IMG/VR virus record: IMGVR_UViG_3300034170_000016
Coordinates: 1-41,739 of that record
DNA from: a virus
Length of the DNA: 41,739 nucleotides
Strand: one strand, 5' to 3'
Shown: piece after piece, positions 1 to 41,739 of the stretch
How positions within the stretch are numbered: position 1 is the stretch's first letter
Layout of the letters: every line of letters begins with the position of its first letter
The notes under the pieces: generated by a model
Told to the model about the DNA's origin: nothing
What the model saw: only the letters and a program-made list of their open reading frames with translations
Database searches by the model: none
Program-made: the position numbers and the translations under genes

Positions 1-54
1 TTCGTCGGTGCATTGGTGGCCGGCGATACAGTAGGTCATGAGTAGGTAAAACAT
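1..54 (-). CDS. Partial CDS, start of an unknown small protein
   Basis: An ATG at 54-52 overlaps the stop codon of the upstream 56-aa gene (TGATG). The reading frame runs off the left edge after 18 codons (MFYLLMTYCIAGHQCTDE). The visible N-terminus is hydrophobic and carries two cysteines and a histidine. The ribosome-binding site is the same ACGGAG that precedes the neighbouring gene. Nothing more can be said without the rest of the gene. Confidence 0.6.
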   Translation of the reverse strand, partial: MFYLLMTYCIAGHQCTDE

Positions 55-68
55 CACAGTAACTCCGT
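52..68 (-). repeat. Junction direct repeat, copy 2 (17 bp)
   Basis: The sequence catcacagtaactccgt is identical to 222-238. On the minus strand it contains a ribosome-binding site (ACGGAG), the stop of the upstream gene and the ATG of the next. Both copies face the same way and flank the 56-aa membrane gene. Confidence 0.85.
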
Positions 69-224
69 AGCGATAAGAATCGATGTAACGCCGAGCAGCG
101 TGACGAACTGCACAACAAGAAGCGCATAAGCGTAGCTAATGCGCTTGCCTGCGATAGTCGGCCATATGACCCTGACGGCTTCGGCTTCAAGTAGCAGTAC
201 TGCAACCAGAAGCGCATACCGCAT
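54..224 (-). CDS. Small two-segment membrane protein (56 aa)
   Basis: This short ORF encodes 56 residues. It starts with a hydrophobic stretch (residues 4-13), has a short polar turn with Arg and Lys, and then a second hydrophobic helix (about residues 31-52). That pattern fits a small inner-membrane hairpin protein. An ACGGAG ribosome-binding site lies 9-10 bases upstream of the ATG, and the start overlaps the TGA of the 196-aa gene as TGATG, so translation is probably coupled. The last codons (ThrGluLeuLeu-stop) are identical to those of the upstream gene because the junction sequence is duplicated. I do not recognise a family; holin-like and superinfection-type roles are possible but unsupported. 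Confidence 0.7.
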   Translation of the reverse strand: MRYALLVAVLLLEAEAVRVIWPTIAGKRISYAYALLVVQFVTLLGVTSILIATELL

Positions 225-238
225 CACAGTAACTCCGT
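222..238 (-). repeat. Junction direct repeat, copy 1 (17 bp)
   Basis: Identical to 52-68. It spans the end of the CsrA-like gene and the start of the 56-aa gene. Recombination between the copies would remove the 56-aa gene cleanly and leave a working stop/start junction. Confidence 0.85.
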
Positions 239-814
239 GCGAACGATTTTAATTGAGCGGTCGGCTTCGAAATGCAACCGAGCCTGCAGACCTTTGATCT
301 GTGCAACGCGGATGCTTACAGTGCCTTCTGGCGTACCAACGTCGACACTGCTATCAAGCATTACGTTTTTCGATCCCGAGCGCAGCCCAGCGTATTCGAA
401 GCCGAGCGCAATACTGTCAGCACGCACCTTGAGCACAGTGACCACGGTATCGTTGCCGATGCGGACAGACTCATATTGGCGCCGGGTCAACGACAAGTGA
501 CCGAGTTCGGCATTGAGCGCTTTGGTGGCGTACACGTTTTCGATGCCCAGGCGGCGCGCGATGTCTTCGACGCTGCTGGCGGCTACTACGTCGACTGCAG
601 GCTTTGCCCACTCAAAGCTGTACTCTTTCGGCTCAGTCATTGGGCGCCCAAGAAATTCCCCGTCTTTCAGCAAAGCGTCGTGAACCTCGGTACCAATTTG
701 CGCGGCAGTCTTGCGAGGGCTGATGAACACTTGGGCTTCTTGCGCAGGACTCTGCAGCATGCGCAAACCTTCCGCGTACACTTTGGTTTGCTTGTTCGGT
801 TCGTCGTTGTTCAT
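224..814 (-). CDS. CsrA/RsmA-like protein with two tandem half-domains (196 aa)
   Basis: The N-terminal 105 residues are unrecognised. Residues 107-144 read like a CsrA monomer: LSLTRR (107-112), then ESVRIG (115-120), VVTVL (124-128) and a hydrophobic strand ending LGFEYAG. Residues 155-196 repeat the later CsrA strands: SVDVG, TVSIRVAQIKG (165-175), ARLHFEA (178-184) and IKIVRTEL (188-195). In CsrA dimers the RNA site is built from strand 1 of one chain (LTRR) and strand 5 of the other (V-x-R-E-E). Here the first half keeps LTRR and the second keeps VRTE, so the chain may fold as a pseudo-dimer with one RNA site. This is inference; the resemblance is by eye. The start has an ACGGAG site (leader ACGGAGTACCGCACC), and the ATG overlaps the stop of the upstream 48-aa gene. 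Confidence 0.6.
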   Translation of the reverse strand: MNNDEPNKQTKVYAEGLRMLQSPAQEAQVFISPRKTAAQIGTEVHDALLKDGEFLGRPMTEPKEYSFEWAKPAVDVVAASSVEDIARRLGIENVYATKALNAELGHLSLTRRQYESVRIGNDTVVTVLKVRADSIALGFEYAGLRSGSKNVMLDSSVDVGTPEGTVSIRVAQIKGLQARLHFEADRSIKIVRTELL

Positions 815-957
815 GGTGCGGTACTCCGTGTGATGCAGGCCAGCTTGAGCTGGCTGGATGGTTTGGCGCAGTGCTCGGCAACTGCTGCGGTTTCGATGCT
901 GCGGCGGTACTGGTCAACGCTCAGTAGCACCAGTATTGCGAGGAACAGGTATTTCAT
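811..957 (-). CDS. Small membrane/secreted protein (48 aa)
   Basis: A 48-residue ORF beginning MKYLFLAILVLLSVD: a hydrophobic N-terminal helix (residues 3-14) followed by a short polar tail with two cysteines (30 and 41). It is the first gene after the promoter at 991-1019 and has a CACGGAG ribosome-binding site 11 bases before the ATG. Its TGA overlaps the ATG of the CsrA-like gene (ATGA), which supports it being translated. The helix could be a signal anchor or an uncleaved signal peptide. There is no lipobox. Function unknown. Confidence 0.7.
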   Translation of the reverse strand: MKYLFLAILVLLSVDQYRRSIETAAVAEHCAKPSSQLKLACITRSTAP

Positions 958-990
958 GTGGCGGCGCTCCGTGCTGGTTGGTGTACGCTC

Positions 991-1019
991 AGTATTGTCC
1001 GTTATTTACGGGCTGTCAA
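991..1019 (-). promoter_or_regulatory. Sigma70-type promoter with CCGTAAATAACGG in the spacer (P1)
   Basis: On the minus strand TTGACA (1019-1014), a 17-bp spacer holding CCGTAAATAACGG (1011-999), and AATACT (996-991). The leader CCAACCAGCACGGAG follows. The same layout is seen at 9657-9685 and 40887-40915. Confidence 0.75.
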
Positions 1020-1028
1020 GCGGGCAAT

Positions 1029-1049
1029 AAAAAGCCCGGCGAACCGGGC
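1029..1049 (-). terminator. Rho-independent terminator, minus strand
   Basis: GCCCGG (1049-1044), tetraloop TTCG, CCGGGC (1039-1034), followed on the minus strand by TTTTT. It lies just after the TetR-like gene and before promoter P1, so it closes the helicase/nuclease operon. Confidence 0.85.
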
Positions 1050-1054
1050 GTTGG

Positions 1055-1381
1055 TTAGGCTGCGTCGAGCAGCTTTCGGGCTTTCTTAAGCAGCGATTCG
1101 TCAGCCGTTTCGATTTCGTACCCCATTGCCAGGGCGTCGGCCACCACCTCGGGGTTGCGCTGTACAAGAGCGTGTTCAACCAGTACTTGGCGCAACCCAC
1201 CGATGCCGCCGAAATGCACGTTTACCATTGGGGCGCTGATGCCCAGTTCGGTAGTAACGCTGACCCGCGTGACCTTCGATAGACCGTAGTGCGCAGCCTG
1301 GCACCACGCTTCGTCAAATATTTGTTGCTTGCGTGCTTCGGGTGCCATGTATTTCTTTGCGCCGGGTACTGGCTTGCTCAT
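1055..1381 (-). CDS. TetR-type HTH DNA-binding protein (108 aa)
   Basis: Residues 15-70 look like the N-terminal three-helix DNA-binding domain of TetR regulators: a first helix RKQQIFDEAW, then VTRVSVTTELGIS (37-49) and PMVNVHFGGIGGLR (51-64), in the place of the usual YYHF-type recognition helix. Only about 40 residues follow, so the large ligand-binding and dimerisation domain is absent. The start at 1381 is chosen because AGGAA stands 9 bases upstream; MAPEAR at residue 12 is a less likely alternative. It is last in the operon and is followed by a terminator. It could be a phage regulator of early genes, possibly acting at the repeated operator-like motif; that link is a guess. Confidence 0.65.
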   Translation of the reverse strand: MSKPVPGAKKYMAPEARKQQIFDEAWCQAAHYGLSKVTRVSVTTELGISAPMVNVHFGGIGGLRQVLVEHALVQRNPEVVADALAMGYEIETADESLLKKARKLLDAA

Positions 1382-1424
1382 GATGCTAATTCCTGTTGTG
1401 CGTAAGTTACGGCGATAATAACGG

Positions 1425-1919
1425 TTAAAGTTTACCCGGTCCAGTGGCGAAGCATGCAAAGCCACCATCGGCAAGTACAAGGTCCATCCAGTTCTTTTGG
1501 GCGGCACAGTGATCGTCAAGCGGATCGAATGACCACAGCTCCTCCTTGGCTTCGATGCTGACGAACTGCGCAATAACCATGCCCTGCTGCGGCACCACGT
1601 AGCCCGGTGCGAACTCCAGGCGCCGCCAGCCGATCAGGTCGGCCGACTTCAATACATCGTTCTGCCGCTGTGACTCATTGGCAAGCCCGTAGCGCAGCGC
1701 GGAACCCTTGACCCCGCCCACGTTATTGCGGAACAGCATATAGCCCTTGTCGGCACCCTCAAGACGAATGAGCGACTGTTGCCGCCCCTCGCTGCCTGGC
1801 TCACCTTCTGGTTGCACGGCAGTCAGCGCAGCACTGCCGATAAGGCCCAGCATCTGTTCAAGCTCCAAGAGCGCCGCGAACGGCACCCCGTGCTTGGCAC
1901 CCCAAGTGCGCAGGATCAT
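1425..1919 (-). CDS. VRR-NUC family endonuclease (164 aa)
   Basis: This small PD-(D/E)XK enzyme has the order of motifs seen in phage VRR-NUC proteins: LFRNNVGGVKGS (62-73), SADLIGW (92-98, Asp94), then FVSIEAKEE (119-127) with the catalytic E-x-K pair, and QKNWMDLVLADGG (141-153) with the conserved Gln and helix. Family members cut branched or structured DNA. The ATG at 1919 overlaps the stop of the upstream gene (ATGA); upstream in-frame codons are shadows. It sits directly downstream of the SF2 helicase pair, and helicase plus VRR nuclease is a common phage recombination or branch-processing combination. Confidence 0.75.
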   Translation of the reverse strand: MILRTWGAKHGVPFAALLELEQMLGLIGSAALTAVQPEGEPGSEGRQQSLIRLEGADKGYMLFRNNVGGVKGSALRYGLANESQRQNDVLKSADLIGWRRLEFAPGYVVPQQGMVIAQFVSIEAKEELWSFDPLDDHCAAQKNWMDLVLADGGFACFATGPGKL

Positions 1920-2689
1920 GGTGCGCCGTCCATGAAGTACATTGCTGCCTCGTGGCTGATAACGCCCTGCTCTGCAAGCAAGCATATGCCAAAGTGCAGT
2001 TTGCGGATGTGCTCTTGCAGTTGCGCAACGGTTGGCGGGGTTTCAACCTCAACGAACCCAGGTGCCAGGTCTGCGGCGGTTGGCGGGGTAGCGCCCAGTT
2101 TGCTATGGCACGTAGCGTGACCGGCGCAGCAGAAATCACCAGGCAGGGCAGCGGCAGGGCAGTCAAACACATTGCACTTGGGTGCTGCTGCAAAGCTCAC
2201 CGGACCGCCGTCGGGCTGACTGTGTGCGTTGCAATATTTTGAGTGTTTCGTTTTCGGCGCACCGCAGCACTTCACCGCGCATGGTGCTGGTGCTGGTGCT
2301 GGTGCTGGTGCTGGTGCTGGTGCTGGTGCTGGTGCTGGTGCTGGTGCTGGTGCTGGTGCTGGTGCTGGTGCTGGTGCTGGTTCGTCGTTCTCAATGGTCG
2401 GCGCGTGGAAGTCACCAGATACCCAGCCAGCAGGCAGCGCGGGGGCAACGGTGCAGTACTCGGCAGCACGCTCTAATATTTCGTCCTCGTAGGGTTCGCA
2501 ATGCACACTTAGCATAGGCGTGATCCACGGCACCATTACGCCAATATGCTTGCGTTGGATCACGCCGTTTTCTACAGTGGGTTTGAACCTGCGTAAGCGA
2601 ACCCTGTTACCCCCTGCGTCGTAGGTTGCCCAGTGGTAAGCGTCGCCAGCGCCATCAAACACAGCTTGCGTCAATACTCGGTTCGTCAT
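1916..2689 (-). CDS. Cys-rich protein with long Ala-Pro linker (257 aa)
   Basis: The protein has three parts. Residues 1-100 form a globular-looking N-terminus (MTNRVLTQAVFDG...). Next comes an uninterrupted Ala-Pro stretch coded by 16 perfect GGTGCT repeats (plus-strand view). The C-terminal part has cysteine/histidine clusters (CCGAP...KYCNAH, CNVFDCPAA...FCCAGH) that suggest one or two zinc sites, followed by an acidic tail. Ala-Pro linkers are stiff spacers that hold domains apart. The start overlaps the helicase stop (ACATGAC), so it is translated with the helicase. I do not recognise the family. It may tether the helicase or VRR nuclease to DNA or a partner, but this is only suggested by position. 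Confidence 0.7.
   Translation of the reverse strand: MTNRVLTQAVFDGAGDAYHWATYDAGGNRVRLRRFKPTVENGVIQRKHIGVMVPWITPMLSVHCEPYEDEILERAAEYCTVAPALPAGWVSGDFHAPTIENDEPAPAPAPAPAPAPAPAPAPAPAPAPAPAPAPAPCAVKCCGAPKTKHSKYCNAHSQPDGGPVSFAAAPKCNVFDCPAAALPGDFCCAGHATCHSKLGATPPTAADLAPGFVEVETPPTVAQLQEHIRKLHFGICLLAEQGVISHEAAMYFMDGAP
2283..2378. repeat. Hexanucleotide microsatellite (GGTGCT)16
   Basis: Sixteen perfect tandem GGTGCT units inside the gene at 1916-2689, read on the coding strand as AGCACC and translated as Ala-Pro repeats. Because the unit is 6 bp, slippage changes linker length without breaking the frame. Confidence 0.95.
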
Positions 2690-4452
2690 GTTACTTGCTC
2701 CATTGGTGGTTTTGGTACGTCTTCGGGGAATGGTAGACCGTTAATTACTGCACCGGCAAGCAATACTTTTTGCGTGACGCGGGTTAACAGTTCCTCGGCT
2801 TCGGGTCGCCCCAGGGAGAACGCCGACAGTACGTCGAGCTTGAAGGTGTGGAAGAACCGACGTTCCCGCGTCTGGTCGTCTTCCTTGGCGTACAGGCCCG
2901 CCCAGCAGGCAATAGCATGCCGCAGGTTCTGTTGTGCCCGGTTGCGTTGAGTGTGCGCGCGGATGATGCTTGCCTCGGCCGGCGTACCCTTCTGGTCCTT
3001 ACCGACGTAACAGGCACCCATGAGCTGCCCAGCGCCCTTGCGCATGGCTTCCAGTATCTCGGGTGACAACAGGTGCAGGTCGCCGTCAATGAGCTTTGGC
3101 GATCCGCGCAACGTTGGGTCAGGCGGCGGCTGTACGCGGCGGCAGTATGGGCATGTGACTTTGATCCGTTCGAACGGCTTGTGGCAGAACGCACACGAGC
3201 GCAGCGGTATAGCGTCAGACTGTCCACCGCCCCGAGCACGGCGAGCCAATGACCACACGCGGTCCTTATCTGGTGGACCCAGGTGGCGCAGCAGGTTGCC
3301 GACGTGGTCAATAATGATCGCTTTCGGCTTGCCGCTGGCTGCGATGAACGCCAGGCGCTGGGCTGGCGTGTAGGTGTCCCATGCAGCTTGCAGTATTGGG
3401 CTGATCATCAGGCGCAGTGCGCGTCCCCACTGCTGGTAGAACAGCGACAGCGACGCGGTGGGCCTGGCCATGCTCACGACCTCAATGGCCGGTAGGTCGA
3501 ACCCTTCGCCGAACAGGTCAACGTTCACCAACTGCAGCAGTTGCCGGTTCTCGAAACGCTCCAGGGCACTGCGTCGCTGGTCCGGCGTGCTCAAGCTGCT
3601 TACGACTTCGGCCGGCACGCCTGCTGCGTTGAACGCAGCAGCTATCTTGTTGGCTTCCTCAATGTTGGCCGCGAAGGTAATGCCCAGCTTTCCGCGTGCA
3701 TGCTCCAGATAATGGCGCACCACGTCGCCAATAATTTGCGGGTTCTTCTTTAACAGCTCCGCAATCTGTACGTCGCTCAGTTCCCCGTTGCTGGTGGTCT
3801 TGACCTTGCCGAAGTCCAGGCCCGCGACCTCGGGGCAGAACACGTCATAGTCCGTTAAGAACCCGTTGTCGATCATCCAGCGCATGCCCGGGCCTTCGAT
3901 CATCATGTCGACGATACCGTCGAATGAGCGACCCAGGCCGGCGCCGTCGGCGCGGATCGGCGTGGCAGTCAGCAGCAGGCCCAGGCAGGTTGCCGAGAAC
4001 ATGTTGAACACCTTCCCCCACTTGTTGGCGCGCAGGGCGTGGTGCCCTTCGTCCTCAATAGCAAGGGTGGATTTTTTAAAGTGTTCCTCGTTCGGTCGCT
4101 TTATAATGGTGTCGACGCTGGCAACGGCCCACTCGGTGCGACCCTTCTGGTTCAACCAGCTACGGTCAAACTTTTTATAGTGGTCGCGCTGGATGGCCGA
4201 CACGGTTGCGTCGCTACCAATGATCTTGTGAATAATCCCTTCGCTTGCCAGGCTGCGGGAAATTTGACTGACCAGCTCGTGACGGTGTGCAATAGCGCAA
4301 CCCCACCCATCGTGGTGAATTGCGACGTCGCCCATCACGACCGTTTTTCCCGCGCCGGTAGGAAGCACACCCATGGCCACGCGGTACCCTTCCTCCCATG
4401 CCGCACGTATACCGGCGTTAAGCTCCCGCTGGTATCCCCGTAAATTCGCCAT
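2686..4452 (-). CDS. SF2 DEAH-box DNA helicase with zinc finger (588 aa)
   Basis: A superfamily 2 ATP-dependent helicase of the phage UvsW/RecG-like DEAD/DEAH type. Motifs: Q-like YQREL (7-11), motif I PTGAGKT (31-37), motif II DEGH (134-137), motif III LTATPIR (161-167), motif V VDLFGEGFDLP (311-321) and motif VI QQWGRALR (340-347). After the two RecA-like lobes comes a four-cysteine finger (Cys420, 423, 434, 437) and a helical C-terminus. It is the first gene of the leftward operon; the intergenic region to the divergent replication genes is only 89 bp. GGGGA precedes the ATG. It probably unwinds or remodels phage DNA during replication or recombination. The same operon carries a VRR-NUC nuclease. 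Confidence 0.9.
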   Translation of the reverse strand: MANLRGYQRELNAGIRAAWEEGYRVAMGVLPTGAGKTVVMGDVAIHHDGWGCAIAHRHELVSQISRSLASEGIIHKIIGSDATVSAIQRDHYKKFDRSWLNQKGRTEWAVASVDTIIKRPNEEHFKKSTLAIEDEGHHALRANKWGKVFNMFSATCLGLLLTATPIRADGAGLGRSFDGIVDMMIEGPGMRWMIDNGFLTDYDVFCPEVAGLDFGKVKTTSNGELSDVQIAELLKKNPQIIGDVVRHYLEHARGKLGITFAANIEEANKIAAAFNAAGVPAEVVSSLSTPDQRRSALERFENRQLLQLVNVDLFGEGFDLPAIEVVSMARPTASLSLFYQQWGRALRLMISPILQAAWDTYTPAQRLAFIAASGKPKAIIIDHVGNLLRHLGPPDKDRVWSLARRARGGGQSDAIPLRSCAFCHKPFERIKVTCPYCRRVQPPPDPTLRGSPKLIDGDLHLLSPEILEAMRKGAGQLMGACYVGKDQKGTPAEASIIRAHTQRNRAQQNLRHAIACWAGLYAKEDDQTRERRFFHTFKLDVLSAFSLGRPEAEELLTRVTQKVLLAGAVINGLPFPEDVPKPPMEQVT

Positions 4453-4461
4453 TCGTAAATC

Positions 4462-4474
4462 CCCGTAAATAACG
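4462..4474. promoter_or_regulatory. Operator-like motif copy in the divergent region
   Basis: CCCGTAAATAACG, one of the recurring copies, lies 10 bp upstream of the helicase start on the minus strand and just before the -35 of the rightward promoter. It could control both directions. Confidence 0.6.
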
Positions 4475-4475
4475 T

Positions 4476-4505
4476 TTGCAGCGTCCGTTAATTATGGTCT
4501 AGTAT
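4476..4505 (+). promoter_or_regulatory. Rightward early promoter (P2)
   Basis: TTGCAG (4476-4481), 18-bp spacer containing the variant motif CCGTTAATTATGG (4485-4497), and TAGTAT (4500-4505). The leader CAACCCAACCAAGGAAAC then leads to the ATG at 4542. The layout matches the other motif-bearing promoters, with one extra spacer base. Confidence 0.7.
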
Positions 4506-4541
4506 TGCTTCACACCGCAACCCAACCAAGGAAACAAAACG

Positions 4542-5378
4542 ATGAAACAGAGCATTTATTTCTCCCCTGCTGTTGACCCCCTGGCTGCTGTAATCAGCGC
4601 CGTGCTGCGTGCCTACGGTGAAACCAATTTCACTATCGCCGAACTGTTGGACCCCACCATTAACATCGGCGGTGTGAAGCTGGAACTGCTGACCGACCCA
4701 AACGTCAATACCGCTGTGCTTGGTGCCTCGGTATCGCAAGCAGCGACGGCACTGGTCACCCCTGCCGCAACCGCGACAACTGGTTCCGTCGAGCTTGACA
4801 CGACCGGCGTGCCTTGGGACCCGCGTATCCACTCTGATGCAGCCGAACGCAAAACCGCCAAAGGCGTTTGGAAGAAACGCAAGGGCGTTGATGACCTGAC
4901 CTGCAGCACCGTGCATAACGAACTGCTGGCCATGATGGCAGCGAAAGTCGGCACCACCGCTGCAGCACCTACCGCGCTGCCGGTTGGCGGCGTCCTGGGC
5001 AACCCAACCAACGTGGCGCATCAGACCGCTGTCGAGGTCTCACCCAACCAGTTCGTTGTGGAGACGGCATTGGCCGCACCGCTGACCATGGCTGCGCTGG
5101 AAACCCCGCTCGCTGCGCCTGCTGCCCTGGCACCGCTGGCGGCGATCACAGCAGCGCCTGCCGAGCCGTCGACGTTCCCCGAGCTGATGAACTACCTGTC
5201 GCCGCTGCTCACCGATGGTACGTTGGATCAGCGTCACATTGACCACGTATGCGGCCACTTCAAGTTGGTCGATGCCCAGGGTATTGCACAGATCGCACTG
5301 GCACAGTCGCGCCCTGACTTGATCAAGGTTCTGTATCAGAGCTTCAAGGCCCAGGCTGACGCAGTGAAAGGCGCCTGA
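4542..5378 (+). CDS. Replication-operon protein with VPWDxRIHS motif (278 aa)
   Basis: First gene of the rightward replication block, with AAGGAA upstream. The N-terminal 50 residues look folded. A Thr/Ala-rich linker then leads to the segment GVPWDPRIHS (89-98), followed by the basic KGVWKKRKGVD (108-117). I know this motif pair from phage proteins encoded next to DUF2800/DUF2815 replication genes, but no activity has been assigned to it that I can name. A second Ala/Pro-rich linker (about 180-220) joins a C-terminal helical domain. The stop is two bases before the next start. Likely a replication accessory factor; function unknown. Confidence 0.75.
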   Translation: MKQSIYFSPAVDPLAAVISAVLRAYGETNFTIAELLDPTINIGGVKLELLTDPNVNTAVLGASVSQAATALVTPAATATTGSVELDTTGVPWDPRIHSDAAERKTAKGVWKKRKGVDDLTCSTVHNELLAMMAAKVGTTAAAPTALPVGGVLGNPTNVAHQTAVEVSPNQFVVETALAAPLTMAALETPLAAPAALAPLAAITAAPAEPSTFPELMNYLSPLLTDGTLDQRHIDHVCGHFKLVDAQGIAQIALAQSRPDLIKVLYQSFKAQADAVKGA

Positions 5379-5380
5379 CC

Positions 5381-6562
5381 ATGAGCGCATTCGCTCTACG
5401 GCCTAGCGCCGCTGGCATGTGGATGCGCTGCGCGGGCTATGCGACGTTGCATGCCCGCTTCCCCGAACGCCCTGGCGACAACGAGGTGCGCGAGGAAGGT
5501 ACGGCGGGCCACTGGGCAGCGTTTGAAATTGGCAACGGTCGTGCAGTTCCAGTGGGCACAATTGCGCCGAACGGCGTCGAACTTACCGACGACATTCTAG
5601 ATGGCGTGATGGAATATCTGGACGTGCTGCGATCCTGGGGCGCCCCGGTATACCTTGAGCACTCCGTGCAGATTCCAAGCATCCACCCGACGGAGTGCGG
5701 TGGGCAGGTTGACGCCTGGGCATGGGACGCGGCCAAGCGCATTTTGTACGTGGGTGACTTGAAGTTGGGATACCGCCAGGTAGAGGCGTTCGATAACTGG
5801 CAGCTACTTTGCTACGTTCGCGGCGTGATGGACTACCTGCAGTCGGTACACGGGAAGTTCACCGAGCACTTCGAAGTGCAAATGGTGATCGTGCAACCGC
5901 GTGGCTATGGCTACCCGACCGTGAAAACCTGGCGCACCACGACCGATAAATTGATTGAGCGCATGACCAGGCTGCGCGACGCTGCGGACCGCGCGGTGTT
6001 CTTTCGTACCGCAGGTGTTGAGGGTTGGAACGAGCGACGCCAGTACACCGTGGGTCAGTGGGGCGATCCACTTACTGCAGGCCCGCACTGCGACAACTGC
6101 AACGCGGCTGGCAACTGCCCAGCGCTGACACAGGCGGGCATGGCTGTGGTGGATACGTCGAGCAACGCAACACCGTATGACGCTACAACGGATCAGGTCG
6201 GCTACAGGTTGCGGCGTCTGATCAGGGCGCGCGATACGATAGATGCAGAAATTGACGCGCTTAAAGCCCGCGTTGAGCATGAGATACGTCAGAATGGCGC
6301 GTCAATTCCCTACTTCGGCCTTGAGGTCGGAAAGGGCAAAGACGTGTGGATTGAGGGTAAGGAACGGGAGGCGATCACCACAGCCAAGCTGTGCGGCGCT
6401 GACATTACCAAGCCAGTGAAACCGCTCACCGTGATTCAAGCCCGTGTAGCGCTGCGCACCATCGCGCCGGGTGTGATTGACCAGTACACAGAACGCAGAC
6501 CAGGGGCGCAAAAGCTGTGCCTGCTGCCTGAAAACCACGCTGCAAAACTATTTCAAGGGTAA
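5381..6562 (+). CDS. DUF2800 Cas4-like PD-(D/E)XK nuclease (393 aa)
   Basis: Matches the DUF2800 family of phage RecB/Cas4-type nucleases. Visible motifs: EEGTAGHW (38-45) with the conserved His, GGQVDAW (107-113, Asp111), VGDLKLG (124-130, catalytic Asp126 and Lys128) and NWQLLCY (139-145). Three cysteines follow the nuclease core (Cys237, 240, 246), and one lies before it (Cys17 in MWMRCAGY). That one-plus-three arrangement is the iron-sulphur layout of AddB and Cas4 nucleases. It would act on DNA ends in replication or recombination together with the DUF2815 protein and DNA polymerase downstream. Confidence 0.9.
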   Translation: MSAFALRPSAAGMWMRCAGYATLHARFPERPGDNEVREEGTAGHWAAFEIGNGRAVPVGTIAPNGVELTDDILDGVMEYLDVLRSWGAPVYLEHSVQIPSIHPTECGGQVDAWAWDAAKRILYVGDLKLGYRQVEAFDNWQLLCYVRGVMDYLQSVHGKFTEHFEVQMVIVQPRGYGYPTVKTWRTTTDKLIERMTRLRDAADRAVFFRTAGVEGWNERRQYTVGQWGDPLTAGPHCDNCNAAGNCPALTQAGMAVVDTSSNATPYDATTDQVGYRLRRLIRARDTIDAEIDALKARVEHEIRQNGASIPYFGLEVGKGKDVWIEGKEREAITTAKLCGADITKPVKPLTVIQARVALRTIAPGVIDQYTERRPGAQKLCLLPENHAAKLFQG

Positions 6563-6569
6563 CTACATC

Positions 6570-7592
6570 ATGGCATTTGAAAAACTTTCCCCTGTTGGCC
6601 GTCTCGTTGGCGGTAGCCCGATCAAAGGCTACCAAGACACTGACGACAAGAGTGGCGCCAAGCTGTTTAACGACGACGGTTCGCCGAAAATGTCGTACAT
6701 CGCAATGCTGGCAATTGAGAAAGCTAACCCCGAGTGGCAAGAACTCTACACCCAGCTTTGGAACGAAGGGCGCGGTGCGTTCCCTCACCTGTTTGACGCC
6801 AATACTGGCGCGTGCATCCGTCCCGACTTCTCGTGGAAAATCACCGACGGCGACGGCGTGGACAAGAACGGCAAGAAGCATTCCGAAAAAGATGGGTACG
6901 CCGGCTGTATGGTGCTCAAGGTGGAAAGCAACTACCCGTTTTCGTGCTTCGACCAAGGCAACTTCCCGGTAACGGACGAAGCCGTTATCTACCGGGGCTG
7001 CTACATCCGTGTGGCCATGAAATGCGTAGGCAATAATGCCACCGGTAACCAAGTGCCAGGTATCAAGATTTACCCACAGGCTCTGCAGTTGATTGGTCAC
7101 GGTGCGCGTATCAGCGGTGGTCCTGACGCTGCGCAACTGTTCGCCGCTCCAGTCACTGCTGGCTATGTCCCGGCTGGCATGTCCGCTACACCGCTGGCCG
7201 GCAGCGCGCCGCCGATGCAGCAGCAGCAGGCCGCACCAGGCATGCAGATGGCGCCACAGCAGGCAGCTCCAGGCATGCAGATGGCTCCCGCACCGATGCA
7301 GATGGGCCAGCAGCCACAACAGGCCGCGCCGCTCCAGCAGATGCAAGCGGCGCCTATGCAACAGCAGGCACCTGCGCCGCTGGTAGTTGCCCAGCCTGAC
7401 CAAGCGTTCGTACAGCAGGCGTTGGGCCAGCAAGCCGCCGCGCCGATCATGGGTACCCCTGTGATGCAGATGGCGCAGCCGCAATACCAAATGACCCCAG
7501 CGGCCGGGGGTCATACCCGGGAAGCCTGGCACGCCAACGGGAACACCGACGATCAGTTGATCGCAGCGGGCATGATGATCCGCATTGCCTAA
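6570..7592 (+). CDS. DUF2815 single-stranded DNA-binding protein (340 aa)
   Basis: The first 200 residues match the DUF2815 family, phage ssDNA-binding proteins with an OB-type fold usually found beside DUF2800. Segments such as KMSYIAMLAIEK and YRGCYIRVAM are visible. The C-terminal part (about 215-310) is low-complexity, rich in Gln, Met, Ala and Pro, with repeated AAPGMQMAP-like units. It is probably disordered, as SSB tails are, and may contact partner proteins. The start at 6570 is chosen for AAGGGT just upstream; an earlier in-frame ATG at 6477 lies inside the nuclease gene. A terminator follows the stop. Confidence 0.85.
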   Translation: MAFEKLSPVGRLVGGSPIKGYQDTDDKSGAKLFNDDGSPKMSYIAMLAIEKANPEWQELYTQLWNEGRGAFPHLFDANTGACIRPDFSWKITDGDGVDKNGKKHSEKDGYAGCMVLKVESNYPFSCFDQGNFPVTDEAVIYRGCYIRVAMKCVGNNATGNQVPGIKIYPQALQLIGHGARISGGPDAAQLFAAPVTAGYVPAGMSATPLAGSAPPMQQQQAAPGMQMAPQQAAPGMQMAPAPMQMGQQPQQAAPLQQMQAAPMQQQAPAPLVVAQPDQAFVQQALGQQAAAPIMGTPVMQMAQPQYQMTPAAGGHTREAWHANGNTDDQLIAAGMMIRIA

Positions 7593-7600
7593 CCCCTTCT

Positions 7601-7625
7601 AGCCCCTCACCCCGAGGGGCTTTTT
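7601..7625 (+). terminator. Rho-independent terminator, plus strand
   Basis: AGCCCCTC (7601-7608), loop ACCCC, GAGGGGCT (7614-7621), then a run of five T. It separates the ssDNA-binding gene from the polymerase gene and may reduce polymerase expression relative to the SSB. Confidence 0.9.
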
Positions 7626-7643
7626 ACACCCGAGGCACCTACG

Positions 7644-9674
7644 ATGGGCTCATATTCCCAAGGTCCGCTTGACATTGAATGCTACCGCAATTATTTCCTC
7701 GTAAAGACGCTCGACCCCGCCACCAACGTTTTCACTGACTTCGAAATGTTCCCGGGTCAGTGCATGAATGTGCTTGCTCTGCGCATGCACCTAGCCACCC
7801 GCACCATCTACACTTTCAACGGTAACAACTACGACGTGCCGATGCTGGCGGCGTTCCTGCACGAGTGCAACGTAAACGGGGCGCCGCACGACTACGCGAC
7901 CAGCCGCGACTTGTGCTTGAAAATGAAAGCCTACAACGACGCCATTATTGTCGGGCGCCTGCGGAGCTGGACGTTCTACAAGCAATACGGAATCGAGGAA
8001 CTGACGTGGCTCAAGCACGTCGACATTATCGAGGTGGCGCCAGGGGTCAAGATTGGCCTCAAGATGTACATGGGTCGCATGCACAGTCACACGCTGCAAG
8101 ACTTGCCGATTGACCCGGCCGGCGAAGTGCTGCCCGAGCAGCGGGCGCCGATGCGGATGTACTGCGGCAATGACTTGATCGGCACCTGGCAACTCGTGCA
8201 GGTGTGCGAGGAAAAGGGGCGCCTGCCGCTGCGCAGGCAGATCGGCGAACAGTACGGCATTGATGTCATGTCGAAGTCGGACGCCCAAATCGCCGAAAGC
8301 GTGATAAAGGCCGAACTACCATTCCGGCCTGACAAGGTGGTTTACCCCCACGGCTACCAGTTCCACTACCAGGCGCCACCGTTCATTCGCTTCGAAACGG
8401 AGCAGATGCGCCAACTGTTGGCCACGATTCTGACTACACCTTTCACCGTCAACGATGTCGATCAGCTCAAGACGAATGACGACGATGTGGTCTACGACAT
8501 TGACGGCAACAAGGTCAAAACAGGGATCATCATTCCGCCCGAAATTGCAGGCACCGATATCAGGATTGGGAGCAGTTGCTACCGCGTCGGGATCGGCGGC
8601 TTGCACAGCAGCGAGAAGTCCGTGTGGTATCAGACGGTCCCGGGTATGTGGAGCATTGACGACTTCGACGTTGGCAGCTATTACCCGTCTCTGATCCTGC
8701 TGATGAACATGTTTCCCAAGGCAATCGGCGAGGCGTTCATTGCGATATACCGCAAGATATACACGCAGCGCCTGGCAGCAAAGGCGAAGGCTGGGGCGGC
8801 AGCAGGCGCGATTAAAGAACTACAAAAGCGCCAGCACACCAGCGAGGAATACCAGGCGCTAAAAGGCGAGGTCAAACACTGGAAGTCGGTGGCCGACGGT
8901 CTGAAAATTACGCTCAACGGTGCGTTTGGCAAACTGGGTTCCAAGTACTCAATCCTGTTCGCCCCCGAGCTGCTGATCCGCACCACCATCACAGGCCAGC
9001 TAGCCCTACTCATGCTGATCGAAGCGCTTGAGGTGCGGGGCATTCCAGTCGTATCGGCCAACACCGACGGCATTATCTTGAAGACGCCAGCCGGCATGGA
9101 AGCGTTCCGCGACAGCGTGATTAAGTGGTGGGAGCAAGAGACGGGCCTTGAAATGGAACAGACGCCGTACACCGCCATTTTCAACCGCGACGTGAATAAT
9201 TACATTGCCTTCAAGCCCGACGGATCGCACAAGGCCAAGGGTTGCTTTGGCGAGGCTGGGGTATCGCCGGACGCCAGCCCGAGCGGCAAGCACCCTGACA
9301 ACGAGATATGCGCCGACGCGGTGATTGCGTACCTGGGTCACGGCACGCCGCTATTCACGACCATTCGCCAGTGTCAGGACATTCGCAAGTTTGTCACGGT
9401 GCAGCAGGTCACGGGTGGGGCTGTCTACGAGCGCACAGGCGAGTACCTGGGCAAAGCGGTACGCTGGTATCACGCGAAGGGGTCCACGCACTGCCTGCGC
9501 TACGCCAAGCCGCGCCAGGGGCAGACCATCGGCAACAAGGTGCCGAACAGCGACGGGGTGGCGCCGTGCATGACACTCCCCGACGTGCTGCCGGCCGATA
9601 TTGATTACAGCTACTACGAGCGCGAGGCGTACCGGATGCTGTTGGACCTGGGGGTGTTGACAGCCCGTAAATAA
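7644..9674 (+). CDS. Family B DNA polymerase (676 aa)
   Basis: Replicative polymerase with an N-terminal 3'-5' exonuclease: Exo I LDIE (9-12), Exo II FNGNNYD (58-64), Exo III YCGND (173-177). The polymerase domain has motif A DFDVGSYYPS (340-349), motif B LKITLNGAFGKLGS (420-433) and motif C SANTDGI (471-477). Motif C differs from the usual DTD: the first Asp is Asn, but the metal-binding second Asp (475) is kept. The chain is short for family B, and Exo I lies only 10 residues from the start, so no long N-terminal domain is present. GAGG precedes the ATG. Its final codons CGT AAA TAA form part of the operator-like motif of promoter P3. Confidence 0.9.
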   Translation: MGSYSQGPLDIECYRNYFLVKTLDPATNVFTDFEMFPGQCMNVLALRMHLATRTIYTFNGNNYDVPMLAAFLHECNVNGAPHDYATSRDLCLKMKAYNDAIIVGRLRSWTFYKQYGIEELTWLKHVDIIEVAPGVKIGLKMYMGRMHSHTLQDLPIDPAGEVLPEQRAPMRMYCGNDLIGTWQLVQVCEEKGRLPLRRQIGEQYGIDVMSKSDAQIAESVIKAELPFRPDKVVYPHGYQFHYQAPPFIRFETEQMRQLLATILTTPFTVNDVDQLKTNDDDVVYDIDGNKVKTGIIIPPEIAGTDIRIGSSCYRVGIGGLHSSEKSVWYQTVPGMWSIDDFDVGSYYPSLILLMNMFPKAIGEAFIAIYRKIYTQRLAAKAKAGAAAGAIKELQKRQHTSEEYQALKGEVKHWKSVADGLKITLNGAFGKLGSKYSILFAPELLIRTTITGQLALLMLIEALEVRGIPVVSANTDGIILKTPAGMEAFRDSVIKWWEQETGLEMEQTPYTAIFNRDVNNYIAFKPDGSHKAKGCFGEAGVSPDASPSGKHPDNEICADAVIAYLGHGTPLFTTIRQCQDIRKFVTVQQVTGGAVYERTGEYLGKAVRWYHAKGSTHCLRYAKPRQGQTIGNKVPNSDGVAPCMTLPDVLPADIDYSYYEREAYRMLLDLGVLTARK

Positions 9675-9685
9675 CGGACGATACT
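9657..9685 (+). promoter_or_regulatory. Promoter with CCGTAAATAACGG in the spacer (P3)
   Basis: TTGACA (9657-9662), 17-bp spacer containing CCGTAAATAACGG (9665-9677) and GATACT (9680-9685). The polymerase stop TAA lies inside the motif. The leader CCAACCAGCACGGAG matches that of P1. Confidence 0.8.
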
Positions 9686-9718
9686 GGCCCCATACCAACC
9701 AGCACGGAGCAAGACGAG

Positions 9719-9907
9719 ATGGTTAGCATCTACAGTACCAACCAGGGCGCTAAAGTGGTTTTTGAAATGGGCAACCGTAAAGCCATTCAAGCCAATGGCG
9801 CGTTCACAGAGTACTTTGTACGCGATAACGCAGAGTCCGAATGGCGCAGCGCTTACGCTGTATTTGCCGACGCTTTCATTGCCAAAGTGAAAGCAGAGGT
9901 CAGGTAA
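9719..9907 (+). CDS. Hypothetical protein (62 aa)
   Basis: A 62-residue soluble protein beginning MVSIYSTNQG. It is predicted to be a small alpha/beta fold: two short strands (KVVFEM, TEYFVRD) followed by an amphipathic helix rich in Ala (YAVFADAFIAKVKAEV). It has its own motif-bearing promoter P3, a CACGGAG ribosome-binding site and a terminator after it, so it forms a single-gene transcription unit. Strong dedicated expression signals for such a small protein suggest an early host-takeover or regulatory factor. The family is not recognised. Confidence 0.8.
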   Translation: MVSIYSTNQGAKVVFEMGNRKAIQANGAFTEYFVRDNAESEWRSAYAVFADAFIAKVKAEVR

Positions 9908-9922
9908 CCAACCCCTGCAGCG

Positions 9923-9943
9923 AGCCCCTTAATCGGGGCTTTT
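9923..9943 (+). terminator. Rho-independent terminator, plus strand
   Basis: AGCCCC (9923-9928), loop TTAATC, GGGGCT (9935-9940), then TTTT including the last stem base. It ends the 62-aa single-gene unit. Confidence 0.8.
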
Positions 9944-9969
9944 CTGGTATCAACGTTTGAGCAGCCATC

Positions 9970-10131
9970 ATGAAAAACCGTAACAAGCTACAACAGTGCC
10001 TGCGCCTGGCCCGCGAAGCATCCCGCGATAGCTGGCAGATTCCCGGCGTGCATAGCGCCACGCGCAAGGCATTACGTCAGATACGCCGGGAGGCAATCAA
10101 GGACGCGCGTTACTGGCGCGAACGCCTGTGA
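9970..10131 (+). CDS. Small basic protein (53 aa)
   Basis: A 53-residue ORF (MKNRNKLQQCLRLAREASRD...) that is strongly basic and helical, with Arg/Lys spread over two predicted helices and an aromatic C-terminus (DARYWRERL). It could bind nucleic acid. Its TGA overlaps the GTG start of the next gene by four bases (GTGA), which supports both. No strong ribosome-binding site is visible and no promoter lies between it and the preceding terminator, so expression probably depends on read-through. Confidence 0.6.
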   Translation: MKNRNKLQQCLRLAREASRDSWQIPGVHSATRKALRQIRREAIKDARYWRERL

Positions 10132-10316
10132 AGCGCGTGGAGGCTTGGGACGTTGTACCGGGGCAAACGCTGCGGTACACCTCCTACGGCAAGAAGCTGG
10201 AAGGGATCGTAACGGCCACGCGCAGCATGCCAAAGGACCGCGTGTTTATCACGCTGACCTGCGGTGTCGTGGAGTGCGGGCGCAGCGCAGTATTTGAACT
10301 TGTTGAGGTGACATGA
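10128..10316 (+). CDS. Hypothetical small beta-rich protein (62 aa)
   Basis: Starts at GTG 10128, overlapping the upstream stop. The sequence (VVPGQTLRYTSYGKKLEGIVTATR, then VFITLTCGVVECGR) alternates hydrophobic and polar residues in short strands, like a small SH3- or KOW-type barrel. It has two cysteines in the last third. The stop is one base before the next ATG, so the three or four small genes here form a coupled string. Family not recognised. Confidence 0.65.
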   Translation: MKRVEAWDVVPGQTLRYTSYGKKLEGIVTATRSMPKDRVFITLTCGVVECGRSAVFELVEVT

Positions 10317-10317
10317 C

Positions 10318-10572
10318 ATGAGCCCCAAAGAGCAATGGAAGTTGGCGTACTGCCTGGCGCGCATGGCACGTAATGACGAAGCACGCCAATGCTGCGCGCC
10401 CTTAAAGTGCCTGCGCAAGTATATGGCGGCAGCGGAAATAGTGCTCAACGCACTACCTGACCCGCTGGAGTACCGCGACTTCGGGCGCATCGTGCGCATG
10501 CAAGACGCGAAGTATTGGAAAGTTGGCGATGCGCCTAACTGGGCAATGTTCCGTATGCTGGGGGTTGCGTGA
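10318..10572 (+). CDS. Hypothetical helical protein (84 aa)
   Basis: An 84-residue, mainly helical protein. It begins MSPKEQWKLAYCLARMARND and has four cysteines in its first half (Cys12, 25, 26 and 31). The C-terminal third has a Trp-rich end (KYWKVGDAPNWAMFRML). It is coupled to the upstream gene by a one-base gap. The stop lies one base before the next ATG. No family recognised; the position in the replication-side block suggests an early gene. Confidence 0.65.
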   Translation: MSPKEQWKLAYCLARMARNDEARQCCAPLKCLRKYMAAAEIVLNALPDPLEYRDFGRIVRMQDAKYWKVGDAPNWAMFRMLGVA

Positions 10573-10573
10573 C

Positions 10574-10741
10574 ATGGCCGCGCCAAAGGGTTCCAATAAG
10601 CCGCACTTGGTCTACTGGTGTGGGTGCTGGCACATACAGAACTGGTTCAACGCGCAGCCGCACCACATCGACGCGGCTTGCGTGTGGATCGCCAACACTA
10701 ACGCTTCTGCATCTGTTCGGCGTAAGCCTTGCACAACTTGA
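10574..10741 (+). CDS. Hypothetical protein (55 aa), convergent overlap with Rz
   Basis: A 55-residue ORF that starts directly after the stop of the 84-aa gene. The middle is aromatic and Cys/His-rich (WCGCWHIQNWFNAQPHHIDAACVW), which could be a metal site. Its last 44 bp run antisense over the end of the leftward spanin gene, so this is where the two main transcription directions meet. No terminator is visible between them. The C-terminal residues may be less conserved because of that overlap. Confidence 0.5.
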   Translation: MAAPKGSNKPHLVYWCGCWHIQNWFNAQPHHIDAACVWIANTNASASVRRKPCTT

Positions 10742-11168
10742 GCGCCTTCAATTGCTTGGGGTATTCTCGTTCCCATACCAAAGCACGGGCGACAAGATCG
10801 GCGTCAAGTCCAAGGGTTCCGCCAGTATTTCCACTGGCGGGGCCAGGTACGGCATCGGCTCGCACACCTGCACCGGGGCACTTGGCCGCGACCCGCAGCC
10901 CGCACTTGCCAGTACGCAGGCAATCATTAAGCCTCTGCAGCTCCACGTCTTTACCATCGCTTTCAATCCTCACTCGATCAATGACCTGCTGCCCGGTGGC
11001 CACGGTGGCTTCGGCGTCAAGCCGTTGCTTGTTGACCGCTTGCACCGCCAGCACCTGGGCCTGTGCCGCTGCCAGGGCGGTTTGGGACACGTCAGCATCC
11101 CATCGCCAGCCCTGAATCAGCCAAGCCGCGCAGAACGCCACCAGCGCGGCCAGCGCATAGCCCTTCAT
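10698..11168 (-). CDS. Rz-like inner-membrane spanin (156 aa)
   Basis: The N-terminus has a single membrane helix (ALAALVAFCAAWLIQGW, about residues 5-21) followed by a long helical periplasmic domain with Ala/Gln-rich coiled-coil character (residues 27-85), as in Rz i-spanins. The C-terminus is also helical. It lies last in the lysis cassette, overlapping the endolysin stop by four bases. A second gene with a lipobox is nested in another frame inside it, which is the usual Rz/Rz1 arrangement. Together the two proteins would span the periplasm and fuse inner and outer membranes at lysis of a Gram-negative host. Confidence 0.8.
   Translation of the reverse strand: MKGYALAALVAFCAAWLIQGWRWDADVSQTALAAAQAQVLAVQAVNKQRLDAEATVATGQQVIDRVRIESDGKDVELQRLNDCLRTGKCGLRVAAKCPGAGVRADAVPGPASGNTGGTLGLDADLVARALVWEREYPKQLKALKLCKAYAEQMQKR
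10748..10957 (-). CDS. Rz1-like outer-membrane lipoprotein spanin, nested in Rz (69 aa)
   Basis: A 69-residue ORF lying wholly inside the Rz gene in another frame. It has a short N-terminal hydrophobic segment and the lipobox-like LASAGC near residue 20, followed by a Pro-rich mature peptide (PSAPVQVCEPMPYLAPP). A lipid-anchored, Pro-rich short peptide nested in Rz is characteristic of Rz1 o-spanins. The ATG at 10957 is preferred because GAGG stands upstream; a TTG at 10966 is possible. The lipobox is not ideal, with Ser at -3. Confidence 0.75.
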   Translation of the reverse strand: MVKTWSCRGLMIACVLASAGCGSRPSAPVQVCEPMPYLAPPVEILAEPLDLTPILSPVLWYGNENTPSN

Positions 11169-11665
11169 GCTGTTGCCCCCACCGCGTTACCCCAGGACGC
11201 CGACCACTTATCCGGATGCGGCTTACCAGGGCGCCAGGTCTGCACGTAGCGCTCCCAGCCTTTGGCCTGGGTGTCAGGCACCGGGGCTGCATCGGTGAAC
11301 ATGAGCAGGCGAGCGAACGCGGCACCCAACACATCGTCGGTTTGCATGGCTGACCACACTGCTTCGACTTCGAACGGTACGCCCCGGGCCTGGCACACTG
11401 CTCGCGCCCAGTTCTGCACGTCGTTGCGATAGAAGTTCATGACACCGTTGATGCCACCGCGTTCGAACTGCCAGAAGCTCACAGCCGGACCCTCGGGCAC
11501 GTTCTGCTTCTCGCCGTCGCGGGTAACCGTGATCACCTGGCGCCGAGCAGCGAACCCCGATTCTTGAAACCCGATGGCCGCGTGCTGGACGCGCACCTGT
11601 TTGCTGTCGAGCTTGCCAGGCAGCAGGGAGAACGCTTGGTCAATGGCTTGCTTGGGGTAGGTCAT
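11165..11665 (-). CDS. Endolysin, lysozyme/transglycosylase-like (166 aa)
   Basis: A 166-residue soluble enzyme with the lysozyme-fold signature HAAIGFQESGFAAR (28-41), in which Glu35 is the probable catalytic acid. GPAVSFWQFERGG further on resembles the active-site strand that follows it in goose-type lysozymes and soluble transglycosylases. There is no signal peptide, so release would need a holin. The gene overlaps both neighbours by four bases, with the spanins after it and small membrane proteins before it. It would cleave peptidoglycan glycan strands. The subfamily is not certain. Confidence 0.75.
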   Translation of the reverse strand: MTYPKQAIDQAFSLLPGKLDSKQVRVQHAAIGFQESGFAARRQVITVTRDGEKQNVPEGPAVSFWQFERGGINGVMNFYRNDVQNWARAVCQARGVPFEVEAVWSAMQTDDVLGAAFARLLMFTDAAPVPDTQAKGWERYVQTWRPGKPHPDKWSASWGNAVGATA

Positions 11666-11955
11666 TTCTCCACCTTCTCAATGGCTGCTTTAGTGGCTGC
11701 GTTGGACCCTTTCGCCAGTACGGCGATCTGTTCAACGAGAAAGGTATTGCGGTCGGTGAGCGCTCGCAGTTGCTTGGTGTACGCCCGTCGCATCGAAGCG
11801 CGCTCTTTGCTGTGCAATTCTACCAACTGCACGGTGGTGGCCAGGTCTTGCTGTGCACGTACTGTGTAGCCGGCGCCAGCCGACATGACAACCGACACTG
11901 CGAGCAGTGCGGGGATAACGCTTCTGTCCCATGCTTTACGGAGTTGTTCGCCCAT
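11662..11955 (-). CDS. Small membrane protein of lysis cassette (97 aa)
   Basis: One N-terminal membrane helix (SVIPALLAVSVVMSAGAGYTV, about residues 12-32) is followed by a long amphipathic helix with heptad spacing (AQQDLATTVQLVEL, KERASMRRAYTKQLRALTDRN). This can be a holin, an antiholin or an additional spanin-like protein. It sits directly upstream of the endolysin with a four-base overlap, and overlaps the 3' end of the preceding 117-aa gene by 20 bases. The preceding gene has a similar layout, and sequence alone does not show which one is the holin. Confidence 0.65.
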   Translation of the reverse strand: MGEQLRKAWDRSVIPALLAVSVVMSAGAGYTVRAQQDLATTVQLVELHSKERASMRRAYTKQLRALTDRNTFLVEQIAVLAKGSNAATKAAIEKVEK

Positions 11956-12289
11956 TTTGAGACCTCATAAATTCTTGAATTTGTTGACCAAGCTCGCCGT
12001 TCCGCTGACGCAAAGCATCAAGCTGCTCGCTCATTCGCGCATTGGAAACTTTCAGTTCTGTCAAGTCCTTATTGAGCTGCGTTACAGTTGACCACGCTGC
12101 CTCAGCCTTTAGTTCAAACGCTTCGGCCTTTTCTTTCCAGTCGTCGCGGTCGGCTTGCAGAATCGACACCTGCGTGGTCTCGTTCTTTTGCGAATCAAGC
12201 CACTTATTTAACGCGGCTGACAATGCCAAAAATGTTGCTACTCCAGCAGCAATAATCGTCGGCACACCTTCTAGGGCCGCTGTGTCCAT
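11936..12289 (-). CDS. Putative holin-like membrane protein with coiled coil (117 aa)
   Basis: An N-terminal hydrophobic helix (VPTIIAAGVATFLALSAALNKWL, about residues 9-31) is followed by a coiled coil of some 70 residues (repeated Leu/Ala heptads such as WKEKAEAFELKAEAA, LNKDLTELKVSNARM and LDALRQRNGEL). It is the first gene of the lysis cassette, with GGGGAT as the ribosome-binding site. The N-out single-pass topology would be unusual for a class I holin but is seen in some small phage holins. The function is inferred from position. Confidence 0.6.
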   Translation of the reverse strand: MDTAALEGVPTIIAAGVATFLALSAALNKWLDSQKNETTQVSILQADRDDWKEKAEAFELKAEAAWSTVTQLNKDLTELKVSNARMSEQLDALRQRNGELGQQIQEFMRSQNGRTTP

Positions 12290-12305
12290 TAGTTATCCCC
12301 GGATG

Positions 12306-12338
12306 TGAGAACGCCAGGCGTATTGCCTGGCGTTCTCA
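12306..12338. other. Strong 14-bp hairpin without T run
   Basis: TGAGAACGCCAGGC (12306-12319) and its exact complement GCCTGGCGTTCTCA (12325-12338), with a 5-nt loop. It lies between the tail-fibre chaperone and the lysis cassette. Neither strand has a T run after it, so it is not a classical terminator. It may mark an RNA-processing or stability site. Confidence 0.7.
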
Positions 12339-12359
12339 TGGTAGCGCAATGCCGTTATG

Positions 12360-12866
12360 TCAGGAAGCCTGCGCCGGACGGGATGCGGATACTGTTAGGT
12401 CCATACCGGCCAGCGGCTGCACTGGCCAATCAACTACAGGTGGCCAGCCAGGTTGCAAGGTCACGCGACCCAACAGCACAGCGTAACGCTTCCATTCCAA
12501 CAACTGCGCAGTACGCACGGGAAGCTCGGCAACCTCTTCAGGTGTCGCCATTTCCAGCTCAACAGAATCGTTGAGCGTGCCAATACGCGCAGTCAACGCA
12601 ACCTTCTGTGCGTTCGCCAATTGGGTCAACCCTTGCAGCTTGGCACTTTGCTGCTCAAGTATTTCCTGTGCTGTTGGTGGCGGTAGAGGCTCCTTGGTGA
12701 TCGTGCCGTCTGAATGCAGTGTCCACACGCCGTCCGACTCGTTGACCATGCGCAAAAATAGCTCATCGTTTACCGCAACTGCACCCTCGGGGATGATGTT
12801 TACTGCGTCATCGTAACGCAACAGCAACACTCCGCTGGCATCAAAAGTGGCGTATTTTAGGCCCAT
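12360..12866 (-). CDS. Tail fibre assembly chaperone (168 aa)
   Basis: The C-terminal part (TAQLLEWKRYAVLLGRV..., then QPGWPPVVDWPVQP) is the hallmark of the Caudovirales tail fibre assembly family (lambda Tfa-like). A beta-rich N-terminal segment (KYATFDASGVLLLRYDDAVN) would contact the fibre tip, and a central helical region (about 65-105) links the two. Such proteins help the fibre trimerise and may stay bound to its end. It follows the fibre gene immediately, with AGGGAGA before the ATG. The overall length is typical of the family. Confidence 0.8.
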   Translation of the reverse strand: MGLKYATFDASGVLLLRYDDAVNIIPEGAVAVNDELFLRMVNESDGVWTLHSDGTITKEPLPPPTAQEILEQQSAKLQGLTQLANAQKVALTARIGTLNDSVELEMATPEEVAELPVRTAQLLEWKRYAVLLGRVTLQPGWPPVVDWPVQPLAGMDLTVSASRPAQAS

Positions 12867-12870
12867 TTGC

Positions 12871-13761
12871 TTATCTCCCTACCGAAAAATATTGAACAGT
12901 GCCGGTTCCGCCTGGCCCCATGTTCAAAGTGATTGCACTTAACGACGTTGAGCCCGTTGACGTTGCCACAGCGCCAGATGCAGCACCGTGCGACGTAATA
13001 GAGCGAAAATATTGGTTTGGAAACGGGATGGGGAACGAAACCGTAACCGTTGCACCTGCAGTAATGGTGCCTGCGCCCCACTGGAAAATGAAACCACCCA
13101 TCCACGTTGGTAGCGCAATATAGCCGGACAATCCGGTAACTAACACAAACCCGTTGCGCATTTTCTTTGGCGTTACAATTGTGGTGTCATCGACACCAGC
13201 GTCTGTTAGCACCTGCGTGGCTACCTTGGCCCAGCCGAACACGGTTTCAGTCGCTTGCACAAGGTACGCGGTCAGACGCTGCGCGAGCTTGAGCGGCGTA
13301 ATCATGCGGGTGTCATCGGTGCCGGTAGTTGTCTCAAGCGTCGTTGCGACCTCCGCAACACCTGCAACGGTTTCGCTTGCTGCAGGCACCACAGAAACGT
13401 CAACCCATGTCGCACCTACGGCACCCGGCACCGTAGAGTTATTAACTACAGTACTGCGCCAGTACGTGTTAGCGTACCGCACCACTGCGTTAATTGGGTA
13501 AGGTGCTGCGGCTGCTACGTAGCTAGGGAATCCCTGTTTTTGTATTTCCCCAATAGCGCTAGTAACTGCGTTAAACAGGGTGTTCATTTCTTTACGCCCA
13601 ACAGGCTTGTAGCCAGGCGCAGTGTCTACGAGTTCGTAGTCTGTCCCCCAGCCAAGCGTATAGCTAATGCTGCCGTCAGGCTGTAATGCGCTTGGCACAA
13701 CCCCGCCAGTGAGCAAATCGCCCGACGTGGCAAACGGTATGCCGAAATAAGGTACAGACAT
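12871..13761 (-). CDS. Tail fibre / receptor-binding protein (296 aa)
   Basis: A short fibre. Residues 1-75 (GIPFATSGD..., YELVDTAPGYKPVGRKEMN) look like a baseplate-attachment region. The middle has an internal duplication (about 128-160 and 170-201), with shared core ETVxGxAxVAT...G-DDT-x-x-TPxK, a repeat common in phage fibres. The C-terminal 80 residues (GFIFQWGAGTI, FPIPFPNQYFRS) resemble the gp53-like tip domain that binds receptors. GGAGGG precedes the ATG. The fibre chaperone follows. Host range is likely set here. Confidence 0.8.
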   Translation of the reverse strand: MSVPYFGIPFATSGDLLTGGVVPSALQPDGSISYTLGWGTDYELVDTAPGYKPVGRKEMNTLFNAVTSAIGEIQKQGFPSYVAAAAPYPINAVVRYANTYWRSTVVNNSTVPGAVGATWVDVSVVPAASETVAGVAEVATTLETTTGTDDTRMITPLKLAQRLTAYLVQATETVFGWAKVATQVLTDAGVDDTTIVTPKKMRNGFVLVTGLSGYIALPTWMGGFIFQWGAGTITAGATVTVSFPIPFPNQYFRSITSHGAASGAVATSTGSTSLSAITLNMGPGGTGTVQYFSVGR

Positions 13762-13764
13762 TTG

Positions 13765-14418
13765 TTACCCTCCAAAGTTGCCGCGCTCAAAGTTTAAATG
13801 GTGCGTACCAAAACCAAACGATGGTTTTGGTTGTACGCGGTACTGTACGCCAACAGCGCTCGGCCTTGGCAACAAATCATAGTTTTCAAGAATGAAGCGC
13901 AGCGACGCGTCTGGAGCACTCTTGAAAATATAAGTAACGAACGTCATGTCATACGGGTCGGTTACGAATACCGCACCATCGCCGAACATTTTTGCCATAA
14001 ATGCGTTGGTTTCGGTAACAACCCCGCGCGCAGTAAGCTGAAAATAGCGCAACTTGATAACCGTGCGTTTCTGCTCGACAGATAGCGCTTGAGTACCTGC
14101 AGTGGCTCGCCCAAACCCAGCCTTGCCAAAGTTCTTGTTGTGCGTTCCGAAACCAAAGCGAGGCGTGCCAACAGTCGACGCCACTGGAACTTCGAACGGA
14201 ATGTCGAGGATGCGTGACCACACCCCAAGCCCAAAGTCGTTTGCAGTGTCGATGTTGAAAACGTTGCGCAACCAATCGGCCCAAAACTGTGATTGGTTTT
14301 TCTCGTACCACGCTTGTTTTAATTGCGTCAGCAGTACCAGTTTCTCGGCCTTGTCATGCTCCCACAGGATTGCAGAAAGTGCGTTAACGCTTGGGTCAAA
14401 ATCCTGCACGGTGCTCAT
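13765..14418 (-). CDS. DUF2612 baseplate/fibre-connector protein (217 aa)
   Basis: Matches the DUF2612 family found between J-like baseplate wedges and tail fibres: SAILWEHDKAEKLVLLTQ, then FNIDTANDFGLGVWSRIL (54-71) in the N-terminal part. A motif occurs twice: FGFGTHNKNFGKAGFG (88-103) and FGFGTHHLNFERGNFG (201-216), the second forming the extreme C-terminus. The role is probably to connect the outer baseplate to the fibre, as gp9/tail protein I-type proteins do. The ATG overlaps the stop of the J-like gene (GTATGAG). Confidence 0.75.
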   Translation of the reverse strand: MSTVQDFDPSVNALSAILWEHDKAEKLVLLTQLKQAWYEKNQSQFWADWLRNVFNIDTANDFGLGVWSRILDIPFEVPVASTVGTPRFGFGTHNKNFGKAGFGRATAGTQALSVEQKRTVIKLRYFQLTARGVVTETNAFMAKMFGDGAVFVTDPYDMTFVTYIFKSAPDASLRFILENYDLLPRPSAVGVQYRVQPKPSFGFGTHHLNFERGNFGG

Positions 14419-15611
14419 ACTGGCAGTACCTGAATTGAGCTGCGAGTTATCGTGGCCTGCTGATTAAGCGCCACCGCTAGCGTGCTAGTGATCCACGTAG
14501 CGCCAGCATCCGTGGATATCTCCACCTTGGTGACGAATATGCGCGGCTCGACTTGGTTGATGGCGCCAGATATCTCGAACGGCGACAAGCTGGCACCGAC
14601 AACGAAGCCCGCGTCACCTTCAAGCTCACCCGCCGCGTACTCCATCACCGCGTCAGGGATAATCTTTGCGCCGTCTGTGTTGTTGTACCGAGCGGTGATG
14701 CGCAGGAACACGGGCACCTTCGTAGACACGTCATATTGCACGTCATACAGTTGTCCGCTTGCAGGGTCCGTGACCGCAACGTGCTGTGCGCCGTTGTACG
14801 CAGCACCCATAGTCTTGGTGCCAAGCAACGCAACTCCGATGTCTGTTGGTGAACCGCCGTCAATGCAAGCCCAAATGCTATTGGCCAGAAGGAATATGCC
14901 GTCAATAGTTTGGTCGGTCTTCTTGGTATTTTCGCGGAACGTCAGAGACGCCACACCAGGCGTGTCGTACAACCTGGCAATAATTGCACCGCTGATTGAT
15001 ACGCTTTGCAGCGCCAGCGTCTGACGGCGGCGGCGGCGGCTGGCAACGTCTGACTCTTTCGCCTTGCCAACGATTGCTGCTACTGGGTTGGTTACCGTCT
15101 CAAGCCCCAGCACGCCCGTAGCTACCCCGTCCAGATCACCAGCAGCGCACGCGATAGGGCCGCTCTGCGATGCCAGGCAGTCGACTGCGACAGTGCCGCC
15201 ACTGCCGATGATGGCAGGTGTCACTGTAAGGAACACGGCGCCAGTATTGCGCACAGTGAACGGCGTCAGCGCTGGTACGATGGTGCCCGCTTGGCCGCCC
15301 AGGATAACCCCTGGCAGTTGCGAGAACGTGGCGCCACGGCGGCTACCGGCAGTCAGTGACCACAGTGCGTCGAGCCACACGCCGCCAGCGTAGTCCGGGT
15401 GTATCTGGTTGGCCTGGGCCACGTTATTGCGCACGGTGGCGTCACGCAATTGCACGTCGGCCGAGATAACCGCACCCTGCGTGGTCTGTGGGTCGACAAC
15501 AAAATCTTGACCGAACGCTTGGCGCCACTCGGCGTTAACTTCGTCAATAATGGTCGCAGTGTCCGGCAAGATAACACCGGTTGGTGTGACGTACTGGTAA
15601 TATTCAGCCAC
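14415..15611 (-). CDS. Baseplate J-like wedge protein (398 aa)
   Basis: Resembles P2 gpJ, Mu gp47 and T4 gp6: the N-terminus (FVDPQTTQGAVISADVQLRDATVRNN-type segment around residues 40-70), a central barrel with GVILGGQAGTIVPAL, and a C-terminal region with the conserved helices PDAVMEYAAGELEGD and SPFEISGAINQVEPR. Wedge proteins form the ring around the central hub and link it to sheath and fibres. The start is GTG at 15611, eight bases inside the end of the gp25-like gene. Size is usual for the family. Confidence 0.85.
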   Translation of the reverse strand: MAEYYQYVTPTGVILPDTATIIDEVNAEWRQAFGQDFVVDPQTTQGAVISADVQLRDATVRNNVAQANQIHPDYAGGVWLDALWSLTAGSRRGATFSQLPGVILGGQAGTIVPALTPFTVRNTGAVFLTVTPAIIGSGGTVAVDCLASQSGPIACAAGDLDGVATGVLGLETVTNPVAAIVGKAKESDVASRRRRRQTLALQSVSISGAIIARLYDTPGVASLTFRENTKKTDQTIDGIFLLANSIWACIDGGSPTDIGVALLGTKTMGAAYNGAQHVAVTDPASGQLYDVQYDVSTKVPVFLRITARYNNTDGAKIIPDAVMEYAAGELEGDAGFVVGASLSPFEISGAINQVEPRIFVTKVEISTDAGATWITSTLAVALNQQATITRSSIQVLPV

Positions 15612-15948
15612 TGACTGTAACCTCGCCCAAAGTGGATTGCAGGGTTGCAGTGTACGTCAAGTTGTCTTCGACCTGCACCACTTCAAACGCGCTGACAGAT
15701 GTGACGGTAGGCACCTGCCCAAGCGTGTCCCGCACTGCCGCCTCAAACTGCACCTCGTTCGGCTCACCCATCCAGGCCACGAGGTCGTAAGGGATACCAT
15801 TGTCTGCGTTGGTGACCATTTCGCCGCGTCGAGCTTTGACGAATTGCACAGACGTTTGCCCGAGCGCATCCAGGCCCGAGAATATGGCGAGCTGCCCGTC
15901 ATCCCCAACCACAAAATCGTTGCCTTTGGTTACCTGTAGCGTTCTCAT
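15604..15948 (-). CDS. gp25-like baseplate wedge protein (114 aa)
   Basis: A 114-residue protein in the position of T4 gp25 and P2 gpW. It includes VKARRGEMVTNADNGIPYD and a C-terminal beta segment. gp25 proteins seed sheath polymerisation through a LysM-like fold and pair with the J-like protein, which is the next gene. The ATG at 15948 is embedded in the stop of the spike gene (GTATGAG). The longer upstream in-frame extension overlaps the spike and is not used. Confidence 0.75.
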   Translation of the reverse strand: MRTLQVTKGNDFVVGDDGQLAIFSGLDALGQTSVQFVKARRGEMVTNADNGIPYDLVAWMGEPNEVQFEAAVRDTLGQVPTVTSVSAFEVVQVEDNLTYTATLQSTLGEVTVSG

Positions 15949-16619
15949 ACTGGCGTACCTGTGTTGGATACCGGGCCAAGTGGAGCAGTCGCGGGGCCGG
16001 CATGTAAATGCGTGTCGCCAACGTTCTTGCCGTTGTGCTTGAGCCCACCGGGCGGCGTGATCATGTTGATGCCTGCAGCAGTCATTGCCCAGGATACCCC
16101 GCCGACACTGATAGTCACCCCGGTCGCTGATAGCGCAATGCACACGCCGCCGTCCATAGATTGCCACACGGCCGAGTCTGCGTTTGCCGCCGCGATCACC
16201 CATTGCTTGAAGGTGTCAGGGTAGAACACCGCGTCGCTAAAGCTATGCAAGCGCTTGGTGTTCGGCCAGTCCTCGCCACCACCGGCCTGCATGGTGAGGC
16301 TTATGTCCCGGTCGTTGGCCTTGAGCCACCCGAGGTCACCAGCCTTGATTGGAAAGCGCATAAAGAACCCGCCACCGCCGAACCGATAAACGGGGATGTT
16401 GGCAATCTGTGCCCGCGACAGCTTCGACCCATCGGTAAGGCCAAGCTGCACAATGGGTCGAATAACCGCACGGTTCGTTGCGTCATTGTAGCTGATCACT
16501 CGGGCGGGCAGGCAGTCGTCTACTTCCTCACGCAGCCACTTCACGAGCATTTCTTTACTTTGGCCAAACAAGCTGCCGGTGCTCGCCTGATCGTTTGTCG
16601 GTTGCTGTTGGTCTGTCAT
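15945..16619 (-). CDS. Membrane-puncturing spike, Gp138/gpV-like (224 aa)
   Basis: The central spike at the tail tip. Residues 30-110 match the OB-fold N-terminal region of Gp138-type spikes (LPARVISYNDATNRAVIRPI, then IPVYRFGGGGFFMRFPIKAGD). Beta-helical repeats follow. The C-terminal end has GDTHLHAGP with His204 and His206, the H-x-H pair that binds a metal ion at the sharp tip of gpV and Gp138 spikes. The ATG overlaps the hub stop by four bases. It would pierce the outer membrane on sheath contraction. Confidence 0.85.
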   Translation of the reverse strand: MTDQQQPTNDQASTGSLFGQSKEMLVKWLREEVDDCLPARVISYNDATNRAVIRPIVQLGLTDGSKLSRAQIANIPVYRFGGGGFFMRFPIKAGDLGWLKANDRDISLTMQAGGGEDWPNTKRLHSFSDAVFYPDTFKQWVIAAANADSAVWQSMDGGVCIALSATGVTISVGGVSWAMTAAGINMITPPGGLKHNGKNVGDTHLHAGPATAPLGPVSNTGTPV

Positions 16620-17443
16620 AGCCGGGTTGCCAATGCGGTGTACCAGAAGGGCGGCTCATGCGACGCAATTTCGAACCCGAGCTGGGTTATAACGTAGTCG
16701 CCGTTTGCAGCCGGGTTGATTTGGCTTTCAAGTCGAAGCCCGCCGCCCAGCACCGTTTCACTGTCAACGGTGAAAGTTACCTTTAACCCCTTTTCGGTAG
16801 GCTTCGGGATACCCACCATACCTGTGCGCTTGTTGAGTACGCGCAAGCGGCCTGTGAGCGGCGCCAAGGCATTCTTAACCACCAACTTGCCGTCGTCAAT
16901 GTAGGCACTCACACCGCCCGCCTGCTGCAGCTTGTCGACCTCCTTGAGTGCTGTTCCTGTGTGACCGTAGTTACCGATGTTCTTATCGTCCGCTTGGAAG
17001 TCGAGCGCGAGCCCCAGGTCGTCGGCGGTGGCCTTAGCAATGTTCGATAGCTTGCTCTGCGCCGGGGCCGACTTGGCAACGATCTTACCGCTCTTGGTGT
17101 TGCCGGTTAGCGCGCGAATAGTCAAGGCGATATCGGGCGGCGCCGAAGGCTCGGCCGACACAATGTCGCCCACGAATATACGAGTGAGCCCGGTGCCGAC
17201 ACGACCAGCCTCAACGATCAGGCGTTTTGGGTTCGGGTTGGTGTTAAACGGGCTGGCCTCGGTGACGATGTAGTCGCGTGTTTCACGCTTCAAGTTTTGG
17301 ATCGTCACGTTGCAGTCATTCTGGAGCGGGTTGGCGTACTTGGTGCCGGCCACCTTTACGCGTAACCCTTCGTACCATTTGATTTGCCCACTGACCTCAA
17401 TGCCTACGCGCACGCGCCGCAAGTCAAGCTGATTATCAGCCAT
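16616..17443 (-). CDS. Baseplate hub protein (275 aa)
   Basis: Central hub protein of the T4 gp27/gpD type. It has features of phage hub proteins: an N-terminal RVRVGIEVSGQIKWYEGLRV segment, IFVGDIVSAEPS, and a central AKATADDLGLALDF. The C-terminus holds LRLESQINPAANGDYVITQLG, as seen in hubs of simple contractile tails. A GGAG site lies before the ATG at 17443; an upstream ATG at 17491 falls inside the previous gene and lacks a site. It carries the spike encoded next. Confidence 0.8.
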   Translation of the reverse strand: MADNQLDLRRVRVGIEVSGQIKWYEGLRVKVAGTKYANPLQNDCNVTIQNLKRETRDYIVTEASPFNTNPNPKRLIVEAGRVGTGLTRIFVGDIVSAEPSAPPDIALTIRALTGNTKSGKIVAKSAPAQSKLSNIAKATADDLGLALDFQADDKNIGNYGHTGTALKEVDKLQQAGGVSAYIDDGKLVVKNALAPLTGRLRVLNKRTGMVGIPKPTEKGLKVTFTVDSETVLGGGLRLESQINPAANGDYVITQLGFEIASHEPPFWYTALATRL

Positions 17444-17741
17444 TTGGCAGTTCTCCTGGTTCAACGAACACGAACGTTTGGTCGACGCCAAAACGCCTGT
17501 AGTCCGGCAGTTCGTCGTTCTCAGTAATCAGCCAGAAATTGCCGTTGGTCTGCATGTATTTGTACGGGATAACCGGCGACCCGCATACAATGCGTTGGCC
17601 GGTGAGTAGAGTTACCTCGTTGAGCGCGATGTCGATAACCATTACGCCATTGGTTTCCTTGATAACCAATGCCCAGCGCCTAGCACCGAAAGTTACGGTT
17701 ATATCCTGCCCAGGAATAGCGCTCAATGGGATCGTTTGCAT
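17436..17741 (-). CDS. Baseplate plug protein, Pam3 gp18-like (101 aa)
   Basis: A 101-residue beta-rich protein (DITVTFGARRWALVIKETN, then VMVIDIALNEVTLLTGQRI). The pattern FGxRRWxLxIxxx...GxMxxDIxxNxxxL...G matches the phage baseplate plug family described in cyanophage Pam3. It would plug the hub channel or the inner baseplate. The ATG overlaps the TAA of the Dit-like gene (TAATG). Its 3' end overlaps the hub start by eight bases. Confidence 0.75.
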   Translation of the reverse strand: MQTIPLSAIPGQDITVTFGARRWALVIKETNGVMVIDIALNEVTLLTGQRIVCGSPVIPYKYMQTNGNFWLITENDELPDYRRFGVDQTFVFVEPGELPNG

Positions 17742-18283
17742 TAGAACAGGCCCGCCAGTACAGATGCTTTGCGTTTGGTTGGTGCGTCGCTTTCGGACGT
17801 TTGCTGGCTACCCTTCTTGACCGTGCTGGCCTGGCTCGGGTTGGTCACTTTGCGCGGTGGTAGCGCTCCGTATTCCGGCGTCACTATCAGCACCTGACGC
17901 AACTTGATTTGCACGGTAATCGAGTTGCCTTGCTCGGCCACTTCGTTATGCGGTATCTCGTAAATGATCTGATCGCGGTACGTGGCCACCTTGGTCTGCA
18001 CGATCACCTTGGCATGCGCGCGGTAAGCTGCCTGCATGTTGGCAAACACTTGGCGGGTACTATCCGTGACCATGAACGGCAGATCTATTTCCACCGGCAA
18101 ATAGATAATGTGGTCGCTTATTTCTATCCCGTCCTCTGCTTCATAGCCCAGCAGCTTGGCCAGTTCGCGGACGTTGACCTGCATCGGGTTGGCACTTTCG
18201 AACAATTGCCGATAGTCATCCTGGCGGAAAATACCTACGAGGTCTTGCGATGAACTATTGATCGTTGGGTTGGTGCTCGCCAT
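17741..18283 (-). CDS. Dit-like baseplate/tail protein (180 aa)
   Basis: This protein has the position and length of Dit-like proteins in simple contractile tails, between the tape measure and hub. It has ISDHIIYLPVEIDLPFMVTDS (55-75) and a beta-rich middle (IIYEIPHNEVAEQGNSITVQIKL-type segment, 129-150). The C-terminal 40 residues are Ser/Thr/Lys-rich and probably flexible. Dit-like N-terminal domains form the hexameric ring joining tube and hub. The ATG overlaps the TAA of the tape measure. Confidence 0.65.
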   Translation of the reverse strand: MASTNPTINSSSQDLVGIFRQDDYRQLFESANPMQVNVRELAKLLGYEAEDGIEISDHIIYLPVEIDLPFMVTDSTRQVFANMQAAYRAHAKVIVQTKVATYRDQIIYEIPHNEVAEQGNSITVQIKLRQVLIVTPEYGALPPRKVTNPSQASTVKKGSQQTSESDAPTKRKASVLAGLF

Positions 18284-19827
18284 TACCGGTCGATCCCCGT
18301 GTTGTTCTCTGATTGCACTTGGCGCAGTTGCTTGTCTAGCGCACCACTGGCACCTGCTGCCATGCCTGCTGCGTCGGTGGCCTGGGTCTCGACTTTAAGC
18401 TCGCCAATTTGCACGTTGGTCTCGCTGCTGCGCTGCTGCGAGCTGTTGCTGATAGCGCTCGAAGTGGTGGAGTTTAGCGGGGAAGCGTTCGCCGAGGCTA
18501 TAGCGCTGTTACCTGCCGCAATACCTGCCTCAATCATTGGTACGTCGCTCGCGGCCTGGCCACCGCCTGACCCTTTGGAGCCTGCAGCACCCGGCGCCGG
18601 TTCGTCGCTGCCAATCCCGAAGAACTTGGCCACGGTGGTGACTCCGCTGGCGATCTGCTTAATACCTGTCATGACAAAATCAAGCATTTGCTTGAAGCCT
18701 GTCAACAGGCTGTTGAATACCTGGGCAACGATCTGCCCCATAAACTTGAAGGCGTCAATGATCCCGTAAACTATTTCTTTGACCTTTGGGTACTTGTCGA
18801 AAATGCGACCGATCATTGAGTCATTGCCGTCGGCAAACGCCATGATGTCGTCATAGGCCAGGGCGAACGCCGCCGCCAGCGCCGCCACGATGGCAATGAT
18901 GGCGATAATGGGCCAGGTGGCGGCCAGGGTTGCTGCTGCGGCGCTGATCATGGCCGGCAGGTACACAGCCATCACTACGGCAGCAATTGCACCAAAGAAT
19001 CCGATCAGAAGGTTTTGGTGCTCACCCAGCCACTCGGCAACCGTGCCCAGCCACTCCAGAACCATCGTGAAGGCAGGCATGAGCCGCGTGGATACCCCGA
19101 GCCCGATGTTGTCCATTGCGTTGCCCAGGGTGCCCCACGCTTCGGTAAATTTCCTGGCGTGCTCGGCGTTCTCTTTGGTGAGCACGCCCTGTTCCTTTTG
19201 CTTGGCAATAAGGCGCTCAAGTTCTTTGCGCCCCTTTAGGATCATTTCCACCGTGCGGTTATCGGTGATCCCAAGTTCTTTGATCTTGAAAACAGCCTGG
19301 GCCTTGTCGAGACCTTCCACCGCGCCAGCCAGCTCAAGCATGCCTTGCACGGCCGGCTTGGCTTTGCCGTCAACACCTTTCAACTGGATACCGAGCGCGG
19401 AGAAGGCTTTAGCGGCACCTGACTCAACGTCAGTCATTGCCTCGCCCATTTTCTCGGCCATGTCGGTGAGTGAGTCGCGGGCGCCCTGGGCGTCGCCACC
19501 CATCGCCTTTGCCACGCGGCCGAACGCGTCGACGTTTTCGATGGTTTCGCCAAGCGCGTCGGACGTTGCCGCAATAGCCTGTATGTTGGCCGCGTCCTCG
19601 AACGCTCCACCAATGGTGGCCTTGGCGATCAAAAAGCCGGCAAGCGCGCTTGCCGCGCCTGCCATCATGCCCTTAAGCGCTCCACCGACCTGCTCTGCAG
19701 CGTCGTCGGTGGCCTTGAGCTTCGTTATCAGGTCGTCGGCACCGAGCTTTGATTTGTCGATACCTTTGGTAAGGCTGCTCGAATCCGCTTCGAAAACCGT
19801 GACCCACGTATCGAGTATGCCGCCCAT
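18283..19827 (-). CDS. Tape measure protein (514 aa)
   Basis: Long helical protein with the usual tape-measure traits: an N-terminal coiled coil with Ala-rich segments (GMMAGAASALAGFLIAKATIGG, around residues 48-70), a helical stretch, and a hydrophobic block at about 270-325 (IGFFGAIAAVVMAVYLPAM, then IIAIIAIVAALAAAFALAY) of two to three membrane-like helices. The C-terminus is Ser/Asn/Gln-rich. It lies after the frameshifted chaperone, as in most long-tailed phages. It is short; with about 0.15 nm per residue the tail would be near 75-80 nm (inference). Confidence 0.85.
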   Translation of the reverse strand: MGGILDTWVTVFEADSSSLTKGIDKSKLGADDLITKLKATDDAAEQVGGALKGMMAGAASALAGFLIAKATIGGAFEDAANIQAIAATSDALGETIENVDAFGRVAKAMGGDAQGARDSLTDMAEKMGEAMTDVESGAAKAFSALGIQLKGVDGKAKPAVQGMLELAGAVEGLDKAQAVFKIKELGITDNRTVEMILKGRKELERLIAKQKEQGVLTKENAEHARKFTEAWGTLGNAMDNIGLGVSTRLMPAFTMVLEWLGTVAEWLGEHQNLLIGFFGAIAAVVMAVYLPAMISAAAATLAATWPIIAIIAIVAALAAAFALAYDDIMAFADGNDSMIGRIFDKYPKVKEIVYGIIDAFKFMGQIVAQVFNSLLTGFKQMLDFVMTGIKQIASGVTTVAKFFGIGSDEPAPGAAGSKGSGGGQAASDVPMIEAGIAAGNSAIASANASPLNSTTSSAISNSSQQRSSETNVQIGELKVETQATDAAGMAAGASGALDKQLRQVQSENNTGIDR

Positions 19828-20374
19828 TACCGCCCCTTATTTTTCGCGTAGTCTGCTGCCAGCTTTTCGTTATACCGATTGGTTACAACGATTTCCCACA
19901 GGTTCATCGCCGTTTCTAAGTCTATTTCTCGGTCGAGTTCAGTTTGGCGCGCAAGTCCCGCACTAAGGATGGCGGCAAAGAATCCGTCAGCGTTTGGATA
20001 ATCAACGGAAGGTGCGTCTTGATTAAACTTGCGAAGAAAGTCGACCCCCTTCCTTGTCCGAAAAAACTGGTGTTGTACTCCAGCATGGCCCACTCCAGGC
20101 GCAACAGTTGCTCACCCGTGATCACATGGGAGTTAATCAGGCTTTCGGTGCTCAGCGGCTGCATGCGCCCGTCATCGCCAATACCAACAGACACGTAACT
20201 CATGAGCGTCAGCATAATTTCCTTGCTGACGTTGTACTCGCCGAGCTTTGGAATGTTACTAACCGGGTACTTGGCCATCACCTCGCGCATCGGGATAGCC
20301 GGCAGCTTCGACAGGAAGAACTCTTTTTCCCCGCCGTCGCCGTCTTTGATGGTTACTGCCTTTGGCTTGATCAT
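19827..20374 (-). CDS. Tail assembly chaperone, long -1 frameshift product (about 182 aa)
   Basis: The 150-residue ORF (start 20374) and a second ORF in the -1 frame (ending 19827) overlap. At 20066-20060 the minus strand reads T TTT TTC in the zero frame of the first ORF, an exact X XXY YYZ slippery heptamer. Slippage gives residues 1-105 of the short form followed by 77 residues (RTRKGVDFLRKFNQD...) ending NEKLAADYAKNKGR. This is the gpG/gpGT arrangement of lambda-type and many contractile-tail phages, directly before the tape measure. The long form would guide tube polymerisation around the tape measure and be lost from the virion. Confidence 0.85.
19922..20374 (-). CDS. Tail assembly chaperone, short form (150 aa)
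   Basis: Zero-frame product encoded between tube and tape measure. It is mainly helical, with LPAIPMREVMAKYPVSNIPKL-type N-terminal and LLRLEWAMLEYNTSFF just before the slippage site. The short form is expected to be made in excess over the frameshifted form, as for lambda gpG. The ATG overlaps the tube stop (GTATGATC). The 45 residues after the slippage site are also translated in this form. Confidence 0.85.
   Translation of the reverse strand: MIKPKAVTIKDGDGGEKEFFLSKLPAIPMREVMAKYPVSNIPKLGEYNVSKEIMLTLMSYVSVGIGDDGRMQPLSTESLINSHVITGEQLLRLEWAMLEYNTSFFGQGRGSTFFASLIKTHLPLIIQTLTDSLPPSLVRDLRAKLNSTEK
20060..20066 (-). other. Programmed -1 ribosomal frameshift site T TTT TTC
   Basis: Reading on the minus strand, AGT TTT TTC GGA in frame 0. 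Both tRNAs re-pair perfectly at the first two positions after a one-base slip, and the -1 frame stays open to 19827. G-rich sequence (GGAAGGGGG) follows 4-12 bases downstream, which may help pausing. Confidence 0.85.
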
Positions 20375-20826
20375 ACGTTGGCCCGAGTGTAGGACAGGTT
20401 AGAGAACGCGAAGCTGTAGGTGCTCGACTTGAAGCGACCTGCGCTGCTCGGCGAACGTACCGGCATACCGGCCAACAGCTTGCCGGTGTCAAAGGTGGCA
20501 GTGGACCCATCGGGGTAGCTGACCACGGCGGTAACTTCGTCGCCTACCGACTTCTTGCCGTTGGCTGGGCGGTTGGCGTCAAGCGCGATGTTCATGTTGC
20601 GGTCGTCTTCGCTGCCCGGGATCAGCGCCATTTTAGGCAGCAGAGGCTTGGGACTAGACCACGTAACGAGCACGCCGTTGAGGTTCATTGCGGCCTCTGC
20701 AATGACGACCTCGGGCACGTCGAACGGGTCAGCGTCGTCGGCGAACTGGGTGACGGTAAAGCCGTTCGGGAACGTCTTGTCGAAGATGAATCGAATGCTG
20801 ATGCCAGAGCCTGAAATGTCAGTCAT
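20371..20826 (-). CDS. Tail tube protein (151 aa)
   Basis: A 151-residue beta-rich protein in the tube position, directly after the sheath. It begins MTDISGSGISIRFIFDKTFPNGFTV and has FDVPEVVIAEAAMNLNG and SPKPLLPKMALIPGSEDD, features I associate with the DUF3277 family of contractile-tail tubes. Many copies stack as hexameric rings inside the sheath. An ACGGAG site with the leader ACGGAGTACCACCC precedes the ATG; the same leader type occurs before 814 and 40853. Confidence 0.8.
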   Translation of the reverse strand: MTDISGSGISIRFIFDKTFPNGFTVTQFADDADPFDVPEVVIAEAAMNLNGVLVTWSSPKPLLPKMALIPGSEDDRNMNIALDANRPANGKKSVGDEVTAVVSYPDGSTATFDTGKLLAGMPVRSPSSAGRFKSSTYSFAFSNLSYTRANV

Positions 20827-20841
20827 GGGTGGTACTCCGTA

Positions 20842-22356
20842 TTAAACGAGGTTGTGAGAGCCGACGATTTTGCGCACAACGTCGTTTTTGGCGTAGGCAA
20901 CAGTGTACAGCGCGACATACTCGGTGGTGCCACTCGGGCCTGTTTCCTCAACGATCTGCACGTCCGCCCAGTAGCCGTTGCTCTGCACGTCGCGCCATGC
21001 GTCGGGGTCACCAGTCAATTGCGTTACCGCGAGCTGCTGCAGTGTGGTCAATTGTTTGCCGACGCGGATCACACCGTTGCGCTTGGCCTGCACGCATTTG
21101 TTGGTGAGCACGCCCAGCACTGCTGCGCGGCCGTCGTCGTCGTTGCTGATCGAGCCAATAGCGATCAGCAGATTGATATAGTCAGCTTGCAGCGCCGATT
21201 TAAACCACTGTTCGTTAATGTGGACGTTCATGTCCAGCGGCGCGGAGCTAGGCCCGCACAACACACCACGTTGGAAGAACGCCAGGGATGTGCCAGCGCT
21301 TTGCGTCTCGCCGTAGTAGTTCACGCGCGCAGGGTCCAACACGTCGGCCAAGTCGTCGCCGCTAACGTCGAACGGGGCAGTGTACAAGCCTTGGCGGAAC
21401 ATGAAGTTAACGACCGCATTGCGGCGGTTGAAGTTGATTGCGGCAGCGATGGCCTGCGGTAATGCTTCCTTGAATTCCATCGGCTTGACGTTGAGCACCA
21501 GGCCCACGGACGCAATGCCCAGCAGCGCCTCACTGTGCGACGCGAAGTTGGCCATGTTGACGACGTGCAGGAACATGTATTTGACGTTGAGACTGGCGTT
21601 GTACTGGGCCACTGACAGCGCGTCGGGGAGCGACACAGGCACCTCATACGTGAAGCTGCCGAAGGAATCGGTGATTTTCTCTGCAGCGCGCAGAGCTTCG
21701 AGCGGCGATTGGGCAACGGAGCCAGGCGACAGCACTGCGTCGAACGCGCGCCAGCCGAACAGCGTAGCAATATCGTTGGTTGGGTCAACCGTGACCGGGA
21801 ACGCAATAGACGCGTTTTCAGCCACCGAGCTGACGAAGTTGAACGCGGATGCCTGGGCGTCGTAGGTCACCAGCACGCTCACAAACTGCGGCATTGCTAC
21901 GCCACGGATTGCAGTTTGCACGAGGCTGGCAACGTCGGCGAAGGTGGTGGCAGTAGCCAGGCTGAAACCTGGGGTAGTCGCGGTCACGCCTTCGATGGTG
22001 ATGGTGGCCACGGCTGCGGTCACTGCTTGCAGCGCAGCCAGGTCAAACGTGCGCTTTGGCCCATATACGCGCGCAGGGCGGGCAACGTTGGCAAACGGAG
22101 CCAGCAACACCTTGGCGGCTTTGCTGGCTGGCGCGGGGCTGACGTACCCGAAGTACTGGGTGCCGTATGCAGCCTGCACACTGGCAGCGCCGAAGGTGTC
22201 AATGATCGACGAAGCGTCACCGGCCTGCCCAATCGCACCTACTGGCAACTTGGGGTCAGTGATGAAGCGAAGGCCAACAAGCTCGCGTTGAGCTGCTGCC
22301 GCCGCGCCGATAACGCCGCTGGTTGCGTCGACGTAACGTGAAATACTGATGGGCAT
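20842..22356 (-). CDS. Tail sheath protein, DUF3383 family (504 aa)
   Basis: The contractile sheath. Family-typical features are the N-terminal ISRYVDATSGVIGAAAAAQREL, the internal NSASIAFPVTV-like segment, the block DALSVAQYNASLNVKYMFLHVVNMA and the C-terminal conserved stretch WRDVQSNGYWADVQIVEE near residues 455-472. Sheath subunits contract to drive the tube through the envelope. It precedes the tube gene and has a GAGGA ribosome-binding site. Length agrees with DUF3383 sheaths of about 500 residues. Confidence 0.9.
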   Translation of the reverse strand: MPISISRYVDATSGVIGAAAAAQRELVGLRFITDPKLPVGAIGQAGDASSIIDTFGAASVQAAYGTQYFGYVSPAPASKAAKVLLAPFANVARPARVYGPKRTFDLAALQAVTAAVATITIEGVTATTPGFSLATATTFADVASLVQTAIRGVAMPQFVSVLVTYDAQASAFNFVSSVAENASIAFPVTVDPTNDIATLFGWRAFDAVLSPGSVAQSPLEALRAAEKITDSFGSFTYEVPVSLPDALSVAQYNASLNVKYMFLHVVNMANFASHSEALLGIASVGLVLNVKPMEFKEALPQAIAAAINFNRRNAVVNFMFRQGLYTAPFDVSGDDLADVLDPARVNYYGETQSAGTSLAFFQRGVLCGPSSAPLDMNVHINEQWFKSALQADYINLLIAIGSISNDDDGRAAVLGVLTNKCVQAKRNGVIRVGKQLTTLQQLAVTQLTGDPDAWRDVQSNGYWADVQIVEETGPSGTTEYVALYTVAYAKNDVVRKIVGSHNLV

Positions 22357-22366
22357 GGTAAGTCCT

Positions 22367-22906
22367 CTAGACTCTCATAAATCGTGATTCGACGCGGCTT
22401 GCGGCGGTCGACTGTTGGATTATGCTTCGCTCGTGCGTGCAGGTAAAGTCAAAGGACGGAACCTGTTCGAAATGGTCACGGTCATTGCGCATATAGGGTT
22501 TGCGGATATCGGTCACGCGTTCCATGAATACCCCCTGGGCGCGCAGCAGTTTGCGGAACCCTTGGGAGTTGATCAGCATTGCTGCCACCCGCGTAATGGT
22601 CGCCGCCGTCGGGCCTGTTACAGCGTCAGGTGGCGTCTCGTACAACCCCTGCACCTGAAACCCACTGCGGTACATCTGCACTTCTTTGCGCAGCATGACG
22701 CCCGTGGTGCGGTCATAGATGGCCTTGCGCCCCTGCCACCCATACAGGTTCTCGGGCAGCTCAAAGAAGTACAGCACAGGCCCAGCCTCACGCCCCTGGG
22801 GGGTCGGTTGGTACTCGGCCGTTACATGCCAGTCGCCGTACCCTTGCGCAGCCAACAGCGTGATCAGGCTGGAGCGGACCAGGATCTGCAGTTCGAGTTC
22901 ATCCAT
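22367..22906 (-). CDS. Tail terminator / neck protein, LIC_12616-like (179 aa)
   Basis: Resembles the phage neck terminator family (gp12-like, LIC_12616): DELELQILVRSSLITLLAAQGYG at the start, QPTPQGREAGPVLYFFELPE in the middle, and a C-terminal region with DIRKPYMRNDRDHFEQVPSFDF. The family caps the sheath/tube at the neck side. It lies between the neck gene and the sheath gene, as expected. The ATG overlaps the stop of the upstream 124-aa gene by eight bases. Confidence 0.75.
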   Translation of the reverse strand: MDELELQILVRSSLITLLAAQGYGDWHVTAEYQPTPQGREAGPVLYFFELPENLYGWQGRKAIYDRTTGVMLRKEVQMYRSGFQVQGLYETPPDAVTGPTAATITRVAAMLINSQGFRKLLRAQGVFMERVTDIRKPYMRNDRDHFEQVPSFDFTCTHERSIIQQSTAASRVESRFMRV

Positions 22907-23273
22907 TTTCCGGCCCCACGTCGATAAAGTATGCCGCCTGCCACCCGTCTACCGTCTGCCAATTGTTCTCACCGACGGTTTCGTACTTGCGCCCGTCGCG
23001 GTAGCACACGTCAACGCCCGTGCCGCGCTTCAAGTTACGCACGGGCTCGGTGGTATAAAAGGTGTAGTAGTCCTTGGTTGCGTCAAAGCCAAGCTCGGCG
23101 TAACGCTTGGTTTCCGTGGGTTGCCACGATCCCTCGACTGGAACGCCGGCCGCGAACACGTCCACGAACTTGCCCAAGGCGTTCGTATCTCGCCGCAACC
23201 ACTTGTGGAGCACGATTTGTTGCGGCGAGATAACGCCAAGCGCCATGCTTAGCAGGTTCATTCCTGGGATCAT
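22899..23273 (-). CDS. Neck / head-closure protein (124 aa)
   Basis: A 124-residue beta-rich protein in the position of a collar or head-closure protein: between the HK97-gp10-like tail-completion gene and the tail terminator. It contains QQIVLHKWLRR and DVFAAGVPVEGSWQPTETK, then YYTFYTTEPVRN. Pam3-type phages encode a collar protein of similar length and order. The ATG overlaps the upstream stop (GGATGATC). Assignment is mainly from order. Confidence 0.6.
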   Translation of the reverse strand: MIPGMNLLSMALGVISPQQIVLHKWLRRDTNALGKFVDVFAAGVPVEGSWQPTETKRYAELGFDATKDYYTFYTTEPVRNLKRGTGVDVCYRDGRKYETVGENNWQTVDGWQAAYFIDVGPENG

Positions 23274-23767
23274 CCGATGCTTCCTTTTGCTGCTGTCTGG
23301 TTGGCCAAAGTGTTGACCATGACGTTAGTGTCGCGCAACGGGTCGGTGTTGACCGCTTCCACGCTGACATTGCGGCGCCTGGCCCGCGCGCGCTTGGTTG
23401 AGTCTTTGATTGCCTCGAAGTCTCCCCGTGCTATCTCGGTGCGGATGTCACCAGCGACCTGCAGGCCCAGGCCGTCAAGTACCTGCTTTGCTGTCACCTC
23501 GCCCTTTAGCGCTTTGCGTGCGCCGTTGGCCAGCAGAACCGACCAGTCCTTGCTGTACTTGTTGACAGCCACCCGCTGGAACGAACGCGAAGGGATATTG
23601 GACTCGGGGTCACCAAATTCATGCACCGTGGCCACGTAGGCAACCGGCGTACCGTCAGGATACTTGCTGGACGAAAACCAGCCGGCATAAGCCGCGAGCT
23701 TGTCAAACGCCTCGCTCGCGGCTTTGAACGTTTCGAGCTTGCCAGGCTTGCGGGTTACCTTAGCCAT
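23270..23767 (-). CDS. HK97 gp10-like tail-completion protein (165 aa)
   Basis: Contains the family hallmark TVHEFGDPESNIPSRSFQR (residues about 48-66), close to the usual A-x-x-HEFG...IPxRPFxR of HK97 gp10-like and phage virion morphogenesis proteins, preceded by the strand WFSSSKYPDGTPVAYV. The rest is helical and basic (STKRARARRR). Such proteins complete the tail-to-head joining site. The ATG at 23767 is chosen because the longer reading frame overlaps the preceding gene for 150 bp; the start overlaps the DUF4054 stop. Confidence 0.8.
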   Translation of the reverse strand: MAKVTRKPGKLETFKAASEAFDKLAAYAGWFSSSKYPDGTPVAYVATVHEFGDPESNIPSRSFQRVAVNKYSKDWSVLLANGARKALKGEVTAKQVLDGLGLQVAGDIRTEIARGDFEAIKDSTKRARARRRNVSVEAVNTDPLRDTNVMVNTLANQTAAKGSIG

Positions 23768-24219
23768 CGACCAGGCCCGCCGAAGCCGCCACCAACGCGA
23801 CGGAACCCCTGCCGCTCGGGTAGCCCGCCGACTGCCAGCGCGCGCGGCCGTATGGCGCTGATCAGCCCCCACAGCTCCATGCCGAACGGCGACAGCAGTA
23901 GCCATGCCTGCCAACCCTTGAGCGCGGCAGGTACTTGCATGCTCACGGTCACCTTGTCGATGGTTGCCCCGGTGAGCGCACCAACGCTGGTGTTGCCCTG
24001 GAGCAACTGGTTATAGCGGAACGCCAGGTGGGCAGTCATAAGGTCGAGCATGCGTTGCAGCGTGTCACCGCAGGCAACGCCCCAGTCGTATGGGTAAATA
24101 TGTACCGTCGCCACAGTAAAATACCCCGACAATTGCTCGTCGGGGTATTTGGTATCGCTTGCAAAGTATGGGAACTGCAAGCGAAAGGCGACCGCATCAA
24201 ACGTGTGTTTGTCGGTCAT
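23755..24219 (-). CDS. DUF4054 head-tail connector (154 aa)
   Basis: Fits DUF4054 proteins: N-terminal helix-loop with VAFRLQFPYFASDTKYPDEQLSGYF, a helix with QRMLDLMTAHLAFRYN, and the C-terminal WLLLSPFGMELWGLI. These proteins sit under the portal as head-completion or connector subunits. AAGGTGA precedes the ATG. The last 25 residues are Gly/Arg-rich, probably disordered. A perfect 12-bp inverted repeat lies inside the gene at 24119-24150. Confidence 0.8.
   Translation of the reverse strand: MTDKHTFDAVAFRLQFPYFASDTKYPDEQLSGYFTVATVHIYPYDWGVACGDTLQRMLDLMTAHLAFRYNQLLQGNTSVGALTGATIDKVTVSMQVPAALKGWQAWLLLSPFGMELWGLISAIRPRALAVGGLPERQGFRRVGGGFGGPGRWLR
24119..24150. other. Perfect 12-bp stem-loop within the DUF4054 gene
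   Basis: AAATACCCCGAC (24119-24130) and GTCGGGGTATTT (24139-24150), with an 8-nt loop. Reading on the minus strand, it falls on the codons for KYPDEQLSGYF. It is stable enough to act as an attenuator or an mRNA end point in the structural operon. Confidence 0.7.
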
Positions 24220-24227
24220 AAGTCACC

Positions 24228-24650
24228 TTAGCGGCGGCGGGTTTTGGCAGGCTCGTCAAGCACTGGCGCTGGTGCAACGTTGGTAACTACGTTGTCAGGG
24301 TCGTTGAGCGTGCCGGTAACGTCAGCAGGTGCCAGGGGGCGCGACGGGTCGTCGTTGGCCATATCGGTTGCAACGTGGTCAGGATCAACAGCCTTACCCT
24401 TTTCGTCCACCACCAGATAACCAGCAGCTTCCTGCTGCAAGAACACGAGGTCTTGGCGACACAGCGCCAGTTCTTCCTGGGTGATGGTGGTCACGACGCC
24501 TTGCGGGGTCAGGAAATGCTTGTTAGATACCCCGGCGCCACCTTTGATATGCACGCTAACTTCGCGGCGCGGCAGATCGCCGCCGCCCTTGGTGTACGGG
24601 CCGTATACTTGGGAGCAGGCGAGGGTGGAGTAAACGAGTACTGTAGACAT
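24228..24650 (-). CDS. Hypothetical structural-region protein (140 aa)
   Basis: A 140-residue protein between the capsid gene and head-tail connector. The N-terminal 55 residues look folded (MSTVLVYSTLACSQVYGPY, with a Gly-rich turn). A middle helical part ELALCRQDLVFLQQEAAGYLV follows, and the C-terminal 50 residues are acidic and Pro/Asp-rich (DPDNVVTNVAPAPVLDEP), probably disordered, ending with a basic tail. Position suggests a head-tail joining or capsid-decoration function. AAGGTGA precedes the ATG. I do not recognise the family. Confidence 0.6.
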   Translation of the reverse strand: MSTVLVYSTLACSQVYGPYTKGGGDLPRREVSVHIKGGAGVSNKHFLTPQGVVTTITQEELALCRQDLVFLQQEAAGYLVVDEKGKAVDPDHVATDMANDDPSRPLAPADVTGTLNDPDNVVTNVAPAPVLDEPAKTRRR

Positions 24651-24669
24651 TGGTCAGTCACCTTTGGTA

Positions 24670-24695
24670 AAGAGCGCCTATCGTAGCGCGCTCTT
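24670..24695 (-). other. 8-bp hairpin after the capsid gene
   Basis: AAGAGCGC (24695-24688 on the minus strand) pairs with GCGCTCTT (24677-24670), loop of 10. It follows the capsid stop at 24704 and is preceded by GTAATTAACGG, a variant of the repeated motif. There is no U-rich tail beyond the stem, so termination is probably only partial; it may lower expression downstream of the capsid. Confidence 0.5.
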
Positions 24696-24703
24696 GCCGT
24701 TAA

Positions 24704-25822
24704 TTACAACCCGCTAAAGCGGACCACTGCAAACGGGCGTTTCACCATCACACCGGCCGTGGCGTTGGTGAAGTCTTCGATGTAGGTCTTCGCTTTCTTT
24801 TCGACGCCCAACACTTGGAACTTGGCAGGTACAACCTGCACGAAAGTCTTGTTATCGTCGGTGCCGGAGTTTTCGACCTTTTCCATGTACAGGTACGCGC
24901 CGGACACGCCACCGTTGGCACCCGAGAACTCAGGCACGCCTTCGATGCGCCAGTTGCTATAGTTCTCGTTGATCCATTGGCGAACCGATTGGGTGCCCTG
25001 GACGTTGGTCACGGTTAGGTACTCAATCGCCGACAGCGGGATTGCCAGGGTTGCGTCACCCTTCGACGGGTCGATGTTGCCGTTGCCCTGCAGGCGCAGT
25101 TGGGATGCGCCCAAACGCAGGTCGGCGGTGATTTCGAGGAACGTCTTGTCTTTCCACTGGGTCGACGTACCGGCAGCGTTCGCAGGTAGCGTGATCCACG
25201 GCAGCAGGTTCGGGTCGTTGAGAATGCCGTAGATGCGGCTGTTGCCATCGTTGAAACCAAACATGCCGATGCGGTTGCGGAAAATTTCCAGAACCAGGGT
25301 GGCAGCGGCGCGGGCGTCGGCAGCAGCGTTGACTTGCATCTTGGCGGCGCGCAGCTCTTGCAGACGACCAACTTCGATACCTGCTTCACCACGCACGATG
25401 TCGCGGGTAGTGAACGACGGGTTGTAGGACGCGAGCGGGATGTTGGTGTGGTCGCCATACGGCGCTACCATGCCGGTTGCTTCCATGGTGCGCTGGACGA
25501 TGCTTTCGTCTTCCCAGCTACCGGCAGTCGTGATACCAACCAGGGTATCGATCATGCGCGCAGCAGTCAGAATTTCAACTTGGCCAGGGAGCCAGGTTTG
25601 CAGGAACTGCACCATGTTGCTGATGGTCGCAGGGGTAATAGTGGTATTACCAGCGCCATCGGCGGCGTCAAAGCCCGTGCCGATCAGCATTGCGCGCAGG
25701 GTTGCAGGGTCGAGGTTAATGCCGTAGGCGGACAGCGCTTGGTAATTGCGCACTTCGTCCTTCGACATGCCGATGATTGGTGCAACCTGGCGCGGGCCGA
25801 TTGCAGAGCGAACTTTAGACAT
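24704..25822 (-). CDS. Major capsid protein, DUF2184 family (372 aa)
   Basis: A 372-residue HK97-fold capsid protein of the DUF2184 type: the N-terminal ALSAYGINLDPATLRAMLIGTG, LPGQVEILTAARMIDTLVGIT (95-115), SAIEYLTVTNVQGTQS and the C-terminal TNATAGVMVKRPFAVVRFSGL, where R-P-x-A-V is the family's usual end. It follows the gp24-like cement gene and the protease/scaffold gene, as expected for a head module. It has its own AAGGACC site. The stop codon lies next to a variant of the operator-like motif. Confidence 0.85.
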   Translation of the reverse strand: MSKVRSAIGPRQVAPIIGMSKDEVRNYQALSAYGINLDPATLRAMLIGTGFDAADGAGNTTITPATISNMVQFLQTWLPGQVEILTAARMIDTLVGITTAGSWEDESIVQRTMEATGMVAPYGDHTNIPLASYNPSFTTRDIVRGEAGIEVGRLQELRAAKMQVNAAADARAAATLVLEIFRNRIGMFGFNDGNSRIYGILNDPNLLPWITLPANAAGTSTQWKDKTFLEITADLRLGASQLRLQGNGNIDPSKGDATLAIPLSAIEYLTVTNVQGTQSVRQWINENYSNWRIEGVPEFSGANGGVSGAYLYMEKVENSGTDDNKTFVQVVPAKFQVLGVEKKAKTYIEDFTNATAGVMVKRPFAVVRFSGL

Positions 25823-25833
25823 AGGGTCGGTCC

Positions 25834-26352
25834 TTAGTTGGTCAGGGTGACAATGACGACGGAGCCGCCCACTGCACTGTTGTAGTTCATGCCGCTAACC
25901 TGGGCGTTCGGGATCAGCGCTTGGCCAGCAGGCGGCGCTGTGCCGTTGGTGTAGGCGTAGAGTTTGCCCGTGGCTACTTCGTAGGCCAGCAGGTCACCGC
26001 GCTTGCACACGTTGTTGACGAAGACGAACGGTTCACCCATTTCGATGAAATCGCCCTTCGCACCAGGCGGCAGGGTCAGCGTCGCGGCGAAGGGATCGCC
26101 CAGGGTGCCGAACGAAGCGTGCTCTTTCGGGAAGCCCAGGATACCACCGAAGATGGTGGTGCCGTCGACCAGCGTGCCGCCTGGCGACAACTCACCAGTG
26201 GTGACGTTCTTGGTGTAGAAGCGGCCGATCACGCAGTTAACAGCGGTTGCCGCAGCAGCGATAAAGCCAGGCTTTACGCGGCGCGGGCCGGTGTATGCAA
26301 ATTCGCCCGGGATACCCGAGCCAATAAAATCACGTACTTGGGATTGAAACAT
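25834..26352 (-). CDS. Structural cement protein, Gp24-like (172 aa)
   Basis: A 172-residue beta-rich protein that fits the phage capsid cement family: QVRDFIGSGIPGEFAYTGPRR (5-25), then TIFGGILGFPKEHASFG and a C-terminal strand set (SVVIVTLTN). Cement proteins bind between capsomers to stabilise the head. It is encoded directly before the major capsid gene, with a GGGGG-type site. The N-terminal Gly/Pro-rich arm would reach across neighbouring capsid subunits. Confidence 0.75.
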   Translation of the reverse strand: MFQSQVRDFIGSGIPGEFAYTGPRRVKPGFIAAAATAVNCVIGRFYTKNVTTGELSPGGTLVDGTTIFGGILGFPKEHASFGTLGDPFAATLTLPPGAKGDFIEMGEPFVFVNNVCKRGDLLAYEVATGKLYAYTNGTAPPAGQALIPNAQVSGMNYNSAVGGSVVIVTLTN

Positions 26353-26354
26353 GC

Positions 26355-27485
26355 TTATTTACCCCCGTTGAGGCGTTTGGTGACCCAGTTGTCGCCCGAG
26401 TCTTTCGCGTCCATGCCGGTGGCAGTAGGGCGAGCGGTGGCGGTTGGGGTTTTGGCCACGGCGGCTAGGTAGCCCGACAGCGCGGACAGCTCCTGACCCT
26501 TGGCGCAGTTGATGCCCAGCTTCTTGACGCCGTAGGCTGCAACGTCCGCCTCGGTTTTGGCCGAGTGGTCGAACGCACCTACCAGGGGCTTGAGTTGCAA
26601 GGCGAGCTTGTCGCGGCGACCGGCGTGCGCCAGAACGCGACGGGTAATAGAAGCCTCGTCCATGCCGGTGCCGGTTGGCTTGGCGTCGTCAGCGTCTTCG
26701 GCTACGGCAGGCGCGTCGTCAGCGTCTTCGGCTACGGCAGGCGCGTCGTCAGCGTCTTCGGCTTTAACCGGCTCAGCGGCAGGCGGCGCGTCGTCAGCGT
26801 CTTCGACCACAACGTCATCCGGCTTGACCTCTTCGGCTTCCATCGCTTCCAACTTGTCGAGGCGACCCATGATCGCTTCGAGCATCTTTTTCAGTTCTTC
26901 GTCCATCGGTTTAATACCTGTCGTGTCGAGGTGGTCGAGTACAGCAACTTCTGGCCCCATGCGGCCTTCGCCAACGGAAGCTAAATGGTTGCCGCGCAAG
27001 TGGCACTGTATTACATCATACTTTTCCCCGTTGTACTCACCTGGCGCCCAAATGTAGCGGCAGCGGTAACCCAACGATAGCTCGCGCTTACCTGAGTCTA
27101 CTTCGTTACGGTGAGCTTCGGAAAACAATTTGATGTTGCTGTATAGCGTGTTATCGCTTGGGTCGAACTCTTGGCGCTCGCCAGTAACGCCACCAATGCC
27201 TTTATCCTCGGCCGGCGTTGCGTTTAGTTCTTCGGCGCCAAGCATCGTGTGTTCATCTACCCACGGTAGCAGGCGCAGACTTGCAATGAACTCGGGGCGT
27301 GCAAGTTCTATCGGCGAACGGAACACGCGATAGAACTTGCCGGGGTCGGCCTGGGGTTCGTCGGGAGGAAACGACAAGTTCTTGCCCAGGTAGTCGAACA
27401 CACCGGCCTTGCTGATCGGTTGGCGCATAACTTCGAACCAACCATTGAAGTCGTCAATGCGCGCGGATTCACTCACTGCTGTCAT
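26355..27485 (-). CDS. DUF2213 prohead protease/scaffold protein (376 aa)
   Basis: Matches DUF2213 capsid maturation proteins. The first 190 residues form the protease-like region, with RELSLGYRC and the later CHLRGNHLASVGEGRMG holding Ser and His candidates. The rest looks like a scaffold: a coiled coil (EELKKMLEAIMGRLDKLEAME), then an acidic repeat EDADDAPAVA in two perfect 30-bp units plus partial units, and a C-terminal helical region. The start at 27485 overlaps the stop of the 81-aa gene by 17 bases. A longer reading frame from 27530 lies within that gene. Confidence 0.8.
   Translation of the reverse strand: MTAVSESARIDDFNGWFEVMRQPISKAGVFDYLGKNLSFPPDEPQADPGKFYRVFRSPIELARPEFIASLRLLPWVDEHTMLGAEELNATPAEDKGIGGVTGERQEFDPSDNTLYSNIKLFSEAHRNEVDSGKRELSLGYRCRYIWAPGEYNGEKYDVIQCHLRGNHLASVGEGRMGPEVAVLDHLDTTGIKPMDEELKKMLEAIMGRLDKLEAMEAEEVKPDDVVVEDADDAPPAAEPVKAEDADDAPAVAEDADDAPAVAEDADDAKPTGTGMDEASITRRVLAHAGRRDKLALQLKPLVGAFDHSAKTEADVAAYGVKKLGINCAKGQELSALSGYLAAVAKTPTATARPTATGMDAKDSGDNWVTKRLNGGK
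26701..26760. repeat. Two perfect 30-bp tandem repeats in the scaffold gene
   Basis: 26701-26730 and 26731-26760 are identical. They code for the acidic decapeptide EDADDAPAVA on the minus strand, and a third partial unit lies at 26788-26805. Copy number can vary without frameshift. Confidence 0.95.
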
Positions 27486-27489
27486 CCTC
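27469..27489 (-). repeat. Junction direct repeat, downstream copy (21 bp)
   Basis: Identical to 27698-27718. It contains ATGACAGCAGTGAGTGA on the minus strand: the start of the protease gene and the stop of the 81-aa gene. Confidence 0.95.
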
Positions 27490-27714
27490 GGACACTGCAA
27501 ACGGCAATTTGCCCAGGTACTGCAGGGCAACGATCACGCCTGACTTAAATGCTGCAGCCTCGCGCCCAGTAAACACGATGGCGTCCGCGTCGTCACCCAG
27601 ACGCACTTCGGTGGCCTTTGGTGTGTCTACGATCTTTTGCAGTTGCCCGACCTGCTGTGCGTGCCAGTCCTGCAACTGCTCTACGAACTCTTTGAAGTCA
27701 CTCACTGCTGTCAT
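27469..27714 (-). CDS. Inserted hypothetical protein (81 aa) flanked by direct repeats
   Basis: An 81-residue protein: helical N-terminus (DFKEFVEQLQDWHAQQVGQLQKIVD) followed by EVRLGDDADAIVFTGREAAAFKSGVIVALQYLGKLP. Both of its ends lie in copies of the same 21-bp sequence (27698-27718 and 27469-27489). It therefore starts MTAVSDF and ends SEDDSSE, while the upstream minor head gene ends FEDDSSE and the downstream protease gene starts MTAVSES. Deleting it by recombination would leave the head genes joined exactly. It looks like a moron-type insertion in the head operon. Family not recognised. Confidence 0.75.
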   Translation of the reverse strand: MTAVSDFKEFVEQLQDWHAQQVGQLQKIVDTPKATEVRLGDDADAIVFTGREAAAFKSGVIVALQYLGKLPFAVSEDDSSE

Positions 27715-27718
27715 CCTC
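27698..27718 (-). repeat. Junction direct repeat, upstream copy (21 bp)
   Basis: Identical to 27469-27489; here it holds the stop of the minor head gene and the start of the 81-aa gene. Confidence 0.95.
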
Positions 27719-28540
27719 AAAAGTAACTACTGGCCGCATTGTGCAACGACAGAACGGAAGTAGTCCAGGCAATCCGCGTTCCCCGGTGCGCTGGTCAATC
27801 ACAGGTGGGTCGTTGATATCGTACACGTTCCCGTTGAGCACGGTCTTGTGGTACTGACGCGGGTCTTGGCTCCCACCTGTGTGAATCCACTCAAACTTGC
27901 TGACACCCACGTCGCGCATGCGTTCGGTGTTGATCGACATGTACGCCTTTCGGGTCTGATCGAGCGCAACGTTCTTGGCGTGCCGCTTGGCCTCGCCGTA
28001 CCGTTCCAACATGACCTTTTCCAAGTCTTCCAGGCCGTTGCCCTTGGTCACGCTGTCTTCTACCGACTGGCGCACGCTGTCGAGGAACAGGCCCGGTATG
28101 CGCTTGATGTAGTAGACGTTGTATTCGATCTGCTGGTTGATCGCGTCCTGCACCGGCTTGGTGTTGGACTGCGGGAACGTGAAGTCCTTTGCCACCTCAC
28201 GCAGCGAACGTTGCAAGCCTGTCTTGGCGTTCACGTCGACGCGGCGCACCAGGGCGTTCGCCATCGCAGGCGCAGCCGTGGCGAACTTCTCGGTGAGCTT
28301 GGTCAGCAGGCGGTCCCATAGCGAGTCCCCTGCAGCATCCATGCCTGTGCCAACAGAATCACGATAGTCATTCAAAACTGTCGGGACAACTATGTCTTTC
28401 ATTTCGTCAACCAGGCGCGCCCAGGCGTTCGCGTAGCTGACCTCGACACTGCCCGACGGGCGCAGCACCTCAGCGCGCTGGCCCGCCCGTGGGAGCGTTC
28501 CGCGCCGAGGCAATAGCTTGACCTTCTTGCGCTTGATCAT
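27698..28540 (-). CDS. Minor head protein, SPP1 gp7-like head morphogenesis (280 aa)
   Basis: Head morphogenesis protein of the SPP1 gp7/Mu F type. The C-terminal domain has the family signature: ARNVALDQTRKAYMS (188-202), ERMRDVGVSKFEWIHTGGSQDPR, HKTVLNGNVYDINDPP and PGLLPFCRCTMRPVV with the two cysteines near the C-terminus. The N-terminal half is helical and basic. It binds near the portal inside the capsid. The ATG overlaps the portal stop (CAATGATC). It ends with the 21-bp junction repeat. Confidence 0.85.
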   Translation of the reverse strand: MIKRKKVKLLPRRGTLPRAGQRAEVLRPSGSVEVSYANAWARLVDEMKDIVVPTVLNDYRDSVGTGMDAAGDSLWDRLLTKLTEKFATAAPAMANALVRRVDVNAKTGLQRSLREVAKDFTFPQSNTKPVQDAINQQIEYNVYYIKRIPGLFLDSVRQSVEDSVTKGNGLEDLEKVMLERYGEAKRHAKNVALDQTRKAYMSINTERMRDVGVSKFEWIHTGGSQDPRQYHKTVLNGNVYDINDPPVIDQRTGERGLPGLLPFCRCTMRPVVTFEDDSSE

Positions 28541-30390
28541 TGGGCCAGTGGGCTCCCGGTGCTGGTGTCGAAGTAGTCCGACTCGCCGTAGCCACCCTCT
28601 TGGAACTCAGGCGCCACACCGTCGATACGTGCAGCCTCAAGCGAGTGATGGCCGTCGATAACCACGCGGTACATCTTGCCGGTGTCAGGGTCGGGCAGCG
28701 CTGGCGTTACCTGTACTACGTAGTCCTTGGCTTCCTGCTTTTGCTTCACGACTTCGGGATCGAGGAACATTTGGTTTGTGATCAACTGCACCTCGTTGGC
28801 GTCGAATGCTCCCTGCTGCGGTGCTGCGGCTGCAGGCGCTGGCATGCTCAACGGTGCGTCGGGCTGTCCGTCGCCATCGTCGTCAGGGCGCTCGGCTTCC
28901 TCGATACCCGCGTACCCGCTGGCAGGGTCAGCGATCAGGCGGTTACGCCCGTCGACATAATCGATGCTACCAGCCTGCACAAGCGCAAGGTCAGTCTGCG
29001 CTTTGATCAGGTTGGTCTCTGCGGTCTCTTTGCCCGTTGGGCTGTCAAGCGGGTTCCAAATGATCGTGGTGTCGATGTCGTCAAAGGTTGGGTCAGTCTG
29101 CCGCATGATCGGTGTGACGTAGGACCGCATGCAAATTTGGTGGTGACGCTCAACGAACGGCGTTGTACTGTCTTGAACTGACTCCAGTTCCTCATGATAC
29201 ATCGCTTCGTCAAACTCACCAGTGGCCGCGAACCCTTTGGGCTGCGTCATGAGCAGCTTGGTGCCAGGCACGCCAGCCGTGGCTGCAACCAGTTGGTACT
29301 GGGTCATGATGGTGATATCGAGGTCGGCCAACGCGGTGTCGAATTGCTGCACTTCGTCGTCAGTACCAATCATGACCTTTTGGAAGTTGTCCGCAAGCTC
29401 CGCAGCAACCTGCAGGCCGTCAACCATTTTTGGCCCACCCATTACGATACCTTCAAGGTCCGTCTTGATGTAGGTGGTGCGCTTGGATACCGCGAGCTGC
29501 GGGGCTTCGTTGGCGGTACGTTCTGCAGCGTAGACGCGCTCCATGATCTTTTGCGGCAGAGGGATGCCGCCGTACTGGTAGCTCGGCTTGAGAATGTCGG
29601 CAACGTCGCCCTCGCGGTAAATCATGAGGTGGGTACGGTGATAGCGCTTGCCGTTGATCAACCACCACGTCGGTTCGTAGAAATGGATGGAATCAGGTTG
29701 CGACGACGCTGCAGCATCCAGCTCGGGCGCGCACCAATACGGGTCGACCTGCACGATGCCCTTGTAACTGTTTGGCGTCACACCGTCGAGGTTGAAAGGG
29801 TTCTCATAAAAGTCCGGGTCGGTGCTGGCGATCTTGAAGAACGCAATGCGCACGCCGAACACCTTGCCCTTATAGATGAACTCCCGCAGGTTCTGTTGCA
29901 GACGATACTTTTTGTCGGCCCGCTTGAGCAGGCGCAGCACGTCGGGCACGTCGATTGGGTCACCGTCGGCAGTGTGTACCGCGAACCCATGGCGCACAGC
30001 GTCGCGCGCAGGCAGCAGGCAGCAGCGGTCGATAAGCCAGTTCTGTGCGACCAGGCCCGCTAGCTGGTGCCCGATGAACCCGCCGTGCAGAAACCAGCCA
30101 GTAATCGCGTCGTTAATGTTGGGCTGGTTGTTCGAGTAGGCAGACTTGAGCCCCATCACGCCTTCGTCGCCGTCATTACTGTCGAACGCGGTGCCGTCGG
30201 CGTAGCGCGCGATCGGGTGCTGATCGGCCAGCAGCGAAAGCCGTGTGGCAAACAGGTTGCTCACCCGATCGGGGTCACTGCGGTCGGTCGTGTCGGTGGA
30301 GAACACGCCCCGGCGTTCTGGCCGCTGCTGGCTTTCCGCCTGTTCCTCATACGGCCAGTATTTAAGCCAGGTCCAAAAACGTTTCCACAT
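28537..30390 (-). CDS. Portal protein, DUF1073 family, with ParB/Srx-like C-terminus (617 aa)
   Basis: The portal forms the dodecameric gate for DNA. It has DUF1073 features: YSNNQPNINDAITGWFLHGG (85-104), HQLAGLVAQNWLIDRCCLLPARD, GYVQVDPYWCAPELD-like and a conserved LLMTQPKGFAATGEFDEAMY. After the portal core and a Pro/Ala/Gln-rich linker, residues 555-600 carry a module with YVVQVTPALPDPDTGKMYRV and VIDGHHSLEAARIDG (577-591). The latter resembles the DGHHR motif of ParB/sulfiredoxin-fold proteins. That C-terminal reading is inference. It lies directly after the large terminase. Confidence 0.85.
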   Translation of the reverse strand: MWKRFWTWLKYWPYEEQAESQQRPERRGVFSTDTTDRSDPDRVSNLFATRLSLLADQHPIARYADGTAFDSNDGDEGVMGLKSAYSNNQPNINDAITGWFLHGGFIGHQLAGLVAQNWLIDRCCLLPARDAVRHGFAVHTADGDPIDVPDVLRLLKRADKKYRLQQNLREFIYKGKVFGVRIAFFKIASTDPDFYENPFNLDGVTPNSYKGIVQVDPYWCAPELDAAASSQPDSIHFYEPTWWLINGKRYHRTHLMIYREGDVADILKPSYQYGGIPLPQKIMERVYAAERTANEAPQLAVSKRTTYIKTDLEGIVMGGPKMVDGLQVAAELADNFQKVMIGTDDEVQQFDTALADLDITIMTQYQLVAATAGVPGTKLLMTQPKGFAATGEFDEAMYHEELESVQDSTTPFVERHHQICMRSYVTPIMRQTDPTFDDIDTTIIWNPLDSPTGKETAETNLIKAQTDLALVQAGSIDYVDGRNRLIADPASGYAGIEEAERPDDDGDGQPDAPLSMPAPAAAAPQQGAFDANEVQLITNQMFLDPEVVKQKQEAKDYVVQVTPALPDPDTGKMYRVVIDGHHSLEAARIDGVAPEFQEGGYGESDYFDTSTGSPLAQ

Positions 30391-30400
30391 TGTGCTGCCC

Positions 30401-32011
30401 CTATTGGAATAAGCCGGCGCGACGTTTGCGCGGTGCGTACAGGATCATAACCGCATCTGCGTAGTTCGGCGAGCGCGTGCCGTCCGGCGCCTTGTCGATC
30501 ACGATCTTGCCGATGGTGTTGGTATTATAGGTTGGCTGTGACAGTTCCTGCATCAGCTTGGCCAGGTCGCCAGGGTCAATGCTGTCTTTATCAAAGCTGA
30601 TGATGTCGGCGGGGTCGAACGCCATACCCTCATGTACAGCGCGATAAACGGCCTGGAACCGCAGGCGCAGCATCCACCACCCCTGGGCCTTGCGGTTCAT
30701 GAACATGTCGTCGTTGGTGCGTGCGTTGTGACCCCGGTCAGCTTTAATGAACACCCGGGTTGGGTCGATCACCTTACCTGACCCACGGAACCCATTGACG
30801 GTGTGCTGTGATAGGCGACCCTCGGCGCGTTGAGCGTTGATCACGCGGGCGTCACCCCTGGCGCCAGAACCCAAGCCGTCTTCGTCAAACTCCCACTCGT
30901 TGACGCCCTGCTGGTCTCCCAGCACGAACGCCTTTTGCACCGTCTCGAAAATGTCGCTGCCTTTGCCCGACCAGGCAGTTGCGTGCTTGAGGATCACGCC
31001 GCGACGCGATGCCCAGGCGTTCAAGTCGATACCCTCGTCAGCGATGTCCAGCGCGCCGCGTTGTTCGCCGCTGTCGCTGATGCCCAACTTCTTGTGTGCG
31101 TCTACCGCTGCCTGCACCCACTCGCTCGGGATCAGGACGCCCAGCGCCGATGCCGAGTAGTCTAGGTCGATTTCTTGCGCCACTAGCACCGGGTTGTTCA
31201 GCTTCTCGACGGTCTTGGCGTACCAGGCGTCATCCTTGCGCGGATCGCTGCGCCAATGGAAGGTGAACACGCGGTGGGGCTTGATGCTGAAACGCTTTTG
31301 GGCGAATGGGTTGCCCATGCCGTTGACCGATGAAATGTCGATCCGGCAGTTGGTGGTCTGCGACAGCGCAGCGTCAACCAGTAGCGGGCGCGCCAGGTGA
31401 GCCGCTTCGTCGACGATGTAGATTGAGGAACGCCCACCGCGCCCGATGTTGTCGCCCGCCTCACCCTTGATGATGCTGCCGGTTTCAGGGAACTCGATTT
31501 TCATGTGGGACGTGTGGTTACCAGACTTGTACCCGCCCCTGAATTCTTTGGGCAAGTGGTCGAGGAACATACGCCCCTTGTACAGCAGGCAGTCAGGGTC
31601 GCCGGCCTTGTCTACTAAGTCCTCTTTGCGCGACCCGAACCCGATGGCCATAGATTCGTTGAACAGGCAAAGCGTGCTGCTCAACGCCATTGCAACCACG
31701 CTGGCACCCATGTCGCGGCTCTTGTCGCTCAAGCCTGACTCGCCGCCGCGCCACATGCCGATAATCCAATCGCAAAATTCTTCCTGCCTCGGGAACAGGA
31801 TCAACGGAATGACAGCAGGTAGCCCACGCTCCACCAGGCGCGGGTCATACGTGACCCCCCAGTCGTTTATAAAGTCGATGGGGTTGTGCTTGTAGTGCAG
31901 CTTGAGCAACGGCACCTGGGATGGGTTGGCACGCAGGCGGCGCAACACCTCCACGCGGCGCTGGAAGATCGCCGCGTAGTCAGGGTTTTTCCAGTCCATC
32001 GCGTAGGTCAT
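30401..32011 (-). CDS. Terminase large subunit (536 aa)
   Basis: ATP-driven packaging motor and nuclease. The ATPase has a variant Walker [11 protein letters not shown] (95-104) and Walker [11 protein letters not shown] (196-205). The C-terminal RNase H-like nuclease has its metal-binding acids at ALDIADEG (320-327, Asp322) and FDEDGLGSG (375-383), with a third candidate acid in PNYADAVMI near the C-terminus. The start ATG overlaps the stop of the reading frame in front (CGATGACC). The small terminase is not directly adjacent: small genes lie between them. Confidence 0.9.
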
Positions 32012-32191
32012 CGTTTCAAGAACTCTTTGAAGTCGCGCTCGGTGCCAATGCGGTCAAACCATACGGCAAGCGCTGTCAGCACCGTGGCAGCGAACAGCCA
32101 GTCGTCGCGCAGCACTTGGCACAGTATGGCGCCAAGTGCTGCAGAGCGTTAGAACAGCAAGAACAACGCTTGCAACATACCAGGCGTTCAT
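32008..32191 (-). pseudogene. Small membrane protein gene split by a 34-bp palindrome
   Basis: The gene starts at ATG 32191 (overlapping the upstream stop, GTATGAAC) as MNAWYVASVVLAVLTLC. The frame in which it continues is a +1 shift. The second part (DDWLFAATVLTALAVWF... FKEFLKR) ends at TGA 32010-32008, overlapping the terminase start. If the perfect palindrome at 32109-32142 (34 bp) is left out, the two parts join in frame to a 49-aa protein with two membrane helices. As the DNA stands there are two overlapping ORFs: 32054-32191 (45 aa) and, from GTG 32115, 32008-32115 (35 aa). Whether the gene is broken, bypassed or truly two genes is open. Confidence 0.6.
32109..32142. repeat. Perfect 12-bp inverted repeat, 34-bp palindromic element
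   Basis: GCAGCACTTGGC (32109-32120), 10-bp loop, GCCAAGTGCTGC (32131-32142). It has a 2-bp GC flanking ambiguity, as an insertion with target duplication might have. It lies exactly at the reading-frame break of the small membrane gene. Confidence 0.9.
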
Positions 32192-32532
32192 ACCTGCAAC
32201 CCCGCGATGGCTGTAACGATTGCGCGACACTGCGCGTTGATCAGGTCTTGGGCAGTAGCCGGCAACGCGTATAGCACGTCACCGCGTCCGGCGTGGCTAC
32301 TCAACGCGCTTACCCCGTACTTACCCGTTTCCATCGTTACGTTGCCAGGCGCCTCTATCAGCAACTGCATGGCCTGGGTGATGTTGGTCAGCGGGTGCCA
32401 GTGGACGTACCGCACTTGCAGACCGTTACACGCGTCCACCCACTGGGTGCCGCAGCGTTCCCGTAGCTTGGTGCGATAGCCACACGCCTTGAGTGCTGCC
32501 ATGGTCAGTTCGATGTCTGCGCTGGTGCTCAT
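32188..32532 (-). CDS. Phage ABA-sandwich-like hypothetical protein (114 aa)
   Basis: A 114-residue protein. VRYVHWHPLTNITQAMQLL (41-59) and the C-terminal ATAQDLINAQCRAIVTAIAGL recall the small phage ABA sandwich proteins and NinX-like DUF2591 proteins, where W-x-P-x-T-x-x-x-x-A is followed by a C-terminal A-I-x-x-A helix. The match is by eye. The ATG overlaps the upstream stop (ACTATGAG). These proteins are common accessory genes without an established activity. Confidence 0.5.
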   Translation of the reverse strand: MSTSADIELTMAALKACGYRTKLRERCGTQWVDACNGLQVRYVHWHPLTNITQAMQLLIEAPGNVTMETGKYGVSALSSHAGRGDVLYALPATAQDLINAQCRAIVTAIAGLQV

Positions 32533-33053
32533 AGTGGTTTACCTTTCAGCATTCCAACAATTGATTTGTGCTGTTTAAACCGCTTGCGCATCAGTGCGCG
32601 CATCGACTTGTTAGCGGTTTCGAGTTCGGTGTTCTTTTTGCGCAGTTCCTCGTTTTCCAAGCGCAGCTTTTTGAACGCCTCACCTTTTAGGGTTGGCTGC
32701 ATCAACTTATTGATCTTGGCGTCACGCTTTGCAATTTCGTCTTGAAACAGCGCAACAGTGTTTTCGTGTTGCGCATTGGTCAGGTACTCATAGTACCGGC
32801 GCCGGTCGGCTTCCAGTTCGCTGCGTTGCGCGATCAGCACTGATGCAGCCTGCCAGCCCGCCCAGTAATCTGGGAACGGCACAGCGCGGTCGCTGGCTTC
32901 CCAGGCATTGCGGCATGCGTCTACGTCGGTTGGTGCTGCAACCTTTGGCAAGTTACCAAGCGGCCCATAGCACAACTGGCTAAGAGGTATGTCAACGCCT
33001 GACGAATCGAAATGGTCAGGGTGAGTCGGTACGTGCTGCTTACGTTCTGCCAT
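32529..33053 (-). CDS. Hypothetical coiled-coil protein (174 aa)
   Basis: Residues 1-75 hold a Trp/Tyr-rich region with a CRNAWEASDRAVPF...YWAGWQAA motif, as seen in many small phage proteins. The rest is a continuous coiled coil (SELEADRRRYYEYL, FQDEIAKRDAKINKL, KLRLENEELRKKNTELETANK) ending in a basic tail (RKRFKQHKS). A GGGAG site lies in the repeated leader. A second ATG, 5 bases upstream in another frame, gives a 40-odd residue ORF that looks like a shadow. Probably an oligomeric accessory protein; role unknown. Confidence 0.7.
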   Translation of the reverse strand: MAERKQHVPTHPDHFDSSGVDIPLSQLCYGPLGNLPKVAAPTDVDACRNAWEASDRAVPFPDYWAGWQAASVLIAQRSELEADRRRYYEYLTNAQHENTVALFQDEIAKRDAKINKLMQPTLKGEAFKKLRLENEELRKKNTELETANKSMRALMRKRFKQHKSIVGMLKGKPL

Positions 33054-33080
33054 GTCATGTTGCTCCCGTTGTGTGAGTGC
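33051..33080 (-). repeat. Leader direct repeat, downstream copy (30 bp)
   Basis: Differs from 33323-33352 at one base in 30. It contains the ribosome-binding site GGGAG and the ATGACATG start region of the 174-aa gene and abuts the motif at 33080-33092. Confidence 0.9.
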
Positions 33081-33092
33081 CGTTATTTACTG
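33080..33092 (-). promoter_or_regulatory. Operator-like motif copy (P4)
   Basis: CAGTAAATAACGG on the minus strand. The TAA is the stop of the upstream 59-aa gene. A TTGACA lies at 33114-33109, but no good -10 is found at 17 bp. Confidence 0.55.
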
Positions 33093-33262
33093 CCTTTACG
33101 CTCGGTGTTGTCAAGCCCGTGCGCGTCTGCTTTGTTCTCCGCGTGGATCATGCCCAGCATCCACATATGCCCCTTGTGGCTTGTTTCGGCCCACGGGTTG
33201 TCGTCCTGACTCTTGCTGTCGAGCCAGGCGTTCCAGCCAAGGTCGTAGGGCGTTAGTTTCAT
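33083..33262 (-). CDS. RMF/CrpP-like small protein (59 aa)
   Basis: A 59-residue protein with YDLGWNAWLDSKSQDDNPW (6-24) and HMWMLGMIHAENK (32-44). The spacing G-x-x-A...NP...W-x-x-G matches ribosome modulation factor and the phage/plasmid CrpP-like proteins, short two-helix proteins. The ATG at 33262 overlaps the stop of a 23-codon leader ORF (CCATGA); a longer in-frame start at 33325 is possible. It is flanked by two copies of a 30-bp leader repeat, so it looks like a cassette. RMF inactivates ribosomes by dimerisation; whether this one does is unknown. Confidence 0.6.
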   Translation of the reverse strand: MKLTPYDLGWNAWLDSKSQDDNPWAETSHKGHMWMLGMIHAENKADAHGLDNTERKGSK

Positions 33263-33330
33263 GGGTGGATCATCACGGGGTCGAAGCGGTTGGTGTGGTC
33301 CCCTGCTAAAGTCGTATTTGCACATGTCAT
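33259..33330 (-). CDS. Possible leader peptide (23 aa)
   Basis: ATG at 33330 follows GGGGG at good spacing and reads MTCANTTLAGDHTNRFDPV... for 23 codons. Its TGA overlaps the ATG of the RMF-like gene (ATGA). Similar text (HPDHFDSSGVDIP) opens the 174-aa protein behind the other leader copy, so the two may be related. It could act by translational coupling. Support is limited to this context. Confidence 0.4.
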   Translation of the reverse strand: MTCANTTLAGDHTNRFDPVMIHP

Positions 33331-33352
33331 GTTGCCCCCGTTGTGTGAGTGC
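33323..33352 (-). repeat. Leader direct repeat, upstream copy (30 bp)
   Basis: One mismatch to 33051-33080. With the motif at 33360-33372 it forms the upstream regulatory module of the RMF-like gene. Confidence 0.9.
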
Positions 33353-33354
33353 CC

Positions 33355-33384
33355 ATCGTACCGTTATTTACTGTCCTTCATCAA
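33355..33384 (-). promoter_or_regulatory. Motif-bearing promoter (P5)
   Basis: TTGATG (33384-33379), 18-bp spacer with CAGTAAATAACGG (33372-33360), then TACGAT (33360-33355). The small terminase stop TAA is part of the motif. Confidence 0.55.
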
Positions 33385-34137
33385 GAGCTGATATGCCTTG
33401 GCCGCTTCGATTGGATCGGTTGGCAGTGTTGCGATCACATCACCATCTTTTGGCGTCACGTCCAGCACGCGTTCCGTAAACATACCCAGCGCCCGTGCGA
33501 TGTTGGTACGAGCATCGTCCTGGCTGTTGGTCATGATCTGGATACCGTGCTGCGTCTGCTTAATGCCCGCGTACAGCCGGCGCCCCTGGCGCGTCAGTTT
33601 AGTCGTGTCGTGGATGTAGACGGTGCCAATACCCTCGCCCCGGCACTTGCGGCACTCTGGGTGCGGACGCTTCGTGAAGTCGAACCCAACGCCTCCCAGG
33701 TTCTCGGGCAGCGCCATGCGGTCCTTTGGCTTGGCGCGTGCGTTGCTGTCGATGCGCTCGGCCTGGACGTATGCAAATTCTTCCTCGTCGATGTACTGAT
33801 AGTGGTGACCACGGCCCCAGCAGTACCGGCAGCATCGACGCTGGTGGCTTGTCAGTTCGTTCGGGTCAGCCGTTGCGATATCCACCCAATGCTGCATGAC
33901 ATCTTGAATGCCCATCATGAGCTGTTTGTCGCTGCCAGCACGCAGCTTATCCAACGCAGCTTTAACCGCTGGCTTGTTTTTCAATCGCCACGCTGCGCCT
34001 TTAACCGTCTGGTCTGATTTCTTGCTGCAATCGTAACTCTTGCGATATGCGTCTGTTGCGTCGTCAGAAATGAAAAATAGCTCTGTAAATTTCTTCTGGT
34101 TCTCCGACAATCCCGCAAAAATAGCTTTCTTACTCAT
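33364..34137 (-). CDS. Terminase small subunit with zinc motif (257 aa)
   Basis: The N-terminal region LSENQKKFTELFFISDDATDAYRKSY (9-34) and GAAWRLKNKPAVKAALDKL is the DNA-binding domain of the Terminase_2 family. The middle carries a Cys/His cluster (CCRYCWGRGHH, then HPECRKCRGEG), a DnaJ-like double zinc motif found in part of that family. The helical C-terminus is for oligomerisation and large-subunit contact. The ATG at 34137 has GAGG upstream; a GTG two codons earlier is less likely. The gene lies beside the repeat-rich non-coding region, where a packaging site could be. Confidence 0.85.
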   Translation of the reverse strand: MSKKAIFAGLSENQKKFTELFFISDDATDAYRKSYDCSKKSDQTVKGAAWRLKNKPAVKAALDKLRAGSDKQLMMGIQDVMQHWVDIATADPNELTSHQRRCCRYCWGRGHHYQYIDEEEFAYVQAERIDSNARAKPKDRMALPENLGGVGFDFTKRPHPECRKCRGEGIGTVYIHDTTKLTRQGRRLYAGIKQTQHGIQIMTNSQDDARTNIARALGMFTERVLDVTPKDGDVIATLPTDPIEAAKAYQLLMKDSK

Positions 34138-34143
34138 GACCAC

Positions 34144-34463
34144 GCCTCACAGCTAAAAAGGTTACAGAAGCCGAAAATGTTTGTAACCCCATTTACCCCA
34201 ACAAAATCAAGCACTTAGCACTCGGGTTACAAGGTTACAAGTTTGTTAAAACCATTACGGCATAATATAAAAAACATTCTGTGTCGTATCATCACCCCAC
34301 CACCTCATACCTCTATTTCTTTTTCTGCTCGTACATACGGTATATCTTTTATTTGTAACCTTGTAACCTTTAGAGAAGAAAGAGTAAGAAAATCAGGGGT
34401 TTAGCAGGGTTACAAGTGGTCGCCGGTTTGTAACGGTTTGTGACCCCTTGTAACCTTTTTTAC
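34144..34463. other. AT-rich non-coding region with GGTTACAA iterons
   Basis: The only non-coding stretch longer than 300 bp. The 8-mer GGTTACAA or its complement occurs seven times exactly: 34181-34188, 34225-34232, 34233-34240, 34353-34360, 34361-34368, 34408-34415 and 34448-34455. Three more sites have one mismatch (34160, 34428, 34438). Two tandem pairs point toward each other (34225-34240 and 34353-34368) around a 112-bp core with A/T tracts. This could be an origin of replication with a DNA-unwinding region, a binding site for the adjacent small terminase (pac), or an operator. No ORF of note lies in it. Confidence 0.75.
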
Positions 34464-37085
34464 CTACTGCCCCAGCAACCGCAACTGCTGCTCTTTCTTG
34501 CTCATGTCCAGCAGCATGCGGATGCCCTCGTTGCTTGCGTTGCCCAGCTCCCCACGCTTCCACCAAATGCGATGCGTCTTCCCGTCCCACTTGAGCACTG
34601 TGTCCATCTGCGAGAAACCCATGCGACTCAACATGTGGTTGAGCGTGTTCGTCTTCGGTATCTCGATCCCGTCCTGCACACAGACGGTCTTCATAGCCGC
34701 TGTCAGCGCGCTGGAGCTTAAAACGGACGGATGTACACCCACGGCCCCGCCTTCGATAATTTGACGCGCCACGGCCTCAGCAGCGTCTTCGCCGCTGCTG
34801 CGCATTTCGATCTTCTCGGCAGTATGTGGTGCACCAGCGTTTGGACGAAATGCTTCGCTGACTTGATACTCGGTGAGGAATTTGCGCCACTCGCCGCGCT
34901 GCGCATTCATGCTGGCAAAGATCAAATCAAAATGCGCAACAAGTTGTTCGGCTGACATGCCCAACGCGCTGCGTAATGACTGGATGCTGCTATAGGGGGA
35001 AAAGATCACCCACCAGCGACGGTCGCTGTCTTCAAGCGGCACCGCGTCCACAAAGTTCGTGAAGGCAAGATAGTTGGTAACGTTTACGATGTTGCGTGCA
35101 AAGGTCGTACCCTTCCGGTTGATAGACAGCCGGTCGTTACTGATCGGCTCCTTGAGGTTGTTGGCCACGCTGTAACGCTTGCGCCCGGTGATCATGATTT
35201 CCTCAAAGCCTGTGACGCACGTACCTTCTGCCCAGTCGTTAAAGTCAGCGCACAGCAGCGCCGGCCCAATACTGCCCACGTTGGTGTCACCCATGGCAGC
35301 ACGAAGCGCACTCACCAGCATTGACTTGCCGTCACCCTGGCAACCTTTGAGCAGTGGCGCATAACGCACCTTGCGCCCGGGGTTCTGCACGCACCAGGCC
35401 AGGAAGTCGATAAAGTTGGTGTACACCTCGGGCCGGTTGCCGCAGAACGCCTGGATGTGACGTAGGAAGGCGTTAATGCCGTCCAGGCCAGGTTGGGTGT
35501 AGTGCTGGGCAACCTCGGGCAAGTTGGTCGGGCTGTAGGTGTTAGCCAGCCACCGTGCCTCTTGGCGGAACACGGGCTGCTCCCCGGGCATGTACATGCT
35601 GTCTGTCACGGTAGCAACGTTCCAACGTTCCAGGCACCACTTGGCTGCGTCCTCGCGATCACCGTTCGGGCGCTGGGGCATCATGCGGTTGTACTGGGCA
35701 TTGAACCCCACACGCGAAAGCATGCTAGCCGACTTGAGGTCGAAGAACGCATCGGCCGCGAGCACGTACACATGCTGGTTGGCCCACTCGGGCACCATCG
35801 GCGCGTCGTCGGCTTCCACCTTGCGCACCCGTACCATTTCCCGGCAATCGCTGATAGACACGGGGAACAGCCATTCCTTGAAGCGCGTGCGGATCGCACT
35901 GGCCAGGAAGTCGCGGTCAAGGGTTTCAATGCTGGCGTCGTGCGCGATTGCCGGTATCACCTCGTTGCGCATCTGCGCGTCGTCCTCGGCTTCGTTGATC
36001 AACTGCAGGTACTGGGCGCGGGTGGTCGATGCCTGGATGGTGGTGGCGACTTGCAGCACCTGTTGCACGGGTGCGTCCTGCAGTACGTTGGATTGGCGCG
36101 GGAGCATTTCGCGGATTGATAGCTGCAGCCACGTTTCGTTCCCCCGGCGCTCGTACCACTTCGGCCGCACAAGGGACGACTGCAGCATGAGGCGTTCAAT
36201 ACGTGCCGCGTCGCACCCAGTCCAGAACGCAAGCTGTGCGATCAACGCTGCGTCGGCTTCGGATTCGCCATACGGCGCGCCCTTGGTCCCGGTGTCGGTG
36301 TACGTCTTGGCCAACACGGCTACGTTGCGGGTCCACAGGTCAGCGAACGATGCTGAGCCGGTAAGCGCACTTCGACCGCCACGACTTGCCATGGCGCGGC
36401 GGATCAACTCACCGTCGTCGGTGGGGCCGTTCCAGTCGGCGCGCGGACCGTCACCCAGGTGCGTGCCTGGCGCGAGCGCGTCGCGGGGGAAGATGTCCAG
36501 CACCATGCGTTGAACCGCAAGCGTGTGGTCAGTATCGGCGTTGCCCCAGGCTTGGCCAGTGAGCCCCAGGCACGCACCGCGCTTCCCGCTGTAGAACTCC
36601 CATTTGTTACCAGGGTTCGCGGCGAGCCATTCGCGCGTTGGGCGCGTGCGGTGTTCTTCTGGCACCTGACCACGGCCAAAGAAGTGCAAGCCGCGACCGC
36701 TGGAACTGTACTCACAGAACGCACCCGGCAGCTCGTTGTAGAACTTGACGGCCTGGGCGGTCCAAGTGGTCTGGTCTTCGCTCACGCACTCGTCACCGTC
36801 GAGGAACCAGTAACCACAGCCCTCGGTGAACATGAACCCCAGCGCGTACTTGGCGCCGTCAAATGCGGCTTGGTGCAGTGCCAGGTCCATGACGGCCTGA
36901 TCGTATGTGCGCCAGGCTTCGGGCACCTGGGCGTCCATGCCAGCTATGCGGCCGGTTTCAGGATCAAGACGGCGATCAGGCCAGATGGGCACTTTGTGGT
37001 ATTTGCGTTCGGCGGCAACCCAAGTCAGGCGCCATACGAACCATTGAGGGGCGGCGGTCATACCCGCCAGTGCTGTTCTAAGCAT
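34464..37085 (-). CDS. PrimPol-SF3 helicase replication protein (873 aa)
   Basis: A fused primase-polymerase/helicase of the NrS-1/D5 type. N-terminal PrimPol: PQWFVWRL (13-20), metal-binding FLDGDE (94-99; Asp96, Asp98) and SSSGRGLHFFG (127-137), the S-x-H-type nucleotide motif. A helical bundle follows (SEADAALIAQLAFWTGC, then SLVRPKWYERRG), as in NrS-1-like proteins. The C-terminal SF3 helicase has Walker A GCQGDGKS (581-588), VTGFEEI and DSDRRWWVI with a likely arginine finger. It may start DNA synthesis for the family B polymerase. The start is uncertain: 37085 or 37061 (MTAAPQWF), neither with a strong site. It ends beside the iteron region. Confidence 0.85.
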   Translation of the reverse strand: MLRTALAGMTAAPQWFVWRLTWVAAERKYHKVPIWPDRRLDPETGRIAGMDAQVPEAWRTYDQAVMDLALHQAAFDGAKYALGFMFTEGCGYWFLDGDECVSEDQTTWTAQAVKFYNELPGAFCEYSSSGRGLHFFGRGQVPEEHRTRPTREWLAANPGNKWEFYSGKRGACLGLTGQAWGNADTDHTLAVQRMVLDIFPRDALAPGTHLGDGPRADWNGPTDDGELIRRAMASRGGRSALTGSASFADLWTRNVAVLAKTYTDTGTKGAPYGESEADAALIAQLAFWTGCDAARIERLMLQSSLVRPKWYERRGNETWLQLSIREMLPRQSNVLQDAPVQQVLQVATTIQASTTRAQYLQLINEAEDDAQMRNEVIPAIAHDASIETLDRDFLASAIRTRFKEWLFPVSISDCREMVRVRKVEADDAPMVPEWANQHVYVLAADAFFDLKSASMLSRVGFNAQYNRMMPQRPNGDREDAAKWCLERWNVATVTDSMYMPGEQPVFRQEARWLANTYSPTNLPEVAQHYTQPGLDGINAFLRHIQAFCGNRPEVYTNFIDFLAWCVQNPGRKVRYAPLLKGCQGDGKSMLVSALRAAMGDTNVGSIGPALLCADFNDWAEGTCVTGFEEIMITGRKRYSVANNLKEPISNDRLSINRKGTTFARNIVNVTNYLAFTNFVDAVPLEDSDRRWWVIFSPYSSIQSLRSALGMSAEQLVAHFDLIFASMNAQRGEWRKFLTEYQVSEAFRPNAGAPHTAEKIEMRSSGEDAAEAVARQIIEGGAVGVHPSVLSSSALTAAMKTVCVQDGIEIPKTNTLNHMLSRMGFSQMDTVLKWDGKTHRIWWKRGELGNASNEGIRMLLDMSKKEQQLRLLGQ

Positions 37086-37140
37086 GGCTGCGTGCCACGT
37101 TGTAGGTATTGAGCATTGTCATGTGCCTTATAGTTGAACG

Positions 37141-37217
37141 AAAAAGCCCGAAGGGGTCACGGATAGCTGCCAAGCTCCACCGGTCAGTACCGGCGCCGTG
37201 ACCCCTTCGGGCTTTTT
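37141..37217. terminator. Bidirectional terminator with 22-bp perfect inverted repeat
   Basis: AAAAAGCCCGAAGGGGTCACGG (37141-37162; given here in parts as A5, GCCCGAAGGGGTCACGG) and its exact complement at 37196-37217, with a T5 tail on each strand. The 33-bp centre holds a smaller hairpin CCGGT-CAGT-ACCGG (37180-37193). It isolates the PrimPol gene from the accessory genes. Confidence 0.8.
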
Positions 37218-37268
37218 ACTGGTTTGTTTGAACTTGGCCCGCCGAGTGTCCCACGTAACGGATGGGGG

Positions 37269-37535
37269 TTACAAGACGTTGCGCAGTACCGCGAGCATGT
37301 ACAACTGCTCGCGGCGGGCAAGATGAACAAACGTCAGCGCTTGAATGGACGGGTCCGTGTTGCGTGCATCCTGCAGGCTGCGGCCTGGCGCACCTGCTCT
37401 ACCTGCAGCCTTGAAAAATATCTGACGTACTCGCCCCACCGACAACCCTGTGCGTCTCGCCTCCGATGCGTATGAAGCACCGGAATGCACACGTTTAAAT
37501 ATTTCGATGTCGCGCTCACTGGTCTGCTTTTTCAT
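37269..37535 (-). CDS. Sigma-like HTH protein (88 aa)
   Basis: An 88-residue protein with a helix-turn-helix at about residues 7-35: SERDIEIFKRVHSGASYAS followed by EARRTGLSVGRVRQIFFKA, the pattern of sigma70-r4/HTH_38-type domains. The C-terminus is helical and basic. The ATG at 37535 is preferred because TAGGTGA stands just upstream. It lies last in the accessory operon before the strong terminator. It could be a transcription regulator or a replication-initiator accessory. Confidence 0.65.
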   Translation of the reverse strand: MKKQTSERDIEIFKRVHSGASYASEARRTGLSVGRVRQIFFKAAGRAGAPGRSLQDARNTDPSIQALTFVHLARREQLYMLAVLRNVL

Positions 37536-37540
37536 GCGGA

Positions 37541-38143
37541 TCACCTACCCATACTGTCCGGATTGTCACGCCACGACTTGTCGAGTTTGAGGTCTGCCAC
37601 TTCGCGCCACAGTCGTTGAACTTCATGCCGCAACATTTCCTTTTCGGGGTCAATGTCTCGCAGGCTGTCACGATCTGGCACCACCGCTACCGGCGCGGCC
37701 TGCTCGGCGTAGAGTTTTCGAGTTCGGTACTCCCAATCGGCAACCATGGGGACGCGAACGTAATCGTCATGCGCTTCTTTTGTGCAGTCATTCCACTTGC
37801 TGGGCCAGGCGCCCCTGTCCCATGTTGGGTGCGTCATGTACTGCCACGCCACCGGCTCGCCCTCGCCCTGGGGCTGGGCGCCTGGCCTGCGGTAGACTGG
37901 AAATGCGTCGTCATGGTCGGCCGCATTGCATCGATAAGGATTGCCGTCAACATCGACACGCATATAGGTGAAAGGCGTTTCCGGTACAGCGGGCGCAATC
38001 ACTTCGCTTGACGCGCCATTGGCCTGCTCGCACATGGCTTCCCAAAAATCGAACGCACCAGCGCCGCAAATGCGCGCACGGGTTGCGATAAGTTCTGCCA
38101 GTTCGTCGGACAGTTCGCGGGGGAAGGTTATTTGCTTGGTCAT
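37541..38143 (-). CDS. Hypothetical phage protein (200 aa)
   Basis: A 200-residue soluble protein. The N-terminal helix reads ITFPRELSDELAELIATRAR. In the middle, PVAWQYMTHPTWDRGAWPSKW and VRVPMVADWEYRTRKLYAEQA resemble the short conserved stretches of phage Eaa1/DUF551-like accessory proteins, where VAW...W...C and YxxxPxxxxxY...LY recur. The C-terminus is a coiled coil (EKEMLRHEVQRLWREVADLK). The ATG at 38143 carries the leader GGCGAACGAC. A longer reading frame upstream is a shadow of the preceding gene. No function is known to me. Confidence 0.7.
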   Translation of the reverse strand: MTKQITFPRELSDELAELIATRARICGAGAFDFWEAMCEQANGASSEVIAPAVPETPFTYMRVDVDGNPYRCNAADHDDAFPVYRRPGAQPQGEGEPVAWQYMTHPTWDRGAWPSKWNDCTKEAHDDYVRVPMVADWEYRTRKLYAEQAAPVAVVPDRDSLRDIDPEKEMLRHEVQRLWREVADLKLDKSWRDNPDSMGR

Positions 38144-38153
38144 GTCGTTCGCC
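38139..38153 (-). repeat. Leader direct repeat (15 bp), downstream copy
   Basis: GGCGAACGACATGAC on the minus strand, identical to 39056-39070. Contains the start codon of the 200-aa gene. Confidence 0.85.
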
Positions 38154-38444
38154 CTATTTCTCGTGCCAGCTTGCGCCGGACAGTGGTTGCAAAACGTCTT
38201 TGATTTCGTCGATGTACCAGAACGCGTTGTCGCGCTCCAGCTCACTATCAAATGCCAACGCTTGGATGCGTTCCAGCTTCGCCCGCAGTGCTGCCAACTC
38301 TTTCGGCATTTCCACGGTGCGCAGCTTGTACAAGCGTCGACTGTTCTCCTTGGTGCAACCGACGCAGCTCCAGGCCGGCAGATAGCGCAGCCCTTCAAGC
38401 TGCGGGTGTTTTTCACACATTTCGCCGCGTGCTTTGCCTGCCAT
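38154..38444 (-). CDS. Hypothetical Cys-rich protein (96 aa)
   Basis: A 96-residue protein. The N-terminal third has C-x2-H and CVGC (MCEKHPQLEG, then LPAWSCVGCTKENSRR), a possible zinc knuckle. The rest is helical (PKELAALRAKLERIQALAFD). GAGGG precedes the ATG at 38444, and the stop of the upstream gene overlaps it (TAATGG). Zinc knuckle plus helix could be a nucleic-acid or protein-binding adaptor; unrecognised family. Confidence 0.65.
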   Translation of the reverse strand: MAGKARGEMCEKHPQLEGLRYLPAWSCVGCTKENSRRLYKLRTVEMPKELAALRAKLERIQALAFDSELERDNAFWYIDEIKDVLQPLSGASWHEK

Positions 38445-38761
38445 TACTGCGCCCTCGAAGCATCGTAGAAACCGCACGACGTGCAGTAGGTGTTGTTATC
38501 GGCCCACGGACCATGCGAACACTTGGCCTGTTTCTTGAGCTGTTCATTCTCACGGCGCAGCCTGGCAATTTCTTGGTCAGCCGGAACTGTCACAAAATAG
38601 CTTGTGTTGCTTGGCGCCACATACACGTTGCCAGAAACAATACGTACAACGGGCTCATAGGTTGCAGCCAGGTCAATCGCCAAGCGTTCCCGATATGCTG
38701 CCGCAGGCTGGTTGCGCTGCATGAGCGCCCTGCACACCTTTTCAACTATTGTCTGTGTCAT
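38444..38761 (-). CDS. Hypothetical coiled-coil/zinc protein (105 aa)
   Basis: A 105-residue protein. The N-terminal part has IVEKVCRALMQRNQPAAAYRERLA. Next comes a beta segment (VRIVSGNVYVAPSNTSYF) and a coiled coil (DQEIARLRRENEQLKKQAK). The C-terminus has CSHGPWADNNTYCTSCGF, a C-x-H...C-x2-C zinc site. The gene is coupled to both neighbours by overlapping stop and start codons. Function unknown. Confidence 0.65.
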   Translation of the reverse strand: MTQTIVEKVCRALMQRNQPAAAYRERLAIDLAATYEPVVRIVSGNVYVAPSNTSYFVTVPADQEIARLRRENEQLKKQAKCSHGPWADNNTYCTSCGFYDASRAQ

Positions 38762-39060
38762 GCTGGGCGCTCCACGTAAACAGTGGTGCCGTAAAGCGGC
38801 GTTCCATCCGGCGCACGCTCCACCCTCCCCTGCGGGTACGCATAGTGCTGCTCGTAACGTTCGGTGCCATCGCGGAAACGTGTTTTTATTTCGCTGGATA
38901 TCAACGCATGTTCGCGCAGCTTTTGTTGCAGGTCAGCGATCATTGCAGCGCAGTCACCAAGCACGATATCAACGTCGGTTTCTTCTACTGGTACGCGCAT
39001 TGGTGCTTGTCCGCTGGTTACACGCTTGATAGCTGCTTCAATACGTTCTTGCAATGTCAT
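38758..39060 (-). CDS. Hypothetical protein (100 aa), first gene after P6
   Basis: A 100-residue protein beginning MTLQERIEAAIKRVTSGQ; a helical part with DIVLGDCAAMIADLQQKLREHAL is followed by a beta-rich C-terminus (EQHYAYPQGRVERAPDGTPLYGTTVYVE). The start is in the leader GGCGAACGAC. It is the first gene of a four- to five-gene unit running to the terminator at 37141-37217. The 15-bp start repeat (39056-39070) recurs at the fourth gene. Unrecognised family. Confidence 0.65.
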   Translation of the reverse strand: MTLQERIEAAIKRVTSGQAPMRVPVEETDVDIVLGDCAAMIADLQQKLREHALISSEIKTRFRDGTERYEQHYAYPQGRVERAPDGTPLYGTTVYVERPA

Positions 39061-39070
39061 GTCGTTCGCC
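39056..39070 (-). repeat. Leader direct repeat (15 bp), upstream copy
   Basis: Identical to 38139-38153; contains the start codon of the 100-aa gene. The two copies flank a three-gene block. Confidence 0.85.
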
Positions 39071-39089
39071 TCGTTGCGTTGAATGTTTG

Positions 39090-39121
39090 CGTATCGTCTA
39101 CCGTTATTTACGGTCTGTCAA
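39090..39121 (-). promoter_or_regulatory. Motif-bearing promoter (P6)
   Basis: TTGACA (39121-39116), then CCGTAAATAACGG (39113-39101). A GATACG lies at 20 bp spacing and GACGAT at 17, so the -10 assignment is uncertain. It starts the unit 37269-39060, right after a terminator. Confidence 0.6.
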
Positions 39122-39129
39122 GCTCCCAT

Positions 39130-39158
39130 AAAAAAGCCCCTCGGGTTAGGAGGGGCTT
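39130..39158 (-). terminator. Rho-independent terminator, minus strand
   Basis: AGCCCCTC (39157-39150), loop CTAACCC, GAGGGGCT (39142-39135), then TTTTT on the minus strand. It ends the unit of RMF-like genes. Confidence 0.9.
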
Positions 39159-39189
39159 CAAGCGCAGCGGCAACATGACAAACGGATGG

Positions 39190-39375
39190 TTACACAGCGT
39201 CAGGCAGCGTGTCAACTTGTTCATCTTTCCAGCGCTGTACGCCGTCTTTGAACCCTTCGTGCCAGATAAGGTCTTTTGGGCTGCGTGGTGCGTAAGGTGA
39301 CTTGGATTCAGCAGCATCACACGGCCGTTGGTTGCCGCAGTTAAAACCGTCGTACCACCATCGACTATTTTTCAT
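39190..39375 (-). CDS. RMF/CrpP-like small protein 1 (61 aa)
   Basis: A 61-residue protein with WWYDGFNCGNQRPCDAAES, then SPYAPRSPKDLIWHEGFKDGV. The layout G-x-x-x-G...PY...W-x-x-G-x-x-G is that of ribosome modulation factor and CrpP-like proteins. The ATG at 39375 overlaps the TAG of the upstream paralogue, with GGAG ten bases before it. A longer in-frame ORF is a shadow. It is the last gene before the terminator at 39130-39158. Confidence 0.7.
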   Translation of the reverse strand: MKNSRWWYDGFNCGNQRPCDAAESKSPYAPRSPKDLIWHEGFKDGVQRWKDEQVDTLPDAV

Positions 39376-39532
39376 TTTCGTCAAGCTCCGTGCAGCGTTT
39401 GTTCCAACCAGCGAGCCACCAGTAATGCGCAGTGCTGCCGCGCTTGTGTGGGTTCTCGCACTCACCGCCCTTGCCGCGTGCTTGATAGCCACGGTCATAG
39501 GCGCATTGCTCCAGGGTGTTCGATGGGGTCAT
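39365..39532 (-). CDS. RMF/CrpP-like small protein 2 (55 aa)
   Basis: A 55-residue protein: QCAYDRGYQARGKGGECENP (9-28), then HYWWLAGWNKR (36-46). It keeps the full RMF-like pattern: Y-x-x-G-x-x-A-x-x-x-G...NP...W-x-x-GW. The ATG overlaps the upstream stop (GCATGACC), and its own stop overlaps the next start. Together with 39190-39375 and 39717-39854 it forms a set of related genes. Confidence 0.75.
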   Translation of the reverse strand: MTPSNTLEQCAYDRGYQARGKGGECENPHKRGSTAHYWWLAGWNKRCTELDENEK

Positions 39533-39720
39533 GCTAGCACCTCGTTGAGCCAGTCGCGCAGGGCGGTGGCGTCCACACGGTTCAATATGACAGAAGGGAA
39601 ACCACCAACGCCGACCAAATCCATTTCAATACGCACGGCGTCGGGGAAAGATGTAGCGAAGGTAATGTCGTCAGCTTCTTCCTGCGCACAATTAAAAACA
39701 ACATGGGGTATTTCGTTCAT
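39529..39720 (-). CDS. Hypothetical protein (63 aa)
   Basis: A 63-residue acidic protein between two RMF-like genes. It has strands NEIPHVVFNCAQEEADD and AVRIEMDLVG, then a C-terminal helix (DATALRDWLNEVLA). The ATG overlaps the stop of the RMF-like gene before it (CGATGAAC), and its stop overlaps the RMF-like gene after it. It could be a partner or regulator of the RMF-like proteins, but only its position says so. Confidence 0.7.
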   Translation of the reverse strand: MNEIPHVVFNCAQEEADDITFATSFPDAVRIEMDLVGVGGFPSVILNRVDATALRDWLNEVLA

Positions 39721-39854
39721 CGCTTCATGTCCTTGTCATTCCACCCAGCGAGCCACCAGGCCCACATCGTGGTCATGTACGGGTAGGGGTTCACGTTCTT
39801 GGTGCGCCCAGCATCCCGGGCGTCACGGCCAGAATCATAGGCGCAGGGGATCAT
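39717..39854 (-). CDS. RMF/CrpP-like small protein 3 (45 aa)
   Basis: A 45-residue protein: PCAYDSGRDARDAGRTKNVNPY (3-24), with AWWLAGWNDKD (32-42) at the end. It has the clearest RMF/CrpP pattern of the set: AYDxGxxAxxAG...NPY...WxxGW. The ATG overlaps the stop of the membrane-protein gene before it (GCATGATC), the stop overlaps the 63-aa gene. Confidence 0.75.
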   Translation of the reverse strand: MIPCAYDSGRDARDAGRTKNVNPYPYMTTMWAWWLAGWNDKDMKR

Positions 39855-40201
39855 GCGAAGCGGCTCCGCAGTTCGTCGAAGTCGCGCTGTTCATCTGTAG
39901 TGAGTACACCACCGTTGGCGCGCTTTTGGTTTAACCATGTCCATTCTGCTGCGTCGGCTGCCGACATTGCAGCTTGTGGGACGCCTGCACTACTGCGGTT
40001 TAGCGCCTGCCAGCTCATGCCCGCGTTGCGCTGGCCAACGCTTACGTGGGCATCTTTCCAGCCCTGGTTGTACCCGCGCACAACGCGGTTATTCATTTCG
40101 TTAACAGACAACAGGATGCCGTACACAGCAAGCCACAGACCGCCAGTCAGCAGCGCCAGGATAATGTGCAGCCAGTGGCGCAAACGTTTCTCAGTTTTCA
40201 T
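39851..40201 (-). CDS. Membrane protein (116 aa)
   Basis: An N-terminal basic segment (MKTEKRLRHW) and one or two membrane helices (IILALLTGGLWLAVYGILL, about residues 13-31) precede a soluble C-terminus. The region SWQALNRSSAGVP and a helical end DEQRDFDELRSRFA follow. The first part resembles superinfection-immunity-type or YqaE-like small membrane proteins (HxxHxxLxxxTxGxWxxVxxxxxL) with a tail. It may block entry of related phages; that is a guess. The start overlaps the RHH gene stop (TCATGAAA). Confidence 0.65.
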   Translation of the reverse strand: MKTEKRLRHWLHIILALLTGGLWLAVYGILLSVNEMNNRVVRGYNQGWKDAHVSVGQRNAGMSWQALNRSSAGVPQAAMSAADAAEWTWLNQKRANGGVLTTDEQRDFDELRSRFA

Positions 40202-40533
40202 GATTCAACTCCTTCACATTCGATACATGTTTCCCCGACGGCTTTGCACACGCTGCAGCTTTGGGGCTTGCCGATCTTGGCCAGGTGCTTTTGCTTCGGC
40301 ACGAAACCACTCGGCGGTATTGCAACCGGCGTACCGGCGTGGGCGTTGCGGATCAGCGTCAATAGCATTTCCGTCATGTTTTCGAACCCATCGCGCTTGC
40401 ACACCTCTTTGGCCATATTGCTGATGCTGGCCGGCAAAGGGATCACCACGTCAACAACCCCCATTGCGTCGCGCTTGGCCTTCTCGCGCGCTTGGTACGC
40501 TTTCACGTACTCGGCGTTCTTACTGCGTGTCAT
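40198..40533 (-). CDS. RHH-like small DNA-binding protein with Cys motif (111 aa)
   Basis: Residues 1-20 are basic (TRSKNAEYVKAYQAREKAKR). VVDVVIPLPASISNMAKEV (26-44) and GFENMTEMLLTLIRNAH give a strand-helix-helix, the pattern of ribbon-helix-helix (Arc/MetJ-type) proteins. The C-terminus has CSVCKAVGETCIEC (two CxxC pairs), probably a zinc site. The start codon at 40533 overlaps the stop of the upstream gene (GTCATGACA). It may regulate transcription of this accessory block. Confidence 0.6.
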   Translation of the reverse strand: MTRSKNAEYVKAYQAREKAKRDAMGVVDVVIPLPASISNMAKEVCKRDGFENMTEMLLTLIRNAHAGTPVAIPPSGFVPKQKHLAKIGKPQSCSVCKAVGETCIECEGVES

Positions 40534-40853
40534 GACAGAAACCACACGCCAGCAGAAACTGTCATGACAACAGCGAGCACCGCCAGCGCATGCCAGCGCA
40601 GCGAGACCTTTGGCGCCTTGGTGCGAAGCGGCATTGGGCTGGCGGTGCGCATGAACGGCACGCACTCGCTGCATTCCCCTGCTGCGCATACGCCTTGCCC
40701 CCACATAGGCGCCGTCGAAGGTTGCGTGGTGCGCGCACCGTATACGCGCAAGGGTTCATCAGGCTTGGCTACGAATGGGTCACGGTTTGCAGCGAACGCA
40801 CGGCGGCGAAACGCTTCGTCAGATTCGCCGGGTTGCTTGGTCACGATGGTCAT
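40530..40853 (-). CDS. Tail-anchored membrane protein (107 aa)
   Basis: The first 85 residues are soluble, with ESDEAFRRRAFAANRDPFV and the Cys cluster VCAAGECSECV. The last 20 residues (LAVLAVVMTVSAGVWFLS) form one membrane helix, so it is C-terminally anchored. It is the first gene after promoter P7 and uses the leader CACGGAGTACCGCAAC. Its stop overlaps the next start. Family not recognised. Confidence 0.7.
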   Translation of the reverse strand: MTIVTKQPGESDEAFRRRAFAANRDPFVAKPDEPLRVYGARTTQPSTAPMWGQGVCAAGECSECVPFMRTASPMPLRTKAPKVSLRWHALAVLAVVMTVSAGVWFLS

Positions 40854-40886
40854 GTTGCGGTACTCCGTGTTGGTTGCTATGCGCCG

Positions 40887-40915
40887 ATACTATGCCGTTA
40901 TTTACGGTACGTCAA
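40887..40915 (-). promoter_or_regulatory. Promoter with CCGTAAATAACGG in the spacer (P7)
   Basis: TTGACG (40915-40910), 17-bp spacer with CCGTAAATAACGG (40907-40895), TAGTAT (40892-40887), then the leader GCAACCAACACGGAG. The stop TAA of the ParB-like gene lies in the motif. Confidence 0.8.
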
Positions 40916-41420
40916 CACCGTCATAAATGGCGTCAATCTGTCGCATGATATTTTTGATTGGCAACGCCCACTCTTGATCCGTTACGTGGATTCCTGCGTC
41001 TTCGAGTGCGTCGAACAATTCGCACCACAGTGCCTCTGTCGGCCTGCTCACCTTCGGCTTGGTGGTCGCTGCGGTCACCTTTGACTTACCGGCAGCTTGA
41101 GCCGTGGCCAACTGATCCTTGAGCACGCTGCCTGCTGCGTCGCCATGCTTGCGCACTGTTTCGGCTGCAATGGTAGGGCTCACAGCTTTTGCCTGCACCA
41201 TTGCATGCACGTCAGTGTTACCGCCCGCCAGGTCGAGGATCATCTTGACATGCGCCGTTGGCTTGCCAAGAAGCTCGGCAATCTGCGCAGGCGTCCATTT
41301 GAACGCCAACAACTGGGTGTACACCGCGCACAACTCAACAGCGCTCAACGCCTGGATGGCTTCGCCGCGCTTGGTGTCGCCGTCTAGGCGCATTTGTTTG
41401 AACGATTTAATGGCTGTCAT
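40902..41420 (-). CDS. KorB/ParB-like HTH DNA-binding protein (172 aa)
   Basis: Residues 40-66 (FKWTPAQIAELLGKPTAHVKMILDLA) form the HTH of ParB/KorB-type proteins, and the following helices (DVHAMVQAKAVSPTIAAETVRKHG, 70-93) match the second half of that domain. The N-terminal ParB nuclease/CTPase domain is missing; only 40 residues precede the HTH. The C-terminal part (TEALWCELFDALEDAGIHVTD) is a helical domain, possibly for dimerisation. It may bind phage sites for regulation or segregation. Its stop is inside the P7 motif. Confidence 0.7.
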   Translation of the reverse strand: MTAIKSFKQMRLDGDTKRGEAIQALSAVELCAVYTQLLAFKWTPAQIAELLGKPTAHVKMILDLAGGNTDVHAMVQAKAVSPTIAAETVRKHGDAAGSVLKDQLATAQAAGKSKVTAATTKPKVSRPTEALWCELFDALEDAGIHVTDQEWALPIKNIMRQIDAIYDGVDVP

Positions 41421-41432
41421 GTTGCAGGTTCC

Positions 41433-41597
41433 TTATAGCGAGCGCCAATCGCGCCCTTTGCGTGGGTAGTAAATGCATACGCCTAGCGGTACACCTTTTT
41501 TGTATTCCACTTTTAGTTGCTTGATTGTGCGACTGCGCCCGTTAGGCTTGTCGGTCCAATGGAACCGGCGCAGCATTTTGCACTTAGCGCCCCTCAT
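41433..41597 (-). CDS. Small basic protein (54 aa)
   Basis: A 54-residue ORF, strongly basic: KCKMLRRFHWTDKPNGRSRT, then KQLKVEYKKGVPLGVCIYYPRK and a C-terminal RDWRSL. It may be a nucleic-acid-binding peptide. The ATG overlaps the stop of the preceding gene (CCATGAGG), which supports it as a real gene. It lies just upstream of the ParB-like gene. Family unknown. Confidence 0.65.
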   Translation of the reverse strand: MRGAKCKMLRRFHWTDKPNGRSRTIKQLKVEYKKGVPLGVCIYYPRKGRDWRSL

Positions 41598-41739
41598 GGT
41601 ACTTGGTGCTCGTCAACGCATTCAAAGGAAACGCGGGTACTTGCAGACACACGCGCACGGATAGCCATTTCCATCGCAGGCTTGGCGATTTCACACATCT
41701 GCATGCCCACGTCGTACTGCGGGACCTGGGCAATAACTT
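41594..41739 (-). CDS. Partial CDS, C-terminal 47-48 residues
   Basis: The reading frame enters from the right edge and ends at TGA 41596-41594: VIAQVPQYDVGMQMCEIAK, then a helical region and the end VSFECVDEHQVP. No start lies inside the window. The stop overlaps the start of the 54-aa gene. Function cannot be assigned from this part. Confidence 0.6.
   Translation of the reverse strand, partial: VIAQVPQYDVGMQMCEIAKPAMEMAIRARVSASTRVSFECVDEHQVP

Follow-up and report, generated by a model that had tools for sequence, protein, structure and literature searches.

A single-chain CsrA/RsmA-like phage protein with one predicted composite RNA site

The question raised by this locus is whether a phage can carry, in a single polypeptide, the fold that the regulator CsrA builds from two. 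The CsrA dimer comprises ten strands, five per chain. Its RNA surfaces are formed by β1 of one chain paired with β5 of the opposing chain (PMC7652899). The stretch of DNA analysed, hereafter the window, is the full 41,739-nt IMG/VR record IMGVR_UViG_3300034170_000016, and the window protein is the product of 224-814 on its minus strand. Tail sheath, baseplate wedge, portal, terminase, primase, helicase and DNA polymerase are encoded in the window, which is accordingly assigned to a contractile-tailed phage. The csrA-like gene is situated downstream in the phage helicase operon, next to two small genes:

54..227, minus strand: downstream small membrane-type protein, overlapping the stop of the csrA-like gene
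224..814, minus strand: coding sequence of the single-chain CsrA-like protein (196 aa; ATG at 814, stop at 224-226), identified by its ORF and translation and by two PF02599 stretches
811..957, minus strand: upstream small ORF (48 aa) of the same operon, whose 3′ end shares ATGA with the start of the csrA-like gene

The ATG at 814 is preceded by the Shine-Dalgarno sequence ACACGGAG. The upstream ORF has no family match and the downstream membrane-type protein no PHROG match; Pseudomonas phage Psp6 likewise encodes a small membrane-type protein immediately 3′ of its csrA, a resemblance in position only. A plus-strand ORF overlapping the gene (272-1030) was dismissed, because the minus strand holds all of the evidence for the CsrA family. 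Elsewhere in the window, ORF 1916-2689 encodes a 257-aa protein whose two parts are separated by a Pro-Ala tract of ~34 residues, derived from CCAGCA repeats (2280-2383, minus strand).

The first-pass annotation had described LSLTRR followed by CsrA-like strands, and a second half that repeats the later strands and ends in IKIVRTEL. Profile comparison with the CsrA family, set beforehand as a test of this view, shows that both halves match PF02599 significantly. The window protein matches this family, and no other in Pfam, with an E-value of 7.2e-14 and 51.9 bits (cut-off 27) in two stretches, residues 107-140 and about 164-196. Searched in six frames, the record shows these two places at 30.3 bits (E 1.9e-8) and 25.4 bits (E 6.4e-7), and no further CsrA anywhere in its 41.7 kb. 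Residues 107-140 correspond to PF02599 positions 2-35, and the C-terminal part (227-322) to positions 17-48. Compared with ordinary CsrAs, half 1 reaches z 10-14 over shuffles and half 2 reaches z 5-12, while direct comparison of half 1 with half 2 gives no significant similarity (z -0.4). The observation of LSLTRR with CsrA-like strands after it therefore holds, with PF02599 at 107-140 and β1-β4 modelled; the terminal motif of half 2 is also present, and the word "repeat" applies only by way of CsrA, the halves being dissimilar to one another. The parts of the protein are:

500..814, minus strand: N-terminal extension, residues 1-105, without known relatives and modelled at low confidence
386..499, minus strand: CsrA half 1, residues 106-143, β1 to β4 without β5 (PF02599 match and modelled strands)
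479..496, minus strand: LSLTRR, residues 107-112, equivalents of CsrA L2-R7 and predicted β1 side of the single composite RNA site
353..385, minus strand: middle strand, residues 144-154, in the place of half-1 β5 and half-2 β1 and without either motif (modelled strand 144-152)
227..352, minus strand: CsrA half 2, residues 155-196, β2′ to β5′ (PF02599 match and modelled strands)
230..253, minus strand: IKIVRTEL, residues 188-195, predicted β5 side of the same composite site

The NCBIfam equivalogs TIGR00202 and NF002469 are not reached (40.9 versus 70.1 and 40.0 versus 73 bits). Because the PF02599 match is significant and these equivalog cut-offs are missed, the window protein belongs to the CsrA/RsmA superfamily but lies outside the canonical CsrA equivalogs, as a variant of the CsrA/RsmA family.

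Structure prediction, also set beforehand as a test, gave a CsrA-like fold in which each of the nine strands is confidently predicted. AlphaFold2, supplied with an alignment of only seven sequences, modelled residues 111-190 with block mean pLDDT of 88-96. The strands (105-112, 116-119, 123-130, 134-141, 144-152, 156-161, 164-174, 177-184 and 190-192) follow the order β1-4, one shared middle strand, β2′-5′; there are nine rather than ten because one connecting strand replaces β5 of unit 1 and β1 of unit 2. The model has no helix between the strands of 105-192, and the chain stops one residue past IKIVRTEL, with the C-terminal helix reduced to a three-residue helical turn. The relative L047 (98 aa) is predicted with mean pLDDT 87.5 and pTM 0.78, again as nine strands in identical order. 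Foldseek against the PDB gave probabilities of 0.98-1.00 for chains of CsrA, RsmA and RsmF/RsmN, with some RsmN/RsmE chains lower, and half of L047 superposes on CsrA 5z38_H at 0.8 Å over 45 columns. The corresponding E-values are weak (0.06-0.6), since the PDB chains are half-size units and the model is one chain. In BFVD, 14 viral models resemble L047 at E ≤ 1e-3 (highest TM 0.86); one of these is named "Carbon storage regulator", one is uncharacterized, and the others are nameless.

On the basis of this model, residues 107-190 are predicted to represent a CsrA dimer folded in one chain. The earlier proposal of a pseudo-dimer of two halves with one complete RNA site draws support from the CsrA matches of both halves and from the nine-strand CsrA-like fold. 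The alternative of an ordinary but divergent CsrA carrying an insertion, or of a coincidental match, with no true pseudo-dimer, is highly improbable: the halves are indeed not alike pairwise, and the CsrA of Psp6 (81 aa) is readable as one CsrA plus an insertion, but each half has a CsrA match of its own in the window protein, L067, L078, L047 and L032, and the nine strands are confidently predicted.

Relatives were collected with IKIVRTE-type and other degenerate β5 patterns, with tblastn using relatives, and with an alignment query. Neither exact-peptide searches of viral and genome contigs nor tblastn against phages and plasmids gave close relatives at significant E; the half-2 pattern had no match in genome contigs, and an overly diverse alignment yielded no usable search pattern. 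The family comprises 27 full-length single-chain sequences (the window protein and 26 others), of which 15 are non-redundant at 80% identity. They originate from IMG/VR contigs, for the most part 37-54 kb long, and from the Vibrio phages vB_VpM-pA2SJ1, vB_VpP_1 and D93, the copies in D71, D81 and D82 being identical to that of D93. The shortened member of Psp6, annotated csrA, is counted beside the 27. Nearest to the window protein are L067 (90 aa), L069 and L078 (43-48% identity, E 1e-12 to 1e-15), which have no extension; in L067 and L078 each half alone exceeds the Pfam cut-off. No second CsrA was found in the 12 phage records searched. The CsrA-like proteins of BcepMigl and PTXU04 and a Thioalkalivibrio plasmid CsrA were rejected as members, being ordinary single units, and the long profiles PHROG 5527 and 31572 were rejected as tandem models, as they mostly match one unit at a time. 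We also note a second divergent type of CsrA, a single unit (MLVLSRNPGESIQLFGPEGRLLATITYITLSSTRSIRVGFEAEPDITIVRSEI...) with a longer segment between β1 and β4, which recurs with little change in eight or more viral contigs (L031 at 1349-1582, L034, L035, L039, L040, L041, L043 and L044).

The RNA site can be followed residue by residue. L109, R111, I190, R192 and L195 of the window protein are the counterparts of CsrA L4, R6, V42, R44 and I47, each present once and contributed by different halves. R6, V42 and I47 of CsrA have roles in RNA contact. L4 and R44 are critical RNA-binding residues (PMC7652899). At the equivalents of L4 and R6 in half 1 all 15 non-redundant members have L and R, and at those of V42, R44, E46 and I47 in half 2 they have I, R, E and L, without exception; the invariance of β5 is biased, as most members were found by that motif, while that of β1 is free of this bias, and the Vibrio members, found independently, also keep the β5 motif. 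The columns of the would-be second β1 are variable or degenerate in the same 15 members. As read from the motifs, the second site has neither of them, which leaves exactly one predicted composite RNA site. The recurrence of a one-piece CsrA in many phages, each keeping the parts of exactly one site, suggests a distinct kind of phage regulator.

In L047, the half-2 segment LTKR-VNVGDSLPIGDEV aligns with LTRR-VGETLMIGDEV of E. coli CsrA. Because this LTKR vestige is kept, a tandem duplication followed by loss of unit-1 β5 and decay of unit-2 β1 would account for the present arrangement, and the alignment indicates an origin by tandem fusion of two CsrA units.

Comparison with known proteins places the family more closely. 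E. coli CsrA and Pseudomonas RsmA resemble the window protein in strand order, β1 LTRR, β5 R44 motif and predicted barrel. CsrA, however, is built from two identical ~61-residue chains, each closing with a C-terminal helix, and offers two RNA sites, whereas the window protein is one chain with the motifs of one site, almost no C-terminal helix and a 105-residue N-terminal extension. RsmN/RsmF is homodimeric, and within one unit a helix stands between strands. Such a helix is absent from the window model. RsmN/RsmF of P. aeruginosa (4kji, 4k59), also a rearranged CsrA member and among the best fold matches in the PDB, is still ~65-70 residues long and, unlike the window protein, is no fusion of two units. 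Within the family, Psp6 csrA shares its phage type with the window and ends EIKIVRTELL, with a shortened first half and no extension; the "carbon storage regulator" of Vibrio phage vB_VpP_1 (95 aa) contains both halves, also without N-terminal extension. The Psp6 and vB_VpP_1 members are annotated merely as CsrA or hypothetical. Ordinary phage CsrA/RsmA proteins (RsmM of F116 and phi297, and the Bcep22 group) are phage-borne as well, but are single units of ~60-70 aa and presumed homodimers (PMC7366521, PMC8450108). A CsrA heterodimer engineered to carry R44A at one of its sites (Mercante 2009, cited in PMC7652899) likewise has one working site but is artificial and made of two chains; the window family is a natural, fused, single-site form.

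The extension had earlier been described as without known match, and this is borne out for residues 1-105 in PHROGs, phages and 13 related phage records; a donor gene for it was also sought in related phages and none was found. The AlphaFold2 model places helices at 8-19, 37-50, 82-88 and 94-103, with low pLDDT over most of 1-100. Longer viral proteins with the same single-chain CsrA fold are present in BFVD (A0A7S5VUW4, 201 aa; A0A7S5T677, 177 aa; G8CTD4; A0A2I7RQV3, 160 aa), for which reason extensions like that of the window protein may also have arisen in other viral proteins. A large unrelated extension and the disappearance of one RNA site would suit a barrel that has given up RNA binding for a role as protein-protein scaffold, for example one presenting the N-terminal domain, and CsrA folds do bind proteins such as CesT (PMC5864733). 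We regard this as improbable, because the residues that never vary belong to the remaining RNA site, which predicts that RNA binding has been kept.

We consider it probable that the window protein is an RNA-binding phage member of the CsrA/RsmA fold with two units fused head to tail and one composite RNA site, a monovalent GGA binder. The computational results behind this reading are the homology of both halves, the predicted fold, the loss of one site and the conservation across phages; RNA binding, GGA preference, early function and insulation from the host protein are what we infer. In the proposed mechanism, β5 of unit 1 and the β1 motif of unit 2 would have been lost, with one connecting strand in their stead, and the chain would fold as a pseudo-dimer in which the LTRR strand (half 1) and the R44-type strand (half 2) lie side by side to give a single RNA surface. 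Binding would most likely be to single GGA sites, typically over ribosome-binding sites, and the protein would alter how a restricted group of host or phage mRNAs is translated early in infection. The covalent chain would allow no easy subunit exchange with host RsmA/CsrA, and the one site no bridging of two RNA sites; owing to these two properties the protein would compete with or add to host CsrA as a monovalent GGA binder rather than copy it. A single-site CsrA heterodimer represses glgC incompletely (PMC7652899), so the phage protein should regulate one-site targets or compete with host CsrA.

The incomplete repression of glgC is also in keeping with an antagonist of host RsmA/CsrA, an option that the first-pass annotation had raised beside competition; such a protein would soak up Rsm/Csr sRNAs, cap GGA sites without repression or bind host chains, and thereby shift host physiology or defence. 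The plasmid protein RsmQ heterodimerises with the Rsm proteins of the host and also binds host Rsm sRNAs (PMC9928087). CRISPR-Cas is under repression by RsmA, and RsmA homologues of phages have been proposed as anti-CRISPRs or as acting on host immunity (PMC8450108). Heterodimer formation of the RsmQ kind should, however, be avoided by a pseudo-dimer that is covalent, and the relatives sit in phage replication or early modules, a setting that would suit phage targets as well. An antagonist is, on this evidence, possible but rather unlikely.

The neighbourhoods point to a common setting. In L060 and L061 the csrA-like gene lies a few small ORFs upstream of an exonuclease gene (DUF2800-type, read from the sequence), and in Psp6 csrA lies between polymerase and lysis genes. 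The common setting of the family is the early/replication region, without one constant neighbour. Adjacency to a lysis cassette, true for Psp6, L046 and the Vibrio phages and false for the window, L060 and L061, was dropped as a clue to function. Psp6 is the sequenced phage closest to the window (helicase 51% and DNA polymerase 50% identity). The 873-aa primase-helicase of the window (34464-37085, minus strand) has an NrS-1 polymerase-type domain (PF22763) and DUF5906, and the corresponding region of Psp6 carries two annotated ORFs (20470-22125 and 22095-23012).

A regulator of phage genes only, for instance of its own operon, would act by covering Shine-Dalgarno sequences with CANGGA. Such a core, in the form CACGGAG, is the Shine-Dalgarno sequence of all three consecutive genes at 54-957. 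Against this, ACGGAG is present in 7 copies on one strand and 9 on the other, about the expectation from base composition; the leaders put no GGA in a stable hairpin loop; and the leaders of several relatives have no CANGGA core, those of L046, L047 and L058 having no GGA at all. We consider this restriction to phage genes doubtful. Autoregulation through a GGA hairpin in the gene's own leader found no support, as the GGA lies in no predicted hairpin loop and the CANGGA core is not conserved in relatives. A start region with CACGGAG is common to several small genes of the window (54-260, 805-850, 948-995 and 40530-40890 on the minus strand, 9690-9720 on the plus strand), and three of these genes also have an upstream CCAACCARCACGGAG or a near copy.

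A natural single-chain or one-site CsrA was not found in the freely accessible literature on phage, plasmid and engineered CsrA, the surveys of phage CsrA consulted included. One published survey of phage CsrAs required 30% target coverage by the CsrA model (PMC8450108), a demand that disfavours matches like the window protein. Tentatively, and with less confidence than in the RNA-binding reading itself, we propose that monovalent single-chain CsrAs are widespread in phages, that fusion insulates them from exchange with host chains, and that one-site GGA binding retunes or disarms the host Csr/Rsm system in infection. How far regulation needs both CsrA sites has so far been tested with engineered mutants, and a natural one-site family makes the question directly testable; it would also be a ready-made monomeric GGA-binding tool. 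A single-chain CsrA points to a phage entry into the Csr/Rsm network of the host, through which CRISPR-Cas and other defences are controlled.

Follow-up and report, generated by a model that had tools for sequence, protein, structure and literature searches.

Iterons directly downstream of an NrS-1-type PrimPol gene form a probable PICI/SaPI-like replication origin in a tailed phage

In the window, the whole 41,739-nucleotide stretch of viral DNA analysed here, an array of short iterons lies directly 3' of a gene for an NrS-1-type PrimPol-helicase. This array is very probably a phage replication origin of the PICI/SaPI kind, carried by a tailed phage, and its most likely reader is the C-terminal end of the adjacent PrimPol. 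The data favour such an origin read by PrimPol and oppose a pac site read by the small terminase (TerS).

Between 34160 and 34455 there are seven exact GGTTACAA sites, at 34181(-), 34225(+), 34233(+), 34353(-), 34361(-), 34408(+) and 34448(-), and three with one mismatch, at 34160(+), 34428(-) and 34438(-), where chance would provide about one exact copy per 41.7 kb. Exact copies outside the array occur only at 19881 and 37267 in the whole 41.7 kb, and whole-window shuffles contain a mean of 0.97 copies and at most 3; the repeat cluster reported by the first-pass annotation is confirmed, far above shuffled sequence. In a 500-bp segment that spans the PrimPol stop and extends 3' of it, the commonest 7-mer has 8 copies, a count matched by 0/100 dinucleotide shuffles. 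The canonical form of the window iteron, read by eye, is AGGTTACAAG. The two tandem pairs around an AT-rich core that had been proposed earlier are present at 34225-34240 and 34353-34368, and together form a perfect 16-bp inverted repeat with a spacing of 112 bp; a third cluster, arm A, lies 39 bp away from pair B. The AT content is 61% in the array region, 65% in the B-C core and 64% in the A-B gap, against 42% in the window. PrimPol and TerS do flank the array as had been described, with the refinement that 34464 is the PrimPol stop, which places the array 3' of the PrimPol gene and 5' of terS. The elements of the array are:

34160-34455, no strand assigned: iteron array, putative origin; GGTTACAA sites, family consensus about AGGTNNCARG
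34408-34455, minus strand: arm A, with sites at 34448-34455(-), 34438-34445(-, one mismatch), 34428-34435(-, one mismatch) and 34408-34415(+)
34369-34407, no strand assigned: A-B gap, 39 bp, 64% AT; candidate DNA-unwinding element
34353-34368, minus strand: tandem pair B, two iterons with a period of 8 bp
34241-34352, no strand assigned: B-C core, 112 bp, 65% AT; second candidate melting region
34225-34240, plus strand: tandem pair C, inverted relative to pair B (perfect 16-bp inverted repeat)
34160-34188, no strand assigned: outer sites, 34181-34188(-) and 34160-34167(+, one mismatch)

The GC-skew profile has no clear switch at the array and is uninformative, and promoter and terminator scans gave chance-level results only. 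Elsewhere in the window, eight ACCAGCACCA repeats are packed into less than 100 bp at 2282-2375, probably a repetitive coding segment.

The genes that bear on the origin are:

34464-37085, minus strand: PrimPol-helicase, 873 aa; AEP primase-polymerase, NrS-1-type HBD (274-334), DUF5906/D5-like helicase and C-terminal part
34467-34985, minus strand: PrimPol residues 701-873, proposed iteron-reading domain; 754-759 and 829-837 track iteron type
33364-34143, minus strand: small terminase (Terminase_2), neighbour; not a likely reader of the array
7644-9674, plus strand: phage DNA polymerase (phrog_1252), likely elongating polymerase

The PrimPol-helicase matches DNA-primase PHROGs, the NrS-1 polymerase HBD (PF22763, 2.6e-18) and PF19263 (DUF5906, 1.1e-11), and so has the make-up of an NrS-1-type PrimPol, an AEP plus an NrS-1 HBD plus a D5/DUF5906 helicase; its primase domain is of the AEP type and not of the Toprim (DnaG) type. 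A profile built from 44 relatives and searched against the PDB matched NrS-1 polymerase over both the N-terminal half (1e-32) and the helicase (1.9e-28), and matched 7ola, a 797-aa primase-helicase that we take to be the SaPI5 PriRep1 protein, over the primase half (E 3.8e-40); the match of its ATPase to the 7ola chain was weak (i-Evalue 22). A Pfam search of the C-terminal part returned no credible domain, and a 1e-3 match to a fungal-virus capsid fell below the cut-off and was discarded. The NrS-1 tail domain PF22762 was found in NrS-1 only, not in the window protein.

The arrangement recurs. Related loci were collected from IMG/VR and phage relatives by tblastn (>250 bits, n = 93), alignment queries having recovered relatives where a single-protein scan of viral contigs found none, and arrays were called from exact 7-mer counts in a 500-bp segment that takes in the primase stop and the DNA 3' of it (shuffle p <= 0.01). 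By this test an array lies directly 3' of the primase-helicase stop in 67/93 loci, irrespective of the next gene, and the remaining 26 have no significant array by a count of exact 7-mers, which misses degenerate repeats; among more distant loci the array is significant in 3/28. The array count was attained in 27/1,379 control tiles drawn from the array-bearing loci, and at least five copies were found in 2/82 upstream regions. The gene that follows the array varies (TerS, endolysin, HNH and others): Silvanus has the primase, then the array, then an endolysin, and phage Chi has a GGTTACAA array (L012:5845-6124) one small HTH gene after the primase. The Salmonella phage Chi PrimPol is only about 20% identical to that of the window. 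In BPP-1 (L170, NC_005357), inverted tandem pairs of TTGCCTCGT surround an AT-rich stretch between about +467 and +570 relative to the bbp29 stop, and a stem-loop 3' of the replication protein has been described there (PMC4234260). The layout is not universal for AEP-helicases, since among NrS-1-like primases PS6 has an array and KP1 and ctUnS216 do not, and a distant clade (Scuro, SppYZU01, MSW-3, Susan, LAPP1) has none.

Several loci have peculiarities of their own. Edwardsiella phage MSW-3 contains 14 copies of ACCTGCGCG (L008:7083-7421) and eight of CGGAAGTACC (L008:99-255), neither adjoining the primase stop. The Psp6 primase (L003:5995-8537) is split into two overlapping ORFs by an apparent frameshift, from sequencing or real, and GATAGAGA/TCTCTATC motifs are repeated shortly before its terS (L003:9415-9810), a distinct cluster with a possible role in packaging or regulation. 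In the close relative L023, the region 3' of PrimPol (stop 8622) is dominated by AAATTCA, repeated over a long stretch mostly on one strand, which sets this locus apart from the other members of the clade.

The layout of the array is conserved in the order arm A, a gap of about 39 bp, tandem pair B, an AT-rich core of about 92 bp and inverted pair C. Counted from the PrimPol stop, arm A lies at about +4 to +59 and pair B near +91/+98 in close relatives (+96/+104 in the window), with C, an inverted pair or triple, near +199 to +244. In 39/52 non-redundant arrays pair B can be made out together with a neighbour on each side, and in these 39 the neighbours are oriented opposite to pair B in 71/78 cases, with median gaps of 39 bp (A-B) and 92 bp (B-C); of all spacings, the A-B gap varies least from relative to relative. 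The AT fraction reaches its maximum of 0.72 right before pair B, compared with 0.47 for the loci overall. The iteron sequence itself turns over among relatives, with AGGTAACAGG, AGGTCCCAAG, AGGTCACAAG, ACCATACAAG and others among the strings read by eye.

This turnover follows one part of one protein. In a Mantel test of iteron distance against protein distance over ten close relatives, the iterons track PrimPol residues 701-873 (r = 0.63, p = 0.0004), a boundary picked after segments beyond 700 looked different and hence only an approximate domain edge. They track neither residues 1-700 (r = -0.23) nor TerS (r = -0.12, p = 0.79), which serves as a linkage control because it begins just past the array. 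The same is seen in individual pairs with different iterons: L026, with the iteron GGTAACA, and L019, with GGTCCCA, are 97% identical over 1-700 and 77% over 701-873, L098 and L018 97% and 79%, and, in a second clade, L053 and L044 96% and 77%. Pairs with switched iterons stand at 0.907 over the N-terminal and 0.761 over the C-terminal part, and pairs with the same iteron at 0.944 and 0.969. The differences between L098 and L018 are concentrated at -590 to +292 around the PrimPol stop, a segment in which L098 matches L019, with which it shares its iteron; the TerS proteins of L098 and L019, however, are nearly identical too (99%). The columns that best track the iteron core (727, 754, 759, 829, 830, 837 and 869) all fall within 701-873 (7/7), a region holding 71/312 of the variable columns. 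These comparisons of sequence point to the C-terminal part of PrimPol as the reader of the iterons. The adjacent C-terminal codons and the array could be swapped jointly through linkage alone, but this is disfavoured by TerS, equally close on the other side and without covariation, although only 10 loci were compared. Of the two options given by the first-pass annotation, the origin recognised by an initiator is thus supported, both by the position of the array after the PrimPol gene and by the covariation with the PrimPol C-terminal part.

Other uses of the repeats can be weighed against the same observations. If the array were an operator or partition site, the repeats would be bound by a phage protein of the HTH or ParB-like type that regulates transcription or segregation, and the small HTH gene adjoining the array in Chi, as well as the ParB-like proteins of the window (40902-41420, phrog_1033) and of Psp6, where the gene is also annotated as ParB-like, would suit this. 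However, the constant neighbour of the array is the 3' end of PrimPol and not an HTH or ParB-like gene, the iteron type changes together with the C-terminal part of PrimPol, and the Pfam domain ParB_N was not found in the window, so that we judge the ParB reading weak and an operator or partition site altogether very improbable.

Pac sites are often in or near terS, and in the window terS starts at 34143, directly past the array. The two are adjacent in the window subclade and in NrS-1, as would be expected of a pac or cos recognition site at which TerS binds the iterons and packaging starts. Against this, window-type TerS homologues adjoin the array only in the window subclade (at about +308 to +345); in Psp6 TerS is about 1.3 kb away, in Curvibacter PCA1 about 4.7 kb, and in Silvanus, where the match is weak, it lies at the opposite end of the record, and many array loci have no TerS found within 6 kb by tblastn, by which diverged TerS can be missed. 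Outside that one subclade and NrS-1 the array and TerS are unlinked, and in the ten close relatives their divergences are uncorrelated, so the pac option put forward earlier is not supported, and we regard it as more improbable still. The least probable alternative is a structural origin of the pRN1 type, in which the stem-loop of the inverted pairs matters and not the iteron sequence: pairs B and C could make a 16-bp stem closing a 112-nt loop, the single strand folds better than shuffles (z = -2.9, 4/200), and in pRN1 the origin is a stem-loop located 3' of the AEP-helicase gene (PMC4234260), but the single-orientation arm copies and the phasing at 7, 8 and 12 bp are more than a stem requires, and the sequence of the repeats changes in step with a protein domain.

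The phage NrS-1 itself (AB746912) carries 11 exact copies of GTTACACTT directly 3' of the polymerase gene, at 17062-17377, and the top 7-mer there has 13 copies, compared with at most 5 in shuffles (n = 200). NrS-1 and the window share the AEP, HBD and helicase homology, the order PrimPol, array, TerS, TerL, and the common iteron core GGTTACA. They differ in that the NrS-1 iteron is GGTTACACTTT and that TTTGGTTA, the priming motif of NrS-1 polymerase (PMC8718748), occurs at an iteron junction in NrS-1. In the NrS-1 record we find this motif once, at 17198-17205 on the minus strand, within the array at a tandem junction; two genomic copies have been reported and suggested as a possible origin (PMC7102993). 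An identity of the window iteron with the NrS-1 priming motif was rejected, as TTTGGTTA is absent from the window array and has a single chance-level copy in the window, at 15925. The NrS-1 array (L171:4562-4878, equal to AB746912 17061-17377) lies under NRS1_29, an annotated hypothetical ORF and perhaps a spurious one. The word "repeat" is absent from PMC7102993 and PMC8718748 and "iteron" from PMC8718748, and the original 2017 description may mention the array. For NrS-1, with the best-studied primer-free polymerase, the array would offer an origin previously guessed from motif copies (PMC7102993).

How such an origin would work can be proposed from its parts. The C-terminal domain of the PrimPol-helicase (about 701-873) would bind the iterons as double-stranded DNA, and copies bound to the opposed clusters A/B and B/C would join helicase hexamers across the AT-rich gaps, which would melt. 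The ring helicases would then load themselves onto the opened strands and unwind outward, the N-terminal AEP/HBD half would prime the exposed template, and elongation would fall to the phage DNA polymerase (7644-9674), to PrimPol or to both. What the sequences show directly is the array, its conserved position and layout, and its covariation with the C-terminal part of PrimPol alone; binding, melting, helicase loading and priming we infer from homology to the Rep proteins of SaPIs and PICIs, to Cch2 and to the polymerase of NrS-1. The enclosure of TTTGGTTA in the NrS-1 array suggests a more speculative idea, which we hold only tentatively and think rather doubtful: that in phages with NrS-1-type PrimPols the origin is read twice by the same polypeptide, whose C-terminal domain reads duplex iterons for helicase loading and whose HBD/AEP half starts primer-free synthesis on the melted repeats. 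On this view the C-terminal domain and the array would be an exchangeable specificity cassette with a fast turnover of its code, for instance under origin-directed nuclease attack or incompatibility. With this natural set of initiator tails and matching iterons, the recognition code can be tested directly in vitro.

Several known replicons resemble the window in part. The alpha protein of phage P4, a single polypeptide that binds ori repeats, unwinds and primes (as described in PMC4234260), resembles our proposal, but its primase is of the Toprim type and that of the window of the AEP type. ORF904 of pRN1 likewise joins an AEP to a helicase (SF3, with a C-terminal winged helix) and has its origin 3' of the gene (PMC4234260); that origin is a stem-loop without iterons, whereas the window has a possible long stem plus iterons. 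In the PLE of Vibrio cholerae, the initiator DNA-binding domain and the iterons covary and swap as a module, although the initiator is of the RepA_N type and the semi-palindromic iterons are about 30 bp long (PMC8263062). SCCmec Cch2 is a proposed self-loading D5-type helicase whose C-terminal domain binds short repeats just downstream, at a putative origin, but it has three AAGTG iterons, a separate A-family primase and a staphylococcal cassette as its host element (PMC7581432).

The closest likeness is to PICIs and SaPIs. The PICI ori consists of two iteron sets around an AT-rich region directly 3' of rep (PMC6092414), and the C-terminal domains of SaPI Rep and Cch2 recognise such iterons, which for SaPI Rep lie directly downstream of the gene (PMC7581432). 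The window shares the pri-rep-ori arrangement (PMC6092414; PMC7581432, citing Ubeda et al. 2007), in which opposed sets of short iterons enclose AT-rich DNA, and these sets stand directly 3' of the gene for the initiator helicase, which is sometimes fused to the primase, and may be followed by terS. The window initiator is moreover homologous to the primase-helicase of SaPI5, insofar as 7ola is presumably that protein. The differences lie in the NrS-1-type PrimPol, in the three-cluster layout and in the kind of element: these are tailed phages with capsid, tail and DNA polymerase of their own and not satellites, and the window carries capsid, portal, sheath, baseplate and polymerase genes, as befits no phage-inducible satellite, along with a contractile tail, an exonuclease and a second helicase (2686-4452). 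To judge from its sequence, the window array would thus work like a PICI origin in a phage that is not a PICI, and this PICI-like organisation recurs in dozens of tailed phages.
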